From Fictibacillus phosphorivorans (GTDB taxonomy: Bacteria > Bacillota > Bacilli > Bacillales > Fictibacillaceae), in assembly GCF_001629705.1 (NCBI RefSeq), contig NZ_CP015378.1, forward strand, positions 1,178,001-1,242,000: a DNA stretch of 64,000 bases. Direction: 5' to 3'. Below are positions 1 through 64,000 of the stretch, piece after piece. Numbering within the stretch: position 1 is the stretch's first letter; every line of letters starts with the position of its first letter. The notes beneath the pieces are model-generated. The model made no database searches and was not told where the DNA came from. It was given only the letters and a program-made list of their open reading frames with translations. The position numbers were made by a program, and so were the translations under genes.

Positions 1-503
1 TTGGTGGTAATCAGTATATGATTTCAAAATTTAACTTAACGAAGGTAATCGTAGCTGGAACATGTGCAGGAATTGATGATGCGTTTAGTAATTTGGAAAT
101 CTTCGTACCTGATAAAGCCGTTCAATATGATTGTACAGTAAAAGAAGTGGAGCCTTTTATAAAGCAATCCTTCATCGTTGATATTGATTTATCGAAATAC
201 GGAAATGATTTTAACACTGGAACAATTGGCACAGCTGATAAAGCAGTGGTTATGTGGAAGGATTATTTAGAGCTTAAAGAAAATCAAATAACAATCGCCG
301 ATACAGAAGCGAGTGCAATTGCATTTATCTGCAAAAAGAATGATGTTGAATGTATTATAATTAAAGGAATATCTGATTTTCCCACAGATGAGAGAAACTC
401 TGATAAATTCGAATCAAACAAGGAACAGATTAATGTTTATTTAGAAAACACGCCTAAAGTAATGAACAAAATATTTGGAGAATATTTAACTAGGTTTATA
501 TAA
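1..503 (+). CDS. Purine nucleosidase/phosphorylase-superfamily protein, 5' end cut by the window edge
   Basis: The reading frame is open from the window edge (residues GGNQY precede the first internal ATG at 18), so the N-terminus lies outside. About 166 residues are visible. A glycine-rich AGTCAGID segment and a later ADTEASAIAF...IIIKGISDFP segment match the phosphorylase/nucleosidase fold of MTA/SAH nucleosidases, in which the acidic residues around E-A-S contact the ribose and a conserved Asp before F/P acts in catalysis. Such enzymes cleave the N-glycosidic bond of methylthioadenosine or related nucleosides in the cytoplasm. The sequence is divergent from Bacillus MtnN, so the substrate is not assigned. 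It ends just before a strong hairpin terminator shared with the convergent oxidoreductase gene. Confidence 0.6.
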   Translation, partial: GGNQYMISKFNLTKVIVAGTCAGIDDAFSNLEIFVPDKAVQYDCTVKEVEPFIKQSFIVDIDLSKYGNDFNTGTIGTADKAVVMWKDYLELKENQITIADTEASAIAFICKKNDVECIIIKGISDFPTDERNSDKFESNKEQINVYLENTPKVMNKIFGEYLTRFI

Positions 504-520
504 AGGATCGTTTAATGATA

Positions 521-555
521 AAAAACGCAGAGGATGCTAATCCCTCTGCGTTTTT
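521..555. terminator. Bidirectional intrinsic terminator
   Basis: A perfect 13-bp stem (AAAAACGCAGAGG with CCTCTGCGTTTTT) around a 9-nt loop has A- and T-tracts on both sides. It lies between the convergent nucleosidase and DsbA-family genes and can serve both. Confidence 0.9.
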
Positions 556-574
556 CTATATACGATCTGTTCAG

Positions 575-1276
575 TTATTTCTTAGGAATTTCACAGCCGT
601 CATCGTCACAGCTCATTCCATCTTCATTGTTTAGAAAAGTGATTTTGTTTTCAGCTATTATTTTGTTCAAGGCTTGTACAAAAACATCAGTCGGCTGTGC
701 ACCAGTTAGCGCATATTTTTTGTCTATGAGATAGAAGGGTACACCTGTTACTCCATAGGCTTTTGCTGTTTCTTCATCAGCTCTAACCTCATCAGCCATC
801 TCATCGCTAGAAAGCATCTGTATGACAGCTTCTCTATTTAAACCAACATCTTCTGCTAGGTCTGCTAAAGTTTCATGATCCCCTATATGTTTGGATTCTG
901 TAAAAAAGGCGTATAAAATGCGTTCTGTCATCTCCTGCATCTTACCTTCCTTTTTAGCAAGCATCGTCAAACGGTGAGCATCAAAGGTATTGGTTAAGAT
1001 CATCGTATCCATCTGATACTCTAGTCCAGATTCCTTCGCCATTTGTATCACGTTTTGCGTGTTTGCTTTAGCAGCGTCTATACTCATGCCATATTTTTTA
1101 GATAATTTTTCATAGATGTTTTCGTTAACGTCACGTTCCATTGTAGGATCCAGTTCGAAGCAGCGATACGTTACTTCAACGGGATGGTCAATCTTTTTAA
1201 TAGCGTCCTCCAGACGCTTTTTGCCAATATAGCAGAATGGTCAAGCAAAGTCTGTCCACATTTCGATGTGTAACAT
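575..1276 (-). CDS. FrnE/YwbO-type DsbA-family thiol-disulfide oxidoreductase with in-frame TGA at the first active-site Cys (candidate selenoprotein or nonsense mutant)
   Basis: Reading from the ATG at 1276, which has a GGGGGG ribosome site about 6 nt upstream, the frame gives MLHIEMWTDFA, then TGA (1241-1243), then PFCYIGKKRLED, and continues without another stop to 575 (233 codons, the usual FrnE length). The family motif here is CPFC, so TGA stands exactly where the nucleophilic cysteine belongs and the second Cys is intact. The rest is typical: a helical insert and the VTGVPFYLIDKKYALTGAQ cis-Pro region. A distal CDDDGC pair ends the protein. Internal starts such as the ATG at 1141 would lose the thioredoxin active site. 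Proteins of this family are cytosolic DsbA-fold oxidoreductases. Either UGA is read as selenocysteine, helped by a hairpin just downstream, or this is a nonsense allele or sequence error. Confidence 0.75.
1202..1218 (-). promoter_or_regulatory. SECIS-like hairpin downstream of the in-frame TGA
   Basis: On the minus strand AGCGTC and GACGCT form a perfect 6-bp stem around the loop TGGAG. The loop starts 28 nt after the TGA and has G at its second position. Bacterial SECIS elements sit inside the coding region just after UGA, with a small G-containing apical loop, so position and shape fit. The hairpin also encodes the ordinary residues KRLEDA, so chance is possible. Confidence 0.4.
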
Positions 1277-1330
1277 TGTAATCCCCCCAATTTATTGTTT
1301 CATCCATAGTATATAAGGATTCGAATATTT

Positions 1331-2323
1331 TTACACGTTGTTTGATCGGTCAGCTGGATAAACTAGTCCAACCTGTTTTCTAGCCTCGTCCATAATCTTC
1401 ATAACAGCAAGTGAATTTGCATGTGAATTCACTTTAGACTCAAGTTCACCACGTTCGATCAGTTCGATAAACTCTTTCGCTTCGTAATACATCTTCGGTT
1501 TATCTTGTTCAACCGTGATGTTCTCTGTACGACCATCTCGATATCGAATCTCGATGTTTGTCATGTCTTGTATATGATCGATTAGAATACTTCCGTTTTC
1601 ACCTTGGATTTCTGATGGGACGTAAGAGTTAGAGATCTTAGAGTACATCACAACTGCTTCACTCTCTCCATAGTTTAAAAGAATACTTCCTTCACCATCG
1701 ACGCCAGATTCGAGTAGATAGGCGTTCGCTTTAACCTCACGAGGCTCTCCAAAAAGAACAACCATCGGGTATAAACAATAAATTCCGATATCCATCAATG
1801 AACCATTTGAGAACTCCGGTTTAAAAGCGTTAAGGATCGTGCCTTCCTTATACTTATCATAACGAGATGAGTACTGACAGGAGTTTGCAAAATAACGGCG
1901 AACTTTACCGATCTTATGAAGGTTCTCTTGAATGCTTCTAAAGTTCGGCATTACGGTTGAACGCATGGCTTCCATAAGCAACACATTGTTTTCCTTAGCA
2001 ACAGCTATCATTTTTTCTACTTCTTTTGCATTCGATGCCATAGGCTTTTCACAGATTACATGCTTGCCATGGTTCATGATTGTTATCGCATACTCTGCGT
2101 GAAATGAGTTTGGGCTAGCAATATACACCGCGTCAATTTCATTACTAGCAGCCATCATATCTAAATCGGTAAACGTATGTATTGCACCATGCTTCTCAGC
2201 AAATTCTTTTGCTTTTTCTTCTGTACGTGAATAGACAGCATTCAGTGTAAAGCCATTTACTTCTTTTGCAGCAGCAATAAAGCTCTCTGTGATCCAATTC
2301 GTTCCAATAACTCCAAATTTCAA
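1331..2323 (-). CDS. Gfo/Idh/MocA-family NAD(P)-dependent oxidoreductase
   Basis: A 330-aa protein with an N-terminal Rossmann domain (GVIGTNWITESFI at residues 4-16, a variant of the G-x-G-x-x-G/A fingerprint) and the family signature EKPMA near residue 93. An alpha/beta C-terminal substrate domain follows. Members oxidise or reduce sugars, inositols and related polyols with NAD(P). The closest B. subtilis relatives by memory are YulF/YrbE-type proteins, and the substrate cannot be read from sequence. It is monocistronic, with its start at the ATG beginning MKFGVIG. The next gene upstream reads the other way. Confidence 0.88.
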   Translation of the reverse strand: MKFGVIGTNWITESFIAAAKEVNGFTLNAVYSRTEEKAKEFAEKHGAIHTFTDLDMMAASNEIDAVYIASPNSFHAEYAITIMNHGKHVICEKPMASNAKEVEKMIAVAKENNVLLMEAMRSTVMPNFRSIQENLHKIGKVRRYFANSCQYSSRYDKYKEGTILNAFKPEFSNGSLMDIGIYCLYPMVVLFGEPREVKANAYLLESGVDGEGSILLNYGESEAVVMYSKISNSYVPSEIQGENGSILIDHIQDMTNIEIRYRDGRTENITVEQDKPKMYYEAKEFIELIERGELESKVNSHANSLAVMKIMDEARKQVGLVYPADRSNNV

Positions 2324-2503
2324 GATGATTCATCCTTTCACAATCGGTAGCATAGCCCGATGCTTTTCATAGTATGTATTCTACTCCTATAGTCATGTTT
2401 TAGACAAATAATGAGGACTGTCGCACTATTTTTGTAGAAAAAGGTTTCTTGATATAACATATAGGGTAAATAGAAGTTAAAACCTGGTAAGGAGGGATGA
2501 GTT

Positions 2504-2647
2504 ATGCTTACTATGACCAATCATAACCAGCAAACGATAAAGCCTTTAGATATGCCAGTATCACGATACGTGCTTAAAGAACAATCTGTAGCAGAACAGG
2601 AAAAACGCAAGCCTGAATTTGAATTAACGTCGTTGAATCCAAAATAA
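2504..2647 (+). CDS. Small hypothetical protein (47 aa)
   Basis: An ATG preceded by AAGGAGG (8-nt spacing) opens a 47-codon frame, MLTMTNHNQQTIKPLDMP..., that ends just before a strong terminator. A perfect ribosome site, a free-standing position and a dedicated terminator argue that it is expressed. The product is hydrophilic and Lys/Glu-rich at the C-terminus, with no membrane segment or cysteine. I do not recognise a family. Confidence 0.6.
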   Translation: MLTMTNHNQQTIKPLDMPVSRYVLKEQSVAEQEKRKPEFELTSLNPK

Positions 2648-2663
2648 AAGAAGCCATACATGA

Positions 2664-2700
2664 AGAAAGCGAAGATCTTAGGGAATCTTCGCTTTTTTTT
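2664..2700 (+). terminator. Intrinsic terminator after the 47-aa gene
   Basis: The stem AAAGCGAAGAT with ATCTTCGCTTT is followed by eight T residues. On the other strand it may also stop the convergent CPBP-protease gene. Confidence 0.88.
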
Positions 2701-2716
2701 GTTTGATTTTAAAATA

Positions 2717-3403
2717 TCACGCTAGAACAGACAAAGAGATTCCAATTCCATTTACAATACCATGAATGATAATCGCTGGAATAATAGAGCCTGTCTTTTC
2801 ATACACCCAGCAAAAGACTAAGCCAGAAGCAAAGTTTACGGGCAGCGTATTATAAGTCGGGATATGAACGATCATGAAAATGAACGAGCTTAAAATCATT
2901 GCCCTCCGAACACCCCATCTTCTGAACCACGTATACAAAAAACCACGGTAAAAGATCTCTTCATAAATAGGGGAAACAACTGCTGCTGATAAAAAGCCTA
3001 TCACGAATGTAAAGGGTGTAAGATCAGATTTTAGACTGTCTGTTTTAGCATTATTTGTACTTATTGAAAGCACATCCATTACTACGACAAGGGCAATACT
3101 TATGAGAATGAGAAGGATGGTCCATAGCAAAATCGTCTTCCACATTTTTTTTCTAAGTGGAGTTAGACCAACAGCTCTCCATCCTAACTGATTTGGTTTT
3201 AAAGCGATCCAATAAACCGCTGTCGTAAATACGATCGCCATGCAAAAACCAGTTAATGTCCCAGCGTATAAAGTGTTATCCAACCAACGTATCAACTGAT
3301 CGTATAGGATGTTCTCCAAAAGAATGGGTACAACAACCAAACAAAGACTCAATAATAGTATAAGTTCACGAATGGTCCATTTTTTCTCTGTTGTAACGTT
3401 CAT
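2717..3403 (-). CDS. CPBP-family intramembrane glutamic protease (CAAX/Abi type)
   Basis: A 228-aa polytopic membrane protein (about seven hydrophobic segments). The family motifs are present in order: EE-x-x-YRG in YEEIFYRGFLYTW, F-x-x-x-H in the segment FMIVHIPTYN, and a final HGIVNGIG. In this family the Glu pair and His residues form the intramembrane catalytic centre. Family roles range from prenyl-protein processing to bacteriocin immunity. The start is the ATG at 3403, which follows TCAGGAGGAACAATACA; longer frames lack a ribosome site. It is divergent from a MerR regulator with a dyad operator between them, which suggests that regulator controls it. Confidence 0.87.
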   Translation of the reverse strand: MNVTTEKKWTIRELILLLSLCLVVVPILLENILYDQLIRWLDNTLYAGTLTGFCMAIVFTTAVYWIALKPNQLGWRAVGLTPLRKKMWKTILLWTILLILISIALVVVMDVLSISTNNAKTDSLKSDLTPFTFVIGFLSAAVVSPIYEEIFYRGFLYTWFRRWGVRRAMILSSFIFMIVHIPTYNTLPVNFASGLVFCWVYEKTGSIIPAIIIHGIVNGIGISLSVLA

Positions 3404-3450
3404 TGTATTGTTCCTCCTGATTAACTTGTTATAATATGTTAATTGTAAGC

Positions 3451-3467
3451 GGTGACGTAACGTAACC
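3451..3467. promoter_or_regulatory. Candidate MerR-type operator in the divergent promoter region
   Basis: GGTGACGTAACGTAACC is an imperfect 17-bp dyad (14 of 17 positions symmetric), centred between the CPBP protease and the MerR gene. A TATAAT-like sequence lies at about 3430-3436. Placement fits operator binding by the adjacent regulator; binding itself is inferred. Confidence 0.5.
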
Positions 3468-3492
3468 TGCAAGAGAAAAAGGAGAAAAAATA

Positions 3493-4242
3493 ATGAACTT
3501 ATTTTCCACTGGAGAGGTTTCAAAGCAATACGGAGTTTCCGTAAGGACTCTCAGATACTATGACCAAATCAGTCTGCTATTACCGAGTATCAAGAGTGAG
3601 AGCGGAACAAGAATGTATACGAAAGAAGATCTGCAACTATTAGAAAAAATTACACTCTTGAAATCTTTGTCTCTTCCTTTAACAGAAATTAAAAAAATAA
3701 TAGGTGAAGTAACGATAAAAGATATTCTTTTAGCTCAGAAGAAAGATGTACAGACCCAGCTGAATCAGTTTCAATCAGCGTCTAAAAAAATAAATACACT
3801 CCTGCATATCCTTGAGCTCCAGGGGGAGTTGGATTGGGAGCATATCCTTTCCCTTGTTCAAGCTAATGAAGATACAAAGATTGCTGAGAGAAATCAAACC
3901 TGGGAAACGTTCTTCTCTGATCATGAGAGACAGATGCTTCAAACCTCGCTACCTAAACTTGAGGATGCAAGTACAGCAAAATGGGTGAACATCATAAAAC
4001 GAATAGAGATCTGTTTGCAAAACAACAGGGAACCTTCGTCCGACGAAGGTCATTTGATCGCTTCAGATGTATTACTCTTATCGCATGAAATGTTTCAGGG
4101 AGACACCGAGTTAGAGGAGAAGTTCTGGAATGCTCGAAAATCGGAAACCTCCTCACAATCATTGAATTTATATCCTGTTAGCAACGAAGTCTTAGAATTT
4201 TTAGAGATGGCAATCATAAGTTATCAAACTATCAACGCATGA
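3493..4242 (+). CDS. MerR-family transcriptional regulator
   Basis: A 249-aa cytoplasmic DNA-binding protein. Residues 1-70 are a classic MerR winged helix-turn-helix (STGEVSKQYGVSVRTLRYYD, then SGTRMYTKEDLQLL). A helical dimerisation region (about 75-110) and a longer C-terminal effector-type region of about 130 residues follow. No metal-binding Cys cluster is present, so it is more like the drug/TipA-type branch than a metal sensor. The ATG at 3493 follows an AAAGGAG site. It is divergent from the CPBP protease, which is its likely target, along with itself. Confidence 0.88.
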   Translation: MNLFSTGEVSKQYGVSVRTLRYYDQISLLLPSIKSESGTRMYTKEDLQLLEKITLLKSLSLPLTEIKKIIGEVTIKDILLAQKKDVQTQLNQFQSASKKINTLLHILELQGELDWEHILSLVQANEDTKIAERNQTWETFFSDHERQMLQTSLPKLEDASTAKWVNIIKRIEICLQNNREPSSDEGHLIASDVLLLSHEMFQGDTELEEKFWNARKSETSSQSLNLYPVSNEVLEFLEMAIISYQTINA

Positions 4243-4276
4243 CCAAAGTTTTATAAAAATGTAAAACTTTGGTTTA
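4243..4276 (+). terminator. Terminator-like hairpin after the MerR gene
   Basis: The perfect 11-bp stem CCAAAGTTTTA with TAAAACTTTGG has an 8-nt loop, then TTTAA. The T-tract is short but the stem directly follows the stop codon. Confidence 0.7.
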
Positions 4277-4341
4277 ACACCTTGTGAGTTTAGGGTATCA
4301 AGAAATAGACTCCAAAATTATCCATGAGGTGAAAAGAAGAA

Positions 4342-4830
4342 ATGAAAAAGTTATTGGTGATGGTAGTAGCACTAAGTGTAATGGTATTAGGCGGTTGTAA
4401 CATGTTGATTGAAGATGATTTTAATGCGTATCTGGATGACCGCAATGATCTCATCGACAAGGAAACGAAGTTATTTGAACAAGCACAGGCGGATTTTTCT
4501 AAGCTAATTGAAGACCCAAACGCCAAGGAACAAGTGCAAAAAACAATTGATAAATATGAAGCGTTAGTAAAAGAAGCTGAGGGGATTCGATCAGATAAGA
4601 TAGACGACTTGAAAACGTCTCAAGATCATTTTGTAAAAGCGATTCAATCGAATGCAGAAGGAATGAAATTAAGTCTATCAGCTTTTGAAAAGCAAGATGC
4701 TGAGTTAGATAAAAAATCTCAAACAATGTTTGAAGAAGCACAAAAAGCCGGGAAAAAGAGTGAGAGTGAGTTAGAGAAGTTTGCAGAAGATAACGACTTT
4801 ACATTAGAAGAAACAAAATCAAAAGAATAA
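4342..4830 (+). CDS. Small coiled-coil lipoprotein, YkyA-like
   Basis: A 162-aa protein with a lipoprotein signal: a KK start, a hydrophobic stretch and the lipobox VLGGC with Cys19 as the lipidation site. The mature part is almost wholly charged helix (EKETKLFEQAQADF..., KSESELEKFAED) and likely forms a long coiled coil on the outer face of the membrane. Length and composition recall the Bacillus YkyA-type putative cell-wall-binding lipoproteins, though it is shorter than the about 220-aa members. GAGGTG lies about 10 nt before the ATG. A terminator follows at once, so it is monocistronic. Confidence 0.7.
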   Translation: MKKLLVMVVALSVMVLGGCNMLIEDDFNAYLDDRNDLIDKETKLFEQAQADFSKLIEDPNAKEQVQKTIDKYEALVKEAEGIRSDKIDDLKTSQDHFVKAIQSNAEGMKLSLSAFEKQDAELDKKSQTMFEEAQKAGKKSESELEKFAEDNDFTLEETKSKE

Positions 4831-4841
4831 TAGATATTGAG

Positions 4842-4866
4842 GAGCTGAATATGCAGCTCTTTTTTT
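4842..4866 (+). terminator. Intrinsic terminator
   Basis: GAGCTG/CAGCTC around a 6-nt loop, followed by seven T residues, placed 11 bases after the lipoprotein stop codon. Confidence 0.85.
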
Positions 4867-4974
4867 ATTCTGTAATAAATTTTGGGAATAAAAAGGGTAT
4901 TACAGGTAGATTAGAGAAGTTGTAGGGTGGTCTTGATAAATTGAAAGGTAAGGTTAAGTTAAGGGGCTGTACTG

Positions 4975-5808
4975 ATGAACGTTCATATAATGTTTGGAGA
5001 ATCTTCGTCTGGCGCTATGAAATGGATGCTAAGTAAGGAAAAACGCAAGGAATATGTAATTGGATTTCCGGATTCTTTTGCGATAGGACCTATTCATGAA
5101 CTGGAAACTGAAAAGGGAACAGAATGCCGGATTCAATGGTTTAAAGACAATTTGACAATTGGTGACATGGCAGAATATTATTCAAACGAATATGAATTTA
5201 GTTTTAGGCAAGCACTTCAGGAAATTGGAGATATTTCTATAGATGAGCCAATTACAATTTGGGCAGCTGAAAATGCACCTGAACAAACCGGTTTAAGGTT
5301 TGTGATGAAGTTACTTGAAGATCGAGAAAACAAGATCTTTGTGGTTAATACCAATGATTGTTTTAACAAATATTGCAAACCTCCTGATGTCTTCTATCCT
5401 TCACTACACACGAGTGATGTTTCTCCAGATCATCTCAAGATCATTTTAGAGAAAACGGATAGATACGATCCTATTTCAATGGATGGTCAGAAAAAATTTG
5501 TTGATGAGTGGGAGACTTTGAGTGCATCAGAAGAAGTCTTAAGACTTTGGGAAGACAAGTCAATAAAAAGCGTTAGTGTTGATCATCTAGATACGTTCAT
5601 TATTTATTCTGCAAGACGTTTGGAGTGGAAGTATGGAGAAGTATTCTTAGAAAGCTTACATCTCGTAGGTGATATGCTTGGCCATCTCGAACAATATGTA
5701 GGTGATACTTTTATTTTTAATCGAATTCATTATTTGATCGAGCAAGGAAAACTTGAATATGAAGGTACATTAGGGGATATGAGGAAATTAAGAGTAAAGC
5801 TTCCCTAA
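4975..5808 (+). CDS. DUF1835 domain-containing protein
   Basis: A 277-aa soluble protein. The N-terminal segment NVHIMFGESSSGAMKWML and the following FPDSFAIGPI match the DUF1835 family, and the C-terminal 100 residues resemble the DUF3658 segment usually fused to it. The family is widespread in Bacillaceae and has no established activity. There is no signal peptide or membrane segment. The ATG follows AAGGGG with suitable spacing. A GNAT acetyltransferase gene starts 30 bases downstream on the same strand, so the two may be co-transcribed. Confidence 0.75.
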   Translation: MNVHIMFGESSSGAMKWMLSKEKRKEYVIGFPDSFAIGPIHELETEKGTECRIQWFKDNLTIGDMAEYYSNEYEFSFRQALQEIGDISIDEPITIWAAENAPEQTGLRFVMKLLEDRENKIFVVNTNDCFNKYCKPPDVFYPSLHTSDVSPDHLKIILEKTDRYDPISMDGQKKFVDEWETLSASEEVLRLWEDKSIKSVSVDHLDTFIIYSARRLEWKYGEVFLESLHLVGDMLGHLEQYVGDTFIFNRIHYLIEQGKLEYEGTLGDMRKLRVKLP

Positions 5809-5838
5809 AAGATCTTACATAAGAAACGGAGAGAACGT

Positions 5839-6408
5839 ATGATGAATCAAAGTGTGGAAACAAATGTTAAATTAACTGGAGACAATATTTATATTAGATT
5901 ACTGACCGTTGAGGATGCAGAGGATATGGTGAATCTTCAATTAGAGAACCGTGAGTTCTTTAGTCAGTTTGCTATGGAACGCAGCGATGATTTTTACTCA
6001 CTTGAAAACCAGCAAAAACGAATTCAAATGTTAGTAGAGAATGCAAAACAAGATTTAGATTATTATTTTGGTATTTTTACAAAAGATGAAGAGATCCTGA
6101 TCGGAACAATCAATTTGTTCGCAGTGATGCGCGGATCCATTCAAAGTGCCTTTGTCGGTTACTTTTTAGACGAAAAGCACAATGGAAAAGGCTTTACGAC
6201 AGAAGCTGTACGCTTAATCGTAAAATATGCATTTGATGAGCTTAAACTTCATCGAGTAGAAGCAGGTGTGATGCCGCACAACGTTGGTTCTATTCGAGTG
6301 TTAGAAAAAGCTGGGTTCGAGAAAGAGGGACTAGCTCGTAAAAATGTAAAGATTAATGGGAAGTGGGAAGATCATCAACAAATGGCTATTATCAATCCAG
6401 CTGATTGA
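5839..6408 (+). CDS. GNAT-family N-acetyltransferase (RimJ/RimL type)
   Basis: A 189-aa protein with the RimJ/L-like acetyltransferase fold. It begins with an IYIRLLTVEDAEDM strand-helix, continues through FGIFTKDEEILIGTINLF, then the acetyl-CoA pyrophosphate-binding region around DEKHNGKGFTTEAV and the typical C-terminus HNVGSIRVLEKAGFEKEG. Such enzymes acetylate N-terminal amines of proteins or small molecules using acetyl-CoA. The target is unknown. GGAGAG lies 5 nt before the first ATG, and a second ATG follows directly. Its stop codon overlaps the start of a very short lipoprotein frame (TGATG). Confidence 0.88.
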   Translation: MMNQSVETNVKLTGDNIYIRLLTVEDAEDMVNLQLENREFFSQFAMERSDDFYSLENQQKRIQMLVENAKQDLDYYFGIFTKDEEILIGTINLFAVMRGSIQSAFVGYFLDEKHNGKGFTTEAVRLIVKYAFDELKLHRVEAGVMPHNVGSIRVLEKAGFEKEGLARKNVKINGKWEDHQQMAIINPAD

Positions 6409-6500
6409 TGAAAAAATGGCTGCTCGTGCTCTTACTAATGATGAGTTTAGCTGGATGCAACGAGAATGAAAAGCTGATGAACACAAGTAAAGGAAGCTGA
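6408..6500 (+). CDS. Thirty-residue lipoprotein leader, possibly a truncated lipoprotein gene
   Basis: The ATG overlaps the TGA of the acetyltransferase (TGATG), so the frame is translationally coupled. It encodes a clean lipoprotein signal, MKKWLLVLLLMMSLAGC, with lipobox LAGC, then only 12-13 residues (NENEKLMNTSKGS) before TGA. Either a tiny lipopeptide is made or this is the 5' remnant of a larger lipoprotein gene; the 30 bases downstream are not obviously coding. Confidence 0.45.
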   Translation: MKKWLLVLLLMMSLAGCNENEKLMNTSKGS

Positions 6501-6533
6501 GTAGAATTGATGCTGAAATGTTGCTGGATGCGG

Positions 6534-7502
6534 TCAAGTGATGAGGGAGTCTAGGTGATAGATTCTCGTCCTTTTGGATGTTCCAGTGTATGGAAGGTTT
6601 AGTGAGTTGAGCAGGTAGTATGCTTGCATGCTTGTTGATAGATGTAAAAAATCTTTGCATTCTTTATTTGATATATCCGTTGAAATGATAAGAGCGTAAT
6701 CCCTCAGTGCTCCAACATGTGCAGTCTTTGAGGTATGAAAACAAGCTGCACACTCCCAGTTCGCGTTTATCCGATTCATTTGAGTGTTACATTTGGAGCA
6801 AAGGACCCCTGTTATCAACTCACTTTTATCAATTCCATAATAGCTTAAGATATCGGGGTTATATGGTTCGTTTAACTTCATCAATAATTTTTTTATCTTT
6901 TTCCTTTCTTTCATCAAGAGCACATCCTTTTTATACTGAGCATTGAATTCTTCATACTTACTAAGTAACATCGGGCTTTTAATTACTAACTTTAATGCAT
7001 TTTTATATGACTCTGAACTATCTACAAAAGTTCGTGGGTTAGTGATAACGACTAATGTTTCAATGGGGATCTTTGGGATTTTGTGCTGTTCTAGCACCTG
7101 AGTTAAATGGAAAGATTGTCTTTTTACTTGTTGAATAGGGTCTTCGAAGATTTCTCTTCCTTTACTAGAGGTCCGAATGAGTTGTCCATATTTATCATCA
7201 AAGAACAAGTCTCCTGTATAGTTTTTTATCTCTAACAAAATTAGAAATTTCGAAGTTATTATAAGTGTATCAATCTGAAAGAAGAAATCCATATGCTTAA
7301 TTCGAATGTTTTGGATAATATTCGCCTCTTGTTTTGGTAGATACCGATAAAAATACTGTAGGGACTTTTCGCCATTATGGCCAGCAATATATTTTGCCAG
7401 ATTTCCTTCCAATTTTGAACGTTCTGGATGACTGCTTTGCAATCTGTTACTGACTGCACCGAGTTTTTGAATGACGTAGGGGGTAAGCGGTTGTTTTTTT
7501 AT
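6534..7502 (-). CDS. NERD-domain (nuclease-related) protein with apparent ATA start codon
   Basis: A roughly 322-aa protein. The NERD core (about residues 45-150) has GEKSLQYF, a middle strand with FQIDTLIITSKFLILLEIKNYTG, where D and the E-x-K motif mark the restriction-endonuclease-like active site, and QVKRQSFHL. A C-terminal segment holds two CxxC-like pairs (CSKCNTQM and CAACF), a likely zinc ribbon. Family similarity (IQKLGAVSNRLQSSHPERSKLEGNLAKYIAG) runs upstream of the first TTG (7442) to an ATA at 7502. That ATA sits 8 nt after AGGGAGG, with no ATG, GTG or TTG in that position. A rare AUA start, a start-codon mutation or the TTG start are the options. The function of NERD proteins is unproven. 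Confidence 0.72.
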   Translation of the reverse strand: MKKQPLTPYVIQKLGAVSNRLQSSHPERSKLEGNLAKYIAGHNGEKSLQYFYRYLPKQEANIIQNIRIKHMDFFFQIDTLIITSKFLILLEIKNYTGDLFFDDKYGQLIRTSSKGREIFEDPIQQVKRQSFHLTQVLEQHKIPKIPIETLVVITNPRTFVDSSESYKNALKLVIKSPMLLSKYEEFNAQYKKDVLLMKERKKIKKLLMKLNEPYNPDILSYYGIDKSELITGVLCSKCNTQMNRINANWECAACFHTSKTAHVGALRDYALIISTDISNKECKDFLHLSTSMQAYYLLNSLNLPYTGTSKRTRIYHLDSLIT

Positions 7503-7610
7503 AGAAGAGACCTCCCTTAAACTTATGGACTTAATATAGGAAGTATAGGATGCATAATCTGGTGCTGCAAAAAAGCATTTTCTAAATAACCGAAGCTCAA
7601 AATATCAAGA

Positions 7611-7715
7611 ATCAAATAATTACTTAGGGAAATCACATAAAAATTCGCAATCATCACATAAAAAATGGGGATTATCACATAAAAAATGGCATCCATCACA
7701 TAATTTTATAATCCA
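7611..7715. repeat. 21-bp-period intergenic repeat array A
   Basis: In the 316-base gap between the NERD gene and a small basic protein gene, ATCA(C/A)ATAA recurs at 7611, 7632, 7653, 7674 and 7695, exactly 21 bp apart. The three middle units share ATCACATAAAAA; the last ten bases vary. The period is two helical turns, so the conserved faces align. Units are too short and variable for CRISPR. I see no promoter or RNA gene in the rest of the gap. Confidence 0.75.
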
Positions 7716-7818
7716 GAACTATTAGTACTCCCTACGGAACTATCGCCACCGCCGGTAATGTAGTATAATTCAAATTACTGCTTGAAATAAGCACAAGAAC
7801 GGTCATGGAGTGATTAGA

Positions 7819-7977
7819 ATGAGTAAAGCAAAAGGCAAGAAAAGCGGCGTAGGGCAAGGAACCGGGAAAAAGGGATGGAACCGTTGGAAATCCAGCAGTA
7901 AGAAAAAAGGTCCAAAGCCTTATGTGAGTAAAGGTAAGAATAAACCAGAGAACGAAAGTGGAACAGAAAACAATTAA
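7819..7977 (+). CDS. Small, very basic protein (52 aa), DUF3934-like
   Basis: The ATG follows GGAG (TCATGGAGTGATTAGA). The frame encodes MSKAKGKKSGVGQGTGKKG..., 52 residues rich in Lys, Gly and Ser with no hydrophobic segment. It resembles the short DUF3934-type proteins of Bacillaceae, assigned from memory of the composition and the WNRW region. The role is unknown; the charge suggests nucleic-acid or ribosome contact, which is speculation. A terminator hairpin follows. Confidence 0.65.
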   Translation: MSKAKGKKSGVGQGTGKKGWNRWKSSSKKKGPKPYVSKGKNKPENESGTENN

Positions 7978-8009
7978 CAAAAATAGAACAGCCCAATGCT
8001 GTGAATGAG

Positions 8010-8042
8010 CCATCTACTACTAAAGCTAGATGGTTTTTATTT
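8010..8042 (+). terminator. Intrinsic terminator
   Basis: CCATCTA pairs with TAGATGG over a 10-nt loop, then TTTTTATTTT. It closes the small basic protein gene. Confidence 0.8.
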
Positions 8043-8106
8043 TGGAATAAATCGCTCAAATCTACCATAAGATGAACTATTCATTTGTAAATGGGAGGGA
8101 CGAGCT

Positions 8107-8511
8107 TTGGCTACACAAAATACGAACTACGCCATTTCAGAAGACTTGATCATAAAATACAACAAGCTTAATGAGAAGAAGAAAGAGCTAGAAAAAGAAT
8201 TAGACGAGCTAAAAAAAGTATTTCATATTTATTTTGATCAATTAGTCGGTCAAAACGAGAAAGGTGAAGTGACAGTAAACAACTACAAACTGCAGCGCCA
8301 GATCCGAAAATCTGAAAAGCTTCATGAAGAAAAGACCGTGAATCGACTTTCTGAATTAAATATGACAGATCTTATTCTTCATGTGCCAAAACCGGATGAA
8401 GAAAAAGTAAAGTCTGCAATTCTGCTAGGGTTATTAAGTGAAGGTGATTTGGAAGGGTGCTTGATAAAGAGCGCTTCACAAGCAATTGTTGTTAAAACAC
8501 TAAAAAACTAA
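8107..8511 (+). CDS. Hypothetical coiled-coil protein (134 aa)
   Basis: The TTG at 8107 lies 8 nt after GGGAGGGA. Residues 15-45 (LIIKYNKLNEKKKELEKELDELKKVFHIYF) form an obvious heptad coiled coil. A basic middle (NNYKLQRQIRKSEK) and a C-terminal alpha/beta-looking part ending in LIKSASQAIVVKTLKN follow. The layout (coiled coil, then short globular domain) looks like a small DNA- or protein-binding factor, but I recognise no family. There is no signal or membrane segment. It is convergent with the cyanophycin synthetase gene and separated from it by a shared terminator. Confidence 0.7.
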   Translation: MATQNTNYAISEDLIIKYNKLNEKKKELEKELDELKKVFHIYFDQLVGQNEKGEVTVNNYKLQRQIRKSEKLHEEKTVNRLSELNMTDLILHVPKPDEEKVKSAILLGLLSEGDLEGCLIKSASQAIVVKTLKN

Positions 8512-8516
8512 AATGT

Positions 8517-8549
8517 AAAAAGCAGCTCCCAAAAAGGGAACTGCTTTTT
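8517..8549. terminator. Bidirectional terminator
   Basis: AAAAAGCAGCTCCC pairs with GGGAACTGCTTTTT (one mismatch) across a 5-nt loop, between convergent genes. Confidence 0.88.
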
Positions 8550-8550
8550 C

Positions 8551-11178
8551 TTATTCTGCTTTCTGCAGTACGCCCACAGCTTTTGAATTTCTAATTTTCT
8601 GCAGGATACCTTGAATAGACGTGTATTCGTCATAGAGGAAGACAAGTGTGTCACCAGGCTCGGAGCACTCCCAAGCTTGGATCAATGCTTCGGCTTCCTT
8701 AGGATATACAGAAACCGATGTAATGCCTTCAGCTTCTTTTACACCCATATAAAGGTGATGAACCGTTTCACCTGGAATTCGTCCCCTTAGGTTTACATCT
8801 TCTTTTATGATGAAAATATCTGAGTGAGTACCGAATATTCGACCCATCTCTTGTATCGTTTGGTCCTGTCTATCTCCAGCTGCTGAACCCACTGTTATCA
8901 CGCGACCACTCTTTAGATGATCCACCGTTTCAAAGAGTGCCTTCAAGCCAGCAGGGTTATGCGCATAATCCACCACAATCGTACGATCATGTATATTTAA
9001 AACGTTGAAGCGACCTCTGTTTTGATTTTCCGAAGAGAGAAAAGTAATCACTTTGCTTCTTAATTCAGACAAAGGTCTTCCTAATGAATGAGCAGCTGCA
9101 AGAGCGCCTAGAACATTTGCAATGTTGTGTCGGGCTGCACCATTAATCGTGATCGGAATATGGGATACAGGAAGAAATCTTTCTGCCTTACCGTTTTCGC
9201 TGAATACAACCCAATCATCTTCTAAATACCAAACTTTTAGTCCTTTATTCAACTGATCTTGAATAACTGGATTCATTAGCGATAGGGAGAAGAAGATTAC
9301 TTCGCCATTGGTATGATTCGCCATATCCACACACCGTGAATCGTCAGCGTTCAATACACATGTCCCTTCTGGAAGAACAACTTCAGCAACCGTTTGCTTT
9401 AATTTCTTCAAATCTTCTAACGTTTCTACACCATTCAATCCAAGATGATCCTCACTAACGTTGGTTACGATTCCAACGTTACAATATCGAAACGCTAGTC
9501 CTTCGCGCAGCATTCCTCCGCGAGCAGTCTCTAACACGGCGATATCAACTGAAGGATGAGCCAGAACTTTGCGCGCACTTCTTGGTCCGCTGCAATCTCC
9601 AGCGTCCAGTTGCTGATCACCCACCCAAACACCATCAGAACACGTATATCCAACCGTTATGTTTTCTTTCTGTAAGAGATGTGAAACCAGACGAGTGGTC
9701 GTCGTTTTGCCGTTTGTACCAGTAACAGCAACAACTGGAACGGCAGCTTCCTCACGAGAAGCAAATAGATAGTCTACGATGGCTCCACCTGCATCTCTCT
9801 TTTCCCCTTGTGATGGATGAAGATGCATACGGATGCCAGGCGCTGCATTCACTTCAAGAATGGCAGCTTCTCCTTCAACAAAAGGAACCGTGACATCCGG
9901 CGATAGAATATCAATTCCTGCAATATCTAGTCCAACTGCAGCTGCCGCTTCAATAGCCATATTACGATAATCAGGATGAACATCATCCGTCACATCAATG
10001 GCCGAACCGCCTGTAGAGAGGTTTGCATTACCTAATACTTCTAGAGATTCTCCTTTGTTCAATACAGATTGAAGAGAATAGCCACTTTTCTCAAGATGAA
10101 CGACCGTACGTTCATCTAAAGGAATCTTGCTCATCGCTTTTTCATGACCATCACCACGTAATGGATTTAAGTTCTCTTCATCAATGAGTTCAGCTATCGT
10201 CTTATAGCCGTCACCGATTACAAATGGTGGAAGACGAAGACTTGCTGCAACTAACTCATTATTTACGACAAAAAAACGGTAATCATTGCCTGCATAATAT
10301 CGTTCTAGAATATATGAAGTACCTTCGCTGAACACGCAGCGGAAAGCAGCAATCAAGTCAGTGTCATTTTGAATATTTGTTATGATGTTCTGTCCCTGCC
10401 TGCCGTTGAGCGGTTTAATGACAAGGGGGTAACCAATCTTCTCAGCTGACTGAAGCAGCTCATATTCATTGGAAACAACATCACCTTTAGGAACTGGGAG
10501 ACCAGCACCTCTTACTAATGTTTTGGTCATATCTTTATCACAAGAATTTTCTACTGCTAAATAAGATGTTTGGGAGGATATGGTCGCCTGGACGGATTTT
10601 TGCTTTTTACCTGTTCCAATTCTTAAATAGCTGTTTGTTCCGATACGTTCTACTGGAATCTTTCGTTTTCGTGCAGCTTCATAGATGGCCTCGGTACTCG
10701 GACCTAGTTTATGTAGATGGTACAGGTCAGAGGTATGGGTGATGTAAGAATCAGCACTAATTTGTTTCCCATCTAAGATAGCGGTTACAATTTCGAGAGC
10801 TGCTTCGAATGCATAAAAACCTGATTTTGGTTCCGCATAATCATACGTTACAAAGTAAATTCCTTTTCGTTCACTTGTAATCGTTTTGCCACGTTTGACT
10901 GAGATACCAGCAAGGTGTTGAATTTCAAGTGCGATATGCTCTAAGATATGTCCAATCCACGTTCCTTCATGAAGGCGCTCTACGAATCCGCCTGCATACC
11001 CTCTTGAACAAGTATGTGTGTGAAGGGAAGGAATGACTTTTAACAATGTATCTACAAACCCGGGTATTGTATTAGAGGGTTTTTCTTCAAATTCTTCTAT
11101 ATCAAGCTCAATCCATATAGTAGGTTTAAAGCTGTAAAGGTTCGGTCCCGTTAAGTAATTGACGCGGTTGATTTTCAT
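8551..11178 (-). CDS. cphA: Cyanophycin synthetase
   Basis: The 875-aa size and domain order match CphA. An N-terminal region (1-160) is followed by an ATP-grasp domain (about 210-480; YPLVIKPLNGRQGQNI, IDILSPDVTVPFVEGEAAILEVNAAPG). A Mur-ligase-like domain follows (about 480-870; P-loop VTGTNGKTTTTRL, then VSEDHLGLNGVETLEDL and VVDYAHNPAG). CphA makes cyanophycin, an Asp backbone with Arg side chains, from Asp and Arg with ATP; the two ATP-using domains add Asp and Arg respectively. Product granules are cytoplasmic nitrogen and energy stores. It lies 15 bases downstream of cphB on the same strand, so the polymer's hydrolase and synthetase form one operon. Confidence 0.93.
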   Translation of the reverse strand: MKINRVNYLTGPNLYSFKPTIWIELDIEEFEEKPSNTIPGFVDTLLKVIPSLHTHTCSRGYAGGFVERLHEGTWIGHILEHIALEIQHLAGISVKRGKTITSERKGIYFVTYDYAEPKSGFYAFEAALEIVTAILDGKQISADSYITHTSDLYHLHKLGPSTEAIYEAARKRKIPVERIGTNSYLRIGTGKKQKSVQATISSQTSYLAVENSCDKDMTKTLVRGAGLPVPKGDVVSNEYELLQSAEKIGYPLVIKPLNGRQGQNIITNIQNDTDLIAAFRCVFSEGTSYILERYYAGNDYRFFVVNNELVAASLRLPPFVIGDGYKTIAELIDEENLNPLRGDGHEKAMSKIPLDERTVVHLEKSGYSLQSVLNKGESLEVLGNANLSTGGSAIDVTDDVHPDYRNMAIEAAAAVGLDIAGIDILSPDVTVPFVEGEAAILEVNAAPGIRMHLHPSQGEKRDAGGAIVDYLFASREEAAVPVVAVTGTNGKTTTTRLVSHLLQKENITVGYTCSDGVWVGDQQLDAGDCSGPRSARKVLAHPSVDIAVLETARGGMLREGLAFRYCNVGIVTNVSEDHLGLNGVETLEDLKKLKQTVAEVVLPEGTCVLNADDSRCVDMANHTNGEVIFFSLSLMNPVIQDQLNKGLKVWYLEDDWVVFSENGKAERFLPVSHIPITINGAARHNIANVLGALAAAHSLGRPLSELRSKVITFLSSENQNRGRFNVLNIHDRTIVVDYAHNPAGLKALFETVDHLKSGRVITVGSAAGDRQDQTIQEMGRIFGTHSDIFIIKEDVNLRGRIPGETVHHLYMGVKEAEGITSVSVYPKEAEALIQAWECSEPGDTLVFLYDEYTSIQGILQKIRNSKAVGVLQKAE

Positions 11179-11193
11179 TAAGACGCTCTCTCC

Positions 11194-11988
11194 TTAAGTG
11201 ATGATTAATTCTCGTTTGTATAAGTCAAATACAGCACCCGCTCCAAGTGTATGAAAACGGATATCGGAAATCGTCATATTTCCTTTATTCTCAGCAATAT
11301 CTACATACGTTGATGTTTTGCCATCAAATATGCTCACGTTGTATTCACCAATCACCTCAAACTGCTTGCCGTCGTTATGAACCCAGATTGCCGTGTTTTC
11401 ATCGATACCGATGCCAATAATCTGAGGATTTAACGCGATCGCACGCATGAGACGACTAAACCGGTCACGCTGAGAAAAGTGCTGATCAATTATTACGTCT
11501 TCTAAAAATCCAAAGCCTGAACCTAACTCAAGTATAGAAACATCTTCTTTTTCAAACAGCTTTGATGAAATAATCATCAATCTACTCATAACAGCAGCAC
11601 CGGCACTCGTTCCACCGATGATCAATCCGTCTTGCCACTCTCGAAAGAGGTGTTTATAAAAGGATGTTCCACCTAAAATACTTGTCAGTCTTAATTGGTC
11701 GCCTCCTGTCATGAAAAGACCAGACAGAGAAGAAAGCTGTTCGGGTAATTCAGGGTCTTCCGCTTTTTCACGGGAATCTAAATGGAAAAGCAGTGGCTTA
11801 GTACCATGCAATGTTTGAAACAGTTGATAATATTCACTGCCTACTTCTTCCGGATAGCCGGATGCTGTTGTCAGGATTCCTATTGGACCTTGACGATTTT
11901 TACATAGTGCAGAGAATCTGGATAAGATTATTTTTTTTTCGCTCTTGTCCTCATTGCCACCAATGATCAGCAGATCACCTTTTGCCAT
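11194..11988 (-). CDS. cphB: Cyanophycinase
   Basis: A 264-aa serine peptidase of family S51. LLIIGGNEDK at the N-terminus is typical of CphB, and GGTSAGAAVMSR near residue 128 contains the nucleophile Ser in G-x-S-A-G. The downstream DQHFSQRDRFSRLMRAI and GIGIDENTAI segments hold residues that complete the active site and substrate pocket. It splits cyanophycin into beta-Asp-Arg dipeptides. There is no signal peptide, so it is the intracellular type. It is first in the cphBA operon; AAGAGG lies about 10 nt before the ATG. Confidence 0.92.
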   Translation of the reverse strand: MAKGDLLIIGGNEDKSEKKIILSRFSALCKNRQGPIGILTTASGYPEEVGSEYYQLFQTLHGTKPLLFHLDSREKAEDPELPEQLSSLSGLFMTGGDQLRLTSILGGTSFYKHLFREWQDGLIIGGTSAGAAVMSRLMIISSKLFEKEDVSILELGSGFGFLEDVIIDQHFSQRDRFSRLMRAIALNPQIIGIGIDENTAIWVHNDGKQFEVIGEYNVSIFDGKTSTYVDIAENKGNMTISDIRFHTLGAGAVFDLYKRELIIT

Positions 11989-12024
11989 CTTTCATCAGCC
12001 TCTTATTCATTAAGTAGTAGGAAA

Positions 12025-12058
12025 AACAGGTCGAAATAATCGTCCATTTCGCCCTGTT
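12025..12058 (-). terminator. Terminator-like hairpin in the cphBA leader
   Basis: AACAGGTCGAAAT and ATTTCGCCCTGTT form a 13-bp stem with one mismatch, 37 bases upstream of the cphB start. Read on the cphB strand the stem is followed by TTTTTCC, as in an attenuator. The rest of the 271-base gap to comK is AT-rich and holds a TATAAT at 12170-12175 on the comK strand. Confidence 0.5.
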
Positions 12059-12259
12059 ATGTATTCCACGATTCGCTAGTATTCAAACCTATTTGAGGAA
12101 TTATTTTACTGTTTATTTAAATAGTTAAAATTTTTGTAAAATTATATAGATTCTTGTCAAAACAATTAGTATAATTTACCTATTGGGAGTATTTTACTTT
12201 CTATTTTTCCAAGGGGAGGAGTTAAGGGTCATTTAACAATATAAAGGGAGGATGTATAA

Positions 12260-12754
12260 ATGGAAAAAACATTACTTCTTCGATCCTACGAAATTAATAC
12301 GAGTACTATGGCACTCTTACCGTTTTATAACGAATATGGAGAGGTTCAAACCGAAATTCTAGAAAGCGAAAAAAACGAAAGAGTTGCACTCAGCCCCATA
12401 AAAATTATTAACGAGAGCTGTTTGTTTTTTGGATCTAGCTATGAAGGCAGGCGTGAAGCAGTTCGTCGGTCTATGGGCTATGTGAGTTTATCCCCGATCA
12501 TGATTAACCTCGAACTAGGCATTTTCTTTTTTCCTGTAGAATCTCCTAAGAATGAAACGTGCATCTGGTTATCCCAATCGCATGTTCAACGAATAGATTC
12601 CATAGATTCTGACACGTGCAGTGTCCACTTTAAAAACACCGCTAATTTAATTTTACCCCAATCTAAATATGCATTAGAGGCGAAATTGTTCCGAACTGCA
12701 CAATACAGATATATCCTTAGCGAACGAGTAAATGAACGAATGATGAGATATTGA
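12260..12754 (+). CDS. comK: Competence transcription factor ComK (short C-terminus)
   Basis: A 164-aa protein that aligns over its length with B. subtilis ComK. Shared features include SYEINTSTMALLP at the start, IINESCLFFGSSYEGRREAV (ComK has SCRFFGSSYAGRK), PIMINLELGIFFFP, WLSQSHVQRI and LPQSKYALEAKLFRTAQYRY. ComK activates DNA-uptake and recombination genes by binding AT-rich K-boxes. The C-terminus stops about 25 residues earlier than in B. subtilis, the region that there helps multimerisation and MecA-linked degradation. The start has an AAAGGGAGG site. It is monocistronic, with a terminator after it. Confidence 0.9.
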   Translation: MEKTLLLRSYEINTSTMALLPFYNEYGEVQTEILESEKNERVALSPIKIINESCLFFGSSYEGRREAVRRSMGYVSLSPIMINLELGIFFFPVESPKNETCIWLSQSHVQRIDSIDSDTCSVHFKNTANLILPQSKYALEAKLFRTAQYRYILSERVNERMMRY

Positions 12755-12775
12755 AAATAATAGAATAATAGTACG

Positions 12776-12812
12776 AACACGCCCGATGCAAACTTGTACG
12801 GGCGTGTTTTGA
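12776..12812 (+). terminator. Intrinsic terminator after comK
   Basis: The perfect 10-bp stem AACACGCCCG/CGGGCGTGTT has a 13-nt loop, followed by TT. Confidence 0.8.
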
Positions 12813-12885
12813 TTGGTTAAATGTCCCTTGAAAACTTGGAACTTTCTTCCTAATTATTCGTATAACATTTTGAGGAGGAGATATA

Positions 12886-13206
12886 ATGAAACATTTTATT
12901 AGCTGTATCGTTACCGTTTTCTTATTATTAGTCATCAACTTTGTGGTGGCAAATCTATTAGGAGTGGCGTTTATTGATACTTCATTATTTGTTGGTTTGA
13001 TATTTGCTCTCACGATTCGATTTTTCACTTCGAAAGGTGGACTTTCATCAAACATGGTTCGCATGCAGGCGCAAGCTATGACCGGAATCAAGGTTGAAGA
13101 AGAAAAAGCAACGTTCAAACCGAGTTATCCTTATTATACCGCAGTTATTTATACCCTCGTTTCATTCATCTCCATATTCGTTTATTACAAAGATTATTTT
13201 ATTTAG
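12886..13206 (+). CDS. Small membrane protein of unknown function (106 aa)
   Basis: The ATG follows GAGGAGGAGATATA. Two N-terminal hydrophobic segments (about 4-28 and 30-47), a cytosolic-looking amphipathic loop with MVRMQAQAMTGIKVEEEK, and a third segment (about 83-101) suggest three membrane passes. I recognise no family. It is followed by another three-segment membrane protein on the same strand 84 bases later, so both may be in one transcript. Confidence 0.65.
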   Translation: MKHFISCIVTVFLLLVINFVVANLLGVAFIDTSLFVGLIFALTIRFFTSKGGLSSNMVRMQAQAMTGIKVEEEKATFKPSYPYYTAVIYTLVSFISIFVYYKDYFI

Positions 13207-13290
13207 TATATAGTTGATTTTTGAAGGGAAGATGGCAACAATGGATATTGAACTTCTTTTGAAAAATTTAAACAGGAGTGTGTCCATACA

Positions 13291-13572
13291 TTGAACCTTC
13301 GTTTTGGTCGTTTATCATTATGGTTTTGTATTGCTGGAATACTACTTGCTGGCTGGCCGTTCATCGTTCGAGATGATGTAGCTCAACAAGTTGCTATCTT
13401 TCTTTTTAGTGGAATCATGTTGTATTTTATCGGTGTCATCTTTAGCGTTATAGCTATTGTGAAGAAAGAAGCTGGAAAAGCTAAGTTTTTTGGACTGTTT
13501 TTTATCTTGTTCATGGCTCTGATCTCTATATTCGGTCTGCTGTTGTTATCGTTTGGGATCGGTGGAAAATAA
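13291..13572 (+). CDS. Small membrane protein of unknown function (93 aa)
   Basis: A TTG start preceded by CAGGAGTG with 10-nt spacing. Three hydrophobic stretches (about 9-27, 33-58, 68-90) joined by short charged turns (FIVRDD, VKKEAGKAK) make it an integral membrane protein. No catalytic motif or family is recognisable. The terminator after it is shared with the convergent symporter gene. Confidence 0.6.
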   Translation: MNLRFGRLSLWFCIAGILLAGWPFIVRDDVAQQVAIFLFSGIMLYFIGVIFSVIAIVKKEAGKAKFFGLFFILFMALISIFGLLLLSFGIGGK

Positions 13573-13587
13573 GTTTATGTATTTACT

Positions 13588-13621
13588 AAAAAAGCCTTTC
13601 CCAGGTGGGAGAGGCTTTTTT
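13588..13621. terminator. Bidirectional terminator
   Basis: AAAAAAGCCTTTCCCA pairs with GGGAGAGGCTTTTTT over a very short loop, with A and T tracts on both sides; it serves convergent genes. Confidence 0.9.
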
Positions 13622-13625
13622 CCAT

Positions 13626-15062
13626 TTATGCTTGTTTTCTTCCCTCTTCTTCAAGTACAACATCTTCATCGAACGGAGTATCAAATTCCGTAGAAATAGG
13701 TGCAGAGAATAAGGAGATTCCTATTATACTAACCAGTCCAGCTGACATTCCATAAAGAATAGGGTTCGTTGCTGTGAGTCCTTCGATAAAGAGTCCTGCT
13801 AGGACAACAACTGTAGAAATTAAAATGGCATAGAATCCTGAGTTAGGAGTCGCTCGTTTCCAAAAGAACGTCATAACGAGCGGGATGAAGATCGCTCCAG
13901 ATAGAATCGCATAAGCTACATCAAGTGCAACGAGTACATCTTGAATCCATATGGAAAAAGTAATCGCGATTAAGCCGATCACAAGTGTTGTGAGTCTTGA
14001 TGCTGTAATCATTTGTTTGTCAGTAGGAGACTTCATAAAATATTGTTTTAAGATGTCGTTCGTAATCAGAGTAGAAGACGCTAGTAAAGAACCAGATGCT
14101 GTTGACATAAGTGCTGAACACACACTTGCAAGCACAAGCCCTAAGATACCCGTTGGTAAAATGGTAAGAGCCATCTCAGCAAACGTATTCTGCGGGTTAT
14201 CTAATGAAGGCAGCACGATGAATGCACACATACCGATAATGCTTCCTGCAATCGCGTATGCAAAACTATAAACTCCTGCAAAGATCGATCCATTTCTAGC
14301 TATCTTACTAGATTTTGCTGTGAAGACACGTTGCCAGATGTCTTGTGATACGACCATACCGAGTGCAAACAACAAAAAGTATTGGAAGATCTGCTGATAA
14401 CCGATTCCTGTGAAATCTAGGTGAGATTCAGGAAGTTTTGTTAATAGATTTCCTAAACCATCTACCTTTGAAAGACTCATAGGAACCATAATGAAGAAGA
14501 TACCAACCGTCATTACGATGAATTGAATAATATCCGTGACTGTAACACTCCACATTCCACCTAGTATTGTATAGAAGAGGACGATACCTCCTCCAACTAA
14601 CATGGAAGTCGTTAAGCTCCACCCTAAGAGTACATTGATGATCGTTCCCATCCCGATCACTTGGGTAACTGCGATCATCAAAGTATATATAGAAGCCACG
14701 ATGGCACTTAAAAGACGTGTTTCCGATTTGTACCGTTTTCCCAAAAGTTCACTGATCGTTGTAACTTTTAATGAATCGATCTTTTTAATAAATATCGTAC
14801 CTAAAAGAATAATACCTAAACCAATCATTGATACAAACCAAATACCGGAAATTCCGAATTGATAACCTAGCTTTGTCGTTCCGATGGTTGCTGCTCCACC
14901 TAAAATAACGGCAGATAAACAACCAAGATACATAAACATGCCAAGGTTGCGTCCTGCTAATGTGAAATCTTCAGAAGTCTTTGCTTTAGTTGAGCCAATA
15001 ATTCCTGCACCGATCAATACGGCAAAATACAAAAGAATAATAACTGTATCAAAAGTTTGCAT
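13626..15062 (-). CDS. Sodium:solute symporter (SSS family)
   Basis: A 478-aa protein with about 13 hydrophobic segments. Family marks include the N-terminal GIIGSTKAKTSEDFTLAGRNLG, the GGMWSVTVTDIIQFIVM signature in TM5-6 and LASVCSALMSTASGSLLASSTL for the Na+ and substrate region. SSS proteins take up proline, other amino acids, sugars or carboxylates with Na+. Since it sits 43 bases downstream of a GABA-type aminotransferase in a sigma-54-controlled unit, the substrate is probably the amino acid that the aminotransferase degrades. The cargo is inferred from context only. Confidence 0.88.
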   Translation of the reverse strand: MQTFDTVIILLYFAVLIGAGIIGSTKAKTSEDFTLAGRNLGMFMYLGCLSAVILGGAATIGTTKLGYQFGISGIWFVSMIGLGIILLGTIFIKKIDSLKVTTISELLGKRYKSETRLLSAIVASIYTLMIAVTQVIGMGTIINVLLGWSLTTSMLVGGGIVLFYTILGGMWSVTVTDIIQFIVMTVGIFFIMVPMSLSKVDGLGNLLTKLPESHLDFTGIGYQQIFQYFLLFALGMVVSQDIWQRVFTAKSSKIARNGSIFAGVYSFAYAIAGSIIGMCAFIVLPSLDNPQNTFAEMALTILPTGILGLVLASVCSALMSTASGSLLASSTLITNDILKQYFMKSPTDKQMITASRLTTLVIGLIAITFSIWIQDVLVALDVAYAILSGAIFIPLVMTFFWKRATPNSGFYAILISTVVVLAGLFIEGLTATNPILYGMSAGLVSIIGISLFSAPISTEFDTPFDEDVVLEEEGRKQA

Positions 15063-15105
15063 AATAAAAAACCTCCTTTTTAGTGTAATGATTTAACCGT
15101 GTCAT

Positions 15106-16449
15106 TTAAGCGTTTTGATAGTTTTCCGACAGTTGAGCATGAACTTCATCCAAATATTCTTCAAGTGACTCTTGAAGGACAGCAAGACCTTGATCAATTT
15201 GTTCTTGATTAATAGTAAGAGGAGGAATCATTCTGATGACTTCACCATGATTTCCACAAAGATAAAAGAGAACGCCTTTCTCTAAACACTTGTCTAGAAT
15301 ATTCATCAGTGCTTGACCGTCTGGTTTACCTGTAAAAGGATCGATGATTTCAATTCCAATCATAAGTCCTACTGCACGAATACTCCCGATCAAAGGAGTC
15401 TTTTCTTGAAGTTCTTTCAATCTTGCAACTGCATAATTTCCCATGTTTTTTGAGTTTTCTATGAGATTTTCTTTTGTTAAAACATCTATTGTTGCGAGCG
15501 CTGCTTCACAAGCGATTGGGTTTCCACCAAATGTTGTCCCGTGACTGCCAAGTGGCCATTGCTGCATGAGTTCTTTAGAAGCAACTGTTGCACTTAGTGG
15601 CAATCCTGAAGCAATACCTTTTGCGATAGCCATGATGTCGGGCGTAACTCCGAACGTTTGAGCAGCGAACCATTCACCTGTTCTTCCGAATCCCGTCTGA
15701 ACTTCATCGAAAATCAGCAAGATGCCATGTCTGTCACAAACTTCTCTAATTTTCTTCAGCCAGCCACTCGGTGGAACGATGTAGCCTCCTTCACCTAGAA
15801 CAGGTTCTACAATCATACAGGCGACTTCTTCTGGTGTTACTTGATGGTTGAACAATGTTTCAAAATCTTTCTCAAGCTTCTCGATGACATACGTTTCTGG
15901 ATCTTCACCAGCTGGAGCACTTTTTACATCGGCATAGGGAACTTGATAGGCAAGACCGTTCGGTTGTAAAAACTTGCGGTATTTACTTTTGGAAGTTGTC
16001 ACGCTCAACGCACCTAGTGATCGACCATGAAAGCATCCGGTAAAAGAAATAACGTAAGGTCTTTTAGTCACGTGCTTAGCGAGTTTCAGAGCACCTTCTA
16101 TGGCTTCGGTTCCACTGTTGGCAAAAAAGAAACAGTCCAAATCACCTGGTAGAACATGAGCTAGTTCTTTAGAAAGTTTCAGGATCGATTCATACATGAT
16201 GACTCCAGATGGTCCGTGCATGAGGTGATCTGCTGCATCTTTGATCGCTTGGACCACTTTTGGATGACGATGGCCAGTATTTGCCGTTGCAATACCAGAA
16301 GTGAAATCAAGATACTGCTTTCCATCCAGCCCATAATAATAGCAGCCCTCTGCTTTTACGACAGGTAGGTTCGGATGATCTTTTGCCATACTTGGTGCTA
16401 GTAGGTTAGGCATTTCGTTTACAAGGTTACTCCAGTTGTTCATTGACAC
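15106..16449 (-). CDS. Class III (omega) aminotransferase, probably 4-aminobutyrate aminotransferase-like
   Basis: A 447-aa PLP enzyme of fold type I. It has [52 protein letters not shown], the Asp pair in [19 protein letters not shown] and the PLP lysine in [17 protein letters not shown]. The pattern is that of GabT/omega-amino-acid transaminases, which move the terminal amino group to 2-oxoglutarate. The GTG at 16449 fits AGGAGG 8 nt upstream; a second ATG lies 6 nt further in. A sigma-54 promoter precedes it, the activator gene lies just upstream and a Na+ symporter follows. Confidence 0.85.
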
Positions 16450-16511
16450 GTGTATTACCTCCTAGATATTCCATTCTCAAGTTGTATAAATAATTTCTAT
16501 ATAGAATATAC

Positions 16512-16529
16512 ATGCAAGGATCGTGCCAA
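16512..16529 (-). promoter_or_regulatory. Sigma-54 (-24/-12) promoter of the aminotransferase-symporter operon
   Basis: On the minus strand TTGGCACGATCCTTGCAT matches the TGGCAC-N5-TTGCA consensus exactly. It lies 60-80 bases upstream of the aminotransferase start and just after the stop codon of a sigma-54 activator gene. Activator-binding sites would therefore lie in or near that gene. Confidence 0.93.
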
Positions 16530-16533
16530 AAAA

Positions 16534-17916
16534 CTAAATAATCTGATATTTTTTCATTTTTCTTACAATTGAAGGCTGACTTGTGCCGAGTGCTTCTGCC
16601 ATCCGTATGGTCGTTCTATATTTCTTTCTAGCTGCTAATAAAATCTGTTTCTCTCTATCATCCAACATCTGTTTAAGTGTTTGTTCGATAGGAATAGATG
16701 GAGAGGGGATTGATGCACCTTCTTTTACATGATCAGGAAGATGTTCATCCGTAATAAGAGTCGTAGGAGAGAGTACTACCAATCGTTCCATGATGTTAAT
16801 CAGTTCCCGTACATTTCCTCTCCATTCATAATGCAGAAGATGATGAATGACCGCTTCATCTAATCTTTTCTTTTTGTTATATTTTTTTTCAAATTGCTGT
16901 AAAAGCATATGTATGAGTGGTACGATATCTTCCGTTCTCTTCCTGAGTGGGGGAATCGTGACGGGTACAACATTTAAACGAAAATAGAGATCTTCACGAA
17001 ACTGTTTCTCATGGATCGCTTTTTGAAGATCTTTATTCGTAGCAGAAATCAGTCGGAAATCTACTTGGATTGGTTTCGTTCCGCCTACTCGATAAAACCG
17101 TTTTTCTTGAATGACTTTTAAGACTTTAACTTGATGTTGAAGGGGAAGTTCCCCGATTTCATCTAAGAAGAGTGTACCTCCGTTCGATAGTTCAATAAGG
17201 CCGACTTTGCCTTTTTGATGCGCCCCTGTAAAAGCCCCAGGCTCATAACCGAAAAGTTCTGCTTCAAATAATGAATCAGGAATAGCTCCACAGTTAACCT
17301 CAATGAAAGGACCTTTTCTGCGATGACTCTTATTGTGAATAAATTTAGCCAACAATGATTTTCCAACACCAGATTCTCCTAAAATAAGTGCATTCACATC
17401 TACTTCAGACAACTGGCGTGCAGTAGAAAGAGCTTTTTGCATATCTGCACTTTTAGCGATGATTCCAGCATCATGAAGCTGTTTGTTCCTCAATAGCCCT
17501 AACTCCGTTTTCACACGTTGCATTTCTTCTTCCATTGCAAACAAAAACTCTTTGTATTGAGCGAGTTCAGTAATGTCATGTGAGTAGCTTACAATTCGGT
17601 ATAGTTCGCCTTGTTCGTTATATACGGGGATCCCTGTAACAAGGAGCTTTTTTCCTTTATTCGTGGTTTGAACAAAGGTAATTTTTTTATTTTCTTTTAC
17701 TACCATTGGTGTGAGAATAGGAGTGAATAAACCTTGAGCTTCTAAATCATAGACAGATTTTCCAATCAAGCTTTCTGACTCTACTCCGTAAATTTTTCCT
17801 GTAACTTCACTCACTTTAAGGATGATGCCTTCCACATTCGTAACTAAGATATCGTCTTTTAAAGAATGAAGAATCTGTTCGTTTTCGTTCCAGTCTTTTA
17901 ATTGAGTCACGTTCAT
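16534..17916 (-). CDS. Sigma-54-dependent transcriptional activator with PAS sensor (RocR/GabR-type)
   Basis: A 460-aa protein. A PAS domain (about 15-125; DDILVTNVEGIILKVSEVTGKIYGV) is followed by a short linker coiled coil. The AAA+ domain (about 150-385) has the P-loop GESGVGKS, the GAFTGA loop that touches sigma-54, GTLFLDEIGELP (Walker B) and an arginine-finger region. A C-terminal Fis-type helix-turn-helix ends it (TIRMAEALGTSQPSIVRKMKKY). It should bind upstream of the adjacent -24/-12 promoter and, on sensing a ligand through PAS, drive the aminotransferase and symporter genes. The ATG at 17916 is close to its AAAGGA site; a GTG two codons in is an alternative start. Confidence 0.93.
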   Translation of the reverse strand: MNVTQLKDWNENEQILHSLKDDILVTNVEGIILKVSEVTGKIYGVESESLIGKSVYDLEAQGLFTPILTPMVVKENKKITFVQTTNKGKKLLVTGIPVYNEQGELYRIVSYSHDITELAQYKEFLFAMEEEMQRVKTELGLLRNKQLHDAGIIAKSADMQKALSTARQLSEVDVNALILGESGVGKSLLAKFIHNKSHRRKGPFIEVNCGAIPDSLFEAELFGYEPGAFTGAHQKGKVGLIELSNGGTLFLDEIGELPLQHQVKVLKVIQEKRFYRVGGTKPIQVDFRLISATNKDLQKAIHEKQFREDLYFRLNVVPVTIPPLRKRTEDIVPLIHMLLQQFEKKYNKKKRLDEAVIHHLLHYEWRGNVRELINIMERLVVLSPTTLITDEHLPDHVKEGASIPSPSIPIEQTLKQMLDDREKQILLAARKKYRTTIRMAEALGTSQPSIVRKMKKYQII

Positions 17917-17950
17917 CAGTCCTTTAGCAACAGAATAAAATATTCAATTC

Positions 17951-17979
17951 TGAATAATTATTTATTTATGAATAATTAT
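17951..17979. repeat. Direct repeats in the activator gene's promoter region
   Basis: TGAATAATTAT occurs at 17951 and 17969, 18 bp apart, beside an ATTCA/TGAAT dyad (17942-17955). The AT-rich block lies 35-60 bases upstream of the activator start and could be its promoter or an autoregulatory site. The rest of the 17917-18127 gap holds no credible gene. Confidence 0.35.
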
Positions 17980-18088
17980 ACGACTACTTGTTTGGATTAG
18001 ATATAGGAACAAATCATTTTTTTAAAAGAAATATGGAGGGGAATACGGTCAGAAGAGGTGGAAAGAAGTTGAAAGGGAGGATACAAAT

Positions 18089-18119
18089 AAAAAAAGGGCC
18101 AATACGAATGGCCCTTTTA
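18089..18119 (-). terminator. Terminator of ohr
   Basis: AAAAGGGCCA/TGGCCCTTTT around a 7-nt loop; on the minus strand it is followed by TTTTTTATTTG. Confidence 0.85.
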
Positions 18120-18127
18120 GTCTTTCA

Positions 18128-18550
18128 TTATAGAAGTTCTGTTTTTAATTCAACGTCAATGTTTCCGCTAGTTGCTTTAGAATAAGGACAAACACCGTGA
18201 GCAGTTTTAACTAATTCTTCTGCTTCTTCTTGTGTTACACCATTAACACCCACGTTCAGCACGACAGCTAACTTAAAACCGCCATCTGTATCTTTTCCGA
18301 TAGAAACTTCAGCCGTCACTTTAGATTCAATTCGTTTTTTGCTTTGACGTGCAACTAAGTTTAGTGCTGAATCAAAGCAAGCGGCATATCCTGCTGCAAA
18401 TAGTTGCTCAGGGTTTGTTGCGTTCTCGCTTCCTGATCCACCAAGCGCTTTTGGCATAGCTAATTCATGATTCAGAACACCGTTATCACTCTTAACCGTA
18501 CCTGCTCTTCCACCTTCAGCTGTTGCTTTTGCTGTGTATAATGCTTCCAT
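18128..18550 (-). CDS. ohrA: Organic hydroperoxide resistance protein (Ohr/OsmC family)
   Basis: A 140-aa protein of the Ohr branch. Two redox cysteines lie in expected places, in FAAGYAACFDSALNLVA and in AHGVCPYSKATSGNIDV. Ohr reduces organic hydroperoxides to alcohols, using the first Cys as peroxidatic and the second as resolving residue, with lipoyl-type thiols as donors. The ATG at 18550 is 8 nt after AAAGGAG. It is divergent from ohrR across an operator region, the standard OhrR-regulated layout. I use ohrA because B. subtilis ohrA is the OhrR-controlled paralog. Confidence 0.92.
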   Translation of the reverse strand: MEALYTAKATAEGGRAGTVKSDNGVLNHELAMPKALGGSGSENATNPEQLFAAGYAACFDSALNLVARQSKKRIESKVTAEVSIGKDTDGGFKLAVVLNVGVNGVTQEEAEELVKTAHGVCPYSKATSGNIDVELKTELL

Positions 18551-18564
18551 TCCAAACACTCCTT

Positions 18565-18665
18565 TTGTGTAAAATTAAATTGTGTACAACTTAATAACTC
18601 CTAATCATCATAACGTATCCTTTTTATAGAGTCAAACAATTTAATTGTGTAAAACTAAATTGTGT
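18565..18665. promoter_or_regulatory. ohr-ohrR divergent promoter region with OhrR operators
   Basis: A perfect dyad ACAATTTAATTGT at 18636-18648 equals the core of the known Bacillus OhrR box. In addition a 21-bp element TTGTGTAAAA-y-TAAATTGTGT occurs twice in the same orientation, at 18565 and 18645, one beside each gene. The ohrR-side copy ends against a TATAAT at 18666-18671. Confidence 0.8.
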
Positions 18666-18704
18666 TATAATGCAAGTACCCTTTACAAAAAGAAAGGAAA
18701 CATC

Positions 18705-19145
18705 ATGAAAAATGAAACTTTAAAATTAGAAAACCAAATATGTTTTAAAATTTATACAGCAGAACGTGAAATCACAAAGCTTTATAGAGAGTTGTTAAAA
18801 GAACTCAACGTGACTTATCCACAATATTTAGTATTGCTTCTTTTATGGGAAAAACATTCATTATCTATAAAAGAATTAGGGCAAAGATTATTTTTAGATT
18901 CAGGGACCCTAACTCCCATGTTAAAGCGTATGGAGATCAATGGTCTTGTTGAAAGAAAGAGATCAGAACAAGATGAGCGAAGTGTGATCGTGTCTGTAAC
19001 GAAAAAAGGAAATGCTTTAAAAGAAAAAGCTGAGTGTATTCCTAGTCAGCTTGTTGATAATATTCCGATGAAAAAAGAAGAACTTTCTTTATTAAGTGAA
19101 ACGTTATCAAATATGTTAGAACAGTTGCAGTATCATTCAAAATGA
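18705..19145 (+). CDS. ohrR: OhrR, MarR-family organic peroxide sensor/repressor
   Basis: A 146-aa MarR-type repressor. The lone N-terminal cysteine in LENQICFKIYTAEREI is at the place of the peroxide-reactive Cys15 of B. subtilis OhrR, and no other cysteine pairs with it nearby. A one-Cys, thiol-oxidation switch is therefore expected. The winged helix (LSIKELGQRLFLDSGTLTPMLKRMEINGLVERKRSEQDERS) is canonical. The start at 18705 fits AGAAAGGAAACATC; an upstream ATG lacks a ribosome site. It represses the divergent ohr gene and probably itself. Confidence 0.92.
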   Translation: MKNETLKLENQICFKIYTAEREITKLYRELLKELNVTYPQYLVLLLLWEKHSLSIKELGQRLFLDSGTLTPMLKRMEINGLVERKRSEQDERSVIVSVTKKGNALKEKAECIPSQLVDNIPMKKEELSLLSETLSNMLEQLQYHSK

Positions 19146-19153
19146 TAGACGAA

Positions 19154-19189
19154 AAGACGCTTAGAACAATTCTAAGCGTCTTTTTTTAA
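19154..19189 (+). terminator. Terminator of ohrR
   Basis: AAGACGCTTAGAA/TTCTAAGCGTCTT is a 13-bp perfect stem with a tiny loop, then T residues. Confidence 0.92.
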
Positions 19190-19259
19190 CCAGATCTCCT
19201 TTACAGGAAGCGGTACTCTAGCGTCAATGCGTGTACACGTCATATGAATGTAAATAAAA

Positions 19260-19287
19260 ATACCTTGGCTGTAAAAGCCAAGGTATG
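19260..19287 (-). terminator. Terminator of nrnB
   Basis: ATACCTTGGCT pairs with AGCCAAGGTAT over a 5-nt loop. On the minus strand TTTTTATTTAC follows. Confidence 0.88.
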
Positions 19288-19292
19288 TAAGG

Positions 19293-20477
19293 TTAGTTAC
19301 TGTTATTTGCTTCATCATCTCGCATCAGCCAGCCTTCAAAGTGGCGCTTAACGTAATTTTCGGCATCTTGATAGCTTGCAAATGTTTCATCTACTGGATG
19401 TGTCTTATGTGTGATCAGCCATGTTTGGTTATCTTCAGAATAGATCTTCGATACTTCACGGTGATTGTTCACATATAAGCTGCCATCAGGATTTTCCTTA
19501 ACGTTATGTTCGTTCTTCGGTGGATCGATTCGTCTAGGCTGTTCATGAAAAGCTGCTCCTACGAACTTTTCGAACGCTTCAGAAGTCATGTTTCCACCTG
19601 ATGCTTTAGGATGTCCACCGCCACCATACTGCTTCGCATAAATGGAGCAATCCACTTCATCATGAATGGTACGAAGACCGATCCGTTTGTTTGCGATATT
19701 AAGGATTACGATCAAGTCTAAATGAGGATTTTCACGATTGATCTCGTTTCCGAGCTCAGAGTGATAGCGTTCAGCATGTAGGATTCCAATCTTATACGTT
19801 TTCTCTTCAGATCCTTCGCCTAAAGACCAAGTATCCCAGATCTCGACCATCTGACGTTGTTTCTTTTTAATGTAATCAGCAATATTTTCTTCTTCTAGAT
19901 CGAGAATCGTTGTTTCTGTTTCTGAGAACTGAAAAGAATCACCTTTTAAACGATCCATGATCTGATCCTCAAATTTATCAGGAGGAAGGATAAAGAATAA
20001 GTCGTTCAATCGCTTAGCTTCAACCTTCTGATCAAACCATTCCCACGTATCATACAAACGAACAAGCTCCACATATTCATCGAGTGCGCCTGTGGGTTTA
20101 AGCTTACCGTTCTCGATCAAATATTCATAAAAAAGGGAAGTAGCACATGTTAAACGTTCATCATCATAACGAACTTGAACGTGCCCCCAATCAAACCCAT
20201 TGAAATGAAGCGCTGTCGCATGGTGGTCGATCAGCTTCACTTTTCCTCCTGCATTCGAACGTTCATCAAGTCGCATCATTAACTCTTCGTTAACAGCGAT
20301 ATCGGTAATAATAATTTCTGTTTTTCTTTCTTTTGGATTATCAAGCAGCATCTCTACACGGTCGTTAATCGTTCCGTGTGAACAATATGAAATTTTACAA
20401 TTGTCTCCAAATGCGAGTTGTGCTAAATAACCGCACGATTTTCCGTCTAAATCATTGTGTGAAAATAAATGAATCAT
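19293..20477 (-). CDS. nrnB: NrnB-like DHH/DHHA1 oligoribonuclease (nanoRNase)
   Basis: A 394-aa protein beginning MIHLFSHNDLDGKSCGYLAQ, which matches NrnB (YngD) of B. subtilis. The DHH-domain metal ligands are visible in HNDLDG, ITDIAVN and LIDHHATALHF, and the DHHA1 substrate motif GGGGHPKASGG is near residue 290. NrnB degrades 2-5-nt RNA fragments from the 3' end and may act on linear dinucleotides such as pGpG. The ATG at 20477 follows GAGAGGATACTGAC; longer N-termini have no ribosome site. It is monocistronic. It is also relevant that DHH-family enzymes can degrade c-di-AMP products, but NrnB itself is not GdpP. Confidence 0.9.
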   Translation of the reverse strand: MIHLFSHNDLDGKSCGYLAQLAFGDNCKISYCSHGTINDRVEMLLDNPKERKTEIIITDIAVNEELMMRLDERSNAGGKVKLIDHHATALHFNGFDWGHVQVRYDDERLTCATSLFYEYLIENGKLKPTGALDEYVELVRLYDTWEWFDQKVEAKRLNDLFFILPPDKFEDQIMDRLKGDSFQFSETETTILDLEEENIADYIKKKQRQMVEIWDTWSLGEGSEEKTYKIGILHAERYHSELGNEINRENPHLDLIVILNIANKRIGLRTIHDEVDCSIYAKQYGGGGHPKASGGNMTSEAFEKFVGAAFHEQPRRIDPPKNEHNVKENPDGSLYVNNHREVSKIYSEDNQTWLITHKTHPVDETFASYQDAENYVKRHFEGWLMRDDEANNSN

Positions 20478-20719
20478 GTCAGTATCCTCTCTATTATGCT
20501 CTCTGTCTAGAGTATCGTCATAAAGCCTAAAGTTCAACCTTTAAAAAAATTTACTATATAGGCTTATTGTCTTTATGAATAGACCGAGCTGTTGCATTCC
20601 TATATATAGGTGAGGGTAATTACAATTCTTCATACGAAAACGAGAAAAATACATTTACAACGGATGGAATTAGGTGGAAAATGGTTAGGTGGGTAATTAT
20701 GTAAATTGGGGGTTTTGAT

Positions 20720-22003
20720 GTGCAGGAATTTCTGAAAGTGTTTCAGAATAAAAACTTCAGAAAGTTGTTTTTTGCTGGTTTTACTTCAATGATGGGAAGT
20801 ATTATCGGTGTTACAGCTTTTATGTTTTATTTGCTAGATAAGTTTGGTGAACAGCCTTTTTATGCAACCCTTGCCGAATTGATGTATTCTTTACCAACAC
20901 TAGCTGTATTCTTTCTTGTAGGGGTGTTAGCTGATCGTATGGATCGTCAGAAGATCGCTCTCTATTGCGACTGGATCTGTGCAGGCCTATGCCTTCTATT
21001 AATGGGTGCAATTTGGCTAGATTGGATGCCTCTAATCTTTGTGATACTGTTCTTAAGGAGTGCAGTGGGGAAATTCTTTCATCCAGCTGACCAAGCGATG
21101 GTACAAGGTGTACTTTCGAAAGAGGAGTATGCCATTGCGGCGGGTTTAAATCAAATGGTAGGTAGTTTGTTTATGCTATTTGGAAATATGATCGCCATTT
21201 TTATTTATTGGAGTGTAGGAATACAAGGAGCCATTGCATTTGATCTTCTTACATATGTTTTATCAGCATTGTTCATTATGAGTATGAAAGTAAATGAGGA
21301 TGTTCGTCTCCCGAACGGACAACATACGTTCAAAGATATTCGAGTAAAGATGGTATGGAAGGATTTTGTTTCAGGTTTTGTTTACATCAAACAATCTAAA
21401 CTTCTGCTTTCGTTAATCTTTGGTTTTTTCTTGTTTGGTATAGTAAATGGTGGATTATCAGTGATGCCGGCATTTATCATGAAATACAAATTAGCACCAG
21501 ACAATTATGAACAAATGATGATGTGGATGGGTATCCTATTCGGTGTATCCATACTCTCTGGCAGTGTATTATGTTCGATGCTCGCTAAAAAGATTAGACT
21601 CTCGTATGCCATTGTTCTCGGTCTGTTTGTTAGTGGCGTATCCCTTAGTTTTTGCGCGCTTGCGCCAAATGTATGGTCATTCTTTATTTTGACCGGATTG
21701 GCTGGGTTTAGCATACCATTAATCAATATTGGGATCGGAGGCTGGTTACCCAAAATCGTTGACCCGAAAATGATGGGACGTGTCCAAGGATGGATCTCAC
21801 CGATCAATATGTTATCTCATACGATGACTCTCGGTTTAATCGCAGTGCTTTTCCCAAAAGTCCTAACTGTGGAAATGCTATTTTGGGTGGTCGGAGGATG
21901 TCTAATTGTGGTTGGACTTTTCTATATGTTAACTCTACCTAAGTATGATTTGGATGAAGAAGAAAACAATAAAGAGCTGCAATTAGAAAAAGTACCAGGT
22001 TAA
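20720..22003 (+). CDS. MFS transporter (macrolide-efflux/YfiS-like group)
   Basis: A 427-aa integral membrane protein with about 12 hydrophobic segments. The loop between TM2 and TM3 carries the MFS signature VGVLADRMDRQKIAL (G-x-x-x-D-R-x-x-R/K), and TM4-5 the FHPADQAMVQGVL region typical of the MFS_3 branch that includes macrolide efflux proteins. It should be a proton-coupled exporter with unknown substrate. The GTG at 20720 overlaps an out-of-frame ATG and follows a run of G residues. A small membrane protein gene starts 51 bases after its stop. Confidence 0.85.
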   Translation: MQEFLKVFQNKNFRKLFFAGFTSMMGSIIGVTAFMFYLLDKFGEQPFYATLAELMYSLPTLAVFFLVGVLADRMDRQKIALYCDWICAGLCLLLMGAIWLDWMPLIFVILFLRSAVGKFFHPADQAMVQGVLSKEEYAIAAGLNQMVGSLFMLFGNMIAIFIYWSVGIQGAIAFDLLTYVLSALFIMSMKVNEDVRLPNGQHTFKDIRVKMVWKDFVSGFVYIKQSKLLLSLIFGFFLFGIVNGGLSVMPAFIMKYKLAPDNYEQMMMWMGILFGVSILSGSVLCSMLAKKIRLSYAIVLGLFVSGVSLSFCALAPNVWSFFILTGLAGFSIPLINIGIGGWLPKIVDPKMMGRVQGWISPINMLSHTMTLGLIAVLFPKVLTVEMLFWVVGGCLIVVGLFYMLTLPKYDLDEEENNKELQLEKVPG

Positions 22004-22054
22004 AGGTGGAGATTATGGCGAACCCCTTTTATAATGAAAAACGGAGGGGAAGTC

Positions 22055-22303
22055 ATGGCAACATTTCAAACCGTACTATTCTGGATCTTTTTGATCTTAC
22101 CAATCATTCTTTTCTTTGTAGCAATTGCAAGAACTTCATGGGTTTTAATGCTTGTAAACCTGTTTTTAGCCCTGCCGATCATTTGGTTTGTGAGCTGGGT
22201 TACAGAAAGTTATGGAGCTGTCTTTGTGATAATTGCGATCCATTTATTCACAGGAGTATGGCTATGGACGAAAAGACAGAGATTGGATTTTAGATCTTTT
22301 TAA
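22055..22303 (+). CDS. Small hydrophobic membrane protein (82 aa)
   Basis: The ATG at 22055 lies 7 nt after CGGAGGGG. The product MATFQTVLFWIFLILPIILF... is almost wholly hydrophobic, with three membrane segments (about 5-25, 29-49, 52-72) and a basic C-terminus (TKRQRLDFRSF). No family is recognised. Its position straight after the MFS gene and before a strong terminator suggests one bicistronic transcript. Confidence 0.65.
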   Translation: MATFQTVLFWIFLILPIILFFVAIARTSWVLMLVNLFLALPIIWFVSWVTESYGAVFVIIAIHLFTGVWLWTKRQRLDFRSF

Positions 22304-22308
22304 CAATG

Positions 22309-22341
22309 CTGAGCAAAATTTTATTTGCTCAGTTTTTTTTA
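22309..22341 (+). terminator. Intrinsic terminator
   Basis: CTGAGCAAA pairs with TTTGCTCAG over a 6-nt loop, followed by eight T residues. Confidence 0.9.
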
Positions 22342-22543
22342 TGACGTTTTTTCGATTTAGTATTAAAACTTTGTAAGTGACACTTCATTTAATAAGAATA
22401 TTCCGACTATTATTTTATTTGAAAAACATCGTAAATAAAAGAAATTAATAGAAAATAATTGATTTGTTTCTTTTATATGAAATTAAACGCCGTTTTTTGG
22501 ATATTTTCGTATGAAACATTAAAATTTTGAAGTTTTTACTTCG

Positions 22544-22572
22544 TTTACAAGGAGCGAAAGCAGGAGTAATAT
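22544..22572 (+). promoter_or_regulatory. Predicted sigma-A promoter of the riboswitch-kdp transcript
   Basis: TTTACA (22544-22549), a 17-bp spacer and TAATAT (22567-22572). Transcription would begin near 22579, just ahead of the first aptamer. Bases 22342-22543 upstream are AT-rich with no gene. Confidence 0.65.
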
Positions 22573-22600
22573 ATTTCTTATCGTAAAACTTTAAAATTTT

Positions 22601-22745
22601 TCCATGACCGCTGAATCCATTTTTGGAACGGAGGAACCATCGGCAGTTTTTTATTGCCTGGGGTGAAACTTATTAAGTCGGGCGACTTCTGCCGTCCGAA
22701 CCCGTCAGCTAACTTCGTAAGCGTGGTAGGAGAGGGAAGGTGAAC
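22601..22745 (+). ncRNA. c-di-AMP riboswitch (ydaO class), first of a tandem pair
   Basis: The conserved ydaO blocks occur in order: GGAGGAACCAT (22630), CTGGGGTGAAAC (22658), GGGCGACTT (22680), CCGAACCCGTCAGC (22696-22709) and TAACTTCGTAAGCG (22710-22723), then a G-rich 3' strand. ydaO-class RNAs bind two c-di-AMP molecules and usually switch K+ and cell-wall genes off at high c-di-AMP. No terminator separates this aptamer from the second one. The boundaries are approximate. Confidence 0.88.
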
Positions 22746-22795
22746 ATTAACAAAGAGTAATGACAACTTAAAATATGATATTTATATCATGCGTC

Positions 22796-22942
22796 TTTAT
22801 CGCTTAATTCCTAAAACTTTTAGGAAGCGGGGGAACCAATCGCAGTCCAACGTGACTGCATGGGGTGAATCTCGAGAGATCGAGTAGGGCTACTCTCAAG
22901 CCCGAATCCGTCAGCTAACTCCGTAAGCGTTCAGAGAGAGGC
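22796..22942 (+). ncRNA. c-di-AMP riboswitch (ydaO class), second of a tandem pair
   Basis: A near-consensus copy: ATCGCTTAAT at the 5' side, GGGGGAACCAATC (22829), TGGGGTGAATC (22861), AGTAGGGCTACTCTC, CCGAATCCGTCAGC (22902-22915) and TAACTCCGTAAGCG (22916-22929), closing with AGAGAG. The identical core block lies 206 bases after that of the first aptamer. A terminator and a potential alternative pairing (GGCAACAAA at 22940 with TTTGTTGCC at 23022) follow, giving an expression platform. Confidence 0.95.
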
Positions 22943-22982
22943 AACAAATTTCGTGTATTCACACGCTTATTCAAGTATGTGT

Positions 22983-23024
22983 AGAAGCCGCGAGAAGAGT
23001 TCCTCTTCCGCAGGCTTCTTTTTT
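22983..23024 (+). terminator. Riboswitch-controlled intrinsic terminator upstream of the kdp operon
   Basis: AGAAGCC (22983-22989) pairs with GGCTTCT (23013-23019), with an inner GAGAAGAG/CTCTTC stem and a T-tract to 23024. GGCAACAAA at the end of the second aptamer can pair with the bases spanning the T-tract, which would couple ligand binding to termination. Confidence 0.85.
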
Positions 23025-23038
23025 GTTGCCTTTTTTTC

Positions 23039-23104
23039 ACTATCCCAAAGTATAACTTGTTGGCACGAGGATTTTCGACGTAGCAACAAGTTTAAGACGA
23101 TAGT
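23039..23104 (+). other. Large imperfect inverted repeat in the kdp leader
   Basis: After the terminator, ACTATC (23039) pairs with GATAGT (23099) and AACTTGTTG (23054-23062) with CAACAAGTT (23084-23092), enclosing a 21-nt loop rich in purines. There is no T-tract, so it is not a plain terminator. It may be a protein-binding site or a further structured leader element. Confidence 0.55.
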
Positions 23105-23112
23105 ATAAGTGC

Positions 23113-23156
23113 AACTAAGGCTGACATGAGAGGCTAGAAGTCAGCCTAGTTTTCTT
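23113..23156 (+). terminator. Second terminator-like hairpin just before the first kdp-operon gene
   Basis: AACTAAGGCTGAC pairs with GTCAGCCTAGTT (one bulged A) over a 14-nt loop, then TTCTTTACC. It is a weak intrinsic terminator placed 28 bases before the first start codon. Confidence 0.6.
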
Positions 23157-23178
23157 TACCGAAGTGGAGGAAATAACG

Positions 23179-23592
23179 ATGGGGAAATCATCCGGGAACG
23201 TGCTCATTATGTTTCCAGATCAAGTTTCAGATGTATTTATTTCAAAACTAAGATTATGTGACGACTATCAATCTCTTGTTCTCTGTGTTCCTAACCGAAA
23301 TGAAGCAGATAGACTCTCACAAGTTGGTTTTCAACATGTATATGTCATGAATTATGGTGACAAGCGTAAATTCATCGAAATGGTAGGTCCGTTTGTTCAA
23401 AAGATTATTGTTGTTGAATCAGGATTTTTAGAATGCTGCCAAACGATTGAACTTATTCGCAGCATCTATAACATACCTTTGTATGTCATCAAATCAGACA
23501 CACGGTACATTTCCAGAGTTTATAAGGAATTAGGTGCAGATTACGTGATCTATAACAAGACAGGAAATATTCAATTCTTACTATCTTCATAA
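23179..23592 (+). CDS. Unknown Rossmann-like alpha/beta protein, first gene of the kdp operon
   Basis: A 137-aa soluble protein whose ATG at 23179 follows GTGGAGGAAATAACG. Strand-helix alternation is clear: NVLIMFPDQVS, SLVLCVPNRNEADRLSQVG, VYVMNYGDKRKFIE, KIIVVESGFLECCQTIELIRSIYN, PLYVIKSDTRYISRVYKELGADYVIY. The pattern resembles a nucleotide-binding RCK_N/TrkA_N or receiver fold, but no GxGxxG loop or phospho-acceptor Asp is obvious. I do not recognise the family. As the first gene behind a c-di-AMP riboswitch and ahead of kdpFABC, a role in K+ uptake control is a reasonable inference. Confidence 0.65.
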   Translation: MGKSSGNVLIMFPDQVSDVFISKLRLCDDYQSLVLCVPNRNEADRLSQVGFQHVYVMNYGDKRKFIEMVGPFVQKIIVVESGFLECCQTIELIRSIYNIPLYVIKSDTRYISRVYKELGADYVIYNKTGNIQFLLSS

Positions 23593-23614
23593 AATTGAGC
23601 GGAGGAATCCATTT

Positions 23615-23752
23615 ATGAGATTAAGTCCAAACGAAATTGAACAGATTTTGTTAAAAGCGAAAAGAGATCAACTGAATGCTTATTATGCAAGTATGATTCA
23701 ACATAGTCTCTCAAGATGGATCATACAAGACACGATTAGAAGTAAAGGTTAA
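23615..23752 (+). CDS. 45-aa hypothetical protein in the kdp operon
   Basis: The ATG at 23615 lies 9 nt after GCGGAGGAATCC and 22 bases after the preceding stop. The frame begins MRLSPNEIEQILLKAKRDQL and ends IIQDTIRSKG. It is predicted to be two amphipathic helices, with no membrane segment. The near-perfect ribosome site and operon position support expression. Function unknown. Confidence 0.6.
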   Translation: MRLSPNEIEQILLKAKRDQLNAYYASMIQHSLSRWIIQDTIRSKG

Positions 23753-23762
23753 AGCATCACAG

Positions 23763-23794
23763 GAGGGAACCCATCATCGAAAAGGTGTTCCCTC
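23763..23794 (+). other. Intra-operon hairpin
   Basis: GAGGGAAC (23763-23770) pairs perfectly with GTTCCCTC (23787-23794), 35 bases before the HPr-like gene, with no T-tract. It could be an RNA-processing or stability element that separates the two operon halves. Confidence 0.5.
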
Positions 23795-23829
23795 TGTAAA
23801 TCCATACCAGTGATAGGCAGGGTGAAAAC

Positions 23830-24105
23830 ATGGGGACAGAGTCAGTTGTTTTATTGCCAAAACGGTTGTCGATCGGACAGATCAATGAATTTGTCAATGC
23901 TGCTGGTTCTTTCGAGAGTGAAATTCTTTTCTTTTATCAAGGCATACAGATTAATGCGAAAGGCTTGCTCTCTGTTAATCTATTCTTTTTGTCACACTAT
24001 TCAAGAAATCAAAACGAACCGATCACACTTAGAATTGAAGGTTGTGATGCTCAAGAGGCTATCAAAAATCTATCTCTGATGCTGAATGGTTACTTAGAAC
24101 AATGA
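23830..24105 (+). CDS. Degenerate HPr/Crh-like protein in the kdp operon
   Basis: A 91-aa protein that follows HPr/Crh end to end: an initial strand, the first helix with INEFVNAAGSFESEI, FFYQGIQINAKGLLSV (Crh: EKDGKKVNAKSIMGL), EPITLRIEGCDAQEAIKNL (Crh: TEVTLIAQGEDEQEALEKL) and a final helix. The His15 region (GIHARPA) is replaced by RLSIGQI, and Ser46 after NAK is Gly, so both known phosphorylation sites are missing. It cannot carry phosphate for the PTS in the usual way and is better seen as a binding or regulatory scaffold. The start has CAGGGTGAAAAC upstream. Its place between the riboswitch and kdpF is unusual. The fold call rests on my alignment by eye. Confidence 0.65.
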   Translation: MGTESVVLLPKRLSIGQINEFVNAAGSFESEILFFYQGIQINAKGLLSVNLFFLSHYSRNQNEPITLRIEGCDAQEAIKNLSLMLNGYLEQ

Positions 24106-24128
24106 ACTAATAAAAAGAAGGTGTAAAA

Positions 24129-24236
24129 ATGTTAGATGTGATGATGGTTTTATTGATGGTTGGAATGCCTGTCCTAATGATGGGTCTTGCGAAATGGTCA
24201 TCGAGTGTTGTTGATGAAGGAAGTGTAAATAAATGA
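24129..24236 (+). CDS. 35-aa single-pass membrane peptide preceding KdpF
   Basis: The ATG follows AGAAGGTGTAAAA. The product starts MLDVMMVLLMVGMPVLMMGL, one methionine-rich membrane helix, and ends with the polar tail AKWSSSVVDEGSVNK. Its TGA overlaps the ATG of kdpF (ATGA), so the two are coupled. Its size, position and lone helix suggest a second KdpF-like stabilising subunit or a small regulator of the Kdp complex. The function is inferred from position only. Confidence 0.6.
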   Translation: MLDVMMVLLMVGMPVLMMGLAKWSSSVVDEGSVNK

Positions 24237-24313
24237 TGACTGTCATGTTTGGAGTAGCCGTTTTAACAACGGTGTATCTTCTTTACGTATTATTGAATCC
24301 AGAGAAATTTTAG
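24233..24313 (+). CDS. kdpF: KdpF, small subunit of the K+-transporting ATPase
   Basis: A 26-aa hydrophobic peptide, MMTVMFGVAVLTTVYLLYVLLNPEKF split over one helix, with the characteristic KdpF C-terminus LLNPEKF. It stabilises the KdpFABC complex in the membrane. It overlaps the preceding peptide gene by 4 bases. The AGGAGG that serves kdpA begins in its stop codon. Confidence 0.87.
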   Translation: MMTVMFGVAVLTTVYLLYVLLNPEKF

Positions 24314-24325
24314 GAGGTTTTTTCG

Positions 24326-25993
24326 TTGTTAGTCAGTTTACTCTCTATAGCTATAACTCTACTTATAGCTCTTTTGATTGCAAAACCAGTAGGAATTTAT
24401 TTAGCGAACTCGTTCAATTATTCAAATAAGAATAAAGTCTTTTATCCTTTCGAAAAACTGATTTATTCCATTAGTGGAATTAAAAATAAAAATCAATCTT
24501 GGAAAGTTTATGCATTATCGGTAATCGTGATCAATGCGATTATGATTCTATTAGTTTACTTAATCTTTCGTTTCCAAGGCAGTTTGCCTCTGAATCCAAG
24601 TAAGATTGCAAACATGGATCCAAGCCTTGCGTTTAACACAGCAGTAAGTTTTATGACGAATACGAATCTGCAGCATTACAGTGGTGAAAGTGGTTTATCT
24701 TATCTTTCCCAGATGATTGGCATTCTGTTTATGATGTTTGTTGCACCAGCTACAGCATTAGCGGTAGCAATCGCATTCATTCGTGGGCTAGCTGGCAAGT
24801 CTTTAGGAAACTTTTTTGTAGATATGGTCAGGGGTATCGTTCGTGTGTTACTACCGATTGCTTTTGTAACAGGACTCATCTTCGTTGCACTAGGAGTACC
24901 GCAGACATTAGATCCAACTGTTACAGCGACTACGGTTGAAGGCGGAAAACAAAACATAGCAGTTGGTCCGGTTGGTTCGTTTTTATCCATAAAAGAATTA
25001 GGGAATAACGGTGGTGGATTTTTTGGAGTTAACTCAGCTCATCCGTTTGAGAATCCTAATGCCATTAGTAACTTGATGCAGATCTTATTAATGCTCTTAT
25101 TACCGATGGCTTTACCGTTTACGTACGGAAATATTGTTGGAAATCCAAAACAGGGACGTATTCTTTTCGTTTCGATGACGATGATGTTCATTCTGTTCCT
25201 TGGCATCTCACTAAGTGCTGAATATCAAGGGAACCAAGCGATCAATGCTCTAGGCGTGCAACATGATCAAGGAAGCATGGAAGGAAAAGAAGTGCGATTT
25301 GGTGTTGCTCAATCTTCTCTTTACTCGGTTGTCACGACGGCTTCTGAAACAGGGGCTGTCAATACGATGCATGATACACTGACTCCGCTAGGCGGATTAG
25401 TTACTTTATCCAATATGATGTTAAATACCGTTTATGGCGGTATAGGGGCAGGATTTGTCAACGTCTTAATGTATGCGATTATTGGTGTTTTCTTATCTGG
25501 ATTAATGGTGGGACGTACCCCAGAATTCCTGGGCAAAAAGATTGAAGGGAAAGAAATGAAGCTGATTGCAGCAACGCTTTTAATCCACCCGCTGCTTATT
25601 CTAGGGGCTTCAGCTGTAGCTTTCTTTACACCACTCGGACATGAAGCAATTTCGAACTCAGGTTTTCATGGGATTTCACAAGTAATCTATGAATATACCT
25701 CTTCAGCAGCTAATAATGGTTCAGGTTTTGAAGGGTTAGGAGATGCGACAAACTTCTGGAATATTTCTACCGGAATTGTCATGTATCTTGGAAGGTTCTT
25801 CTCCATTGTAACAATGCTTGCGGTTGCAGGATCATTAGTTGTAAAACGAACCGTTCCAGAAACAATCGGAACGTTTAGAACAGATAACGGACTATTTGCA
25901 GGAGTATTTATTGGGGCTGTATTTATCGTTGGGGCTTTAACTTTCTTCCCAGTTTTAGTACTAGGCCCGATTGCTGAATATTTAACATTGTAG
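24326..25993 (+). CDS. kdpA: KdpA, K+-binding/translocating subunit of Kdp-ATPase
   Basis: A 555-aa membrane protein with about ten helices, the right size for KdpA (557 aa in E. coli). Selectivity-filter loops of the SKT superfamily are seen in AVSFMTNTNLQHYSGE, NNGGGFFGVNSAHPFENP, PLGGLVTLSNMMLNT and SAANNGSGFEGLGDATN. KdpA binds periplasmic-side K+ with high affinity. The start is a TTG 7 nt after AGGAGG. It is part of kdpFABC, which is switched on when K+ is scarce, and here it lies downstream of two c-di-AMP aptamers. Confidence 0.96.
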   Translation: MLVSLLSIAITLLIALLIAKPVGIYLANSFNYSNKNKVFYPFEKLIYSISGIKNKNQSWKVYALSVIVINAIMILLVYLIFRFQGSLPLNPSKIANMDPSLAFNTAVSFMTNTNLQHYSGESGLSYLSQMIGILFMMFVAPATALAVAIAFIRGLAGKSLGNFFVDMVRGIVRVLLPIAFVTGLIFVALGVPQTLDPTVTATTVEGGKQNIAVGPVGSFLSIKELGNNGGGFFGVNSAHPFENPNAISNLMQILLMLLLPMALPFTYGNIVGNPKQGRILFVSMTMMFILFLGISLSAEYQGNQAINALGVQHDQGSMEGKEVRFGVAQSSLYSVVTTASETGAVNTMHDTLTPLGGLVTLSNMMLNTVYGGIGAGFVNVLMYAIIGVFLSGLMVGRTPEFLGKKIEGKEMKLIAATLLIHPLLILGASAVAFFTPLGHEAISNSGFHGISQVIYEYTSSAANNGSGFEGLGDATNFWNISTGIVMYLGRFFSIVTMLAVAGSLVVKRTVPETIGTFRTDNGLFAGVFIGAVFIVGALTFFPVLVLGPIAEYLTL

Positions 25994-26014
25994 ATGCAGA
26001 GAGGTGAAAAAATA

Positions 26015-28129
26015 ATGGGTGCTCAAGGCTTAAGAACCAAAAAAGAATTATCTCAGTACGTACCTCCCCAAAAAGGTGGGAACGGACCTATGAAAAAGAA
26101 TCGTGAGGAAGTACAAATGAATAAAACAATGATGAATAAAGAAATCGTAAATCAGGCGATAAAGGAATCTTTTATTAAACTAGATCCAAGGATAATGATT
26201 AAAAATCCGATCATGTTTGTTGTTGAAATCGGTTTTGTGATTACATTATTACTAACCTTTTTGGGAGACCAAACTCAAGTTGCCTTCAATATTGCTGTAA
26301 CCATGATTCTGTTTATAACCCTCCTGTTTGCAAATTTCGCTGAAGCAATAGCGGAAGGAAGAGGGAAAGCTCAGGCAGACTCATTAAAGAAAACGAAAAA
26401 AGAAGTTTATGCTAACCTTGTGCTGGAAAATGGGAAAAACAAAAGAGTTTCATCAGCTGATCTTCGTAAAGGAGATATTGTTGTTGTAAAACAAGGTGAA
26501 ATGATTCCTGGAGATGGTGAAGTCATACAAGGTCTTGCCTCCGTTGATGAATCTGCCATTACAGGGGAATCTGCCCCAGTAATAAAAGAAGCTGGCGGTG
26601 ATTTTAACTCGGTAACAGGGGGAACACGAGTAGTAAGTGATGAAATTAAAGTGCGAATTACAGCAGATCCAGGAGAATCATTCCTTGATCGCATGATCTC
26701 CCTCGTAGAAGGAGCGAAGCGTCAAAAAACACCGAATGAAATTGCGTTAAGCACGGTTTTAACGAGTTTGACACTTGTGTTCATGATTGTAGTCGTAACA
26801 CTTCCATTCTTTACAAAGTATCTAGGTTTTGACATACCAGTACCGGTCTTAATTGCATTACTCGTTTGTTTGATTCCGACAACAATCGGTGGACTGTTAT
26901 CGGCAATTGGTATCGCTGGTATGGACCGAGTTACGAGATTTAATGTAATAGCTATGTCTGGTAAAGCAGTTGAAGCTGCAGGTGACATCAATACGATTAT
27001 TCTTGATAAAACGGGGACGATCACATTCGGTAACCGTATGGCGAGTGAGTTTGTACCTGTAGGATTTGAAACAAAGAAAACCGTCGGGGAATGGGCGGCC
27101 ATCAGTTCATTAAAAGATGATACACCAGAAGGTAAATCGGTACTGGAACTAATGAGAAAAGAGCGCTTACCATTTAATGAATCTCTTGGTGAAGAGGGAG
27201 AATTTATTGAGTTTAAAGCAGAAACGAGAATGAGTGGAATCGACTTAAAAGATGGAAGAGAAGTACGAAAAGGGGCTGTAGATGCGATTAAAAAATGGGT
27301 ATTGGCTTCTGGCGGTGAAGTGCCACATGACCTTGAAGAAAAAGGGAATCGAATTGCATCTGAAGGTGGAACACCGCTGGCGGTAGCTGTGGATCAGCAT
27401 ATATACGGACTAATTTATTTAAAAGATACCGTTAAGCCTGGAATGAAAGAACGTTTTGATCAATTACGGAAAATGGGAATCAAAACGATCATGTGTACAG
27501 GTGACAACCCGTTAACGGCTAAAACGATAGCAAATGAAGCCGGCGTGGATGACTTTATCGCCGAAAGTAAACCGGAAGATAAAATTGCTGTAATTAAGCG
27601 TGAACAAGCAGAAGGAAAATTAGTCGCGATGACTGGTGATGGAACGAATGATGCACCAGCACTTGCACAAGCGGATGTAGGTCTTGCCATGAACAGTGGA
27701 ACGACTGCAGCGAAAGAAGCGGCCAACATGGTAGACTTGGATTCCGATCCGACGAAAATTATTGAAGTGGTTTCCATTGGTAAACAATTGCTGATGACTC
27801 GTGGTGCGTTAACTACATTCAGTATCGCAAACGATATCGCAAAGTATTTTGCCATCATCCCAGCCATGTTCATGCTGGCGATTCCTGAGATGGAAGTACT
27901 CAATGTCATGAAGCTTGGCTCACCGATGTCAGCCATACTGTCTGCGTTAATCTTTAATGCGGTAATTATTCCTTTGCTCATTCCTCTGGCTATGAGAGGA
28001 GTAGCTTACAAACCGATGAGTTCAAATGCTTTATTAAAACGTAACCTTTTGATCTATGGTTTCGGTGGTGTAATCGTACCTTTTATCGGAATAAAATTAA
28101 TTGATCTGATTGTTCACTTGTTCGTGTAA
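26015..28129 (+). CDS. kdpB: KdpB, P-type ATPase subunit of Kdp
   Basis: A roughly 704-aa P-type ATPase. The order is an N-terminal extension, TM1-2, actuator motif [11 protein letters not shown]3-4 with [12 protein letters not shown], phosphorylation motif [10 protein letters not shown], nucleotide-domain sequences ([19 protein letters not shown]), hinge [18 protein letters not shown] and TM5-7. ATP hydrolysis at the Asp of DKTGT powers K+ import through KdpA. I choose the ATG at 26015 because AGAGGTG lies 7-8 nt before it. The first 35 residues, rich in Lys, Gly and Gln, are longer than in E. coli KdpB. Confidence 0.96.
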
Positions 28130-28157
28130 CCGTTAGAAAAGAAAGGAATTGATTGAT

Positions 28158-28772
28158 TTGCAATCCCATTCATTAAATCAACATAATGAAAAAGTATTTA
28201 CCTTTAACAATATCGTTAAGATGCTACGACTTTCCCTCGCATTAATGGTAATATGTGGTCTTTTATATCCTGTGGTTGTCACAGGAATTGCACAAGTCGT
28301 TATGCCAAAGGAAGCGGATGGGAGTTTAATCTATAATGAAGATAAAGAAGTAATAGGTTCTGAACTTATTGGTCAAACGTTTACAAAAACCGAATACTTC
28401 AGCGGGCGTGTTTCTAGTATTGAGTACGACGCGGCAGGTTCTGGGAGTCCAAACTATGCACCTTCAAATGGAGATATGATGAAACGAATGAAAGAAAGCA
28501 TAGCTGTATGGGAAAAGGCTAACCCAGCTGTACCTGTTAACGAGCTTCCGATCGATTTGATCACAAACTCCGGGTCCGGACTCGATCCGCATATTACTCC
28601 TGAAGCTGCTGATGTACAGGTTCCAAGAATTGCAGAAGAAACAGGAATAAATGAAGAAAAACTAAAAAAAATGATTAAAGAAAATACTCAAGCAAGAGAG
28701 CTTGGTCTGTTTGGTGAACCTCGCGTGAATGTACTGACACTTAATATTGCTTTAGAGAAGTTGTTAAAATAG
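28158..28772 (+). CDS. kdpC: KdpC, chaperone-like subunit of Kdp-ATPase
   Basis: A roughly 204-aa protein with one N-terminal membrane helix ([21 protein letters not shown]). The large extracytoplasmic domain has the family signatures [40 protein letters not shown] and [10 protein letters not shown]. KdpC stabilises ATP binding and the KdpAB interface. The TTG at 28158 has AAAGGA at good distance; a TTG at 28149 is too close. A hairpin follows the gene before kdpD. Confidence 0.94.
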
Positions 28773-28782
28773 TAGAAGACAA

Positions 28783-28816
28783 AGCCTTTACTCTAAACCT
28801 AGGGTAAAGGCTCTTG
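28783..28816 (+). terminator. Partial terminator between kdpC and the kdpD-like gene
   Basis: AGCCTTTAC pairs with GTAAAGGCT over a 12-nt loop, followed by CTTGCTTC. The T-tract is broken, so readthrough into the next genes is likely. Confidence 0.55.
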
Positions 28817-28861
28817 CTTCTTCGTTTGTAGATGATATGACGATGATAACGAGGTGCGTAA

Positions 28862-30016
28862 ATGTATGATGAATACCCTCATCTTAAAAGGAAAACGCCT
28901 GAAGAATTTCTACAGGAAATCTATCAAGATGAAAAGGGAAAGTTAAAGCTGTTTGTTGGAGCAGCACCAGGTGTAGGTAAATCGTATAGAATCCTTTTAG
29001 AAGCTCATGATATAAAAAAACAAGGAGTCGACATCGTAATCGGCTTAATTGAAACCCATGGAAGAAAAGAAACAGCAGATAGAATTAAAAATCTTGAAAT
29101 CATTCCTAAAAAAATCATTGAATACAAAGATAAAAAACTAGAAGAGTTAAATGTAGAAATGATCATTGAACGTCGACCAGATGTGGTGATAATTGATGAA
29201 TTGGCACATACCAATGTTCCGGGTTCAAAAAACAAAAAGCGATACATGGATGTTGAAGAAATACTTGATGCCGGAATCAATGTTGTATCAGCAGTAAACA
29301 TCCAACATATTGAAAGTGTTCATGATATTGTTCAGCATATTACAGGTGTAGCAGTTCGCGAACGAATACCTGATAGGATTCTAGAAATTGCACATGAAGT
29401 AATCTTAATTGACGTGACACCAGAAATGCTAAGGCAACGTTTAATAGAAGGTAAAATTTATGCGCAGGAAAAAATAGACCAAGCATTGAACAACTTTTTT
29501 ACAAAAAACAATTTAGGTGCACTGCGTGAATTATCTCTCCGTGAAATTGCAGATGATGTAGATGAAAAGCTCTTAAAATCCGATATCGTCTTTACCGATA
29601 GTGGTCCAACAGGTGTGGCAGAAAAAATTTTAGTCTGTGTACAATATGGTCCAAGTGCAGAAAAGCTGATCCGAAGAGGCTGGCGAATAGCCAATCGTTT
29701 AAATGCGGAATTATATGTATTGAATGTTTGGATCGATCACAGAGGGAACATTTCTCAAGAACAGCGAAAAAGAATCAGAGTCTGGAAAAAACTTGCTGTA
29801 GAATTTAACGCTAAATTTATTCTAGAAAGATTCAGACAAAGAAAAATACCACAAGTTATTACAGATGTCGCAAAAGAACATCATATTACTCAGATTATTT
29901 TAGGCCAATCGGCAAGAACGAGGTGGGAAGAGATTATAAAGGGTTCTATTGTCAACAGTATAATGAGAAATTCAAAAAACATAGACATACACATCGTTTC
30001 TGAAGAACAGTCATAA
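28862..30016 (+). CDS. kdpD: Truncated KdpD: N-terminal KdpD and USP domains only, no histidine kinase
   Basis: A 384-aa protein. The KdpD domain (about 20-230) has the P-loop FVGAAPGVGKSYRIL, ETHGRKET, DVVIIDELAHTNVPGSKN (Walker B) and INVVSAVNIQHIESV. A universal-stress (USP) domain (about 250-380) with AEKILVCVQYGPSAEKLIRRG and ITQIILGQSARTRWEE follows, and the protein stops there. The four membrane helices, GAF and kinase domains of full KdpD (about 900 aa) are absent. Short KdpDs of this form occur in other Gram-positives. In S. aureus the USP domain of KdpD binds c-di-AMP, so a soluble ligand sensor is plausible. Its partner kinase is unknown. Confidence 0.9.
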   Translation: MYDEYPHLKRKTPEEFLQEIYQDEKGKLKLFVGAAPGVGKSYRILLEAHDIKKQGVDIVIGLIETHGRKETADRIKNLEIIPKKIIEYKDKKLEELNVEMIIERRPDVVIIDELAHTNVPGSKNKKRYMDVEEILDAGINVVSAVNIQHIESVHDIVQHITGVAVRERIPDRILEIAHEVILIDVTPEMLRQRLIEGKIYAQEKIDQALNNFFTKNNLGALRELSLREIADDVDEKLLKSDIVFTDSGPTGVAEKILVCVQYGPSAEKLIRRGWRIANRLNAELYVLNVWIDHRGNISQEQRKRIRVWKKLAVEFNAKFILERFRQRKIPQVITDVAKEHHITQIILGQSARTRWEEIIKGSIVNSIMRNSKNIDIHIVSEEQS

Positions 30017-30058
30017 TTAATACAAATAAAATTTCAATCAAGAGGGGATTTACAAGTT

Positions 30059-30451
30059 ATGAATATTGCATTCTTTCTTCTTCCAAAGAAAGAAGTGATC
30101 TGTTTACATGCAGAATCAACCATTCGCCAGGCTATGGAAAAGATGGAGTATCACAGATACACCGCTGTACCTGTAATTGATGAAAAGGGACATTATATAA
30201 AAACGATCACAGAGGGTGACCTTTTATGGAAAATTAAAAACACAGAAGGTCTTTCTTTTCAAAATAGTGAGCATCATTATATTAAGGACATTATGGTAAA
30301 CAGGGACTATCAGCCTGTTCATATTGATGCTGAGATGGAAGACTTAATGTCGCTTGTTGCAGTTCAAAACTTCGTACCAGTTGTGGATGACAACGAAGTA
30401 TTTATCGGTATCATACGTAGAATGGACATCATTCATTATTTGAGTAAGTAA
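30059..30451 (+). CDS. CBS-domain-pair protein, possible DarB/CbpB-like nucleotide sensor
   Basis: A 130-aa protein made of two CBS motifs (about 10-60: STIRQAMEKMEYHRYTAVPVIDEKGHYIKTITEGDLL; about 75-128: DIMVNRDYQPVHIDAEMEDLM, FVPVVDDNEVFIGIIRRMDII) and nothing else. CBS pairs bind adenosyl ligands. The stand-alone type includes DarB (YkuL) of B. subtilis, a c-di-AMP sensor. The A-V-P-V-I-D and F-V-P-V-V-D elements are the usual ligand-cleft strands. It is the last gene after kdpD, 42 bases away, and is convergent with the two-component genes. Ligand identity is inferred from context. Confidence 0.82.
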   Translation: MNIAFFLLPKKEVICLHAESTIRQAMEKMEYHRYTAVPVIDEKGHYIKTITEGDLLWKIKNTEGLSFQNSEHHYIKDIMVNRDYQPVHIDAEMEDLMSLVAVQNFVPVVDDNEVFIGIIRRMDIIHYLSK

Positions 30452-30469
30452 TTAGATTTATGAAAAAAT

Positions 30470-30490
30470 GACCGGCTGGGTAGGCCGGTC
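30470..30490 (+). terminator. Hairpin at the end of the kdp transcript
   Basis: GACCGGC pairs with GCCGGTC over a 7-nt loop. It has no T-tract; a second AGGC/GCCT stem (30504-30522) follows. Possible factor-assisted or convergent terminator. Confidence 0.5.
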
Positions 30491-30573
30491 TCACTGGTGG
30501 GGAGGTAGGCTGTTGGATGGCCTAACCTAATTAAATCATAACACGAACGTGTGTTCTTGTAAATGTATTTTCC

Positions 30574-31986
30574 TTATTTTTTCCATTCTATTAAAAAAGT
30601 GCTTCCAGCAGTGGAACTTTTTTTGAGAACTAAATCTGCACCTAACGCTTTTGCCAGCATTTTACTAAATGGTAGTCCAAGGCCAAGGCCGCGCACTTTT
30701 AACTTTTTCTTTTCACCACGAAAAAACCGTTCAAAAATATAGGGCTGTTCATTTTCGGGAATCCCTGACCCTGTGTCTGTCACTTCAATCCTATTTTCGT
30801 ACAAGACAATGCTGATCATTTTTTCATCTCCTAAAGCTTGATAAGCATTGTTTAAGAGGTTAATGATGATCTGCTGTAAACGAAGTGGATCAACTTCTCT
30901 ATATATGAAGCTTTCTGGAACAATAGCCTTACACATAACTTCTTTGTTCTTGGTCATACTCCATTGGTGAACGATATCTTGAACAAGCTCGTTCATGTTG
31001 CATGTTTCATTACGCATTGTAAAAGCTCCGGCGGAAAGAGAGTTATAATCTAATAAATCTTCAATCATCCTTTGCAATCTATAAATTTCCTTCATTGTAA
31101 TCTGCAGAAATTCTTCTTTTTCATCTCCTGAAACAATTCCGTCTTTAACAGCTTGCACGAGACCACTAATAGACGTAACAGGTGTTTTTAAGTCATGTGT
31201 AACTCCTGCCAGTAATTCTGCTCGGAGCTTTTCTAAATGCTTCAACTTCGTACTCATCTGTTCAAAGGAAGTTAAAAGATCATAAATTTCTTGTTCTTTA
31301 GCATCTGTAGCTAATTGAATGTCGTAATTTCCATCTTTAATCTGAGAAGCAGCATGTGCCACATCTTGGATGGGTTTTAGAATCTTTTTTAATAGAATAT
31401 AGATGATCAACCATCCGAGAAGACCAAGGCTTATCAATAGGAAGATAGGAAGACGATAACCTTGATCCACATCTGAGAGGTTTGAGGCAGATTGTATGAT
31501 AATTACCCAACCTGCTTGGACTCCAGCGTATATTAAAGGTTTTTTGACTGCATAGGCAGACTTGCCATTCACTTTAAATTTGTTAGTTGTTTTTTCACTG
31601 TTTACTATTTCAACCGGGATAGCATTCAATTTTAATGTAGGTTTATTTGCATCTGGACCCTTTTTTATAGATTTTAGATTAAGAATGTTACCATTCAAAT
31701 CCGTAATATATAGTTCAGGTGGCTTTTCCATCTGCAGTGTTTCTGCGTGATTATCTAGTTTACGATTGAACCGACCTAAATCATTCTTTCTGTCTCCGGA
31801 TTCAATACGATCCGCTGTATCAGCTGCCATGTATTCCATGAGTGTTAAACGATTTTCTAAAGCCGTATGCCGTATCCACCACAAAGAACATAAACCTAAG
31901 ATTAGAAGACCAATAAAGAGGGTGAGGACATATCGGGTGGTCCAATACTTTAATAAAGTTGTTCTGTCTTTTTTATTCGTATACAC
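30574..31986 (-). CDS. Sensor histidine kinase of a two-component system
   Basis: A roughly 470-aa kinase. TM1 (about 12-35), an extracellular sensor of about 140 residues and TM2 (LPIFLLISLGLLGWLIIYILL) are followed by HAMP, then the H-box GVTHDLKTPVTSISG with the phospho-His, the N-box IIINLLNNAYQALGDE, G1 VTDTGSGIPENEQP, F-box ERFFRG and G2 GLGLGLPFSK. The GTG at 31986 overlaps the end of the response-regulator gene by 14 bases. An upstream ATG in that frame would lie deep in the regulator gene. Lying tail-to-tail with the kinase-less KdpD locus, it is a candidate partner only by position. Confidence 0.9.
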   Translation of the reverse strand: MYTNKKDRTTLLKYWTTRYVLTLFIGLLILGLCSLWWIRHTALENRLTLMEYMAADTADRIESGDRKNDLGRFNRKLDNHAETLQMEKPPELYITDLNGNILNLKSIKKGPDANKPTLKLNAIPVEIVNSEKTTNKFKVNGKSAYAVKKPLIYAGVQAGWVIIIQSASNLSDVDQGYRLPIFLLISLGLLGWLIIYILLKKILKPIQDVAHAASQIKDGNYDIQLATDAKEQEIYDLLTSFEQMSTKLKHLEKLRAELLAGVTHDLKTPVTSISGLVQAVKDGIVSGDEKEEFLQITMKEIYRLQRMIEDLLDYNSLSAGAFTMRNETCNMNELVQDIVHQWSMTKNKEVMCKAIVPESFIYREVDPLRLQQIIINLLNNAYQALGDEKMISIVLYENRIEVTDTGSGIPENEQPYIFERFFRGEKKKLKVRGLGLGLPFSKMLAKALGADLVLKKSSTAGSTFLIEWKK

Positions 31987-32656
31987 AGAATTGATACCCC
32001 AGTCCTCTAAGTGTTCGGATTTCTCCTTGTGTGTCTGGCCATGCAGCAAGTGCTTGACGAACTCGTTTGATCGATAAGTCTACAGCACGTTCGCTGCCAT
32101 AATAATCTAAGCCCCATATTTGTTCAATTAATATCTCTCTTGTGTAGGTGCGGTTTGGATGATTGGCCAAAAAGAGCAATAAGGAGGTGTCTTTTGGTGT
32201 TAGAATGATAGGCTCACCATTTATTTTTACAGAATGAGAGTCGAAGTTGATGCTCAGACTTCCATATTGTTTTGTGTTCTCGGTTTCTAGTACATTCGTA
32301 GATCGACGAAGGACTGCATGGACTCTCGCAATAACTTCTTCGCCGATAAAGGGCTTTGCTATGTAGTCATCTGCTCCTTGATTTAATCCTTTCAAGCGAT
32401 AATCGATGTCTCCTAAGGCTGTGAGCATGATAACAGGGCATGAACTATTTCGACGAATCTCTTGAAGGATTGACCACCCATCCTGATCGGGAAGCATTAC
32501 ATCAAGCAATACTAGGTTAAAGGAAGTTTCTTTGAACTGGTGAAGTGCGGTCTTACCGTCAAATGCTTGAACAACATCAAAGTTTTCGTGTTTTAAATAA
32601 ACACTTAGAACTCTCGATATGGTTACTTCGTCTTCTACTACTAATATACTTTTCAT
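31973..32656 (-). CDS. OmpR-family response regulator
   Basis: A 227-aa two-domain regulator. The receiver (1-115) has the acidic pair EDE, the phospho-Asp in LVLLDVMLPDQDGW, the Thr in VIMLTALGD and Lys in YIAKPFIGEE. A winged-helix effector domain (about 130-225; TPKDTSLLLFLANHPNRTYTREILIEQIWG, YGSERAVDLSIKRVRQAL, IRTLRGLGYQF) follows. The ATG at 32656 lies 7 nt after AGGAGG. It precedes and overlaps the kinase gene. A secreted repeat protein gene ending at a terminator lies upstream on the same strand. Confidence 0.93.
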   Translation of the reverse strand: MKSILVVEDEVTISRVLSVYLKHENFDVVQAFDGKTALHQFKETSFNLVLLDVMLPDQDGWSILQEIRRNSSCPVIMLTALGDIDYRLKGLNQGADDYIAKPFIGEEVIARVHAVLRRSTNVLETENTKQYGSLSINFDSHSVKINGEPIILTPKDTSLLLFLANHPNRTYTREILIEQIWGLDYYGSERAVDLSIKRVRQALAAWPDTQGEIRTLRGLGYQFCVYE

Positions 32657-32692
32657 GTCCATACCTCCTGTTACCCATACTATACTGTAAAA

Positions 32693-32719
32693 ATCCCCAG
32701 TATTATAGACTGGGGATCG
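32693..32719 (-). terminator. Terminator between the repeat-protein gene and the response regulator
   Basis: ATCCCCAGT/ACTGGGGAT around a 7-nt loop; on the minus strand TTTTTAC follows. Some readthrough could feed the two-component genes. Confidence 0.85.
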
Positions 32720-32724
32720 TACCT

Positions 32725-33780
32725 TTACATGTCGTTGCCAAACACAGGCTGCTCATTCATCTGAGGTTGAAAATCACTATTAGCTGGGACATCATCATCT
32801 TTTATGCGCTGACCGTCTTCATGATGTTTACCTCCACCGTGATGACCACCAGGTCCGAAACCTCTTTTACCTTTATCCATTAAAGGAAAGACGTCATCCT
32901 GCAAAGCTTTTAGTTTATCTGCATCTTTCTTTTCAATCTCTTCTATCAATTCGCGCGTTGATTTGTCTTTAGTAGAAATGCCTAGCTCTTTCGCTAAGTT
33001 AATAATCTTTTTCTGTTTGATTTCAAACGCAATATCTGGAATCATTTTACCATCGATCGTAATGTTAAGTTTCTTAGCTTCAGCCTTAACTTTAGTACTT
33101 GCAACTTCCTGAGCAACTTCACGTATATCTTTTCCTTCTACAGCGATACCTAATGTTTTAGCTTCTTTTTTTACGGTTGCAGTCAGTACTTCCTGCTGAA
33201 GTGTTTGCAGATCCTTGCCCTCTGAAGAGATGCCAAGTTCTTTCGCTTTTTTGGTGACTGTAACTTGCTTAATTTCTTGTCTTAACGCTTGCACGTCTTT
33301 GCCGTCTGTTCCGACACCTAGTTCTTTTGCTTCTTTTTTAAGCTTAGTAAGTTGAATTTCCTCATGTAGAGTAGCAGCATCTTTATTTTTTGTTGAGATA
33401 CCAAGTTCTTTTGCTTTTTGTTGTAGTTTAGCTAATTGTACTTCTTCAAGAAGTGTTTCGATCTCTTTACCAGAGACTTGAATGCCTAATTCTTTTGCTT
33501 CTTTAGTAATTTTTGCGTCGCGAATTTCCTTTATGAGCGTCTCAGCATCTTTTCCATTTGTTGAGATACCAAGCGCTTTTGCTTTTTTAATGAGGTCTTC
33601 TGAGCTTCCTTTATAAAATCCTCCGAACCTATCATGTCCAAAGCCATGTCTTTTAATCTCCCTTTTTTCTAAAGTAGATTTTGAAGTAGTACTATTCTGA
33701 TCTGCTGCCTGAGATGTTGTTGCATATCCTCCAACTAATAATGTGCCGGCGATTGTAAATCCGATTACTGTTTTTTTCAA
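32725..33780 (-). CDS. Secreted protein with eight 28-residue repeats
   Basis: A roughly 351-aa protein. The TTG start at 33780 lies 9 nt after AGGAGG; an ATG is too close. A Sec signal (KKTVIGFTIAGTLLVGG...SQA) ends near residue 27. Then come eight back-to-back repeats of exactly 28 residues with the consensus KKAKELGIST-GKD-ETL-EEI plus a short linker (about residues 60-290). The C-terminus is Gly/His/Asp-rich (FGPGGHHGGGKHHEDG), a possible metal-binding tail. Each repeat looks like a helix-turn-helix, somewhat SAP-like. I know no function. It is transcribed toward a two-component system and may be its target or partner. Confidence 0.75.
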   Translation of the reverse strand: MKKTVIGFTIAGTLLVGGYATTSQAADQNSTTSKSTLEKREIKRHGFGHDRFGGFYKGSSEDLIKKAKALGISTNGKDAETLIKEIRDAKITKEAKELGIQVSGKEIETLLEEVQLAKLQQKAKELGISTKNKDAATLHEEIQLTKLKKEAKELGVGTDGKDVQALRQEIKQVTVTKKAKELGISSEGKDLQTLQQEVLTATVKKEAKTLGIAVEGKDIREVAQEVASTKVKAEAKKLNITIDGKMIPDIAFEIKQKKIINLAKELGISTKDKSTRELIEEIEKKDADKLKALQDDVFPLMDKGKRGFGPGGHHGGGKHHEDGQRIKDDDVPANSDFQPQMNEQPVFGNDM

Positions 33781-33826
33781 CGAAATCATCCTCCTAGGTT
33801 AAATGGTTGTTAAGAATTAAATACAT

Positions 33827-33840
33827 AAGGTTCGAACCTT
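33827..33840. promoter_or_regulatory. Palindrome in the promoter region of the repeat-protein gene
   Basis: AAGGTTCGAACCTT is a perfect 14-bp palindrome, 47 bases upstream of the TTG start and just downstream of a TTGACA (minus strand, about 33874-33879). It fits an operator position. Confidence 0.5.
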
Positions 33841-34039
33841 GTACATTTAATGTAACCAGTGAAAATGTCAACATAACGTCAAGAGAAGCAGAGAATAAAA
33901 AAAATTCCAAAATCGTTTGCTACCACTCACAATGTTTACAATCCCCATTAATACAAGCCGTTTTATGACTAAATCTTACTCAAAGAATGTGTCAGGAAGA
34001 AGTCAAAGGGGAAATATGTGACTAATACCTTGCCGGTTA

Positions 34040-34061
34040 ATAGAGTAAAGGCATACTCTAT
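34040..34061. other. Short perfect hairpin upstream of the acyl-CoA dehydrogenase gene
   Basis: ATAGAGTA/TACTCTAT with a 6-nt loop, 47 bases before the start codon; a possible operator. The rest of the 33781-34108 gap shows no gene. Confidence 0.35.
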
Positions 34062-34108
34062 AAAATAAACCATAGTGTTCTGATTTGTTAAGAAGGGATT
34101 GTCGTCGT

Positions 34109-35266
34109 GTGGATTATCTATATGAGACGTTTATTAAAACAAAAAAACAGCGAGAATGGTTCGATAGAATTGATACGCTAGCAAGTGGATTTGCTAAAAG
34201 AGCGGACACATATGATCAAAAAAGTGAATTTCCATTTGAGAATGTAGAAGAATTAAAAAAAGCGGGTTACTTATCTTTAACTGTTCCCACTGAATTCGGA
34301 GGAGCAGGATTAAGTTTGTATGAATTTGTTCTATTACAAGAAAGAATTGCCACTGGCGATGCAGCTACAGCGTTGTGTCTCGGCTGGCACCTTGGATGTT
34401 TTTTAGAACTTGCAGAAGAACGAACTTGGGATGAAGAAACATTTAAGTTACTCTGTGAAAAAGTAGTGAATGATCAAGTGTTAGTAAATAGAGCAGCGAC
34501 TGAGCCTGCAACAGGAAGCCCTACGCGTGGAGGAATGCCACAAACAACAGCAACTCGAAAAAATGACGAGTGGATCATCAATGGAAGGAAAACCTTTACT
34601 TCTATGGCACCTGCACTTGATTATGCGATTGTTTCAGCACAGATCGGAGATACGGGTAAGAAAGGGAATTTCATGATTTCTATGAAATCCGAAGGTGTGA
34701 GGATTGAAGAAACGTGGGATACAGTAGCGATGCGTGGAACACGAAGTGATGATCTTATCATGAAGGATGTAGTAGTCCAAAACAGTGCTTTGGTCGAGCA
34801 AGATCGAGGCAAGAGCGAACTACCAAAAGCTTGGCTGCTTCACATACCAGCGTGTTACATCGGTGTTGCGGTCGCAGCTCGCAACGAAGCTGTTCAATTT
34901 GCAAAGACGTATAAACCTAATAGCCTGCCAGGTCCCATCGGAGAAGTGCCGGAAGTGCAAAGAAAAGTTGGAGAGATGGAGCTAGAACTCTTACACGCAA
35001 GGGAAGTATTGTACAGTGTTGCACATAGATGGGTAGACGAACCGCATTCAAGAATGCAGATGGGTCCAGAATTAATGGCAGTAAAACACATCGTAACAAA
35101 TGCAGCAGCAAGAGTGGTCGATCTAGCTATGAGGATTGTAGGAGCAAGAAGTCTAGCTATGTCTAGCCCATTACAAAGGCATTATCGTGATGTGCGAGCA
35201 GGACTTCACAACCCACCGATGGATGATATGGTTATCAGTACACTAGCAAAAAGAGCACTCGAATAA
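34109..35266 (+). CDS. Acyl-CoA dehydrogenase family protein (YdbM-like)
   Basis: A 385-aa flavoenzyme. The N-terminal helical domain has FPFENVEELKKAGYLSLTVPTEFGGAGLSL and the middle beta domain RAATEPATGSPTRGGMPQTTA with the FAD/substrate loop. The C-terminal helical domain ends RIVGARSLAMSSPLQRHYRDVRAGLHNPPMDD. FAD-linked members oxidise acyl-CoAs; this group also contains DszC-like monooxygenases, so the reaction is not certain. The usual catalytic Glu is not evident to me. The GTG at 34109 follows AGAAGGG. The gene stands alone between terminators. B. subtilis YdbM is the nearest relative I recall. Confidence 0.87.
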   Translation: MDYLYETFIKTKKQREWFDRIDTLASGFAKRADTYDQKSEFPFENVEELKKAGYLSLTVPTEFGGAGLSLYEFVLLQERIATGDAATALCLGWHLGCFLELAEERTWDEETFKLLCEKVVNDQVLVNRAATEPATGSPTRGGMPQTTATRKNDEWIINGRKTFTSMAPALDYAIVSAQIGDTGKKGNFMISMKSEGVRIEETWDTVAMRGTRSDDLIMKDVVVQNSALVEQDRGKSELPKAWLLHIPACYIGVAVAARNEAVQFAKTYKPNSLPGPIGEVPEVQRKVGEMELELLHAREVLYSVAHRWVDEPHSRMQMGPELMAVKHIVTNAAARVVDLAMRIVGARSLAMSSPLQRHYRDVRAGLHNPPMDDMVISTLAKRALE

Positions 35267-35270
35267 AGCA

Positions 35271-35308
35271 AAAAAGACACCTGATGATTACCTACAGGTG
35301 TCTTTTTT
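35271..35308. terminator. Bidirectional terminator
   Basis: AAAAAGACACCTG pairs with CAGGTGTCTTTTT over an 11-nt loop between convergent genes. Confidence 0.9.
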
Positions 35309-35315
35309 GTATAGA

Positions 35316-35693
35316 CTAAAGGGAATCCATCTTTTCTACAAAACAAAACTCGTTTCCGAACGGATCACCCACTCTTACTTCTTTAAAGCCATGTGCCTCT
35401 TCTAGTCCTGGTCTAGCAAACTTATATTTTTTTTCAGCTAAGAACTGATGGTAGGCTTCAATTCCTACAACATGAATCCTTAGTTTAATTCCAGGGGTCG
35501 AATCACCATGATGCTCGGACAGGTGTAATGAGCATTCCCCAAGTGAAACCTGCATATAGATTGGAAAATCTTCTTCATATCGATGTTCCCAATCTATCGA
35601 AAACCCAAGAAAATCTATATAAAATTCATTTGCCTTCTGTTCATCGAATATTCGAAGAACAGGGATTGTATGTTTTAATTGATATTCATTCAT
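35316..35693 (-). CDS. VOC-superfamily (glyoxalase/bleomycin-resistance-like) protein
   Basis: A 125-aa single-module VOC protein: TIPVLRIFDEQKANEFYIDFLGFSIDWEH for the first beta-alpha-beta half, SLHLSEHHGD, and RVGDPFGNEFCFVEK as the typical second-half ending (D-P-x-G-N). The pattern of bleomycin-binding-type proteins (IPVL-R-FYxxxLGF) is followed closely. It may bind a drug or metal without catalysis. It is divergent from a second VOC gene and monocistronic, with a shared terminator downstream. Confidence 0.85.
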   Translation of the reverse strand: MNEYQLKHTIPVLRIFDEQKANEFYIDFLGFSIDWEHRYEEDFPIYMQVSLGECSLHLSEHHGDSTPGIKLRIHVVGIEAYHQFLAEKKYKFARPGLEEAHGFKEVRVGDPFGNEFCFVEKMDSL

Positions 35694-35833
35694 GATGTAT
35701 TCACTCTCCAGCTACTTTATTATTGTACTATTTCTCTTCCTTTAATAGAGTTTCCTTGTTTTTAAGGAGGATATTTCTTTTCCTAGAAGAAATTTTATAT
35801 AAAATATTTCATTTTGATGAGGAGGCGATTTCC

Positions 35834-36268
35834 TTGATTGAAACGTTAATTCGTGTGGGTACGACATACGTGCCTGTAAGGGATGTAGACCATTCAGCTA
35901 GATGGTACAGAGAAAAGCTTGGGGCAACGATCAGTTATTGTGATCACGAAAAAGCCATACTTAATCTAGCAGACCAAAGTTTTTTTCTGGTCCGATCGTT
36001 AGAAGGGGAGACTTCAAACTTTACTGACTTTAAAGGAAACAAAAGGTTCTCATTAACGTTTGAAGTTGACGGAATGGAAGTATTGACCACCCTGCATGCT
36101 AAATTTAAACAGGAAGGTGTTCAAACAGGAACAATTGAAAATCGTGGACATCCAGGTAGGAATTTTGTTTTTTATGACCCCGATGGGAATATTTTTGATG
36201 TTTGGAGTATCTTGAGTCCGACGTATAAAGCTTTACGGAAAGAAGCTGTTTTAGAGACTGAAAGATGA
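35834..36268 (+). CDS. VOC-superfamily protein, second copy
   Basis: A 144-aa glyoxalase-fold protein: VGTTYVPVRDVDHSARWYREKLGATI, then NLADQSFFLVRS, and the C-terminal GRNFVFYDPDGNIFDVWSI with the D-P-D-G-N turn. I chose the TTG at 35834 because AGGAGGCG precedes it by 8 nt; the frame continues 37 codons upstream but without a ribosome site or similarity. Its stop overlaps the start of a membrane protein gene (ATGA), so both are translated together. The substrate is unknown. Confidence 0.83.
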   Translation: MIETLIRVGTTYVPVRDVDHSARWYREKLGATISYCDHEKAILNLADQSFFLVRSLEGETSNFTDFKGNKRFSLTFEVDGMEVLTTLHAKFKQEGVQTGTIENRGHPGRNFVFYDPDGNIFDVWSILSPTYKALRKEAVLETER

Positions 36269-36558
36269 GATGGACAGTAGGTATTTTATTTTCTATGGTA
36301 GGTATCATTTTATTAACACATGGACTAAATCTAAAGGCTATTGCTGAAAATTCCGTGGACGGTGACGGCATCGGTGTGTACTTTTTAGGAATAGAAATAA
36401 ATGAGAGTGTTCCTGCTGCAGATATACCATCCTACTCGAATGGGTTCATGGGATCCGGAATTATTTTTTTAATACTAGCTGTTTGTTTGTTCGTCATTCT
36501 GTTAAGAGAACATAACACATTGTTGCCGATTGCGCAGAAAAAAAAGGCTTCAGAATGA
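36265..36558 (+). CDS. Small two-helix membrane protein (97 aa)
   Basis: The start overlaps the VOC stop by four bases. Two hydrophobic helices (about 3-21 and 58-81) flank a 35-residue extracytoplasmic loop rich in Asp, Glu and Ser (ENSVDGDGIGVYFLG). The C-terminus is Lys-rich. No family is recognised. Coupled to the upstream VOC gene. Confidence 0.65.
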   Translation: MRWTVGILFSMVGIILLTHGLNLKAIAENSVDGDGIGVYFLGIEINESVPAADIPSYSNGFMGSGIIFLILAVCLFVILLREHNTLLPIAQKKKASE

Positions 36559-36624
36559 TAGAATTTCGGGTAATGTTTATTGTGCATGAAACCGTTGCTA
36601 GAGTGAAGAGTAGGAGGTGAGAGT

Positions 36625-36765
36625 ATGAAGAAAGTTAAGGTATTTGGCATCATCTTTTTATTCTTTGCTATTAGTCCTGCCGCTAAAGTAATGTCACCGA
36701 CAACTACTGATTCCGATATTCAACTTTCTCACTTTATCCCTGAACCCCAAATTCTAGTAGAATAA
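36625..36765 (+). CDS. Small secreted peptide (46 aa)
   Basis: The ATG lies 8 nt after TAGGAGGTGAG. A signal sequence (MKKVKVFGIIFLFFAISPAA) is followed by a short polar tail (KVMSPTTTDSDIQLSHFIPE...). A strong terminator follows the stop. This may be an exported peptide or a simple membrane-anchored peptide; no family is known to me. Confidence 0.55.
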   Translation: MKKVKVFGIIFLFFAISPAAKVMSPTTTDSDIQLSHFIPEPQILVE

Positions 36766-36769
36766 ATAA

Positions 36770-36811
36770 AAAACAGAACCTGCTTCTTTGAAGGGCAGGT
36801 TCTGTTTTTTT
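36770..36811. terminator. Bidirectional terminator
   Basis: AAAACAGAACCTGC pairs with GCAGGTTCTGTTTT over an 11-nt loop, then T residues; convergent with the TetR gene. Confidence 0.9.
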
Positions 36812-36814
36812 TAG

Positions 36815-37471
36815 TTATCGTTTTCCTGTAAGACCATACATGATAAACGATACGATCTGATCAATCTCTTTTTCGTCGTCCCACTCTTTATCTGAAAAGA
36901 GAAGAAAACGTGGCAGGATGTAGCCGATGATACTTGATGCAGTCATGCGCATGATCGTTTCTGGAGGAAGAGAAACAATCTCTCCTTTTTCTTGGAAATG
37001 CTCGATGATCTTCTTGAATTTCTGATACACATGTTCAGTGAAAAGTTTTTGAAATGGTTCGCGCAATTCATCATGAAAAGCGATCTCTTGAATGAATATT
37101 TTTAATACAGGAAACTGTTTTCGAACAAATTCCAGTCTGTTTTTAGCAACGACTCTTATAAAATCTTCATAGTGTTCATATTCGTTCTCGAATACTTCTT
37201 TTGCAAAAGACTTTATGAAGAAAGGCGCCACGAATTTAGCGACAGTTGGTGTCACGATGGCAAGCAATAGCTCTTTTTTCGTTTTGAAATGACGAAAAAT
37301 TGTACCTTCAGCAACCCCTGCTTTTTTTGCGATCTCACTCGTAGAAGAAGCGGCATATCCTTTTTCTGAGAAAGTATCGATTGCAGCTTCAAGAATCTTT
37401 CGCTGTTTATCGCTCATTGTGGGAGCATCGTGTTCGTTAATTAGGTCATGAATCCACTCGGAATTGGACAT
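36815..37471 (-). CDS. TetR/AcrR-family regulator of the ABC exporter operon
   Basis: A 218-aa regulator. The N-terminal helix-turn-helix is ILEAAIDTFSEKGYAASSTSEIAKKAGVAEGTIFRHFKTKKELL; the helical ligand domain fills the rest, ending in a long amphipathic helix. It is the third gene of an operon behind an ABC-2 ATPase and permease, whose promoter contains two identical palindromes. Autoregulation and drug-induced release of the exporter genes are the likely logic. The AAAGGAG site lies 8 nt upstream of the ATG. Confidence 0.9.
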   Translation of the reverse strand: MSNSEWIHDLINEHDAPTMSDKQRKILEAAIDTFSEKGYAASSTSEIAKKAGVAEGTIFRHFKTKKELLLAIVTPTVAKFVAPFFIKSFAKEVFENEYEHYEDFIRVVAKNRLEFVRKQFPVLKIFIQEIAFHDELREPFQKLFTEHVYQKFKKIIEHFQEKGEIVSLPPETIMRMTASSIIGYILPRFLLFSDKEWDDEKEIDQIVSFIMYGLTGKR

Positions 37472-37545
37472 TAAAGCTACTCCTTTTATAATCGTACATT
37501 TTCTTCATTATAGACACTATTCATAGGCAGTACAAACGCTACACC

Positions 37546-38580
37546 TTAGAGTTTGCGGTGTTTTTTCAAGGCGAGTACATTTAGTATCATAAATAAAAGG
37601 GAGAAACCAATAAGGACGAGAACGTTTCCATATATATCATTCCACCCGTCACCTTGAATCATAACATCCCGAATCGCTTCTCCTCCGTATGTTAAGGGCA
37701 TAATAATGCTTAAAGGCTGAAGCCATCCTGCCATCGTTTCAATAGAAAACAAACCTGAGAAAAATACTTGAGGCACAACGACAAGCGGGATGAACTGAAT
37801 CATCTGTAGTTCATTGGTGGCAAAAGCAGAAAGCAAAGTTCCAAGTGAAAGTGCGGTAATCGCAAGCATGAGTGTAATTAAAATAACTAACCATATTGAA
37901 CCGGCCATCATGATATCAAGAACATAAATCGCAAACGAAACAATGATAGCCGATTGTAAAATGGTGAAAATGCCAAAGCCTACTACATATCCAACTACCA
38001 TCTCCCATCTACGCATCGGCGTAGCGAGCAGCCGTTCAAGTGTTCCAGTCGTTCTTTCGCGTAAAAATGATACCCCAGAGATTAAGAATACGAAAAAGAA
38101 AATGAAAAACCCAATCAAGAACGGGCCGATATAATCAAAAGTCTCCATATCAGCAGAACCATGCAAATACTTGATTTCTGGGGTGTTTTTTATTTTTTTA
38201 GTGTCTTGATTCGGAAGTGATTTCAAGGCTTTTTGAATCGTTGTGATCGAAGACTTGTTTGCTGTAGGATTACTTCCTTCAAGCGTAATAGAAGTAGAAG
38301 GTAATGTAACTTCAAGAACAGCATCAAGTTCTTCATCTTCTAAACCTTGGTGAGCTTCCGCCGCATTTTGATAAGCGATGAAAGCTTTATCTGACGATTT
38401 AAGCTGATCTACAATTTTTTGATTACTTATTACCCCGATCTTAGGTTCATAGTCATTGCTCGAAAAAACTAAGTTCACAAGGGTTAGGATAAGAAGAGGA
38501 GCAATAAACATCATGGCAAGTGTGCGTTTGTCACGTATGAACTGTCTGATGATTCTTATGACTAATGCTTTAATTCTCAT
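37546..38580 (-). CDS. ABC-2 type transporter permease
   Basis: A 344-aa membrane protein: one N-terminal helix (TLAMMFIAPLLILTLVNLVF), a large extracytoplasmic domain (about 40-165) and five C-terminal helices with the family element GTLERLLATPMRRWEMVVGYVVG. That arrangement is the YhgE/ABC-2-membrane_3 type, used to export drugs, antimicrobial peptides or lipids. The ATG at 38580 follows GGAGGTGTCC and overlaps the ATPase gene by 11 bases; longer frames start upstream without a ribosome site. The partner ATPase is encoded just ahead. Confidence 0.88.
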   Translation of the reverse strand: MRIKALVIRIIRQFIRDKRTLAMMFIAPLLILTLVNLVFSSNDYEPKIGVISNQKIVDQLKSSDKAFIAYQNAAEAHQGLEDEELDAVLEVTLPSTSITLEGSNPTANKSSITTIQKALKSLPNQDTKKIKNTPEIKYLHGSADMETFDYIGPFLIGFFIFFFVFLISGVSFLRERTTGTLERLLATPMRRWEMVVGYVVGFGIFTILQSAIIVSFAIYVLDIMMAGSIWLVILITLMLAITALSLGTLLSAFATNELQMIQFIPLVVVPQVFFSGLFSIETMAGWLQPLSIIMPLTYGGEAIRDVMIQGDGWNDIYGNVLVLIGFSLLFMILNVLALKKHRKL

Positions 38581-39298
38581 GGTGGACACCTCCATAATAG
38601 AGAAATGCGTCTTCAATTGAAGCACTTGATGTAAAATCCTTTAATTCTTGTGGTGTTCCAGAGGCAATTAGCTTTCCATCACGAAGCATTCCGAGCTGAC
38701 CGCATTTCTCAGCTTCATCCATTACATGTGTCGTAACTAGAATCGTAGTTCCGCTCTTACTTAACTTATAAAGTTCATCCCATATCGATTGCCGGAGCAC
38801 GGGATCAATTCCTACAGTAGGTTCATCAAGAATGAGGATCTGTGGTTCATGTAAGAGTGCAGCAGCTAAAGACAATCTTCGTTTCATGCCGCCGGAATAT
38901 TGATTGACTGGTTTTTGCAGAAAGCTTGAAAGGTTCACGAGTTCAGTAACTTGATGAATCCTTTCTTTTTGTTTTTGTCCTTTTAGACCATAAATGGATG
39001 AGAAGAATTCTAGGTTTTCCCTTCCGCTTAATTCTCCGTAAAGAGCATCAGATTGAGCCATAAACCCAATTTGCGTCATGATTTTAAGATTAGGCATGGA
39101 TGAATCGAGAACACGTATACTGCCAGAAGTGGGAATCTCGATCCCCGCGATCATCTTAACTAATGTTGTTTTTCCAGCTCCTGAAGGACCCAACAATCCA
39201 TAGATTTCATTTTTGTTCACGGTTAGGTCTATGTTCTTCAATACTTGATGAGACCGATAATTCTTAGAAACATTTGCTACTTTAATAACAGATTCCAT
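38570..39298 (-). CDS. ABC transporter ATP-binding protein
   Basis: A 242-aa ATPase: Walker A GLLGPSGAGKTTLVKM, Q-loop IGFMAQSDALYGELS, signature YSGGMKRRLSLAAALL, Walker B ILILDEPTVGID and H-switch VTTHVMDEAEKC. It is the DrrA/CcmA-like exporter class and works with the permease encoded downstream. AAGGAGGC precedes the ATG. The promoter region just upstream contains two TetR-type operators. Confidence 0.93.
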   Translation of the reverse strand: MESVIKVANVSKNYRSHQVLKNIDLTVNKNEIYGLLGPSGAGKTTLVKMIAGIEIPTSGSIRVLDSSMPNLKIMTQIGFMAQSDALYGELSGRENLEFFSSIYGLKGQKQKERIHQVTELVNLSSFLQKPVNQYSGGMKRRLSLAAALLHEPQILILDEPTVGIDPVLRQSIWDELYKLSKSGTTILVTTHVMDEAEKCGQLGMLRDGKLIASGTPQELKDFTSSASIEDAFLYYGGVHHEN

Positions 39299-39320
39299 AT
39301 TAAGCCTCCTTCAAAAATTT

Positions 39321-39387
39321 AGTGAGTACTCACTCATTATCACTATCATATGATAGTGGGATGATCATGGTCAAGTGAGTACTCACT
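39321..39387. promoter_or_regulatory. Twin palindromic operators for the TetR-controlled ABC operon
   Basis: AGTGAGTACTCACT occurs twice as a perfect 14-bp palindrome (39321-39334 and 39374-39387), 53 bp apart. Exactly between them is an 18-bp perfect palindrome, CACTATCATATGATAGTG (39341-39358). The two copies sit 23 and 76 bases upstream of the ATPase gene. This is typical spacing for a TetR repressor gripping a promoter. Confidence 0.8.
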
Positions 39388-39411
39388 CATTTTTAAATAA
39401 AATAAAAAATA

Positions 39412-39594
39412 AAATTGGGAAGTCTGATTCAAACTGAGCTTCAACGCTTTGCAATTCGATGGTATGGCATTGAAGAAATGAAATTGATACTAAAGGATGT
39501 TGGGCTTTCAGAAGTTAAAGTTATAGTTGATTTTGAATGGGTAAGGAACCTACTCATGCTAGGCAAAACTTCGTATTTGAAGCAATAAAACTAA
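39412..39594 (+). pseudogene. C-terminal remnant of a SAM-dependent methyltransferase, frameshifted
   Basis: The frame reads KLGSLIQTELQRFAIRWYGIEEMK..., then LKDVGLSEVKVIVDFEW, as in class I methyltransferase C-termini. At 39539-39541 one base appears missing, for the next frame resumes with GKEPTHARQNFVFEA. There is no start or N-terminal SAM-binding part. It is a decayed fragment lying between the ABC operon promoter and a DUF4395 gene. Confidence 0.65.
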
Positions 39595-39595
39595 G

Positions 39596-39632
39596 AAAAA
39601 CCATTCGCCTTTAAATGCCAATGGTTTTTTGT
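39596..39632. terminator. Terminator
   Basis: AAAAACCATT pairs with AATGGTTTTT over a 14-nt loop, followed by TTG; on the minus strand it can serve the DUF4395 gene. Confidence 0.75.
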
Positions 39633-39637
39633 GTTTT

Positions 39638-40069
39638 TTAGTTTGAGTCTTGAGATCTCTTGTAACGATATTGCTGCCATCTGAACCTAATAAAGCATCC
39701 GATACAAAAGCCGAGTATTGCTACAAAAGAAGCAGTTGCAACCATGATCGTAGCAATCCAGGCTACAGTACTCCAACCTAGTATATAACTTAGAAAACCC
39801 ACTGTTAGAAGCGATATAGCAATCAACTGATTAAACTGTTGCTGGTCCTTATCCTCTGGAATGTACGCAGAAGGTTTCTTTTTTAAAAAGAATGCAGCAG
39901 CTTTCATTATGGGATTGTAATCAACAAACATTCCTAGAAGACCGGCAACTAAAGGAAGTAATAAGAACCATGGTTGACCAGTTAGCCAGGTAGCTAGTGT
40001 AGATAAAAAAATGAACCACTGATTTGTTCGAACTAAAGGTCTTGGAATAGAAACAGAAGAGTGAGACAT
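39638..40069 (-). CDS. DUF4395 family membrane protein
   Basis: A 143-aa membrane protein with four hydrophobic segments (about 17-34, 35-50, 78-98, 100-125). The N-terminal SIPRPLVRTNQ is the usual opening of DUF4395 proteins, and GFCIGCFIRFRW carries a conserved Cys pair near the end. In other bacteria the domain often accompanies sulfur-handling or thiol proteins, but no function is established. The ATG follows AAAGGTCGG. It is monocistronic. Confidence 0.78.
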   Translation of the reverse strand: MSHSSVSIPRPLVRTNQWFIFLSTLATWLTGQPWFLLLPLVAGLLGMFVDYNPIMKAAAFFLKKKPSAYIPEDKDQQQFNQLIAISLLTVGFLSYILGWSTVAWIATIMVATASFVAILGFCIGCFIRFRWQQYRYKRSQDSN

Positions 40070-40205
40070 ATTAATCCGACCTTTCTTATATGTTTAGTTA
40101 CTTTATTTTAAATGTATTCGTATAGAATGTGAAGTATTAATCCTTATATATGCAAGAAGGTGAATATTTGTTGAACCCAGAATGTCTTATAGTGAGGTGA
40201 GAAAT

Positions 40206-40658
40206 ATGAAAACAATAAGAGACGATCGTGATGTGCATATTCAGTATAGAGAGGAGATTAAGGAAAAGCTCCAAAATGACACTTTTGCAAAATGGTTAGG
40301 TATCGAATTATTAGAAGTGGGTCCAGGTACAGCAGAAGCACAGATGACAATCACTGAAAATATGCTAAATGCTCATGGAACAGCACATGGAGCTGCATTA
40401 TTTGCTATCGCTGATTTTGTCTTTGCTGTAGCATGTAATTCCTATGGAAAAACATCAGTGGGACTTTCTGTTACTATTGGGTATCTTGCTGCATGCCAAA
40501 GAGGGGATAAGGTGACGGCAAGAGCAACAGAGATTAAACGTAATCAACGGACCTCTTGGTATGAAGTGAGCGTGGAAAATGATAAAGAGCTCCTTGCTCA
40601 TGTAAGTGCTCTATCTTATCGGAAGAACGAATACTTTGTAGGGACAGTAGAGGATTAA
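40206..40658 (+). CDS. PaaI-type hotdog-fold thioesterase
   Basis: A 150-aa protein with the hotdog fold: FAKWLGIELLEVGPGTAEAQMTITENMLNAHGTAHGAALFAIADFVFAVACN. The HG and D of NAHG...AD are the PaaI-family catalytic or substrate elements. It hydrolyses acyl-CoA thioesters; PaaI itself acts on hydroxyphenylacetyl-CoA, but no paa genes are near. The ATG at 40206 is 7 nt after AGTGAGGTGAG. It is free-standing, with a very strong terminator downstream. Confidence 0.87.
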   Translation: MKTIRDDRDVHIQYREEIKEKLQNDTFAKWLGIELLEVGPGTAEAQMTITENMLNAHGTAHGAALFAIADFVFAVACNSYGKTSVGLSVTIGYLAACQRGDKVTARATEIKRNQRTSWYEVSVENDKELLAHVSALSYRKNEYFVGTVED

Positions 40659-40684
40659 GTGGATAATATAAACAATCATCATGT

Positions 40685-40730
40685 AAAAGACGACGAAATC
40701 AGGGGAACACCTGACTTCGTCGTCTTTTTT
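40685..40730. terminator. Bidirectional terminator
   Basis: AAAAGACGACGAAATCAGG pairs with CCTGACTTCGTCGTCTTTT (one mismatch) over a 6-nt loop between convergent genes. Confidence 0.93.
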
Positions 40731-41223
40731 ATCTTAATGTTTTCTTAATATATTTGATTGTCTTTCTTAGATCTTCTGCAGTCGGCCTTCCAAATGGTCC
40801 AGTTTGGATATCAAAGTAGACAACTCGTTTTTGATCATCTACTAAAAATAATGCTGGTTCTCCATGCTCACCATGATCGTCATAGAGTTTTCCGTTATGA
40901 TATTGAACGCCATAAGGTTCTCCTGCAACACGTTCTGTATCACTAAAGACCGGAAAAGAAAGAGAGTGTTTATCCTTCATCTTCTTCAAATTTTGTTCTT
41001 CATCAGTAGATATGGCTAAGATGTGAGTGTTCAATTCTTTGAATGTCTCAATATTTTGTTCTAACTCTTTCAATTGGTCGTTACATACGGGACACCATTC
41101 TCCTCGGAAAAAGACAAGTAAGTGAAATCGATCATCTTTTTCAAGGTGGTTATGAAAGGAGAAGGACTCTCCACTTTCGGTTTTGATCGTAAAGTCAGGT
41201 GCTGTGTCTCCTGTTTGTATCAT
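40729..41223 (-). CDS. Peroxiredoxin-like AhpC/TSA-family protein
   Basis: A 164-aa thioredoxin-fold protein with the motif FFRGEWCPVCNDQLKELEQN, in which W-C-P-V-C places a CxxC pair at the peroxidatic region. GDTAPDFTIKTESGESFS opens the fold, and GEPALFLVDDQKRVVYFDIQTG carries the cis-Pro strand. It likely reduces peroxides or disulfides. The second ATG (41223) is chosen since GGAGGG abuts the first. It is monocistronic, sharing a terminator with the PaaI gene. Confidence 0.87.
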   Translation of the reverse strand: MIQTGDTAPDFTIKTESGESFSFHNHLEKDDRFHLLVFFRGEWCPVCNDQLKELEQNIETFKELNTHILAISTDEEQNLKKMKDKHSLSFPVFSDTERVAGEPYGVQYHNGKLYDDHGEHGEPALFLVDDQKRVVYFDIQTGPFGRPTAEDLRKTIKYIKKTLR

Positions 41224-41527
41224 GAACATCCCTCCATAATTATGTTTCTTTTCTAGCTATTCCTCTTACAGAAAATTTTAAACGCTTAAGCTTTTTAATT
41301 CTAAAAAAACCACTACCTATACTAGGTCATATCTACGTCCAGATGAGGAAAGAAGTAATAAAAAAAGAGACGGATTAATGACTTTATTCCTATTTTAAGT
41401 TAAAACTTTTAAAAATTAGTAGTTTATATTTGTTTTTGTTAGAATAGTAAAATTCTTCTTTATTTTCTGTAAATTGGCCTCTATATTAGAAATTGTAGTT
41501 CAACATCAAATTAGAGGAGTGAAGTAA

Positions 41528-42688
41528 ATGATTAAGAAGATTGCCACTATGGCAGCGGTTCTACCTTTAGTAGTTTCTCTTGCAACACCAGCAGCAGCTG
41601 CAAAAAGCACAGAGGTAAAAGCAAACGTTACACCTCAAGAAATTATCGTAAAATTTAAAGACAACGTATCAGAGTCAAAAGTAAAGTCTTTAGCAGTAAA
41701 AGGTAAAGATGAAGTTAAAGAAAAAGGTTCTAAGTTTCATGTAATCAAAGTTAAAGATGGAAACGTAGATGCAGCCATTGCAGAATATGAAGCGAGTGGA
41801 GATGTAGAGTATGCAGAGCCAAACTATACATACCATGCGAGCTGGACGCCAAATGACACGTATTTCTCAAATGGAGTGCAATATGCACCTCAAAAAGTAG
41901 GTGCTCAATCAGCTTGGGACATCACACGCGGTTCATCTACTACAAAAATTGCAATTATTGATACAGGGGTTGATTACAATCACCCTGATCTAGCTGGTAA
42001 AGTTATTAAAGGATATGACTATGTAAGTGATGATTGGGATCCAATGGATCAGAACGATCACGGAACACATGCTGCAGGTATCGCAGCAGCTGCAACGAAT
42101 AACGCGAGAGGTATCGCAGGAATGGCACCAAACGTATCCATCTATGCTGTACGTGTACTAGATGCGAACGGAAGCGGATCTCTTGATGATGTTGCTAACG
42201 GTATCTATCATGCTGTAGATAACGGAGCAAAAGTAGTTTCACTTAGCCTTGGTGGACCAGGTTCTGCTACTTCATTACAAAACGCAGTAAACTATGCCGT
42301 TTCTAAAGGAGTAGTTGTAGTTGCCGCAGCTGGTAACGAAAACACTTCTGCACCGAGCTACCCTGCCTACTATTCTGGTGCGATTGCAGTAGCTGCAACT
42401 GACCGTAATGACGTTCGTGCTTCGTTCTCAAACTACGGATCTTGGGTTGATGTTGCTGCTCCTGGTGTAGACATCGCTTCTACTGTACGTAATGGAGGAT
42501 ATGCTTACATGTCTGGTACTTCAATGGCTTGTCCTCTAGTTGCAGGTGTAGCAGGGTTACTTGCTTCACAAGGAAGAAGTGCTGCTAACATCCGTGCTGC
42601 AATTGAGAACACGACTGATTATGTTTCTGGAACAGGTTCATTGTATGCAAAAGGTCGTGTAAATGCATCTAAAGCTGTACGTTACTAA
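41528..42688 (+). CDS. Secreted subtilisin-family serine protease, thermitase-like
   Basis: A 386-aa preproenzyme. A signal peptide ends near AAAA-K (residue 26) and is followed by an I9 propeptide (TPQEIIVKFKDNVSE...EYAEPNYTYH). The S8 domain from about 107 follows thermitase closely (DTYFSNGVQYAPQKVGAQSAWD): catalytic Asp in IAIIDTGVDY, His in DHGTHAAGIAAA, Asn in AAAGNENTS, Ser in MSGTSMACPLVAG. The segment after Ser is CPL where nearly all subtilases have TPH. The gene follows a 304-base AT-rich gap and a GAGGAG ribosome site and has its own terminator. It degrades external protein. Confidence 0.92.
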   Translation: MIKKIATMAAVLPLVVSLATPAAAAKSTEVKANVTPQEIIVKFKDNVSESKVKSLAVKGKDEVKEKGSKFHVIKVKDGNVDAAIAEYEASGDVEYAEPNYTYHASWTPNDTYFSNGVQYAPQKVGAQSAWDITRGSSTTKIAIIDTGVDYNHPDLAGKVIKGYDYVSDDWDPMDQNDHGTHAAGIAAAATNNARGIAGMAPNVSIYAVRVLDANGSGSLDDVANGIYHAVDNGAKVVSLSLGGPGSATSLQNAVNYAVSKGVVVVAAAGNENTSAPSYPAYYSGAIAVAATDRNDVRASFSNYGSWVDVAAPGVDIASTVRNGGYAYMSGTSMACPLVAGVAGLLASQGRSAANIRAAIENTTDYVSGTGSLYAKGRVNASKAVRY

Positions 42689-42710
42689 TTCGTACTCTTA
42701 TCCATTTGAA

Positions 42711-42747
42711 AACTCCCAAGACGATCTCTAGTCTTGGGAGTTTTTAT
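42711..42747 (+). terminator. Terminator of the secreted protease
   Basis: AACTCCCAAGAC pairs perfectly with GTCTTGGGAGTT over an 8-nt loop, then TTT. In the 351-base gap that follows I see a TAGAAT at 42895 and an AAAGGAGG at 42957 followed by a TTG-TTA-CTT-TAG mini-frame, but no gene. Confidence 0.92.
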
Positions 42748-43039
42748 GGTCCATAGTTTAATAGGACTAACAAAAATTGTCGAGTGATGTTGGAATTTAA
42801 GGATAAGGACATATGTTCGCATTGCGTAAAATGTCGATGTAGACTTAATAGCTCATTTTTAAGACAGGACTTGTGGTAACTTTTAACAGTTTGGTAGAAT
42901 AGTAATAAGTTCAACAACTAGAGTCTTCATTTCTTACAAGTCTTGCCACCAGTTAGAAAGGAGGTCTATTGTTACTTTAGTCTTTTCAAGAGTCACTTGC
43001 TTTACAAACATTCTTTTTAAATAAAAGGAGGTAATGAAG

Positions 43040-44041
43040 ATGAGTGAAGTCTGTTTGATCCCGTTCGTGTTAGAAGAAGTGATAGAAGAATCAAAAGAAG
43101 AGATTCCATATGGAGTCGAGATGATTAACGCTCCTGCGTTTTGGCGTGAAGGTGAAAAAGGACAAAGTGTTGTTGTTGCCATACTAGATACTGGCTGTGA
43201 TACAAGTCATCCGGAGCTTGCTGAACGAATCATCGATGGTCGGAATTTTGTTGATGGAGATGACGATGATTATCAAGATGCGCATTATCATGGGACACAT
43301 GTGGCAGGTACGATTGCAGCTACATTAAACAATGCGGGTGTAGCGGGTGTAGCGCCAGATGCGAAACTCTTAATCTGTAGAGTTCTTGGTAAAGATGGCG
43401 GTGGATCGTACCAAGGAATCATCGATGCGATTGACTACTCCGTTAAATGGAGAGGAAAAAATGGCGAAAGAGTGCGTGTGATTTCTATGTCACTTGGTGG
43501 ACCGACAGATGTACCTGAGTTACATGAAGCGATTCAACGAGCAGTATTGGAAGATGTACTTGTTGTCTGTGCAGCGGGTAACGAAGGAGACAACAAGGAA
43601 GATACGAACGAGCATGCTTATCCTGGGGCGTATAAAGAGGTCGTTCAAGTCGGTGCAGTCGATGCGAAAATGAAACTTGCTCCGTTTTCAAACACTAATG
43701 ATGAGATTGACCTTGTTGCTCCGGGGGTTGATGTTGTTTCTACTTATCCTGGAAATAAATATGCTAAGCTGTCTGGAACTTCGATGGCGACACCTCATGT
43801 ATCGGGAGCAGCAGCTTTACTAATCGAACGAGAAGAAAAATTGTTCGGCCGTGAACTTTCAGAAGCTGAAGTTTATGCTCAATTGGTCAAGAATACGTTA
43901 AGTATCGGACTGACAAAGAAAGCAGAAGGAAATGGATTGTTAGTATTAAATGCACAAGAAAAAGCAGTTTGCGATCAGGAGAATTTAAGAGCGATGAGAA
44001 CTCCTATTGAAACGGCTGCAGCGAAAGAATCAGATTCATAA
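43040..44041 (+). CDS. isp: Intracellular subtilisin-type serine protease (IspA-like)
   Basis: A 333-aa protease with no signal peptide. The N-terminal LIPFVLEEVIEE is the short ISP propeptide; in IspA the LIPY segment blocks the active site. The triad is complete: Asp in VVAILDTGCDTSHPEL, His in YHGTHVAGTIAAT, Ser in LSGTSMATPHVSGAAAL, plus AAGNEGDNKEDTNEHAYPGAYKEV for the oxyanion/calcium region. ISPs degrade cytoplasmic proteins late in growth and in sporulation. The ATG at 43040 is 8 nt after AAAGGAGG; an ATG six bases upstream is too close. Confidence 0.92.
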   Translation: MSEVCLIPFVLEEVIEESKEEIPYGVEMINAPAFWREGEKGQSVVVAILDTGCDTSHPELAERIIDGRNFVDGDDDDYQDAHYHGTHVAGTIAATLNNAGVAGVAPDAKLLICRVLGKDGGGSYQGIIDAIDYSVKWRGKNGERVRVISMSLGGPTDVPELHEAIQRAVLEDVLVVCAAGNEGDNKEDTNEHAYPGAYKEVVQVGAVDAKMKLAPFSNTNDEIDLVAPGVDVVSTYPGNKYAKLSGTSMATPHVSGAAALLIEREEKLFGRELSEAEVYAQLVKNTLSIGLTKKAEGNGLLVLNAQEKAVCDQENLRAMRTPIETAAAKESDS

Positions 44042-44076
44042 ATATTTGCCCCGTTTCTTAGGAAGAAAGGGCGTGT

Positions 44077-44253
44077 ATGGGGATGGCGTATAAGATTATT
44101 GCGTTGCTGATCAGCTTTGCAACTCTTTGTATTAGAATCTATGAAGAGATGAGAAGACGTGCAAAGAACAGAGCAAAAGAAGAAGAGCTTCAAAAGAAAA
44201 AGAAGAGAAAACGAAAGAAAGCAGTGAAGAAAAAGGAAAAGGAAAGTGCTTAA
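44077..44253 (+). CDS. Small basic membrane-anchored protein (58 aa)
   Basis: Starting from the ATG at 44077 (GAAAGGG upstream), a helix of about 18 residues (YKIIALLISFATLCIRIY) is followed by a long Lys/Arg/Glu-rich tail (RRRAKNRAKEEELQKKKKR...). A single-pass protein with a strongly basic cytosolic tail is predicted. Function unknown. A terminator follows. Confidence 0.55.
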   Translation: MGMAYKIIALLISFATLCIRIYEEMRRRAKNRAKEEELQKKKKRKRKKAVKKKEKESA

Positions 44254-44268
44254 ATGAATAGATGGAAT

Positions 44269-44317
44269 AAAAGCTGATTGTGTGAGATCTAGTATATTCA
44301 CATAAATCAGCTTTTTT
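44269..44317 (+). terminator. Long-stem terminator
   Basis: AAAAGCTGATT pairs with AATCAGCTTTT; an inner TGTGA/TCACA stem extends it. A T-tract follows. Confidence 0.88.
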
Positions 44318-44510
44318 GTCGTTCTTTTCACTAGTACTCTAAAAAACTTTGCGCTCCTACAACTTACATAGGAGGAAAAAATAAACAATCTAAGCAACAA
44401 TCATAGTGAGTAATGTTTAGATATTTTTCTATTCCTACTAAAAAGTTGCTACTATTATTCAAAAAGGAGTAATATATGAGCACTACTGTAATATAGAGAG
44501 GAACGTAACT

Positions 44511-45611
44511 ATGCTTTTTTTAGGCATTCTACTTGTAATCGTAACAGCTGTATTTTTATTTATCATGTTTCATCCTGTGTTTGGAAAGAAACCTTCAAAC
44601 GATGATAGGCGCACCTATGGACCAGTTAAACATTATCAAAAGGGTGTTTTTACTAATCAGATAGAAACAGTTATGACAACCGATTTACGCTCTATGCTCC
44701 CTGTATTAAAAGAGTTTTTAAAAGGGAATCCGAATCGTCAGCCTAAGAAAGCTATTCCTATAAACACACTAGATCTAAATGAAAATACAAACGAAGAAAC
44801 AAGGGTAACGTGGTTTGGGCATTCGGCATTATTAATAGAAATGGACGGGAAACGCATCCTCATCGATCCGATGTTTGGGTCCGCACCATCACCCGTTCCA
44901 TGGTTTGGAAACAAACGTTACAGCAAAAAACTGCCGTTTAAAATAGAAGACCTTCCCAAAGTGGATCTAGTGGTTCTGTCACATGATCATTATGACCACC
45001 TTGATTATGGAACAATTAAACAACTAAAACAAAAAGTAAAACAATTTGCAGTTCCACTTGGTGTTGCTGGACATTTAAAAAGGTGGGGAATAGAACCAGA
45101 GCTTATAAAAGAATGTAACTGGTGGGACGAGATACAAGCCGCAGGATTTTCATTGATCTGTACGCCAGCACGACATTTTTCAGGAAGAAGCTTAACGGAT
45201 CGTAATTCTACGCTTTGGAGTTCGTGGGTTATACGAGGAAAGGGTGACAACATTTATTTTAGTGGTGATAGTGGGTACGGACCACACTTTAAAGAGATTG
45301 GTGAGCGGTATGGACCGTTTGATCTTTCGTTGATGGAATGTGGGCAATATCATGAGAAGTGGGCTGCCATTCATATGATGCCTGAAGAAACCGTACAAGC
45401 TCATATTGATGTAAGAGGCAAAGTCATGATTCCTATCCATTGGGGAGCATTTACACTTTCCCTGCATGACTGGACAGATCCTGTTGAAAGAGCTGTATAT
45501 GCTGCTACAAGATCAGGTGTTACAATATGCACGCCTCAGATTGGTGAGCCCGTAACGCTCGGTTCAGAATCACTTTCAAGCTCGCCGTGGTGGAGAGAGA
45601 AAAGGAAATGA
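44511..45611 (+). CDS. Metallo-beta-lactamase-fold hydrolase (NAPE-PLD-like)
   Basis: A 366-aa protein with one N-terminal membrane helix (LFLGILLVIVTAVFLFIMF) and an MBL domain. Zinc ligands appear in VVLSHDHYDHLDYG (H-x-H-x-D-H), TPARHFSGR, YFSGDSGYGPHF and IPIHWGAFTLS. The WFGHSALLIEMDGKRILIDP entrance and the PARHFSGR loop match the group of N-acylphosphatidylethanolamine phospholipase D-like and UlaG-like hydrolases. The helix would keep it at the membrane, which fits a lipid substrate; the true substrate is not known. It is free-standing. Confidence 0.88.
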   Translation: MLFLGILLVIVTAVFLFIMFHPVFGKKPSNDDRRTYGPVKHYQKGVFTNQIETVMTTDLRSMLPVLKEFLKGNPNRQPKKAIPINTLDLNENTNEETRVTWFGHSALLIEMDGKRILIDPMFGSAPSPVPWFGNKRYSKKLPFKIEDLPKVDLVVLSHDHYDHLDYGTIKQLKQKVKQFAVPLGVAGHLKRWGIEPELIKECNWWDEIQAAGFSLICTPARHFSGRSLTDRNSTLWSSWVIRGKGDNIYFSGDSGYGPHFKEIGERYGPFDLSLMECGQYHEKWAAIHMMPEETVQAHIDVRGKVMIPIHWGAFTLSLHDWTDPVERAVYAATRSGVTICTPQIGEPVTLGSESLSSSPWWREKRK

Positions 45612-45618
45612 CATAAAT

Positions 45619-45650
45619 AAGAGTGCTCTTCATTGTGGAGAGCACTCTTC
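45619..45650. terminator. Bidirectional terminator-like hairpin
   Basis: AAGAGTGCTCT pairs perfectly with AGAGCACTCTT over a 9-nt loop, between convergent genes; the T-tract is short. Confidence 0.72.
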
Positions 45651-45661
45651 ACATGAATTCG

Positions 45662-46168
45662 TTAACTTTTCCATAACTCCAATAGTGGTCCATCACTTCC
45701 GAAGAGAGGATCCTTATCAGGTAATGGAACGAGCATAATGTCATCTAAAACAGCGGGTCGTTCATCAGGTTCCCCTTTTTTTAAGTTGTGATCCATTCCG
45801 TTCGGGTATGCTCCGGCTACTTTAAAGTCAGTGCTGCATCCGATACATTTATGTCCGGTACCAGCAGGGAGAACGATGGCATCACCTTTTGAAACAGTTA
45901 CAGAAACACCATCTTCCCCTCCAAGGAGGAGGACAGCCTCACCGCTGATAACACCGAGAACTTCATGTGTATTGCTATGATAATGATGATAATCAAAAAC
46001 ACCGTTCTTCCAACCGTTTGTCCAGCCGTTCTGTTCAAAAACCTCTAATGCATCTTGAGGTTCTTTTAATTTTCCTACATATAACAAAACGGGCCAGGAA
46101 GGATGATTTGGAATCGTCCCATCGTCTGTAAAAAATAAAGTTTTCACATCTTCGCTCAGCATTTTCAT
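45662..46168 (-). CDS. Cupin-domain protein (YjlB-like)
   Basis: A 168-aa cupin. Cupin motif 1 is YHHYHSNTHEVLGVISGEA (two His and a Glu as metal ligands) and motif 2 is VLPAGTGHKCIG. FFTDDGTIPNHPSWPVLLY at the start and the end GPLLELW agree with the Bacillus YjlB family. The chemistry is unknown; a metal-bound cytoplasmic protein is expected. An AAACAGGGGAGGGG-type ribosome site precedes the ATG. It is convergent with the MBL gene. Confidence 0.85.
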   Translation of the reverse strand: MKMLSEDVKTLFFTDDGTIPNHPSWPVLLYVGKLKEPQDALEVFEQNGWTNGWKNGVFDYHHYHSNTHEVLGVISGEAVLLLGGEDGVSVTVSKGDAIVLPAGTGHKCIGCSTDFKVAGAYPNGMDHNLKKGEPDERPAVLDDIMLVPLPDKDPLFGSDGPLLELWKS

Positions 46169-46396
46169 AACCGTATAACCCCTCCCCTGTTTTTCGTATC
46201 CATTCCCTTATTTTTATGAAAGGAAACCCTTTCACTTTCATAAAATACTATAGAAGAAAAAAGAAAATAAGAGCAATAATGCGAAATTCCTCAATAAATG
46301 ACGAAAACTTATGTGTGAAAAAAAGTTTTCTTTTGCGTGAAAAGAGGTATTAGATAGTTACGGTATGATAAATGTTAGTGAAAGGTGGAAATCAGT

Positions 46397-46498
46397 ATGA
46401 AGTACAAAGCGAAGGACTGGCTCCGGTTAACGCCGAATGAGAGATACCTGCTTTTATTCGCTGTTTCCCAACTCCAGAAAAAGCTCAGAGCAGGTTAA
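46397..46498 (+). CDS. 33-aa hypothetical peptide
   Basis: The ATG at 46397 lies 9 nt after AAAGGTGG. It encodes a short basic, helical peptide (MKYKAKDWLRLTPNERYLLL, then FAVSQLQKKLRAG). Strong initiation context and a free position suggest that it is real, but no family is recognised. There are no other genes in the 46169-46594 stretch. Confidence 0.45.
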   Translation: MKYKAKDWLRLTPNERYLLLFAVSQLQKKLRAG

Positions 46499-46594
46499 AA
46501 GAACTAAAAAAATAAATGTGAGGCGTTTTCGTTGCCACAACTCCCCCTTGTTTGGTTAAAATAAGAATACAAGATAAACAGGGAGGAACACAGG

Positions 46595-47173
46595 ATGATG
46601 ACTGACCTCAATACATGGTTTGATAAAGGCATGACGCGCTATGCATATATCCATTCAATGAAAACACACAAGGAAAACTTGCTGACGATATATAATTCAT
46701 TCGTACTACCTGAACCTATGAAAGATGCGTTGCAAGGCATCCAAAAAAACCGGTTGAGAGCAATCGTGATTACCGAAGATTGGTGTGGTGATGCGATGTT
46801 GAATCTTCCTGTTTTTATGCGCATGGCAGATGAAGCACTTATTGATATTCGCTTTATCTTACGCGACCATCATCCAGAACTAATGGACCGATACTTAACG
46901 GTAAAAGCAAAAGCCATTCCTATCATCATCTTTATTGATGAGAAGGGAAAAGAAGTTGTAAAGTGGGGACCACGTGCACCTAAACTGCAACAAATTGTAG
47001 AAGAGCGCAAAAAGAAGATACCTTCAAAAGAAGATCCGCGTTACGAAAAAGCTTTTAAACTATTTGCAGATCGAATCTCTAGTCTGTTTACGACTGACCA
47101 TGCTCTTTGGGAAGAAGTAAGTCTAGATATCATAAAAAAGTTATTAGCTAAACTAAATGTTAACAGCCTGTAA
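46595..47173 (+). CDS. Thioredoxin-family protein lacking the second active-site Cys
   Basis: A 192-aa protein of the thioredoxin_9-like family. LRAIVITEDWCGDAMLNLPVFMRM puts a lone Cys in W-C-G-D where thioredoxin has WCGPC; AKAIPIIIFIDEKGKEVVKWGPRAP supplies the cis-Pro and last strands. Only one redox Cys means it cannot form the internal disulfide; a monothiol or binding role is likely. The ATG follows GGGAGGAACACAGG. Its stop lies within the 5' arm of a terminator. Confidence 0.82.
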   Translation: MMTDLNTWFDKGMTRYAYIHSMKTHKENLLTIYNSFVLPEPMKDALQGIQKNRLRAIVITEDWCGDAMLNLPVFMRMADEALIDIRFILRDHHPELMDRYLTVKAKAIPIIIFIDEKGKEVVKWGPRAPKLQQIVEERKKKIPSKEDPRYEKAFKLFADRISSLFTTDHALWEEVSLDIIKKLLAKLNVNSL

Positions 47174-47187
47174 AAAGGCTGTTTTTT
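47162..47187 (+). terminator. Terminator overlapping the end of the thioredoxin-like gene
   Basis: AACAGCCT pairs with AGGCTGTT, followed by TTTTATTTT; the stem includes the last codons. Confidence 0.82.
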
Positions 47188-47246
47188 ATTTTGTGTTAAA
47201 ATAAAGAAATTGAAGGTTTTCAAAGAAACGAAGTTTGAGGTGTACG

Positions 47247-48164
47247 ATGGGAAAGAAAGCAAATGTTATTATTCTAGCTGGCTTTTTAGGAAGCGGAAAA
47301 ACAACGTTACTCAAACAGCTACTAGCCTATGAAAAAGAGCATAATCATAAAACAGCTGTGTTAATGAATGAGATCGGAAAAGTTTCAATAGATTCTGATT
47401 CTGTTCCAGAGGATGTTCCGCTCAAAGAACTACTTAATGGCTGTATATGCTGTTCATTATCAGATCAACTTGAAAAACAGCTATGGGGACTTTGTAAAGA
47501 GAATGAGCTTGATACGTTAATTATCGAAGCAACAGGTGTCGCTCATCCGATTGATGTACTTGATGCTTGTTTGTCACCTTATCTAATCGACGACTTACAG
47601 ATATCAGGAATCATTTCAATCATGGACGCACCACGATGGTTGAACCGAGAAAGTATGAATGTCCAAGCAAGAATGCTCATGCTTGAGCAGGTAAAGCACG
47701 CAGATTATATCGTGTGGAACAAAACAAGCGGTTTGACGGAAAAAGAGAAGCAGTTGCTTATGAACGACTCAACAAGGTTGAATGAAGGAATTCCTTCTGT
47801 GTTAACAGATTTTTCTAAGGTGGAAATTTCTCAACTTTTTTCACTTACCGTAAAAAAGCGATCAGAACATCAATCTGTTTCCGCAGATAAACTAAAAGTG
47901 AAAACATTTGTATATTCCTTCAAAGGACCTGTAAATAAAGAGTTGTTTGAAAACTGGCTACGACATGTCCCCTCATCGATCTACAGAATTAAAGGGTATA
48001 TTCAATTTAAAAATCAAATTCATCTATTTCAGTACTCATATGGCTTGCCTACTTACGAAAAAGAATTAATGAAGATGCCATTAAGACTTGTTTTTATAGG
48101 AGAAGATCTTAATCCTGATCAGTTAACAAGAGGACTGAATGAAGTTGAATCAGAAAGTAACTAG
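47247..48164 (+). CDS. CobW/COG0523-family GTPase (YjiA-like)
   Basis: A 305-aa G3E GTPase. P-loop ILAGFLGSGKTTLLKQ, metal-binding GCICCSL (C-x-C-C), Walker B LIIEATGVAHP and the base-recognition variant VWNKTSG are visible, with a CobW C-terminal domain from about residue 215 (VKTFVYSFKGP...). COG0523 proteins deliver metals, chiefly zinc or cobalt, to client enzymes under shortage. I see no Zur box near. The ATG at 47247 follows GAGGTGTACG; an upstream TTG is worse. Confidence 0.87.
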   Translation: MGKKANVIILAGFLGSGKTTLLKQLLAYEKEHNHKTAVLMNEIGKVSIDSDSVPEDVPLKELLNGCICCSLSDQLEKQLWGLCKENELDTLIIEATGVAHPIDVLDACLSPYLIDDLQISGIISIMDAPRWLNRESMNVQARMLMLEQVKHADYIVWNKTSGLTEKEKQLLMNDSTRLNEGIPSVLTDFSKVEISQLFSLTVKKRSEHQSVSADKLKVKTFVYSFKGPVNKELFENWLRHVPSSIYRIKGYIQFKNQIHLFQYSYGLPTYEKELMKMPLRLVFIGEDLNPDQLTRGLNEVESESN

Positions 48165-48166
48165 TT

Positions 48167-48203
48167 AAAACACTTGTGACTTCTAGGTTACAAGTGTTTT
48201 TTC
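48167..48203 (+). terminator. Intrinsic terminator
   Basis: AAAACACTTGT pairs perfectly with ACAAGTGTTTT over a 12-nt loop, then TT. Confidence 0.9.
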
Positions 48204-48237
48204 TGCTTTTAGTGAGGTTATGGGAGAATGACTAGAC

Positions 48238-48663
48238 TCATTGCCTTTGGCATATTTGTTTCATAAATACAGGTTGGTTCATCATTTTAATAACTCCAGG
48301 ATTACTCTCAGATAGTCGAATGTAGCTACCAATGATTTCTTCATAATGCGTTAACAAAACAGCTTCGAGATAATGGTTTCCACAATCCCCTTTTAGCCGA
48401 TAAGTATATTGATCAACATTCCCTTTTTTAAAACCCTTAGTATGAACATCAGCTAAACGGTATGTATCCAACGACTCGGAATAAATGGGACTTGCGAATG
48501 CTTGCTTTAGTGGAAAATAAGTATCAATTTCCCACCCATTTTTTTCTAACCATTCCGTATGTTTTTCAGGTGTACGAGTTACGGCGATAATATTTAATAT
48601 GGTGAAGATCAGCACATAAGAAAAAATAAACATACCGATTCCTGCATACCATTGTATCTTCAG
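48238..48663 (-). CDS. Membrane-anchored hypothetical protein, possible CTG start
   Basis: A protein of 141 aa if started at the CTG at 48663, which has AAGGAG 8 nt ahead and completes a typical anchor (KIQWYAGIGMFIFSYVLIFTILNIIAV). With the ATG at 48633 (131 aa) the anchor is shorter and the ribosome site weaker. The extracytoplasmic part has WLEKNGWEIDTYF, a two-Cys layout (RLKGDCGNHY... KQICQ) and no catalytic motif. I know no family. It stands alone between two terminators. Confidence 0.6.
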   Translation of the reverse strand: MKIQWYAGIGMFIFSYVLIFTILNIIAVTRTPEKHTEWLEKNGWEIDTYFPLKQAFASPIYSESLDTYRLADVHTKGFKKGNVDQYTYRLKGDCGNHYLEAVLLTHYEEIIGSYIRLSESNPGVIKMMNQPVFMKQICQRQ

Positions 48664-48755
48664 ATAAATCTCTCCTTTTTAAAGAAATTCAGTTTGTTTT
48701 ATGCTATTCTTTCATTATCATTATTTTCCAATTATGAATGAAAGAGGTGTATTCG

Positions 48756-49382
48756 TTGACATTGAAATTAATGACTCATGACCATCGAAACATTCATTCT
48801 GAGATCTACAAAATGAAACCTGGCTCTGTTGTGGTTCGTGAACTACCAGCTCTGAAGTATATTACGCAAGAAATGAACACGAAATATCACATGGATTGGG
48901 CAGGGCGCCCTGAGCCAATTGATCAGCAATGGGTTGTATGGAAAGTGGTAAATCAGCTTAAACATTTAACAAAAAATAAGTTGAGTTATAAATTTACTTT
49001 AATGCCACATGAGATACTTTGGCACGATAAAAATGACAGTAGATCCATTACAACACAAATGATGCAAGTACCCGATTGTATAACCGATGAATTATTTAAT
49101 GAAGCATGTTTTAATGTTGAGAAGAGACTAGGAAAGAAACTGCCCACATTGAAACTTGTTTCTAATGAGTCGATTCCTTGTGTGCAAAAGTTACATAATG
49201 GTCATTATCAAAACTCGATTGAGACTTTATAAGAAATAGTAAATTTTGCTGAGCATGAGAGCCTTTCATTGAAAAAAAGTTATAAGGAAATCTATTTAAC
49301 TCCTGCAATGAAGTGTTATAAACCTGATACATGGCAAACTGTTGTGAGCGTGGAGATTAATAATAGTCATTCAGGAGAATGA
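48756..49382 (+). pseudogene. GyrI-like small-molecule-binding protein split by an in-frame TAA
   Basis: The TTG at 48756 follows AAAGAGGTG. The first 158 codons resemble the GyrI-like family (VVVRELPALKYITQEMN, VPDCITDELFNEACFNVEKR, SIPCVQKLHNGHYQNSIETL). A TAA at 49230-49232 then intervenes, but the same frame goes on for 49 codons with EIVNFAEHESL and KKSYKEIYLTP, the expected C-terminus (EIYLSDP in relatives), to a TGA at 49382. Total 208 codons is the normal family length. A single ochre mutation or read error has split the gene, and the protein made may lack its last strand. Confidence 0.75.
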
Positions 49383-49383
49383 G

Positions 49384-49947
49384 ATGAATGAAAATAAAGT
49401 TGAATTTAAGTTAACAATTCAAGAAGAAAGTAAGGAACCTAGCATTTTACGTTTGTTATTAGCGTTCTTAATCGTTTTTTCTTTTGTCTTTCTTTTTGTA
49501 GACTTTGATGATCAAAGTATTGAGACACAAGGGATTGCTAGGCAGTGGGGAGAGGCTGAATTGATGAACAATGAGTCAATGAAGTATATATTACTCTCCG
49601 ATTCAAAGAAAATGAAGTACATTGATATTATTTCTGCAACGAATAAAGATGAACAACCTACTTACTCGTTTAAAGAATTAGATCAATTTGAATATCGTAT
49701 AAATAAAAAGGAATATGTCTACAAGTTGCACTATTATCAGATGGAGTCTTGCACAGAATGTCAAAAAGATGTATGGGTTTCTGTACAAAAAGAAGATACC
49801 GGTTGGTTTGTATCTCACCTGAACTTTTCAGAATCGAAAGCTGAAAAAAAGATTCATAACGTGGAAGCAAAGCAGATTCCCACCTCTGAAAAACAAGAAA
49901 AAGAATTGGAAGAAAGAAAGTCATTCATTATGAAGTGGCTAAATTAA
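49384..49947 (+). CDS. Single-pass membrane protein of unknown function (187 aa)
   Basis: The ATG lies one base after the GyrI-like reading frame ends, with CAGGAGAATGAG as the ribosome site inside it. One membrane helix (about 25-40, LLLAFLIVFSFVFLFV) follows a short cytosolic N-terminus; the outer domain has a C-x-x-C in MESCTECQKDVWVSV and ends in a charged coiled coil (KQEKELEERKSFIMK). No family is recognised. It likely shares a transcript with the following 61-aa gene. Confidence 0.65.
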   Translation: MNENKVEFKLTIQEESKEPSILRLLLAFLIVFSFVFLFVDFDDQSIETQGIARQWGEAELMNNESMKYILLSDSKKMKYIDIISATNKDEQPTYSFKELDQFEYRINKKEYVYKLHYYQMESCTECQKDVWVSVQKEDTGWFVSHLNFSESKAEKKIHNVEAKQIPTSEKQEKELEERKSFIMKWLN

Positions 49948-49973
49948 CTTTTTAAAATAAGGAGAGCTTACAT

Positions 49974-50159
49974 TTGAAATATCGATATTGGGGTATTACA
50001 TTTGTTATTATAGGTGCACTAATCATGCTGAGCTCTTTTATGATAGATACTGATCATGTGAGACTTATTCGGATAGGTGGCGGTTGTTTGTTCTTCATCG
50101 GTAATCTGTTGATACCGGATTACATAGTCAATCCTAAAAGCTATACGAAAGATAGGTAA
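49974..50159 (+). CDS. Small two-helix membrane protein (61 aa)
   Basis: The TTG at 49974 has AAGGAG 9-10 nt upstream. Two hydrophobic helices (about 6-23 and 31-49) lie close together around a short DTDHVR turn. No motif or family is seen. It follows the 187-aa protein by 26 bases, probably the same operon. Confidence 0.6.
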   Translation: MKYRYWGITFVIIGALIMLSSFMIDTDHVRLIRIGGGCLFFIGNLLIPDYIVNPKSYTKDR

Positions 50160-50190
50160 GAGCTGCCTCATGATTATGAGCGCAGCTCTC
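50159..50190. terminator. Terminator between convergent genes
   Basis: AGAGCTGC pairs with GCAGCTCT around an inner CAT/ATG stem, followed by CTTTCG. Confidence 0.7.
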
Positions 50191-50848
50191 TTTCGTTCAA
50201 CAGATCACGTAGGGAGGAAAATATATAATGAGGTATAATCCCCAGAACATCCAACGGTAGGTTTCCTCGATTGACCCATGCAGTCTTAAATCCATATGCT
50301 GCTGCACCAGTGATGTCCCAAAAGTTAGAGCTCATGAATAATACTTCTTCCCTGTTTACTGCTAGCGTCTCATGAACATACTGATAGGCAGCGGGTGCAG
50401 GTTTAAATTGTTCAATATCTTCAATGGATAGTAGGTCTATAACATTCGTTAGTTCTCTTTTTTTAACTAGTGGCTTCAGCATGTTATACGTTCCGTTAGA
50501 AAAAATAACCTGCTTAACCTTATTTTGTTGAAGTTTATGAAGAGTCTTGGGAACTTCTTCATAGACTTGAAGCTCTAGATAAGAATCCATTAAAGAATCA
50601 AGTGCTTCTTCATTGCATTGTAGAGAGAATTTTTTTAAAGTATATGAAAGAGCATTGCGGGTGATTTCGGAAAATGGAAGGTATGTTCTAGTAAGCTGGT
50701 GAAGCATGAAGTACTCTACTTGTTTTTTTCGCCACTCTTCACTAATCGCTTTACCATGACCTCTAAAATGAAGCTCGGCTTTTTCAGTAACAGAATGTAC
50801 ATCAAAAAGCGTTCCATATGCGTCATAAACATAAGCTTTAATCGTCAA
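50174..50848 (-). CDS. Haloacid dehalogenase, type II (HAD superfamily)
   Basis: A 224-aa HAD enzyme. The nucleophile Asp is in YVYDAYGTLFDVHS (D-A-Y-G-T-L-F-D is the L-2-haloacid dehalogenase signature), Ser/Thr in IFSNGTYNML, Lys in KPAPAAYQYV and the acidic end in LFMSSNFWDITGAAAYG. The type II group hydrolyses L-2-haloacids, although some homologs are ordinary phosphatases. The TTG at 50848 is 6 nt after AAAGGAGGTG. It is monocistronic. Confidence 0.88.
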   Translation of the reverse strand: MTIKAYVYDAYGTLFDVHSVTEKAELHFRGHGKAISEEWRKKQVEYFMLHQLTRTYLPFSEITRNALSYTLKKFSLQCNEEALDSLMDSYLELQVYEEVPKTLHKLQQNKVKQVIFSNGTYNMLKPLVKKRELTNVIDLLSIEDIEQFKPAPAAYQYVHETLAVNREEVLFMSSNFWDITGAAAYGFKTAWVNRGNLPLDVLGIIPHYIFSSLRDLLNERELRS

Positions 50849-50974
50849 TGAAGCACCTCCTTTTCATACAAGGATACCCGAAATCATAGCAGCTTAATTA
50901 CAATAAAAAATTTCTAAAAAATTTAGGTGAATTTCCCTTTCATTGAGGGAATAGATAACAATGAGGTGATAATA

Positions 50975-51313
50975 ATGAAAATGCAATTGTATCTGTTATT
51001 TGGTTTTATTTTCGCACTAATCATAGCAACATTCGCCGTTATTAATGTTGGTGATGTAGAGATCAACTACCTCTTTGGAACTGCCAACTGGCCATTAGTA
51101 CTTGTCATTTTAGGATCAGCCGTAATCGGCGGCCTATCGGTAGGTCTCTTTGGTCTGATTAAAGTGATCCAGCTGCAGCGACAAGTGAAAAAGCTGCACC
51201 AGATTCATAATGAAAAAGAATCTTGGAAAGAAGAACGTGTGGCTGAACCTGCTTCTGAACCAGTGACTTCATCAGAAGAAGTTCCTCATGAAAAAGTAGA
51301 AGAAAACAAGTAG
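50975..51313 (+). CDS. LapA-domain membrane protein (YrvD/LapA family)
   Basis: A 112-aa protein with two membrane helices: LYLLFGFIFALIIATFAVINVGDVEINYLFG and PLVLVILGSAVIGGLSVGLFGLI, then a cytoplasmic coiled coil (QLQRQVKKLHQIHNEKES) and a Glu-rich tail. The DUF1049/LapA family acts in envelope assembly in E. coli; the Bacillus role is unknown. The ATG at 50975 follows GAGGTGATAAT; the longer frame lacks a ribosome site. Confidence 0.82.
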   Translation: MKMQLYLLFGFIFALIIATFAVINVGDVEINYLFGTANWPLVLVILGSAVIGGLSVGLFGLIKVIQLQRQVKKLHQIHNEKESWKEERVAEPASEPVTSSEEVPHEKVEENK

Positions 51314-51323
51314 ATGAAAATCA

Positions 51324-51367
51324 AACCCTGAAAGTAGTCTTTAAAGATTACACTCAGGGTTTTTTAA
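51324..51367 (+). terminator. Intrinsic terminator
   Basis: AACCCTGA pairs with TCAGGGTT around an inner AGTA/TACA arm, followed by TTTTTAA. Confidence 0.85.
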
Positions 51368-51384
51368 TGTTATATAACTAATAC

Positions 51385-51413
51385 TTGAAAGCGATATCAA
51401 AAAGCGTTAAGAT
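51385..51413 (+). promoter_or_regulatory. Sigma-A promoter of the sugar operon overlapped by a cre (CcpA) site
   Basis: TTGAAA (51385-51390), a 17-bp spacer and TAAGAT (51408-51413). TGAAAGCGATATCA at 51386-51399 matches the cre consensus TGWAANCGNTNWCA at every position and covers the -35 and spacer, so CcpA should repress this promoter when glucose is present. Confidence 0.78.
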
Positions 51414-51428
51414 AACAACTAATCAGTT

Positions 51429-51442
51429 CCAAAACGTTTTGG
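51429..51442. promoter_or_regulatory. LacI-family operator 1
   Basis: CCAAAACGTTTTGG is a perfect 14-bp palindrome with the central CG of LacI/GalR operators. It lies 16 bases after the -10 box and 11 before the lacI-type gene, and overlaps its ribosome site. Confidence 0.85.
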
Positions 51443-51452
51443 AGGATAAAGT

Positions 51453-52469
51453 ATGGCTACCATAAGAGATGTTGCAAAAAAAGCAGGTGTATCCGTAACA
51501 ACGGTTTCCAGAGCGTTGAACGGTTACTCGGATGTGAACGAAAAAACAAGAGAAAAAATAAAGATGATTGCTCAAGAACTTAATTATAGTCCTAGTTTAC
51601 TAGCACGAAGTCTTGTGATGAAAAAAACAAAAACCATTGGATTGCTCGTATCTGGGCTTCGGATTGAAGGAAGTAAAGACAATTTTACCTTTGAAGTTCT
51701 TTGCGGAGTAAATGACTGTGCTGGTGAATTAGGATATGAACTGGTTTTGATCAGTACTGATTCCAAGAAACAGCAGGAAAAAACTTATAACCAATTGTGC
51801 AAGGAAAGAAAAGTAGAAGGGGTAATCCTACAAGGAATTAAGACGGATGATCCGTATTTGGACGAAGTATTAAAAAGTGATATTCCTTGTATTCTTATAG
51901 ATATTCCGATAGAAAGTGATTCTGTTGGCTATGTAACTACCGACAATAAAGGCGGAGCACAAACAGCCGTTCAGCATCTCTCAGATTTAGGGCATAAACA
52001 CATTGGGATGATTAATGGGCATAGTCAAGCTTTTGTCAGCAGAGAACGGTTAGCAGGCTATCAAGCAGCATTGAAGAAGAATGATATTCCTTTTAACAAA
52101 GATTACGTAATAAACGGTGCTTTTTTAGAAGAAACCGCAGAGGTGGAAACCACGAAACTCTTAAAGCAACATCCTGAGATAACAGCGTTGTTTTGTGCCA
52201 GTGACCTAATGGCGATGGGAGCAATGAGAGCAGCTAAAAAGATGGGTAAAACACTTCCAAATGACCTATCTGTTGTAGGGTATGACAACATTATCTTATC
52301 AGCGTATTCAACGCCCTCTTTAACTACTATTGCTCAAAGCCGCTATAAATTAGGTTTTGAGGCGACGACACTGCTAACAAATATGCTTGAAGGAAAAGCT
52401 GAAGAAAAAAATAAAGTACTTCAAACAACTTTTATTAAAAGAGAATCATCAACTGAAAACCACGGATAG
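51453..52469 (+). CDS. LacI-family transcriptional repressor of the adjacent sugar operon
   Basis: A 338-aa regulator. The HTH and hinge are classic: ATIRDVAKKAGVSVTTVSRALNG and LNYSPSLLARSLVMKKTKTIGLL. The periplasmic-binding-protein-like effector domain follows, with DIPCILIDIPIES, VTTDNKGGAQTAVQHLSDLGHKHIGMI and YDNIILSAYSTPSLTTI. GGAGG precedes the ATG. Identical-core palindromes before this gene and before the glucosidase gene are its likely operators; the inducer is probably the oligosaccharide carried by the ABC system downstream. Confidence 0.93.
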   Translation: MATIRDVAKKAGVSVTTVSRALNGYSDVNEKTREKIKMIAQELNYSPSLLARSLVMKKTKTIGLLVSGLRIEGSKDNFTFEVLCGVNDCAGELGYELVLISTDSKKQQEKTYNQLCKERKVEGVILQGIKTDDPYLDEVLKSDIPCILIDIPIESDSVGYVTTDNKGGAQTAVQHLSDLGHKHIGMINGHSQAFVSRERLAGYQAALKKNDIPFNKDYVINGAFLEETAEVETTKLLKQHPEITALFCASDLMAMGAMRAAKKMGKTLPNDLSVVGYDNIILSAYSTPSLTTIAQSRYKLGFEATTLLTNMLEGKAEEKNKVLQTTFIKRESSTENHG

Positions 52470-52477
52470 TGGTTTTT
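52456..52477 (+). terminator. Terminator at the end of the LacI gene
   Basis: AAAACCAC pairs with GTGGTTTT over a 5-nt loop that includes the stop codon, followed by TA. It separates regulator and structural genes. Confidence 0.7.
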
Positions 52478-52491
52478 ACTTAGACGAAGAC

Positions 52492-52505
52492 CGAAAACGT
52501 TTTGG
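52492..52505. promoter_or_regulatory. LacI-family operator 2
   Basis: CGAAAACGTTTTGG repeats operator 1 with one change, 39 bases before the glucosidase start. Confidence 0.8.
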
Positions 52506-52543
52506 AAAAATTATTTACTACCTATTTTAGGAGGACTTATAGA

Positions 52544-54637
52544 ATGAACTTTCGTGTAATAAAAGAAAACGATCTATTTTTTTTAACAGATGACAAAGGG
52601 AATATTCCTAAAGAGAACGATTATGGACTCGGATTGTATACAAAAGATACCCGTTTTCTTAGCAAGTTCGATATCAAAATAAACGGTCAAGATCCTATTC
52701 TTCTATCTTCATCTGCAGATGAGAATTATGAAGCAAAGATCTTGCTGACTAACCCTCACATGGAGAAAGACGGAGAACTCATTCTGTGGAGGGAATCTAT
52801 TGAGATCGAAAGAAAGCGCTTAATTTTTGATGGCGTATTGTATGAGACACTTCAGCTGAAAAACTATTATCCAAAACCAGTCAATTTTGAAATAAGTGTT
52901 CATGTTGATGCTGACTTTACAGATATGTTTATTATTCGAGGTTTTCAATATGGTGAAATTGGAACAAGGTCAGGCGAAGAAGTTACAGAAAACTCGCTAA
53001 AGTACTTCTATAAAGGAGCTGACGATGTTGAACGGGCTACAAAGATACATTGGGATCGAGAAGCAAAGTCGGTAAATAAAGATGGTACGATCGCGTTTGA
53101 TTTTCAATTAAATCATGGTGAGGCAGAGAGAGTAACATTCTCTGTGACACCTGAAATTAACGGAAAGTCAGGAACAGTCATGGATCCTGAGAAAGCGCTT
53201 CAACTTCTAAAGACTTCTTATACAGACTGGGAAAGAGAGACAACAAAAGTACAAACAGACTACAAACCACTTCAAAGACTTGTCGACAGAGGCATTATGG
53301 ATCTTCGCGTATTGTTAACGGATATTGGGCATGGTGCGTTTCCAGTTGCGGGGTTACCATGGTTTGGTGTTCCTTTCGGCCGAGACAGTTTGATCGCAGC
53401 GCTTCAGATGCTTGCTTTTAATCCTGAAATAGCAAAAGGTACTCTTTTAACCATGGCTTCTCAACAAGGTACGAAAGTAGATCCTTGGCGTGATGAACAA
53501 CCTGGCAAGATCATGCACGAGATTCGATACGGAGAACTTGCTTCTACTAACCAAGTACCTTTTACACCTTATTACGGAACGATTGATGCAACACCTCTAT
53601 TTTTGGTACTTTTATCTGAATATACAAAATGGACAGGTGACTTATCGTTGATAGAGCAGCTGAAGTCGAATGTAGATGCAGCACTAAATTGGATCGACGA
53701 ATATGGTGATCGTGATGGTGATGGATTCGTAGAATATCATCAAGAATCAAGTAAAGGGATCGCGAACCAGGGCTGGAAGGATTCTGGTGATTCGATCGTA
53801 CATCGAAATGGAGATTACGCAGAAACACCGATAGCTCTATCTGAGGTTCAAGGCTATGTCTATCAAGCCAAAATCGGTATTGCAGCTATTTATGATGTAC
53901 TTGGAAGAGTAGATGAAGCTACTAAACTTCGTCTTGATGCAGAAAAGCTACAGAAACTTTACGATGAAAAATTTTGGATGGAAGATCAGGAGTTTCATGC
54001 CATTGCTTTAGATAAGGATAAACAGCAGGTAGGGACTTTAACGACCAATCCTGGTCATGTTCTTTTTGCAGAGATGCTGGATGACTATAAAGCAAGTAAG
54101 GTGATTGAAAAACTTGTGTCTCCACAGTTTTTCTCAGGGTATGGTATTCGCACGATGGCAGAAGGAGAAGCGGGGTATAACCCCATGAGTTATCACGATG
54201 GAAGCATATGGCCGCATGACAACAGTATGATCCTGCTTGGCATGAGTAAAGTAGAACACCAGAGTGATGCGAATATGGTGATCTCTGGATTGATAGCTGC
54301 AGCGAGTCACTTTGAATATGACAGGCTGCCAGAGCTTTTCTGTGGATATGGTTCTAAAACTGGAAGAGCAGTGAAATACCCAGTAGCATGTTCACCTCAA
54401 GCTTGGGCTGCAGGGACACCATTAGTCTTCATCCAAACCATTCTTGGATTATTTCCTGATAGTTTAAACAAAGTCATCTATCTCTCTCCAGCACTGTTGA
54501 AAGAGATGAAAGAACTAAAAGTTGACCGAATTAAAATCGGAGAAGGATATCTTTCCGTTCATGTTCGACGTGAGGAAGAAGAAACGACCGTAGAGATAAA
54601 AGAAAATACGACTGGATATGAAGTGATTAAAAAATAA
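52544..54637 (+). CDS. Amylo-alpha-1,6-glucosidase/glycogen-debranching-like glycoside hydrolase
   Basis: A 697-aa cytoplasmic protein. The N-terminal 'GDE_N_bis'-type beta domain (FRVIKENDLFFLTDDKG, LYTKDTRFLSKFDI) is followed by an (alpha/alpha)6 barrel from about 240. LPWFGVPFGRDSLIAALQM and GIANQGWKDSGDSI hold conserved active-site acids, and SYHDGSIWPHDNSMI is the third signature. Such enzymes cut alpha-1,6 or related linkages of oligosaccharides brought in by transport. The ATG at 52544 lies after TTAGGAGG; a longer frame lacks a site. It heads the ABC transporter genes. Confidence 0.87.
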   Translation: MNFRVIKENDLFFLTDDKGNIPKENDYGLGLYTKDTRFLSKFDIKINGQDPILLSSSADENYEAKILLTNPHMEKDGELILWRESIEIERKRLIFDGVLYETLQLKNYYPKPVNFEISVHVDADFTDMFIIRGFQYGEIGTRSGEEVTENSLKYFYKGADDVERATKIHWDREAKSVNKDGTIAFDFQLNHGEAERVTFSVTPEINGKSGTVMDPEKALQLLKTSYTDWERETTKVQTDYKPLQRLVDRGIMDLRVLLTDIGHGAFPVAGLPWFGVPFGRDSLIAALQMLAFNPEIAKGTLLTMASQQGTKVDPWRDEQPGKIMHEIRYGELASTNQVPFTPYYGTIDATPLFLVLLSEYTKWTGDLSLIEQLKSNVDAALNWIDEYGDRDGDGFVEYHQESSKGIANQGWKDSGDSIVHRNGDYAETPIALSEVQGYVYQAKIGIAAIYDVLGRVDEATKLRLDAEKLQKLYDEKFWMEDQEFHAIALDKDKQQVGTLTTNPGHVLFAEMLDDYKASKVIEKLVSPQFFSGYGIRTMAEGEAGYNPMSYHDGSIWPHDNSMILLGMSKVEHQSDANMVISGLIAAASHFEYDRLPELFCGYGSKTGRAVKYPVACSPQAWAAGTPLVFIQTILGLFPDSLNKVIYLSPALLKEMKELKVDRIKIGEGYLSVHVRREEEETTVEIKENTTGYEVIKK

Positions 54638-54678
54638 AAGGGTTCGTTCACCTTATGTAGAGAAGGGAGTTTTAGAAG

Positions 54679-55941
54679 ATGAGACGTACAAAGTGGCTGT
54701 CCGCATGCGGTGTATCATCGCTAATTCTAGCAACCATGTTAACTGGCTGTGGAAATGACAACGGAAAAGAAGAAACTCAATCAGGGAAAACAGAGATTGT
54801 TCTGAGTGGTTGGGGAGGAAATCCGACTGAAAAGAAATTGTTAAACGAAGTTCTATCAGATTTTGAAAAAGAACATCCCCACATTGATGTAAAACTGAAT
54901 ACGATCAGTGATCAATACATGGATGTACTGAAGACACGATTGATCGGTGGAACCGCAGCAGATGTATTCTATCTTGATGCTTTTGAAGCTCCTGCTCTCA
55001 TTGAGACAGGCGCTGTTGAACCGTTAAATAAATATGTGACAACAGACTTTGATCTCTCAGATTTCGAAAAACCGATGCTTGATGCTTTTAAAGAAGGTGA
55101 GAAGCTTTACGGTCTGCCAAAAGATTACTCAACACTCGCTCTTTTCTATAACAAAAAAATGTTCAAAGAAGCTGGAATAAAAGAACCTCCAAAAACGTGG
55201 GAAGAGATGGAGGTCGTGGCTAAAAAGCTGACGGACCAAGAAAAGCAAGTATACGGACTTGGAATGCTTCCACAGATTGAACGAATGTATTATATGGCAG
55301 AATCTAGTGGTGGACAGGTCATCACTGATGGTCGGGCCACTTTTGCTGATGACAAAGTTGTGGAAGCTATTCAGCCGGTTGTTGATATGCATATTAAAGA
55401 TAAGACTGCAGCAACGCCTTCAGAAGTGGGTGCAGGGCAATCCGCTGGTGAGATGTTCGGTCGCGGCAATGCTGCAATGGTTATGGAAGGGAACTGGAAC
55501 ATACCTTTTTTAGAAGACACGTTTCCAGAGCTTGATTATGGAACAGCAGAACTGCCGACAGTTAACGGTAAAAAAGGGACGATGTCATTTGCAGTCGGGT
55601 ATGCGATGAATTCAGAATCAGAGCATAAGAAAGAGTCATGGGAACTGATCGAATATCTCACAGGTAAAGAAGGAATGAAGAAGTGGACAAGCAAAGGTTT
55701 TGCCCTTCCGACAAGAAAATCTGTAGCGGCTGATCTAGGTTTTGATCAAGATGAACTTCGCGGTCCTCTTGTCAGTGGGGCAGACTATGCAACAGTATGG
55801 CAGGATGGTCCTACATTGCCAATTGTGATGAACAATTTCAACAACCAATTTCTTAGTGCATATTTAGGTGACCGCCCTTTAAAAGAAGCGTTAAAAGATG
55901 CAGAGAAGCAGGCGAACAGAGAGATAAAAGTAACAGAATAA
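54679..55941 (+). CDS. ABC sugar-binding lipoprotein (family 1 extracellular solute-binding)
   Basis: A 420-aa lipoprotein: signal with lipobox MLTGC (Cys24), then a MalE-type fold (EIVLSGWGGNPTEKKLLNEVLSDFEKEHPHIDVKL, TAADVFYLDAFEAPALIE, YGLPKDYSTLALFYNKKMFKEAG, ENW-type GNWNIPFLEDTFPELDYG). It captures oligosaccharides outside the cell for the two permeases next to it. No ATPase gene is present in the operon, so a shared MsmX-type ATPase elsewhere is expected, as in B. subtilis. AGAAGGGAG precedes the ATG. Confidence 0.93.
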   Translation: MRRTKWLSACGVSSLILATMLTGCGNDNGKEETQSGKTEIVLSGWGGNPTEKKLLNEVLSDFEKEHPHIDVKLNTISDQYMDVLKTRLIGGTAADVFYLDAFEAPALIETGAVEPLNKYVTTDFDLSDFEKPMLDAFKEGEKLYGLPKDYSTLALFYNKKMFKEAGIKEPPKTWEEMEVVAKKLTDQEKQVYGLGMLPQIERMYYMAESSGGQVITDGRATFADDKVVEAIQPVVDMHIKDKTAATPSEVGAGQSAGEMFGRGNAAMVMEGNWNIPFLEDTFPELDYGTAELPTVNGKKGTMSFAVGYAMNSESEHKKESWELIEYLTGKEGMKKWTSKGFALPTRKSVAADLGFDQDELRGPLVSGADYATVWQDGPTLPIVMNNFNNQFLSAYLGDRPLKEALKDAEKQANREIKVTE

Positions 55942-55967
55942 TAGATTTTTGAATCGAGGTGAACCAT

Positions 55968-56864
55968 GTGAAGATGTTATCAAAAAAAGATAGAAGAGAA
56001 GCGGGACAAGGGTATCTATTCCTGCTGCCTGCGCTCCTCGTATTAGGCGTGTTTGTAATCGCACCGATCCTTTACGCTGTATTTCTTTCCTTTCATAAAG
56101 TAGAACTAATTGGCGGTGCGACCTATGAGTTTAGAGGGCTCGATAACTTTATGAAAGTTACATTTGATGATCGAGCGATTATTGCACTGAAGAACACGGG
56201 AATCTATGTGGCGATCGTAGTACCGACCCAGACGTTCCTGGCTCTAGTATTAGCAGCATCATTGAATGCAGGGCTCAAAGGACAGAAATTCTTTCGCATC
56301 GTTTATTTCTTACCGACTTTAACTTCATCCGCTGTCTTAACACTTATATTTATGTGGATGTATAATCAGAACGGATTGATCAACTATGTATTAAAGTTCT
56401 TAAATCTGCCAACGTATAACTGGATAGGTGATCCAGACGTAGCTCTTATCGCGATTATGATCATGAATATTTGGGCAACAGCACCGTTTTTCATGGTTAT
56501 CTATCTCGCAGCTCTTCAAGATATTCCAGACAGTCACTATGAAGCAGCTGAACTCGACGGAGCCGGTCCGATTCAAAAGTTTTGGCATATAACCGTTCCA
56601 AACTTACGACCGGTAACATCTTTTGTGGTGATCATGGGTCTGATCGGAACATTCCAGCTTTTCGATCAATCGTACATTTTCTCTGGAGGATCAGGCGGAC
56701 CGAACAACTCCACGCTTACGGTCGTTCTTTTAATCTATCAATATGCATTTAAGACACTTGGAACGATGGGTTATGCTACAGCGATCGCTTTCATGCTTGC
56801 CATCATCATCTTAGTGGCAACCCTTTTACAACGCAAATTTTCAAAAGAAGAATCACTATACTAA
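55968..56864 (+). CDS. ABC sugar transporter permease (MalF/UgpA type)
   Basis: A 298-aa permease with six helices. The inner-loop EAA motif is YEAAELDGAGPIQKFWHITVPNLRP, the coupling loop for the ATPase. The N-terminal GYLFLLPALLVLGVFVIAPILYAVFLSF is typical. GAGGTG lies 6 nt before the GTG at 55968; an ATG six bases further in is a second choice. The permease pair and binding protein form a CUT1 importer. Confidence 0.92.
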   Translation: MKMLSKKDRREAGQGYLFLLPALLVLGVFVIAPILYAVFLSFHKVELIGGATYEFRGLDNFMKVTFDDRAIIALKNTGIYVAIVVPTQTFLALVLAASLNAGLKGQKFFRIVYFLPTLTSSAVLTLIFMWMYNQNGLINYVLKFLNLPTYNWIGDPDVALIAIMIMNIWATAPFFMVIYLAALQDIPDSHYEAAELDGAGPIQKFWHITVPNLRPVTSFVVIMGLIGTFQLFDQSYIFSGGSGGPNNSTLTVVLLIYQYAFKTLGTMGYATAIAFMLAIIILVATLLQRKFSKEESLY

Positions 56865-56876
56865 GGAGGAGATACC

Positions 56877-57701
56877 ATGAAAAAACGTACGGCTGGAAGA
56901 AAAGCTTTGTATGTAATCCTTGTCGTTTACGCAATCATCACCGTTATACCGTTTTTGTGGGCACTGTCTTCTTCCTTTAAAACTTTAGGTGAGATCGTAA
57001 GTGGATCGATTAATTTTATTCCAAAAGACTTTACACTTGATAACTATAAGCAGATTTTTACAAGGGAGCCACTATTCGGAAGATGGTTGTTTAATAGTTT
57101 GTTCATCGCAACAGTCGGAACGCTATTAAACTTATTGTTTAACTCTATGGCTGGGTATGCACTCGCAAGATTAAGTTTTCCAGGGAAAAAGAGCATTTTC
57201 TTAATGATCTTGGCCGTCTTGATGATTCCTTTCCAAGTAACGCTCATTCCTAACTTCTTAATATTGAAGGAAATTGGATGGCTGAATTCTTATCAAGGGA
57301 TGATCATTCCAGGAGCGGTGAACGCGACGTTCATCTTTATGATGAGACAGTTTTTCATAAACTTTCCAAAAGAAGTGGAAGAAGCAGCTGCAATCGATGG
57401 ACTTGGACGCTTCGGTACATTTTTCCGTATCGTTTTACCTCTTGCTAAACCGGCACTTGCAGCTCAGACAATATTCGTATTCATGGCGTTCTGGAACGAT
57501 TTCATGAGACCTCTCATCATTTTATCTGATCAAGACATGTTCACTCTGCCACTAGGGTTGAACTCGTTCAAAGGCCAGTTTATCTCGTTTTGGAACTATA
57601 TTATGGCCGCATCGATGGTCTTTACATTACCGATTATCGTTCTATACGCATTCTTTAATCGATATTTTGTTAAAGGAATCAAGTTTACGGGGGATAAATA
57701 A
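56877..57701 (+). CDS. ABC sugar transporter permease (MalG/UgpE type)
   Basis: A 274-aa permease with six helices and EAA motif EEAAAIDGLGRFGTFFRIVLPLAKPAL. It is the second channel half of the CUT1 importer. Its ATG has AAGGAGGAGATACC upstream, 12 bases after the first permease stops. It is the last gene of the operon; no clear terminator follows, and a repeat array starts 60 bases later. Confidence 0.93.
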   Translation: MKKRTAGRKALYVILVVYAIITVIPFLWALSSSFKTLGEIVSGSINFIPKDFTLDNYKQIFTREPLFGRWLFNSLFIATVGTLLNLLFNSMAGYALARLSFPGKKSIFLMILAVLMIPFQVTLIPNFLILKEIGWLNSYQGMIIPGAVNATFIFMMRQFFINFPKEVEEAAAIDGLGRFGTFFRIVLPLAKPALAAQTIFVFMAFWNDFMRPLIILSDQDMFTLPLGLNSFKGQFISFWNYIMAASMVFTLPIIVLYAFFNRYFVKGIKFTGDK

Positions 57702-57761
57702 GATTTTTGAGGAGAAACTGGCTTGATGATGTCGGAAATAAGTGCACCGATAGCAAGTTTA

Positions 57762-57866
57762 GATTACCGTGAAATGTATAATTTCATGGTAATCTATTTT
57801 TTATTCACGGTAAGCTACATTAATTTCACGGTAATTGCACATTATTTCACACATAAAATAATTTAA
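57762..57866. repeat. 21-bp-period intergenic repeat array B
   Basis: In the 333-base gap before bioY, TTCA begins at 57783, 57804, 57825 and 57846, exactly 21 bp apart. The units are TTCAyGGTAA in the first three and TTCACACATAA in the last; TTACCGTGAA at 57764-57773 is an inverted copy. It shares the period and TCAC core with the array at 7611-7715. No gene lies in it. Confidence 0.75.
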
Positions 57867-57901
57867 ACGATTTTCGCCAATAATCGACATATCTCTGTCT
57901 C

Positions 57902-57930
57902 TAAACCATTCTAGCTTATAGAATGGTTTA
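57902..57930. other. Hairpin upstream of bioY
   Basis: TAAACCATTCT pairs perfectly with AGAATGGTTTA over a 7-nt loop. It has no clear T-tract; it may end transcripts of the sugar operon. Confidence 0.5.
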
Positions 57931-57943
57931 CTCATTATATATA

Positions 57944-57972
57944 TGTTAACTAAAATATATTTTAAGTTGACG
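57944..57972. promoter_or_regulatory. BirA (biotin repressor) operator before bioY
   Basis: TGTTAACT (57944) and AGTTGACG (57965) form an inverted pair with a 13-bp AT-rich spacer containing the palindrome AAAATATATTTT. The layout agrees with Gram-positive BirA boxes (TTGTTAAC, spacer, GTTAACAA). It lies 63 bases before bioY. Confidence 0.72.
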
Positions 57973-58034
57973 TATTTGAAAACCTTCGCTATTCTAGAAG
58001 CGTATACAGAACTTATATGTGGAGGTTTATGAAG

Positions 58035-58637
58035 ATGACAGCACAAAGAAATGGTTTGAAAACGATTGATATTACGCTAGTTGGTATGTTTGTAGCGCTG
58101 ATGGCGATTGGTGCAAATATCACCACCATGTTTCCGTTCATGGTGGTTGGTGGGGTGCCAATTACGTTGCAAACCTTTTTCTGTATTCTAGCAGGAGCAT
58201 TGTTAGGAAGTAGATTAGGAGCAATCTCTATGAGTGTATACGTACTAGTCGGATTAGTCGGAGCACCAGTGTTCGCTCAATTTAAAGGTGGCTTTGCAAC
58301 CGTGATCAGCCCGACCTTTGGGTTTTTATTATCATATATTCTGGTTGCGTATCTAACGGGTTTAATTATTGAAAAGAATGGTGGGAAAGCTTCATACATT
58401 GTAGCAACCCTTGTTGGAACAGCCGTTAACTATATTGTAGGGACAAACCTGATGTTCATGGCGTATAAAATGTGGGCAGATGCACCAGAAGGTTTCACTT
58501 ACTCTATGGCTTGGGCGTGGATGATGGTTCCGCTACCTAAAGATATTATTCTAGCGATTTGTGCAGGTATGTTAGCACCGAGAATAAATTTTGCGCGTAA
58601 AAAATCAATTTCTCAACGAACAAAGCATGCCTCATAA
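58035..58637 (+). CDS. bioY: BioY, biotin transporter substrate-binding (S) component
   Basis: A 200-aa membrane protein with six helices. LGSRLGAISMSVYVLVGLVGAPVFAQFKGG is the BioY signature, with the biotin-binding region near it, and PISPTFGFLLSYI follows. It imports biotin alone or with the shared ECF module. The ATG at 58035 has GTGGAGG 9 nt upstream. It is followed by bioB after 15 bases, with a BirA-type box upstream, so it is repressed when biotin is plentiful. Confidence 0.93.
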   Translation: MTAQRNGLKTIDITLVGMFVALMAIGANITTMFPFMVVGGVPITLQTFFCILAGALLGSRLGAISMSVYVLVGLVGAPVFAQFKGGFATVISPTFGFLLSYILVAYLTGLIIEKNGGKASYIVATLVGTAVNYIVGTNLMFMAYKMWADAPEGFTYSMAWAWMMVPLPKDIILAICAGMLAPRINFARKKSISQRTKHAS

Positions 58638-58652
58638 AGGAGTGGTGTTAAA

Positions 58653-59639
58653 GTGATCTGGAATACTCTTGCAAAAAAAGTATTGAGTGGAGAAGAGATT
58701 ACGAATGAAGAAGCTCTTGATATTTTAAATTGTCCTGATGAAGATCTGTTATTATTGCTGCATGGCGCTTATCAGATCAGAAAGCATTATTATGGTAATC
58801 TCGTAAAACTCAACATGATTATTAATACAAAGTCAGGCGCATGCCCAGAAAACTGCGGATATTGCTCACAATCGATCGTATCGACTGCACCCATCGAGAC
58901 GTATCGAATGATGGATAGTAAAGAGATGGTAAAAGGGGCAGAGACCGCGTATAACTTAAACGTTGGAACGTATTGCATTGTTGCAAGTGGGCGTGGACCT
59001 ACTAACCGTGATGTGGATAAAGTTGTTGAAGCTGTTAAAGAAATCAAGAATACATATGGCTTAAAGGTTTGTGCTTGTCTAGGAATATTAAAGCCAGAAC
59101 AAGCAGTGCGTCTAAAGGAAGCAGGTGTTGATCGATACAATCATAACCTCAACACTTCCGCTCGAAATCATGAAAATATTACAACGTCTCACTCCTATGA
59201 TGATCGAGTGAATACGGTCAACATCGTTAAGGAAAGCGGGATCTCTCCATGCTCAGGAGTTATTATAGGTATGAGAGAGACGAAGCAAGATGTTATTGAT
59301 ATGGTAAGAAGTCTTAACGTACTTGACGCAGATTCTATTCCAGTCAATTTCTTGCATGCGATTGATGGTACACCGTTAGAAGGGACAGACGAGCTTGATC
59401 CCCGCTACTGTTTGAAAGTACTTGCATTATTTCGTTATATTAATCCGACGAAGGAGATTCGTATATCAGGTGGACGTGAGGTGAATTTAAGAAGTCTTCA
59501 GCCACTCGGTCTGTATGCCGCAAACTCAATATTTGTAGGTGACTATCTTACGACGAGAGGACAAGAGTCAACGGCAGATCATAAGATGATAAAAGATATG
59601 GGCTTCAAGATTGATCGTACGCCTGTTATGGCACCATAG
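58653..59639 (+). CDS. bioB: Biotin synthase BioB
   Basis: A 328-aa radical-SAM enzyme. The CPENCGYCSQS cluster motif (C-x3-C-x2-C) binds the [4Fe-4S]; YNHNLNTS is the usual substrate region, and a conserved RISGGREVNLRSLQPLGL contains the Arg near the [2Fe-2S] cluster. It inserts sulfur into dethiobiotin. The GTG start follows AAAGGAGTGG. No other bio genes are nearby, so dethiobiotin must come from elsewhere in the genome or from uptake. Confidence 0.96.
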   Translation: MIWNTLAKKVLSGEEITNEEALDILNCPDEDLLLLLHGAYQIRKHYYGNLVKLNMIINTKSGACPENCGYCSQSIVSTAPIETYRMMDSKEMVKGAETAYNLNVGTYCIVASGRGPTNRDVDKVVEAVKEIKNTYGLKVCACLGILKPEQAVRLKEAGVDRYNHNLNTSARNHENITTSHSYDDRVNTVNIVKESGISPCSGVIIGMRETKQDVIDMVRSLNVLDADSIPVNFLHAIDGTPLEGTDELDPRYCLKVLALFRYINPTKEIRISGGREVNLRSLQPLGLYAANSIFVGDYLTTRGQESTADHKMIKDMGFKIDRTPVMAP

Positions 59640-59661
59640 TTTTTTGCAAATGATTGAAAAG

Positions 59662-59721
59662 CCACTCGAAGCTTTGTACAATAAGGAGTATTCTATTGTA
59701 CATCGTGGGAGTGGTTTTTTT
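59662..59721 (+). terminator. Terminator of bioYB that overlaps the ribosome site of mscS
   Basis: CCACTC (59662) pairs with GAGTGG (59709) and TGTACAATA (59675) with TATTGTACA (59694), then seven T residues to 59721. The 3' arm includes the GGGAGTGG ribosome site and the T-tract touches the TTG start of the next gene. Confidence 0.8.
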
Positions 59722-60565
59722 GGAAAAATGGCAAAAGTGGCTGGAAAAAATAAACTGGGCTGAGATTATGCTAGCGGCTGGTTTATGGGCAATGAAGTTT
59801 CTATTGATCATCGTCATGTTCTTGGTGATCCGTTCGATCGGTAGACGTGTGATCAACCGAATGTTTGATAAAGCAGCAACACATAGAAAGATGTCTTCAG
59901 GCAGAATTATTACGCTGCAAAAGCTTGTAGTCAACCTGTTTTCATACGTATTGATCTTTGTTTTTGCTGGTATCATATTCAAGCAGTTCGGACTTGAAAT
60001 CGGTACTCTTATAGCAGGAGCAGGGGTAGTTGGATTAGCTATAGGTTTTGGAGCGCAAGGACTCGTAAGTGATGTTGTAACAGGTTTCTTCATCCTTCTT
60101 GAAAAGCAGATGGAGGTCGGAGACTATGTTACGATCGGCGGGGTCGATGGAATTGTAGAGGAAGTGGGTCTGAGAACGACTCACATACGAGCATTTGATG
60201 GCACATTGAACTATATGCCGAACCGTGAAATCAGTACGATCGCGAACCATACACGGGGGAATATGCGTGCACTTGTTGATATAGGTATTGCCTATGAAGA
60301 AAATATAGACAAGGCTCTCGTCATACTACAAGATGCTTGTGACAAAGTAAAAGAAAAGAATCCGAGCATTATTGAAGGACCAAATGTGTTGGGTGTTCAA
60401 ATGTTAGGATCGTCTGATGTGGTGATTCGTATTATTTCTAAGACGATTAACGGAGAACAGTGGGCGGTCGAAAGAGAGTTACGTAAAGCTTTAAAAGAAG
60501 CTTTGGATGCGAATGGCATCGAGATTCCATATCCTCATCAAGTACATGTAGAAAAAGGTGCATAA
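59720..60565 (+). CDS. MscS-family mechanosensitive channel (YkuT-like)
   Basis: A 281-aa channel. Three N-terminal helices lead to the pore-lining TM3, VVGLAIGFGAQGLVSDVVTGFFILLEKQMEVGDYV. The beta domain (VTIGGVDGIVEEVGLRTTHIRAFDGTLNYMPNREI) and the C-terminal alpha-beta domain with IEIPYPHQVHV follow. It opens under hypo-osmotic shock to release solutes. The TTG at 59720 is the only start with a ribosome site (GGGAGTGG), which lies inside a hairpin. It is near the size of YkuT from B. subtilis. Confidence 0.88.
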   Translation: MEKWQKWLEKINWAEIMLAAGLWAMKFLLIIVMFLVIRSIGRRVINRMFDKAATHRKMSSGRIITLQKLVVNLFSYVLIFVFAGIIFKQFGLEIGTLIAGAGVVGLAIGFGAQGLVSDVVTGFFILLEKQMEVGDYVTIGGVDGIVEEVGLRTTHIRAFDGTLNYMPNREISTIANHTRGNMRALVDIGIAYEENIDKALVILQDACDKVKEKNPSIIEGPNVLGVQMLGSSDVVIRIISKTINGEQWAVERELRKALKEALDANGIEIPYPHQVHVEKGA

Positions 60566-60598
60566 GAAAAGCCGGGGAAGTGTTTCCCGGCTTTTTCT
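60566..60598. terminator. Bidirectional terminator
   Basis: AAAAGCCGGGGAA pairs with TTTCCCGGCTTTTT over a short loop, between convergent mscS and the antiporter gene. Confidence 0.9.
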
Positions 60599-62083
60599 TT
60601 AATTCTTTTCAATATTTTGTTTGGATAAATAATCCGTTACACTCTTCAGTTTTGTTTTATGTGCCATGATGTAGAGAATATCGTGAGCGTGAATTTCTGT
60701 TCTTCCTGTTGGTGTGATCAGTTCATCGCCTCGGATCATTGCACTTACCGTAGATTCTTTTGGTAAGGAAATTTCCTCAAGTGTCTGTCCGATAATTTTT
60801 GCATGTTCGGGTACAAAGAATTCTACGATTTCTGCATTGGCTTTACCCATTGAAACAAGTTCTAAAACATGCGGGGATGTAGGTTTTTCTTTCTCAGTTA
60901 ATTTTAATTTTTGAGCTACCCAAGGGATGGTCGATCCTTGGATGAGTGCTGATGTAAGAACAACAAAGAAAACGAGATTAAAGAGCAACTGGCTGTTCTC
61001 AACACCTTCAATGAGTGGAAACGTAGCGAGAACAATAGGAACAGCACCACGCAGACCAGACCACGAGATAAATATTTTTTCGTTTATAGAGAAAGAAGAA
61101 GTCGGCATACTTAGGAAAACACCTATTGGCCGCGCGATAACAATGAGAACGAAAGAGATCATCAAGCCTTTCAGCATGATATCGATATGAAACAGCTCGC
61201 TTGGAAAAACAAGTAAACCTAAGATCGCAAACATTAAAATCTGCATCATCCAAGCGAAACCTTCGTTAAACCGTACGATTGAGTTTCTGTAGGTCAGATG
61301 ACTATTCCCCATAAACACAGCCGCAACATATACCGCAAGCAGACCACTTGCTCCAGCGAGCATTGTAATCCCATAGGTTAAGATAGCAAAAGAAAGAGCG
61401 AAAACAGGATAGAGGCCACTGGATTCAAGTCTGATACGGTTAATGGCATAAACAGCAAGCTTACCAAAGAGATAGCCCAAAACAGCTCCCATACCCATCT
61501 GCCAAAAGAATGATAGGACAAGTCCTATAATGGAAGTTGAGTCTTTTGTAAGAAGTTCAATAAAGGTAATCGTCAAAAATACTGCCATCGGATCATTGGA
61601 ACCAGATTCTGCTTCAAGCGTTGAAGAAAGCTTCTCTTTCACATTTTTTCCGGCCAAAACGGAGAATACTGCAGCAGCATCCGTAGAGCCAACGATCGAA
61701 CCGAACAGAAATGCTTCTAGCCAACTAACATCCAATAACAACTTAACAGATACCGCAACAACTGCTGTTGTAAGGAATACTCCAAACGTAGCAAGTGACA
61801 GTGAAGTGGATAGGACAGGTTTTACGCTCGTCCATTTTGTCTGAAGTCCACCTTCAAATAAGATGATAATAAGAGCAATTACGCCGACTAGCTGACTTAC
61901 GTGCGGATCATCAAAATAAATAAAATTGAGTCCATCACTTCCTAAAAGCATTCCGATTCCAATAAAAAGTACAAGTGCAGGTACACCAAAGCGTGAAGAG
62001 AACTTCGTAGTAACGACGCCTAGTAAGAGTAGAATGGCAAGTAATAGTATAAAATAATCTACGTTTAAACCACCTTCAAACAT
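60599..62083 (-). CDS. CPA1-family K+(Na+)/H+ antiporter with C-terminal RCK_C (TrkA_C) domain
   Basis: A 494-aa protein. Twelve or so helices carry the CPA1 landmarks: GIGMLLGSDGLNFIYFDD, FEGGLQTKW, FGSIVGSTDAAAVFSVL, the central ESGSNDPMAVFL (active-site ND) and SWSGLRGAVPIVLA. A TrkA_C-type domain (about 405-485; EIVEFFVPEHAKIIGQTLEEISLPKESTVSAMIRGDELITP) ends it. It exports K+ or Na+ for protons. RCK_C domains of the related CpaA bind c-di-AMP in S. aureus, so nucleotide control is plausible, though not shown here. AGGAG lies 7 nt before the ATG. Confidence 0.9.
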   Translation of the reverse strand: MFEGGLNVDYFILLLAILLLLGVVTTKFSSRFGVPALVLFIGIGMLLGSDGLNFIYFDDPHVSQLVGVIALIIILFEGGLQTKWTSVKPVLSTSLSLATFGVFLTTAVVAVSVKLLLDVSWLEAFLFGSIVGSTDAAAVFSVLAGKNVKEKLSSTLEAESGSNDPMAVFLTITFIELLTKDSTSIIGLVLSFFWQMGMGAVLGYLFGKLAVYAINRIRLESSGLYPVFALSFAILTYGITMLAGASGLLAVYVAAVFMGNSHLTYRNSIVRFNEGFAWMMQILMFAILGLLVFPSELFHIDIMLKGLMISFVLIVIARPIGVFLSMPTSSFSINEKIFISWSGLRGAVPIVLATFPLIEGVENSQLLFNLVFFVVLTSALIQGSTIPWVAQKLKLTEKEKPTSPHVLELVSMGKANAEIVEFFVPEHAKIIGQTLEEISLPKESTVSAMIRGDELITPTGRTEIHAHDILYIMAHKTKLKSVTDYLSKQNIEKN

Positions 62084-62220
62084 AACACCTCTCCTTTATC
62101 TATCTATCTATGATGAGTTTGTTTAGTAAACACTTTTTCAGCAAATCAATTACAGTATCCACGACATTTATTGTCTTGAAACAATTGACAATTTAACCAA
62201 AAGCGGGTAACCTTGACGGA

Positions 62221-62235
62221 AGATAATGGTTATAA
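62221..62235. promoter_or_regulatory. Possible Fur box
   Basis: AGATAATGGTTATAA matches 11 of 14 fixed positions of the 7-1-7 Fur box (TGATAATnATTATCA). It lies 108 bases before the FbpA-like gene. A match of this quality is suggestive only. Confidence 0.35.
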
Positions 62236-62342
62236 AATTACAACACCTTCGTCATTTTTTTACATAAACTATTAATGGAAGTTTTTTCTCCATCATTTCA
62301 GGGTAAGTAAAATGTTGAAGAGATTTACAGGAGGGATTGAAC

Positions 62343-62507
62343 GTGTCAGCGGACCATCAAAAAAGAGAAAATTTAATTGCTGATCTATTGTTACATAATA
62401 TCTACAAGACAGCAGATGGACGTCATTTATACGAGCTTTCTTTGCAGGATCTTGAACAACAATTGAAGAATTTACTTTCCCCGCCTGCAGAGGAAAATGC
62501 AACTTAA
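62343..62507 (+). CDS. FbpA-like small protein (Fur-regulated basic protein family)
   Basis: A 54-aa protein from the GTG at 62343, 8 nt after ACAGGAGGG. RENLIADLLLHNIYKTADGRHLYELSLQDLEQQL matches the FbpA pattern (lysine-leading helix, G-V/I-Y-K, Q-L-Y-E-L-T-L-x-E-L). In B. subtilis FbpA helps the iron-sparing response with small RNA FsrA. The copy here is more acidic at the C-terminus. It is free-standing, and a weak Fur box precedes it. The family call is by pattern only. Confidence 0.65.
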   Translation: MSADHQKRENLIADLLLHNIYKTADGRHLYELSLQDLEQQLKNLLSPPAEENAT

Positions 62508-62610
62508 AATAGGTTGAGTAATAAATGGTAATTATAAACCGGCTAACCATGCCAGTTTTTTGATCTGTAACTAGCAATAGCAGTTCTCCGTCAATTTTAA
62601 ACTAACATAA

Positions 62611-62646
62611 ATGAAAGAAGACTTCACTCAGGAAGTCTTCTTTCAT
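62611..62646. terminator. Terminator of the alanine symporter gene
   Basis: ATGAAAGAAGACTTC pairs perfectly over 15 bp with GAAGTCTTCTTTCAT around a 6-nt loop. TTTTTATTT follows on the plus strand. It lies two bases past the symporter stop. Confidence 0.88.
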
Positions 62647-62648
62647 TT

Positions 62649-64000
62649 TTATTTCTCTGTAGAACCTTCTTCATCCCAAGCTTCTGTGTTTTTTAGTCCG
62701 ATACTAGACGGTCGGAAAACGGGATCTTTTCCTTCTTTCTTTTGTTTCAGATAGTCTCCGAGAGCATCAAATGCAATTTTTCCAAGCAAAGAAATCGCGA
62801 TTAAATTGATGATTGCCATGAGTCCCATGAACATGTCAGCTAAACTCCAAACAAAATCAAGCGATGCGATTGCACCGTATCCAACCATAGCGACAACGGC
62901 TAAGCGATAGATAAACAACCACGTTTTGTTCGTACTGATAAACTCAATGTTAGATTCACCATAATAATAATTTCCTACTACTGAACTAAATGCGAACAAC
63001 ATGACGATAACGGCTAAGAATGGGCCACCCCAAGATCCAAGCAAAGTGTTTAAAGCTTCCTGCGTCAAGATAATTCCATCCGCTTCCTTGGAATCGTACA
63101 TCCCAGATAACAGGATAATAAAGGCGGTAGAAGAACAGATCAAAAGTGTGTCTACAAAAACACCTAGAGATTGGATCAATCCTTGTTTAACGGGATGGCT
63201 CACATCTGCAGTTGCAGCTGCGTTAGGCGCACTACCCATACCGGCTTCATTGGAGAATAGCCCACGCTTGATACCATTCATCATCGCTGCGCCTAATGCT
63301 CCACCAGCTACTTCTTCTACACCAAAAGCACCTTCGAAGATCATGCTGAAAACGGCGGGAAGTTCTGTAAGATTTGTAACCATCACAAACAGAGCTACAA
63401 GGATATAAAGCCCAGCCATAATTGGAACGATGATTTCTGATACTTTAGCAATCCGTTTAATGCCACCAAAAATGATAATTGCAGTTACAACGGCTAAGAA
63501 AATACTTACATAAACAGGTTTAATATCAAACGATTGTCCAAACGCACTTGCTATCGTATTCGATTGAACAGAGTTGAAAGCTAGTCCGAACGTAATAGAA
63601 ATTAAGATGGCAAAAATAACACCCATCCAGCGAGCATTCAATGCTTTTTCCATGTAATAAGCAGGTCCACCACGGAATGCGACTCCATCTCGAACTTTGT
63701 AGATCTGAGCTAACGTACTTTCTACGAATGCAGAAGCAGAACCGATTAATGCGATCAGCCACATCCAGAAAACGGCTCCAGGTCCACCTGCCGTAATTGC
63801 AAGTGCTACCCCTGCTAGGTTACCTGTACCTACGCGTGAAGCTGTACTGATACAGAATGCTTGAAACGAAGAAACGCCTTTCTTATCAGCTTTTGCACCT
63901 TCACCCAAAAGCCTGATCATCTCACCAAACATGCGGAACTGAACAAACTTTGTTCGAACCGTAAAATAAAGGCCTAACCCAATCAACATAACAATCAGGA
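62649..64000 (-). CDS. Alanine/glycine:cation symporter (AGCS family), N-terminus beyond the window
   Basis: About 450 residues are visible and the frame remains open at the window edge (LIV precedes the internal Met at 63989), so the N-terminal helix is outside. AGCS marks: GVSSFQAFCISTASRVGTGNLAGVALAITAGGPGAVFWMW (substrate and Na+ site), FRGGPAYYMEKAL, GLFSNEAGMGSAPNAAATADVSHPVKQGL and SSVVGNYYYGESNIEF. It imports alanine or glycine with Na+. It is transcribed alone with a strong terminator. Confidence 0.93.
   Translation of the reverse strand, partial: LIVMLIGLGLYFTVRTKFVQFRMFGEMIRLLGEGAKADKKGVSSFQAFCISTASRVGTGNLAGVALAITAGGPGAVFWMWLIALIGSASAFVESTLAQIYKVRDGVAFRGGPAYYMEKALNARWMGVIFAILISITFGLAFNSVQSNTIASAFGQSFDIKPVYVSIFLAVVTAIIIFGGIKRIAKVSEIIVPIMAGLYILVALFVMVTNLTELPAVFSMIFEGAFGVEEVAGGALGAAMMNGIKRGLFSNEAGMGSAPNAAATADVSHPVKQGLIQSLGVFVDTLLICSSTAFIILLSGMYDSKEADGIILTQEALNTLLGSWGGPFLAVIVMLFAFSSVVGNYYYGESNIEFISTNKTWLFIYRLAVVAMVGYGAIASLDFVWSLADMFMGLMAIINLIAISLLGKIAFDALGDYLKQKKEGKDPVFRPSSIGLKNTEAWDEEGSTEK

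Follow-up and report, generated by a model that had tools for sequence, protein, structure and literature searches.

DsbA-like selenoproteins with a UxxC active site have been known as a kind since 2005, when, according to the excerpts available from the original paper, nine such sequences belonging to COG2761 and PF01323 were described (PMC1088965). In excerpts from later sources, four DsbA-like selenoproteins appear in a 2006 table, in a paper that gives three selenoproteins of three families for the Bacillales (PMC1794560), 45 in 41 organisms appear in a 2016 table (PMC5029168), and the family is included in a 2026 review (PMC13188914). For the FrnE proteins, the available parts of PMC8945050 state that many members, but not all, carry a C-terminal CX4C, that a bond between Cys244 of one molecule and Cys22 of a second was observed in Deinococcus radiodurans FrnE, and that the CX4C tail was proposed to act in regeneration. 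The gene that we describe here, from Fictibacillus phosphorivorans, resembles the 2005 sequences in its predicted selenocysteine (Sec) at the first CxxC position, its DsbA domain, and its SECIS-like element past the UGA, and it differs in source, as those sequences, in the same excerpts, were marine metagenome reads (PMC1088965). Our literature search found no description of DsbA selenoproteins in Bacillaceae or of FrnE-like selenocysteine proteins; COG2761 was found as a selenoprotein only in the 2005 paper, and the portions available of PMC2398784 and PMC9312934 contained nothing on this FrnE group. What appears to be undescribed is a Bacillaceae-wide predicted Sec subfamily, whose members are often entered in databases as 217-residue proteins that lack the active site, and a second predicted Sec FrnE-like paralogue in relatives.

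The window (the whole stretch of DNA analyzed, 64,000 nucleotides long) contains a minus-strand frame that reads MLHIEMWTDFA, an internal stop, PFCYIGKK, and onward to EIPKK and the terminal stop (Table 1). The internal stop is a TGA and the only one in the frame, and it lies where the sequence-only reading had placed it, at the catalytic cysteine of a FrnE/DsbA-type gene. With the TGA translated as a residue, the protein matched the Pfam model DSBA (PF01323) at 151.9 bits over residues 4 to 203; a search of NCBIfam returned no models above the cut-off. The protein aligned over residues 2 to 231 with Streptomyces coelicolor SCO1869 (3gl5; E value, 1e-47) and over residues 2 to 232 with D. radiodurans FrnE (PDB 5cnw; E value, 1.9e-44), and in both the TGA residue was aligned to the first Cys of CPWC. 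These two proteins share the CPxC site and the CX4C tail with ours but have Cys in place of its predicted Sec. A DsbA domain with full-length FrnE similarity, a CXXC active site whose first Cys is replaced by predicted Sec, and a C-terminal CX4C are all features of the FrnE subfamily, which we take to be COG2761. A cytoplasmic location is a further trait of the subfamily, and with the active site beginning at residue 12, there would be little room for a signal peptide. The inverted repeat past the stop codon was outside our scan's list, as its loop of 9 exceeds the scan's loop limit of 8. Rfam gave no matches on the gene at gathering score, and the promoter scan found sites no more frequently than in its shuffles. 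A plasmid search gave no result.

Table 1. Positions within the window of the predicted selenoprotein gene and its associated elements
Feature	Position	Strand	Details
FrnE-type DsbA-family selenoprotein gene (predicted)	575..1276	minus	233 residues plus stop; frame, Pfam, and structure matches
Predicted Sec codon, in-frame TGA	1241..1243	minus	Residue 12, nucleophile of UPFC
Predicted resolving Cys15, codon TGC	1232..1234	minus	TGC in 118/118 distinct Sec genes
Ribosome-binding site GGGGGG	1283..1288	minus	Before ATG at 1274-1276
SECIS-like hairpin AGCGTC-TGGAG-GACGCT	1202..1218	minus	Stem conservation, folding, covariation
Possible small hairpin UGCUA-UAU-UGGCA, between TGA and SECIS stem	1222..1234	minus	Folds, conserved
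C-terminal CX4C, Cys223 and Cys228	593..610	minus	CDDDGC, residues 223-228
Terminator-like inverted repeat, just past stop codon	521..555		Read by eye

An in-frame UGA where homologues have a redox Cys is a defining feature of selenoproteins and was found here. The sequence-only reading had proposed comparing this codon with that of sister strains, and TGA was present in 17 of the 18 genomes of the same genus. Among 60 relatives, 55 had a match at an E value of 0.001 and 20 had TGA at the nucleophile codon, these being the 17 genus members and three others. The 18th genome of the genus (G017) has both selB and tRNA-Sec, and its best match is a Cys homologue that is 48% identical. At named loci, 106 of which were confirmed, TGA was found in all of the best 80 that were kept (79 by script and L135 by eye), although these 80 are biased to near relatives and do not measure frequency. 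The kept loci bear the names Fictibacillus, Neobacillus, Mesobacillus, Cytobacillus, Rossellomorea, Peribacillus, Aquibacillus, Halalkalibacter, Planomicrobium, and Planococcus, among others, and loci that are 95 to 96% identical are named Fictibacillus. In two records, Chryseobacterium sp. ISL-80 (L091) and Pseudomonas sp. ISL-84 (L111), the Sec gene nests among those of Bacillaceae, and because of this nesting the records are probably misnamed or the contigs foreign.

In a sample of 397 genomes of the order, 308 had a match at an E value of 1e-50 and at least 54 had the TGA form, the codon of each of the 54 being read from the DNA; matches were listed down to an E value of about 3e-68, and the weakest TGA form counted was at 6.5e-89. 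Four genomes flagged as having one TGA (G057, G100, G264, and G217; loci L036 and L211 to L213) proved to have Cys at the CxxC codon and were left uncounted. Altogether, the same TGA recurred in 118 distinct genes whose frames were otherwise open, except for an early TAG in the tail of L199. If an ordinary Cys-type FrnE gene had suffered a nonsense change or been miscalled at one base, exactly such a lone TGA, one base from a Cys codon, would be expected, and other genes of the window looked damaged to the sequence-only reading. Yet read error does not explain a TGA shared by 118 distinct genes and by 17 of 18 genus genomes, and we rejected both decay and read error on account of this recurrence across species, giving them almost no credence.

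Downstream of the TGA, the hairpin geometry noticed earlier held up: the 6-bp stem begins 22 nt past the TGA, and the loop, UGGAG, begins 28 nt past it and has G at its second position. This agrees with the bacterial signal as worded in the available excerpts of PMC1088965, a stem-loop just downstream of the UGA with a G in its small apical loop. Folding of the single sequence was weak evidence (z score, −2.1; equaled by 5 of 200 shuffles), and it is conservation across relatives, not this fold, that sets the hairpin beyond chance. Of 77 distinct Sec windows, 70 had the complete six-pair stem and 7 had five of its pairs, whereas the 10 Cys windows had one to four pairs and never the full stem. 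Across 76 distinct Sec windows, 97.1% of the cells of a two-helix structure paired, 28 cells were changed on both sides (shuffle mean, 2.3), and the covariation score was reached by none of 500 shuffles. Two of the five measures were unremarkable (27 of 500 shuffles reached that for double-changed pairs, and 317 of 500 that for pair types), and a separate fold had a small covariation term (−0.43). The double changes were from G-C to A-U at two pairs, both within the SECIS stem, and the lowest pair of this stem failed in 12 of the 76 windows. In the possible small hairpin upstream, no pair was changed on both sides in these windows. The Sec form of Bacillus sp. ZZV12-4809 (L135) has a Gly-to-Val change six codons past the TGA, which breaks one pair of this small hairpin.

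Codon usage behaved similarly. Mean relative synonymous entropy was 0.41 in codons 1 to 15 versus 0.80 in codons 16 to 59 of the 118 Sec genes, and the corresponding values for 30 Cys genes were 0.79 and 0.85. In all 118 Sec genes, codon +10 is CTG and codon +3 is TGC. Taken with the conservation of the stem, these near-frozen synonymous codons point to a constraint on the RNA of the Sec genes. Such a constraint, seen in the Sec genes and absent in the Cys genes, argues further against decay or a sequencing error.

The database entries present the gene differently. The window's own entry (P0001) and a second F. phosphorivorans entry (P0004), found in NCBI, UniRef, and nr, are 217 residues long and start at an ATT codon after the UGA, read as M. 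Among the 120 database matches listed (of 3,236), 101 covered no more than 93% of the query, and in 14 proteins that we fetched, the codon was given as W in five and as C in five, while four started past it. If the starts of P0001 and P0004 were correct, the 217-residue form would be the real protein and the UGA would terminate nothing. However, this form has no active site, a free-standing downstream start leaves both the invariant TGA and the hairpin unexplained, and a start 9 to 12 codons before the TGA together with a Shine-Dalgarno-like word (from a permissive word list) was kept in all 118 Sec genes; in F. phosphorivorans, the ATG is 11 codons 5′ of the TGA. We consider the short form exceedingly improbable as the product of this gene. 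As many Bacillaceae entries are without the active site, annotation and the models derived from it miss the chemistry of the enzyme.

The source genome, a single contig of 4,230,665 bases, contains all four components of the Sec machinery that the sequence-only reading had named: selA (544.9 bits), selB (372.7 bits; cut-off, 242.25), selD (406.3 bits), and selC, a tRNA-Sec with anticodon tca (58 bits; gathering score, 47), clustered inside about 9 kb. The selD gene (L161, G000:C1:1803200-1804760, minus strand) itself has an in-frame TGA, within SSKGGUGCK, and is a predicted second selenoprotein of the genome. Two formate dehydrogenase alpha genes scored above the cut-off and have no internal stops; besides selD, the FrnE gene was the only TGA gene found in our search of the genome, which was not exhaustive. 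The presence of selB and tRNA-Sec coincided, both being found in the same 46 of the 60 related genomes. Across the order, selB was above the cut-off in 179 of 397 genomes, which contradicts the earlier statement that selenocysteine is rare in Bacillaceae.

Full selB was found in 53 of the 54 TGA genomes versus 126 of the 343 others (Fisher P value of about 1e-19, with kinship ignored). In the 54th (G230), an assembly of 480 contigs, selB was matched only in its C-terminal part (model positions 261 to 579), at 67 bits, a score below the cut-off. Bacteria are known to read through UGA, and the codon might be read by a near-cognate tRNA (for Trp or Cys) with the hairpin merely aiding the process; as selB is so common without this TGA, its co-occurrence with the codon is not proof by itself. 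Nevertheless, near-cognate reading does not account for a codon placed exactly at the redox nucleophile, and the presence of a tRNA-Sec with a UCA anticodon, as well as of full selB in nearly every carrier, also speaks against it. We regard it as very unlikely.

The conserved UGA at the nucleophile, the conserved downstream hairpin, and the genome's Sec machinery support the reading first proposed from the sequence, and we assign a probability of roughly 95% to the prediction that the product of this gene is a thiol-disulfide oxidoreductase of the FrnE type with selenocysteine as its nucleophile. By analogy with what is known of Sec incorporation in bacteria, the Sec-tRNA(UCA) would be made by SelA and SelD, and SelB would carry it and bind the GG-containing hairpin loop, so that the UGA would be read as Sec and not as a stop. 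In the enzyme, judging from D. radiodurans FrnE, Sec12 would attack the disulfide of a partner and Cys15 would resolve the mixed bond; regeneration of the site may be aided by the Cys223/Cys228 pair, which probably belongs to a second molecule. When selenium is absent, translation would mostly end after 11 residues.

Cys FrnE homologues from the same order (L036 to L045, L169, and L211 to L229) are like the Sec gene in fold and in having CPFC at the corresponding site, and the CX4C tail is present in 25 of 27 Cys homologue rows. They differ in their free use of synonymous codons and, in the 10 windows compared, in having no six-pair hairpin. Among the Sec rows, the CX4C pattern is missing from the tail in 21 of 137 (counted as loci, with duplicates kept), and the tail step is thus not general. 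We built a tree of the 118 Sec and 30 Cys genes, taken from DNA, and five database proteins, using a quick method with SH-aLRT support only and no bootstrap; many of the Cys branches are long. A branch with an SH-aLRT value of 99 separated all 118 Sec rows from the Cys genes. The Sec/Cys label needs six changes on the tree because the five database proteins, all with C at this position (P0015, P0019, P0021, P0078, and P0090), also fall inside the Sec side; these could be Sec-to-Cys reversals or cases of U stored as C. One genome (G173) has both a Sec and a Cys member, which indicates that the Sec form is a subfamily and not a base change in a common gene.

A second FrnE-like paralogue, which in the source genome has Cys (L171 and L246), offers a parallel case. 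Members at an E value of 1e-55 were found in 68 of the 397 genomes of the order. TGA stands at the CxxC nucleophile at loci L162 to L164, L166 to L168, L238 to L240, L250 to L254, L257, L262, and L264, and the motif is UPYC or UPFC in G011, G007, G019, G050, G052, and G022. Thirty loci were kept, with G000 and G007 included; 27 of these could be read, 11 with TGA and 16 with Cys, and three were off pattern. The sequence GCGGAG followed by a TCCGC arm occurred in all 11 TGA windows, while GCGGAG occurred in none of the 16 Cys windows, and the hairpin that these arms form differs from the SECIS-like hairpin of the gene in our window. Within the genus of the source genome, some species have TGA in the paralogue and others have Cys; it allows Sec and Cys species to be compared inside one genus. 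The paralogue at L168 (G022:C17:167710-168682) has TGA and the hairpin, and in its genome we found no selB above the cut-off and no tRNA-Sec; this absence may reflect an assembly gap or a recent loss of the machinery. The copy at L166 (G052:C28:230862-231912) has a second in-frame TGA, at the position of the Trp of its relatives in EVEWMPFE, and is possibly damaged.

As a candidate client of the Sec machinery, the FrnE gene could account for the retention of selenocysteine in these bacteria. We suggest, tentatively and with considerable doubt, that the two FrnE-type Sec subfamilies, each with its distinct hairpin, might be a main reason that the Sec machinery persists in many aerobic Bacillaceae, and that the recoding signal may in addition be bipartite, its other part being the small conserved hairpin that lies past the UGA and before the SECIS stem. 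The subfamily allows Sec and Cys to be compared in one redox enzyme family, in well-known culturable bacterial genera.

In the window, a scan for reading frames interrupted by TGA alone gave 49 candidates, with this gene among the 24 listed. Eight other TGA-split candidates were compared with Pfam; six had no match, and in two the domain lay entirely past the TGA. Elsewhere in the window, on the plus strand, are tandem c-di-AMP (ydaO/yuaA) riboswitch aptamers at positions 22599 to 22739 and 22791 to 22945 (97.4 and 99.8 bits, respectively).
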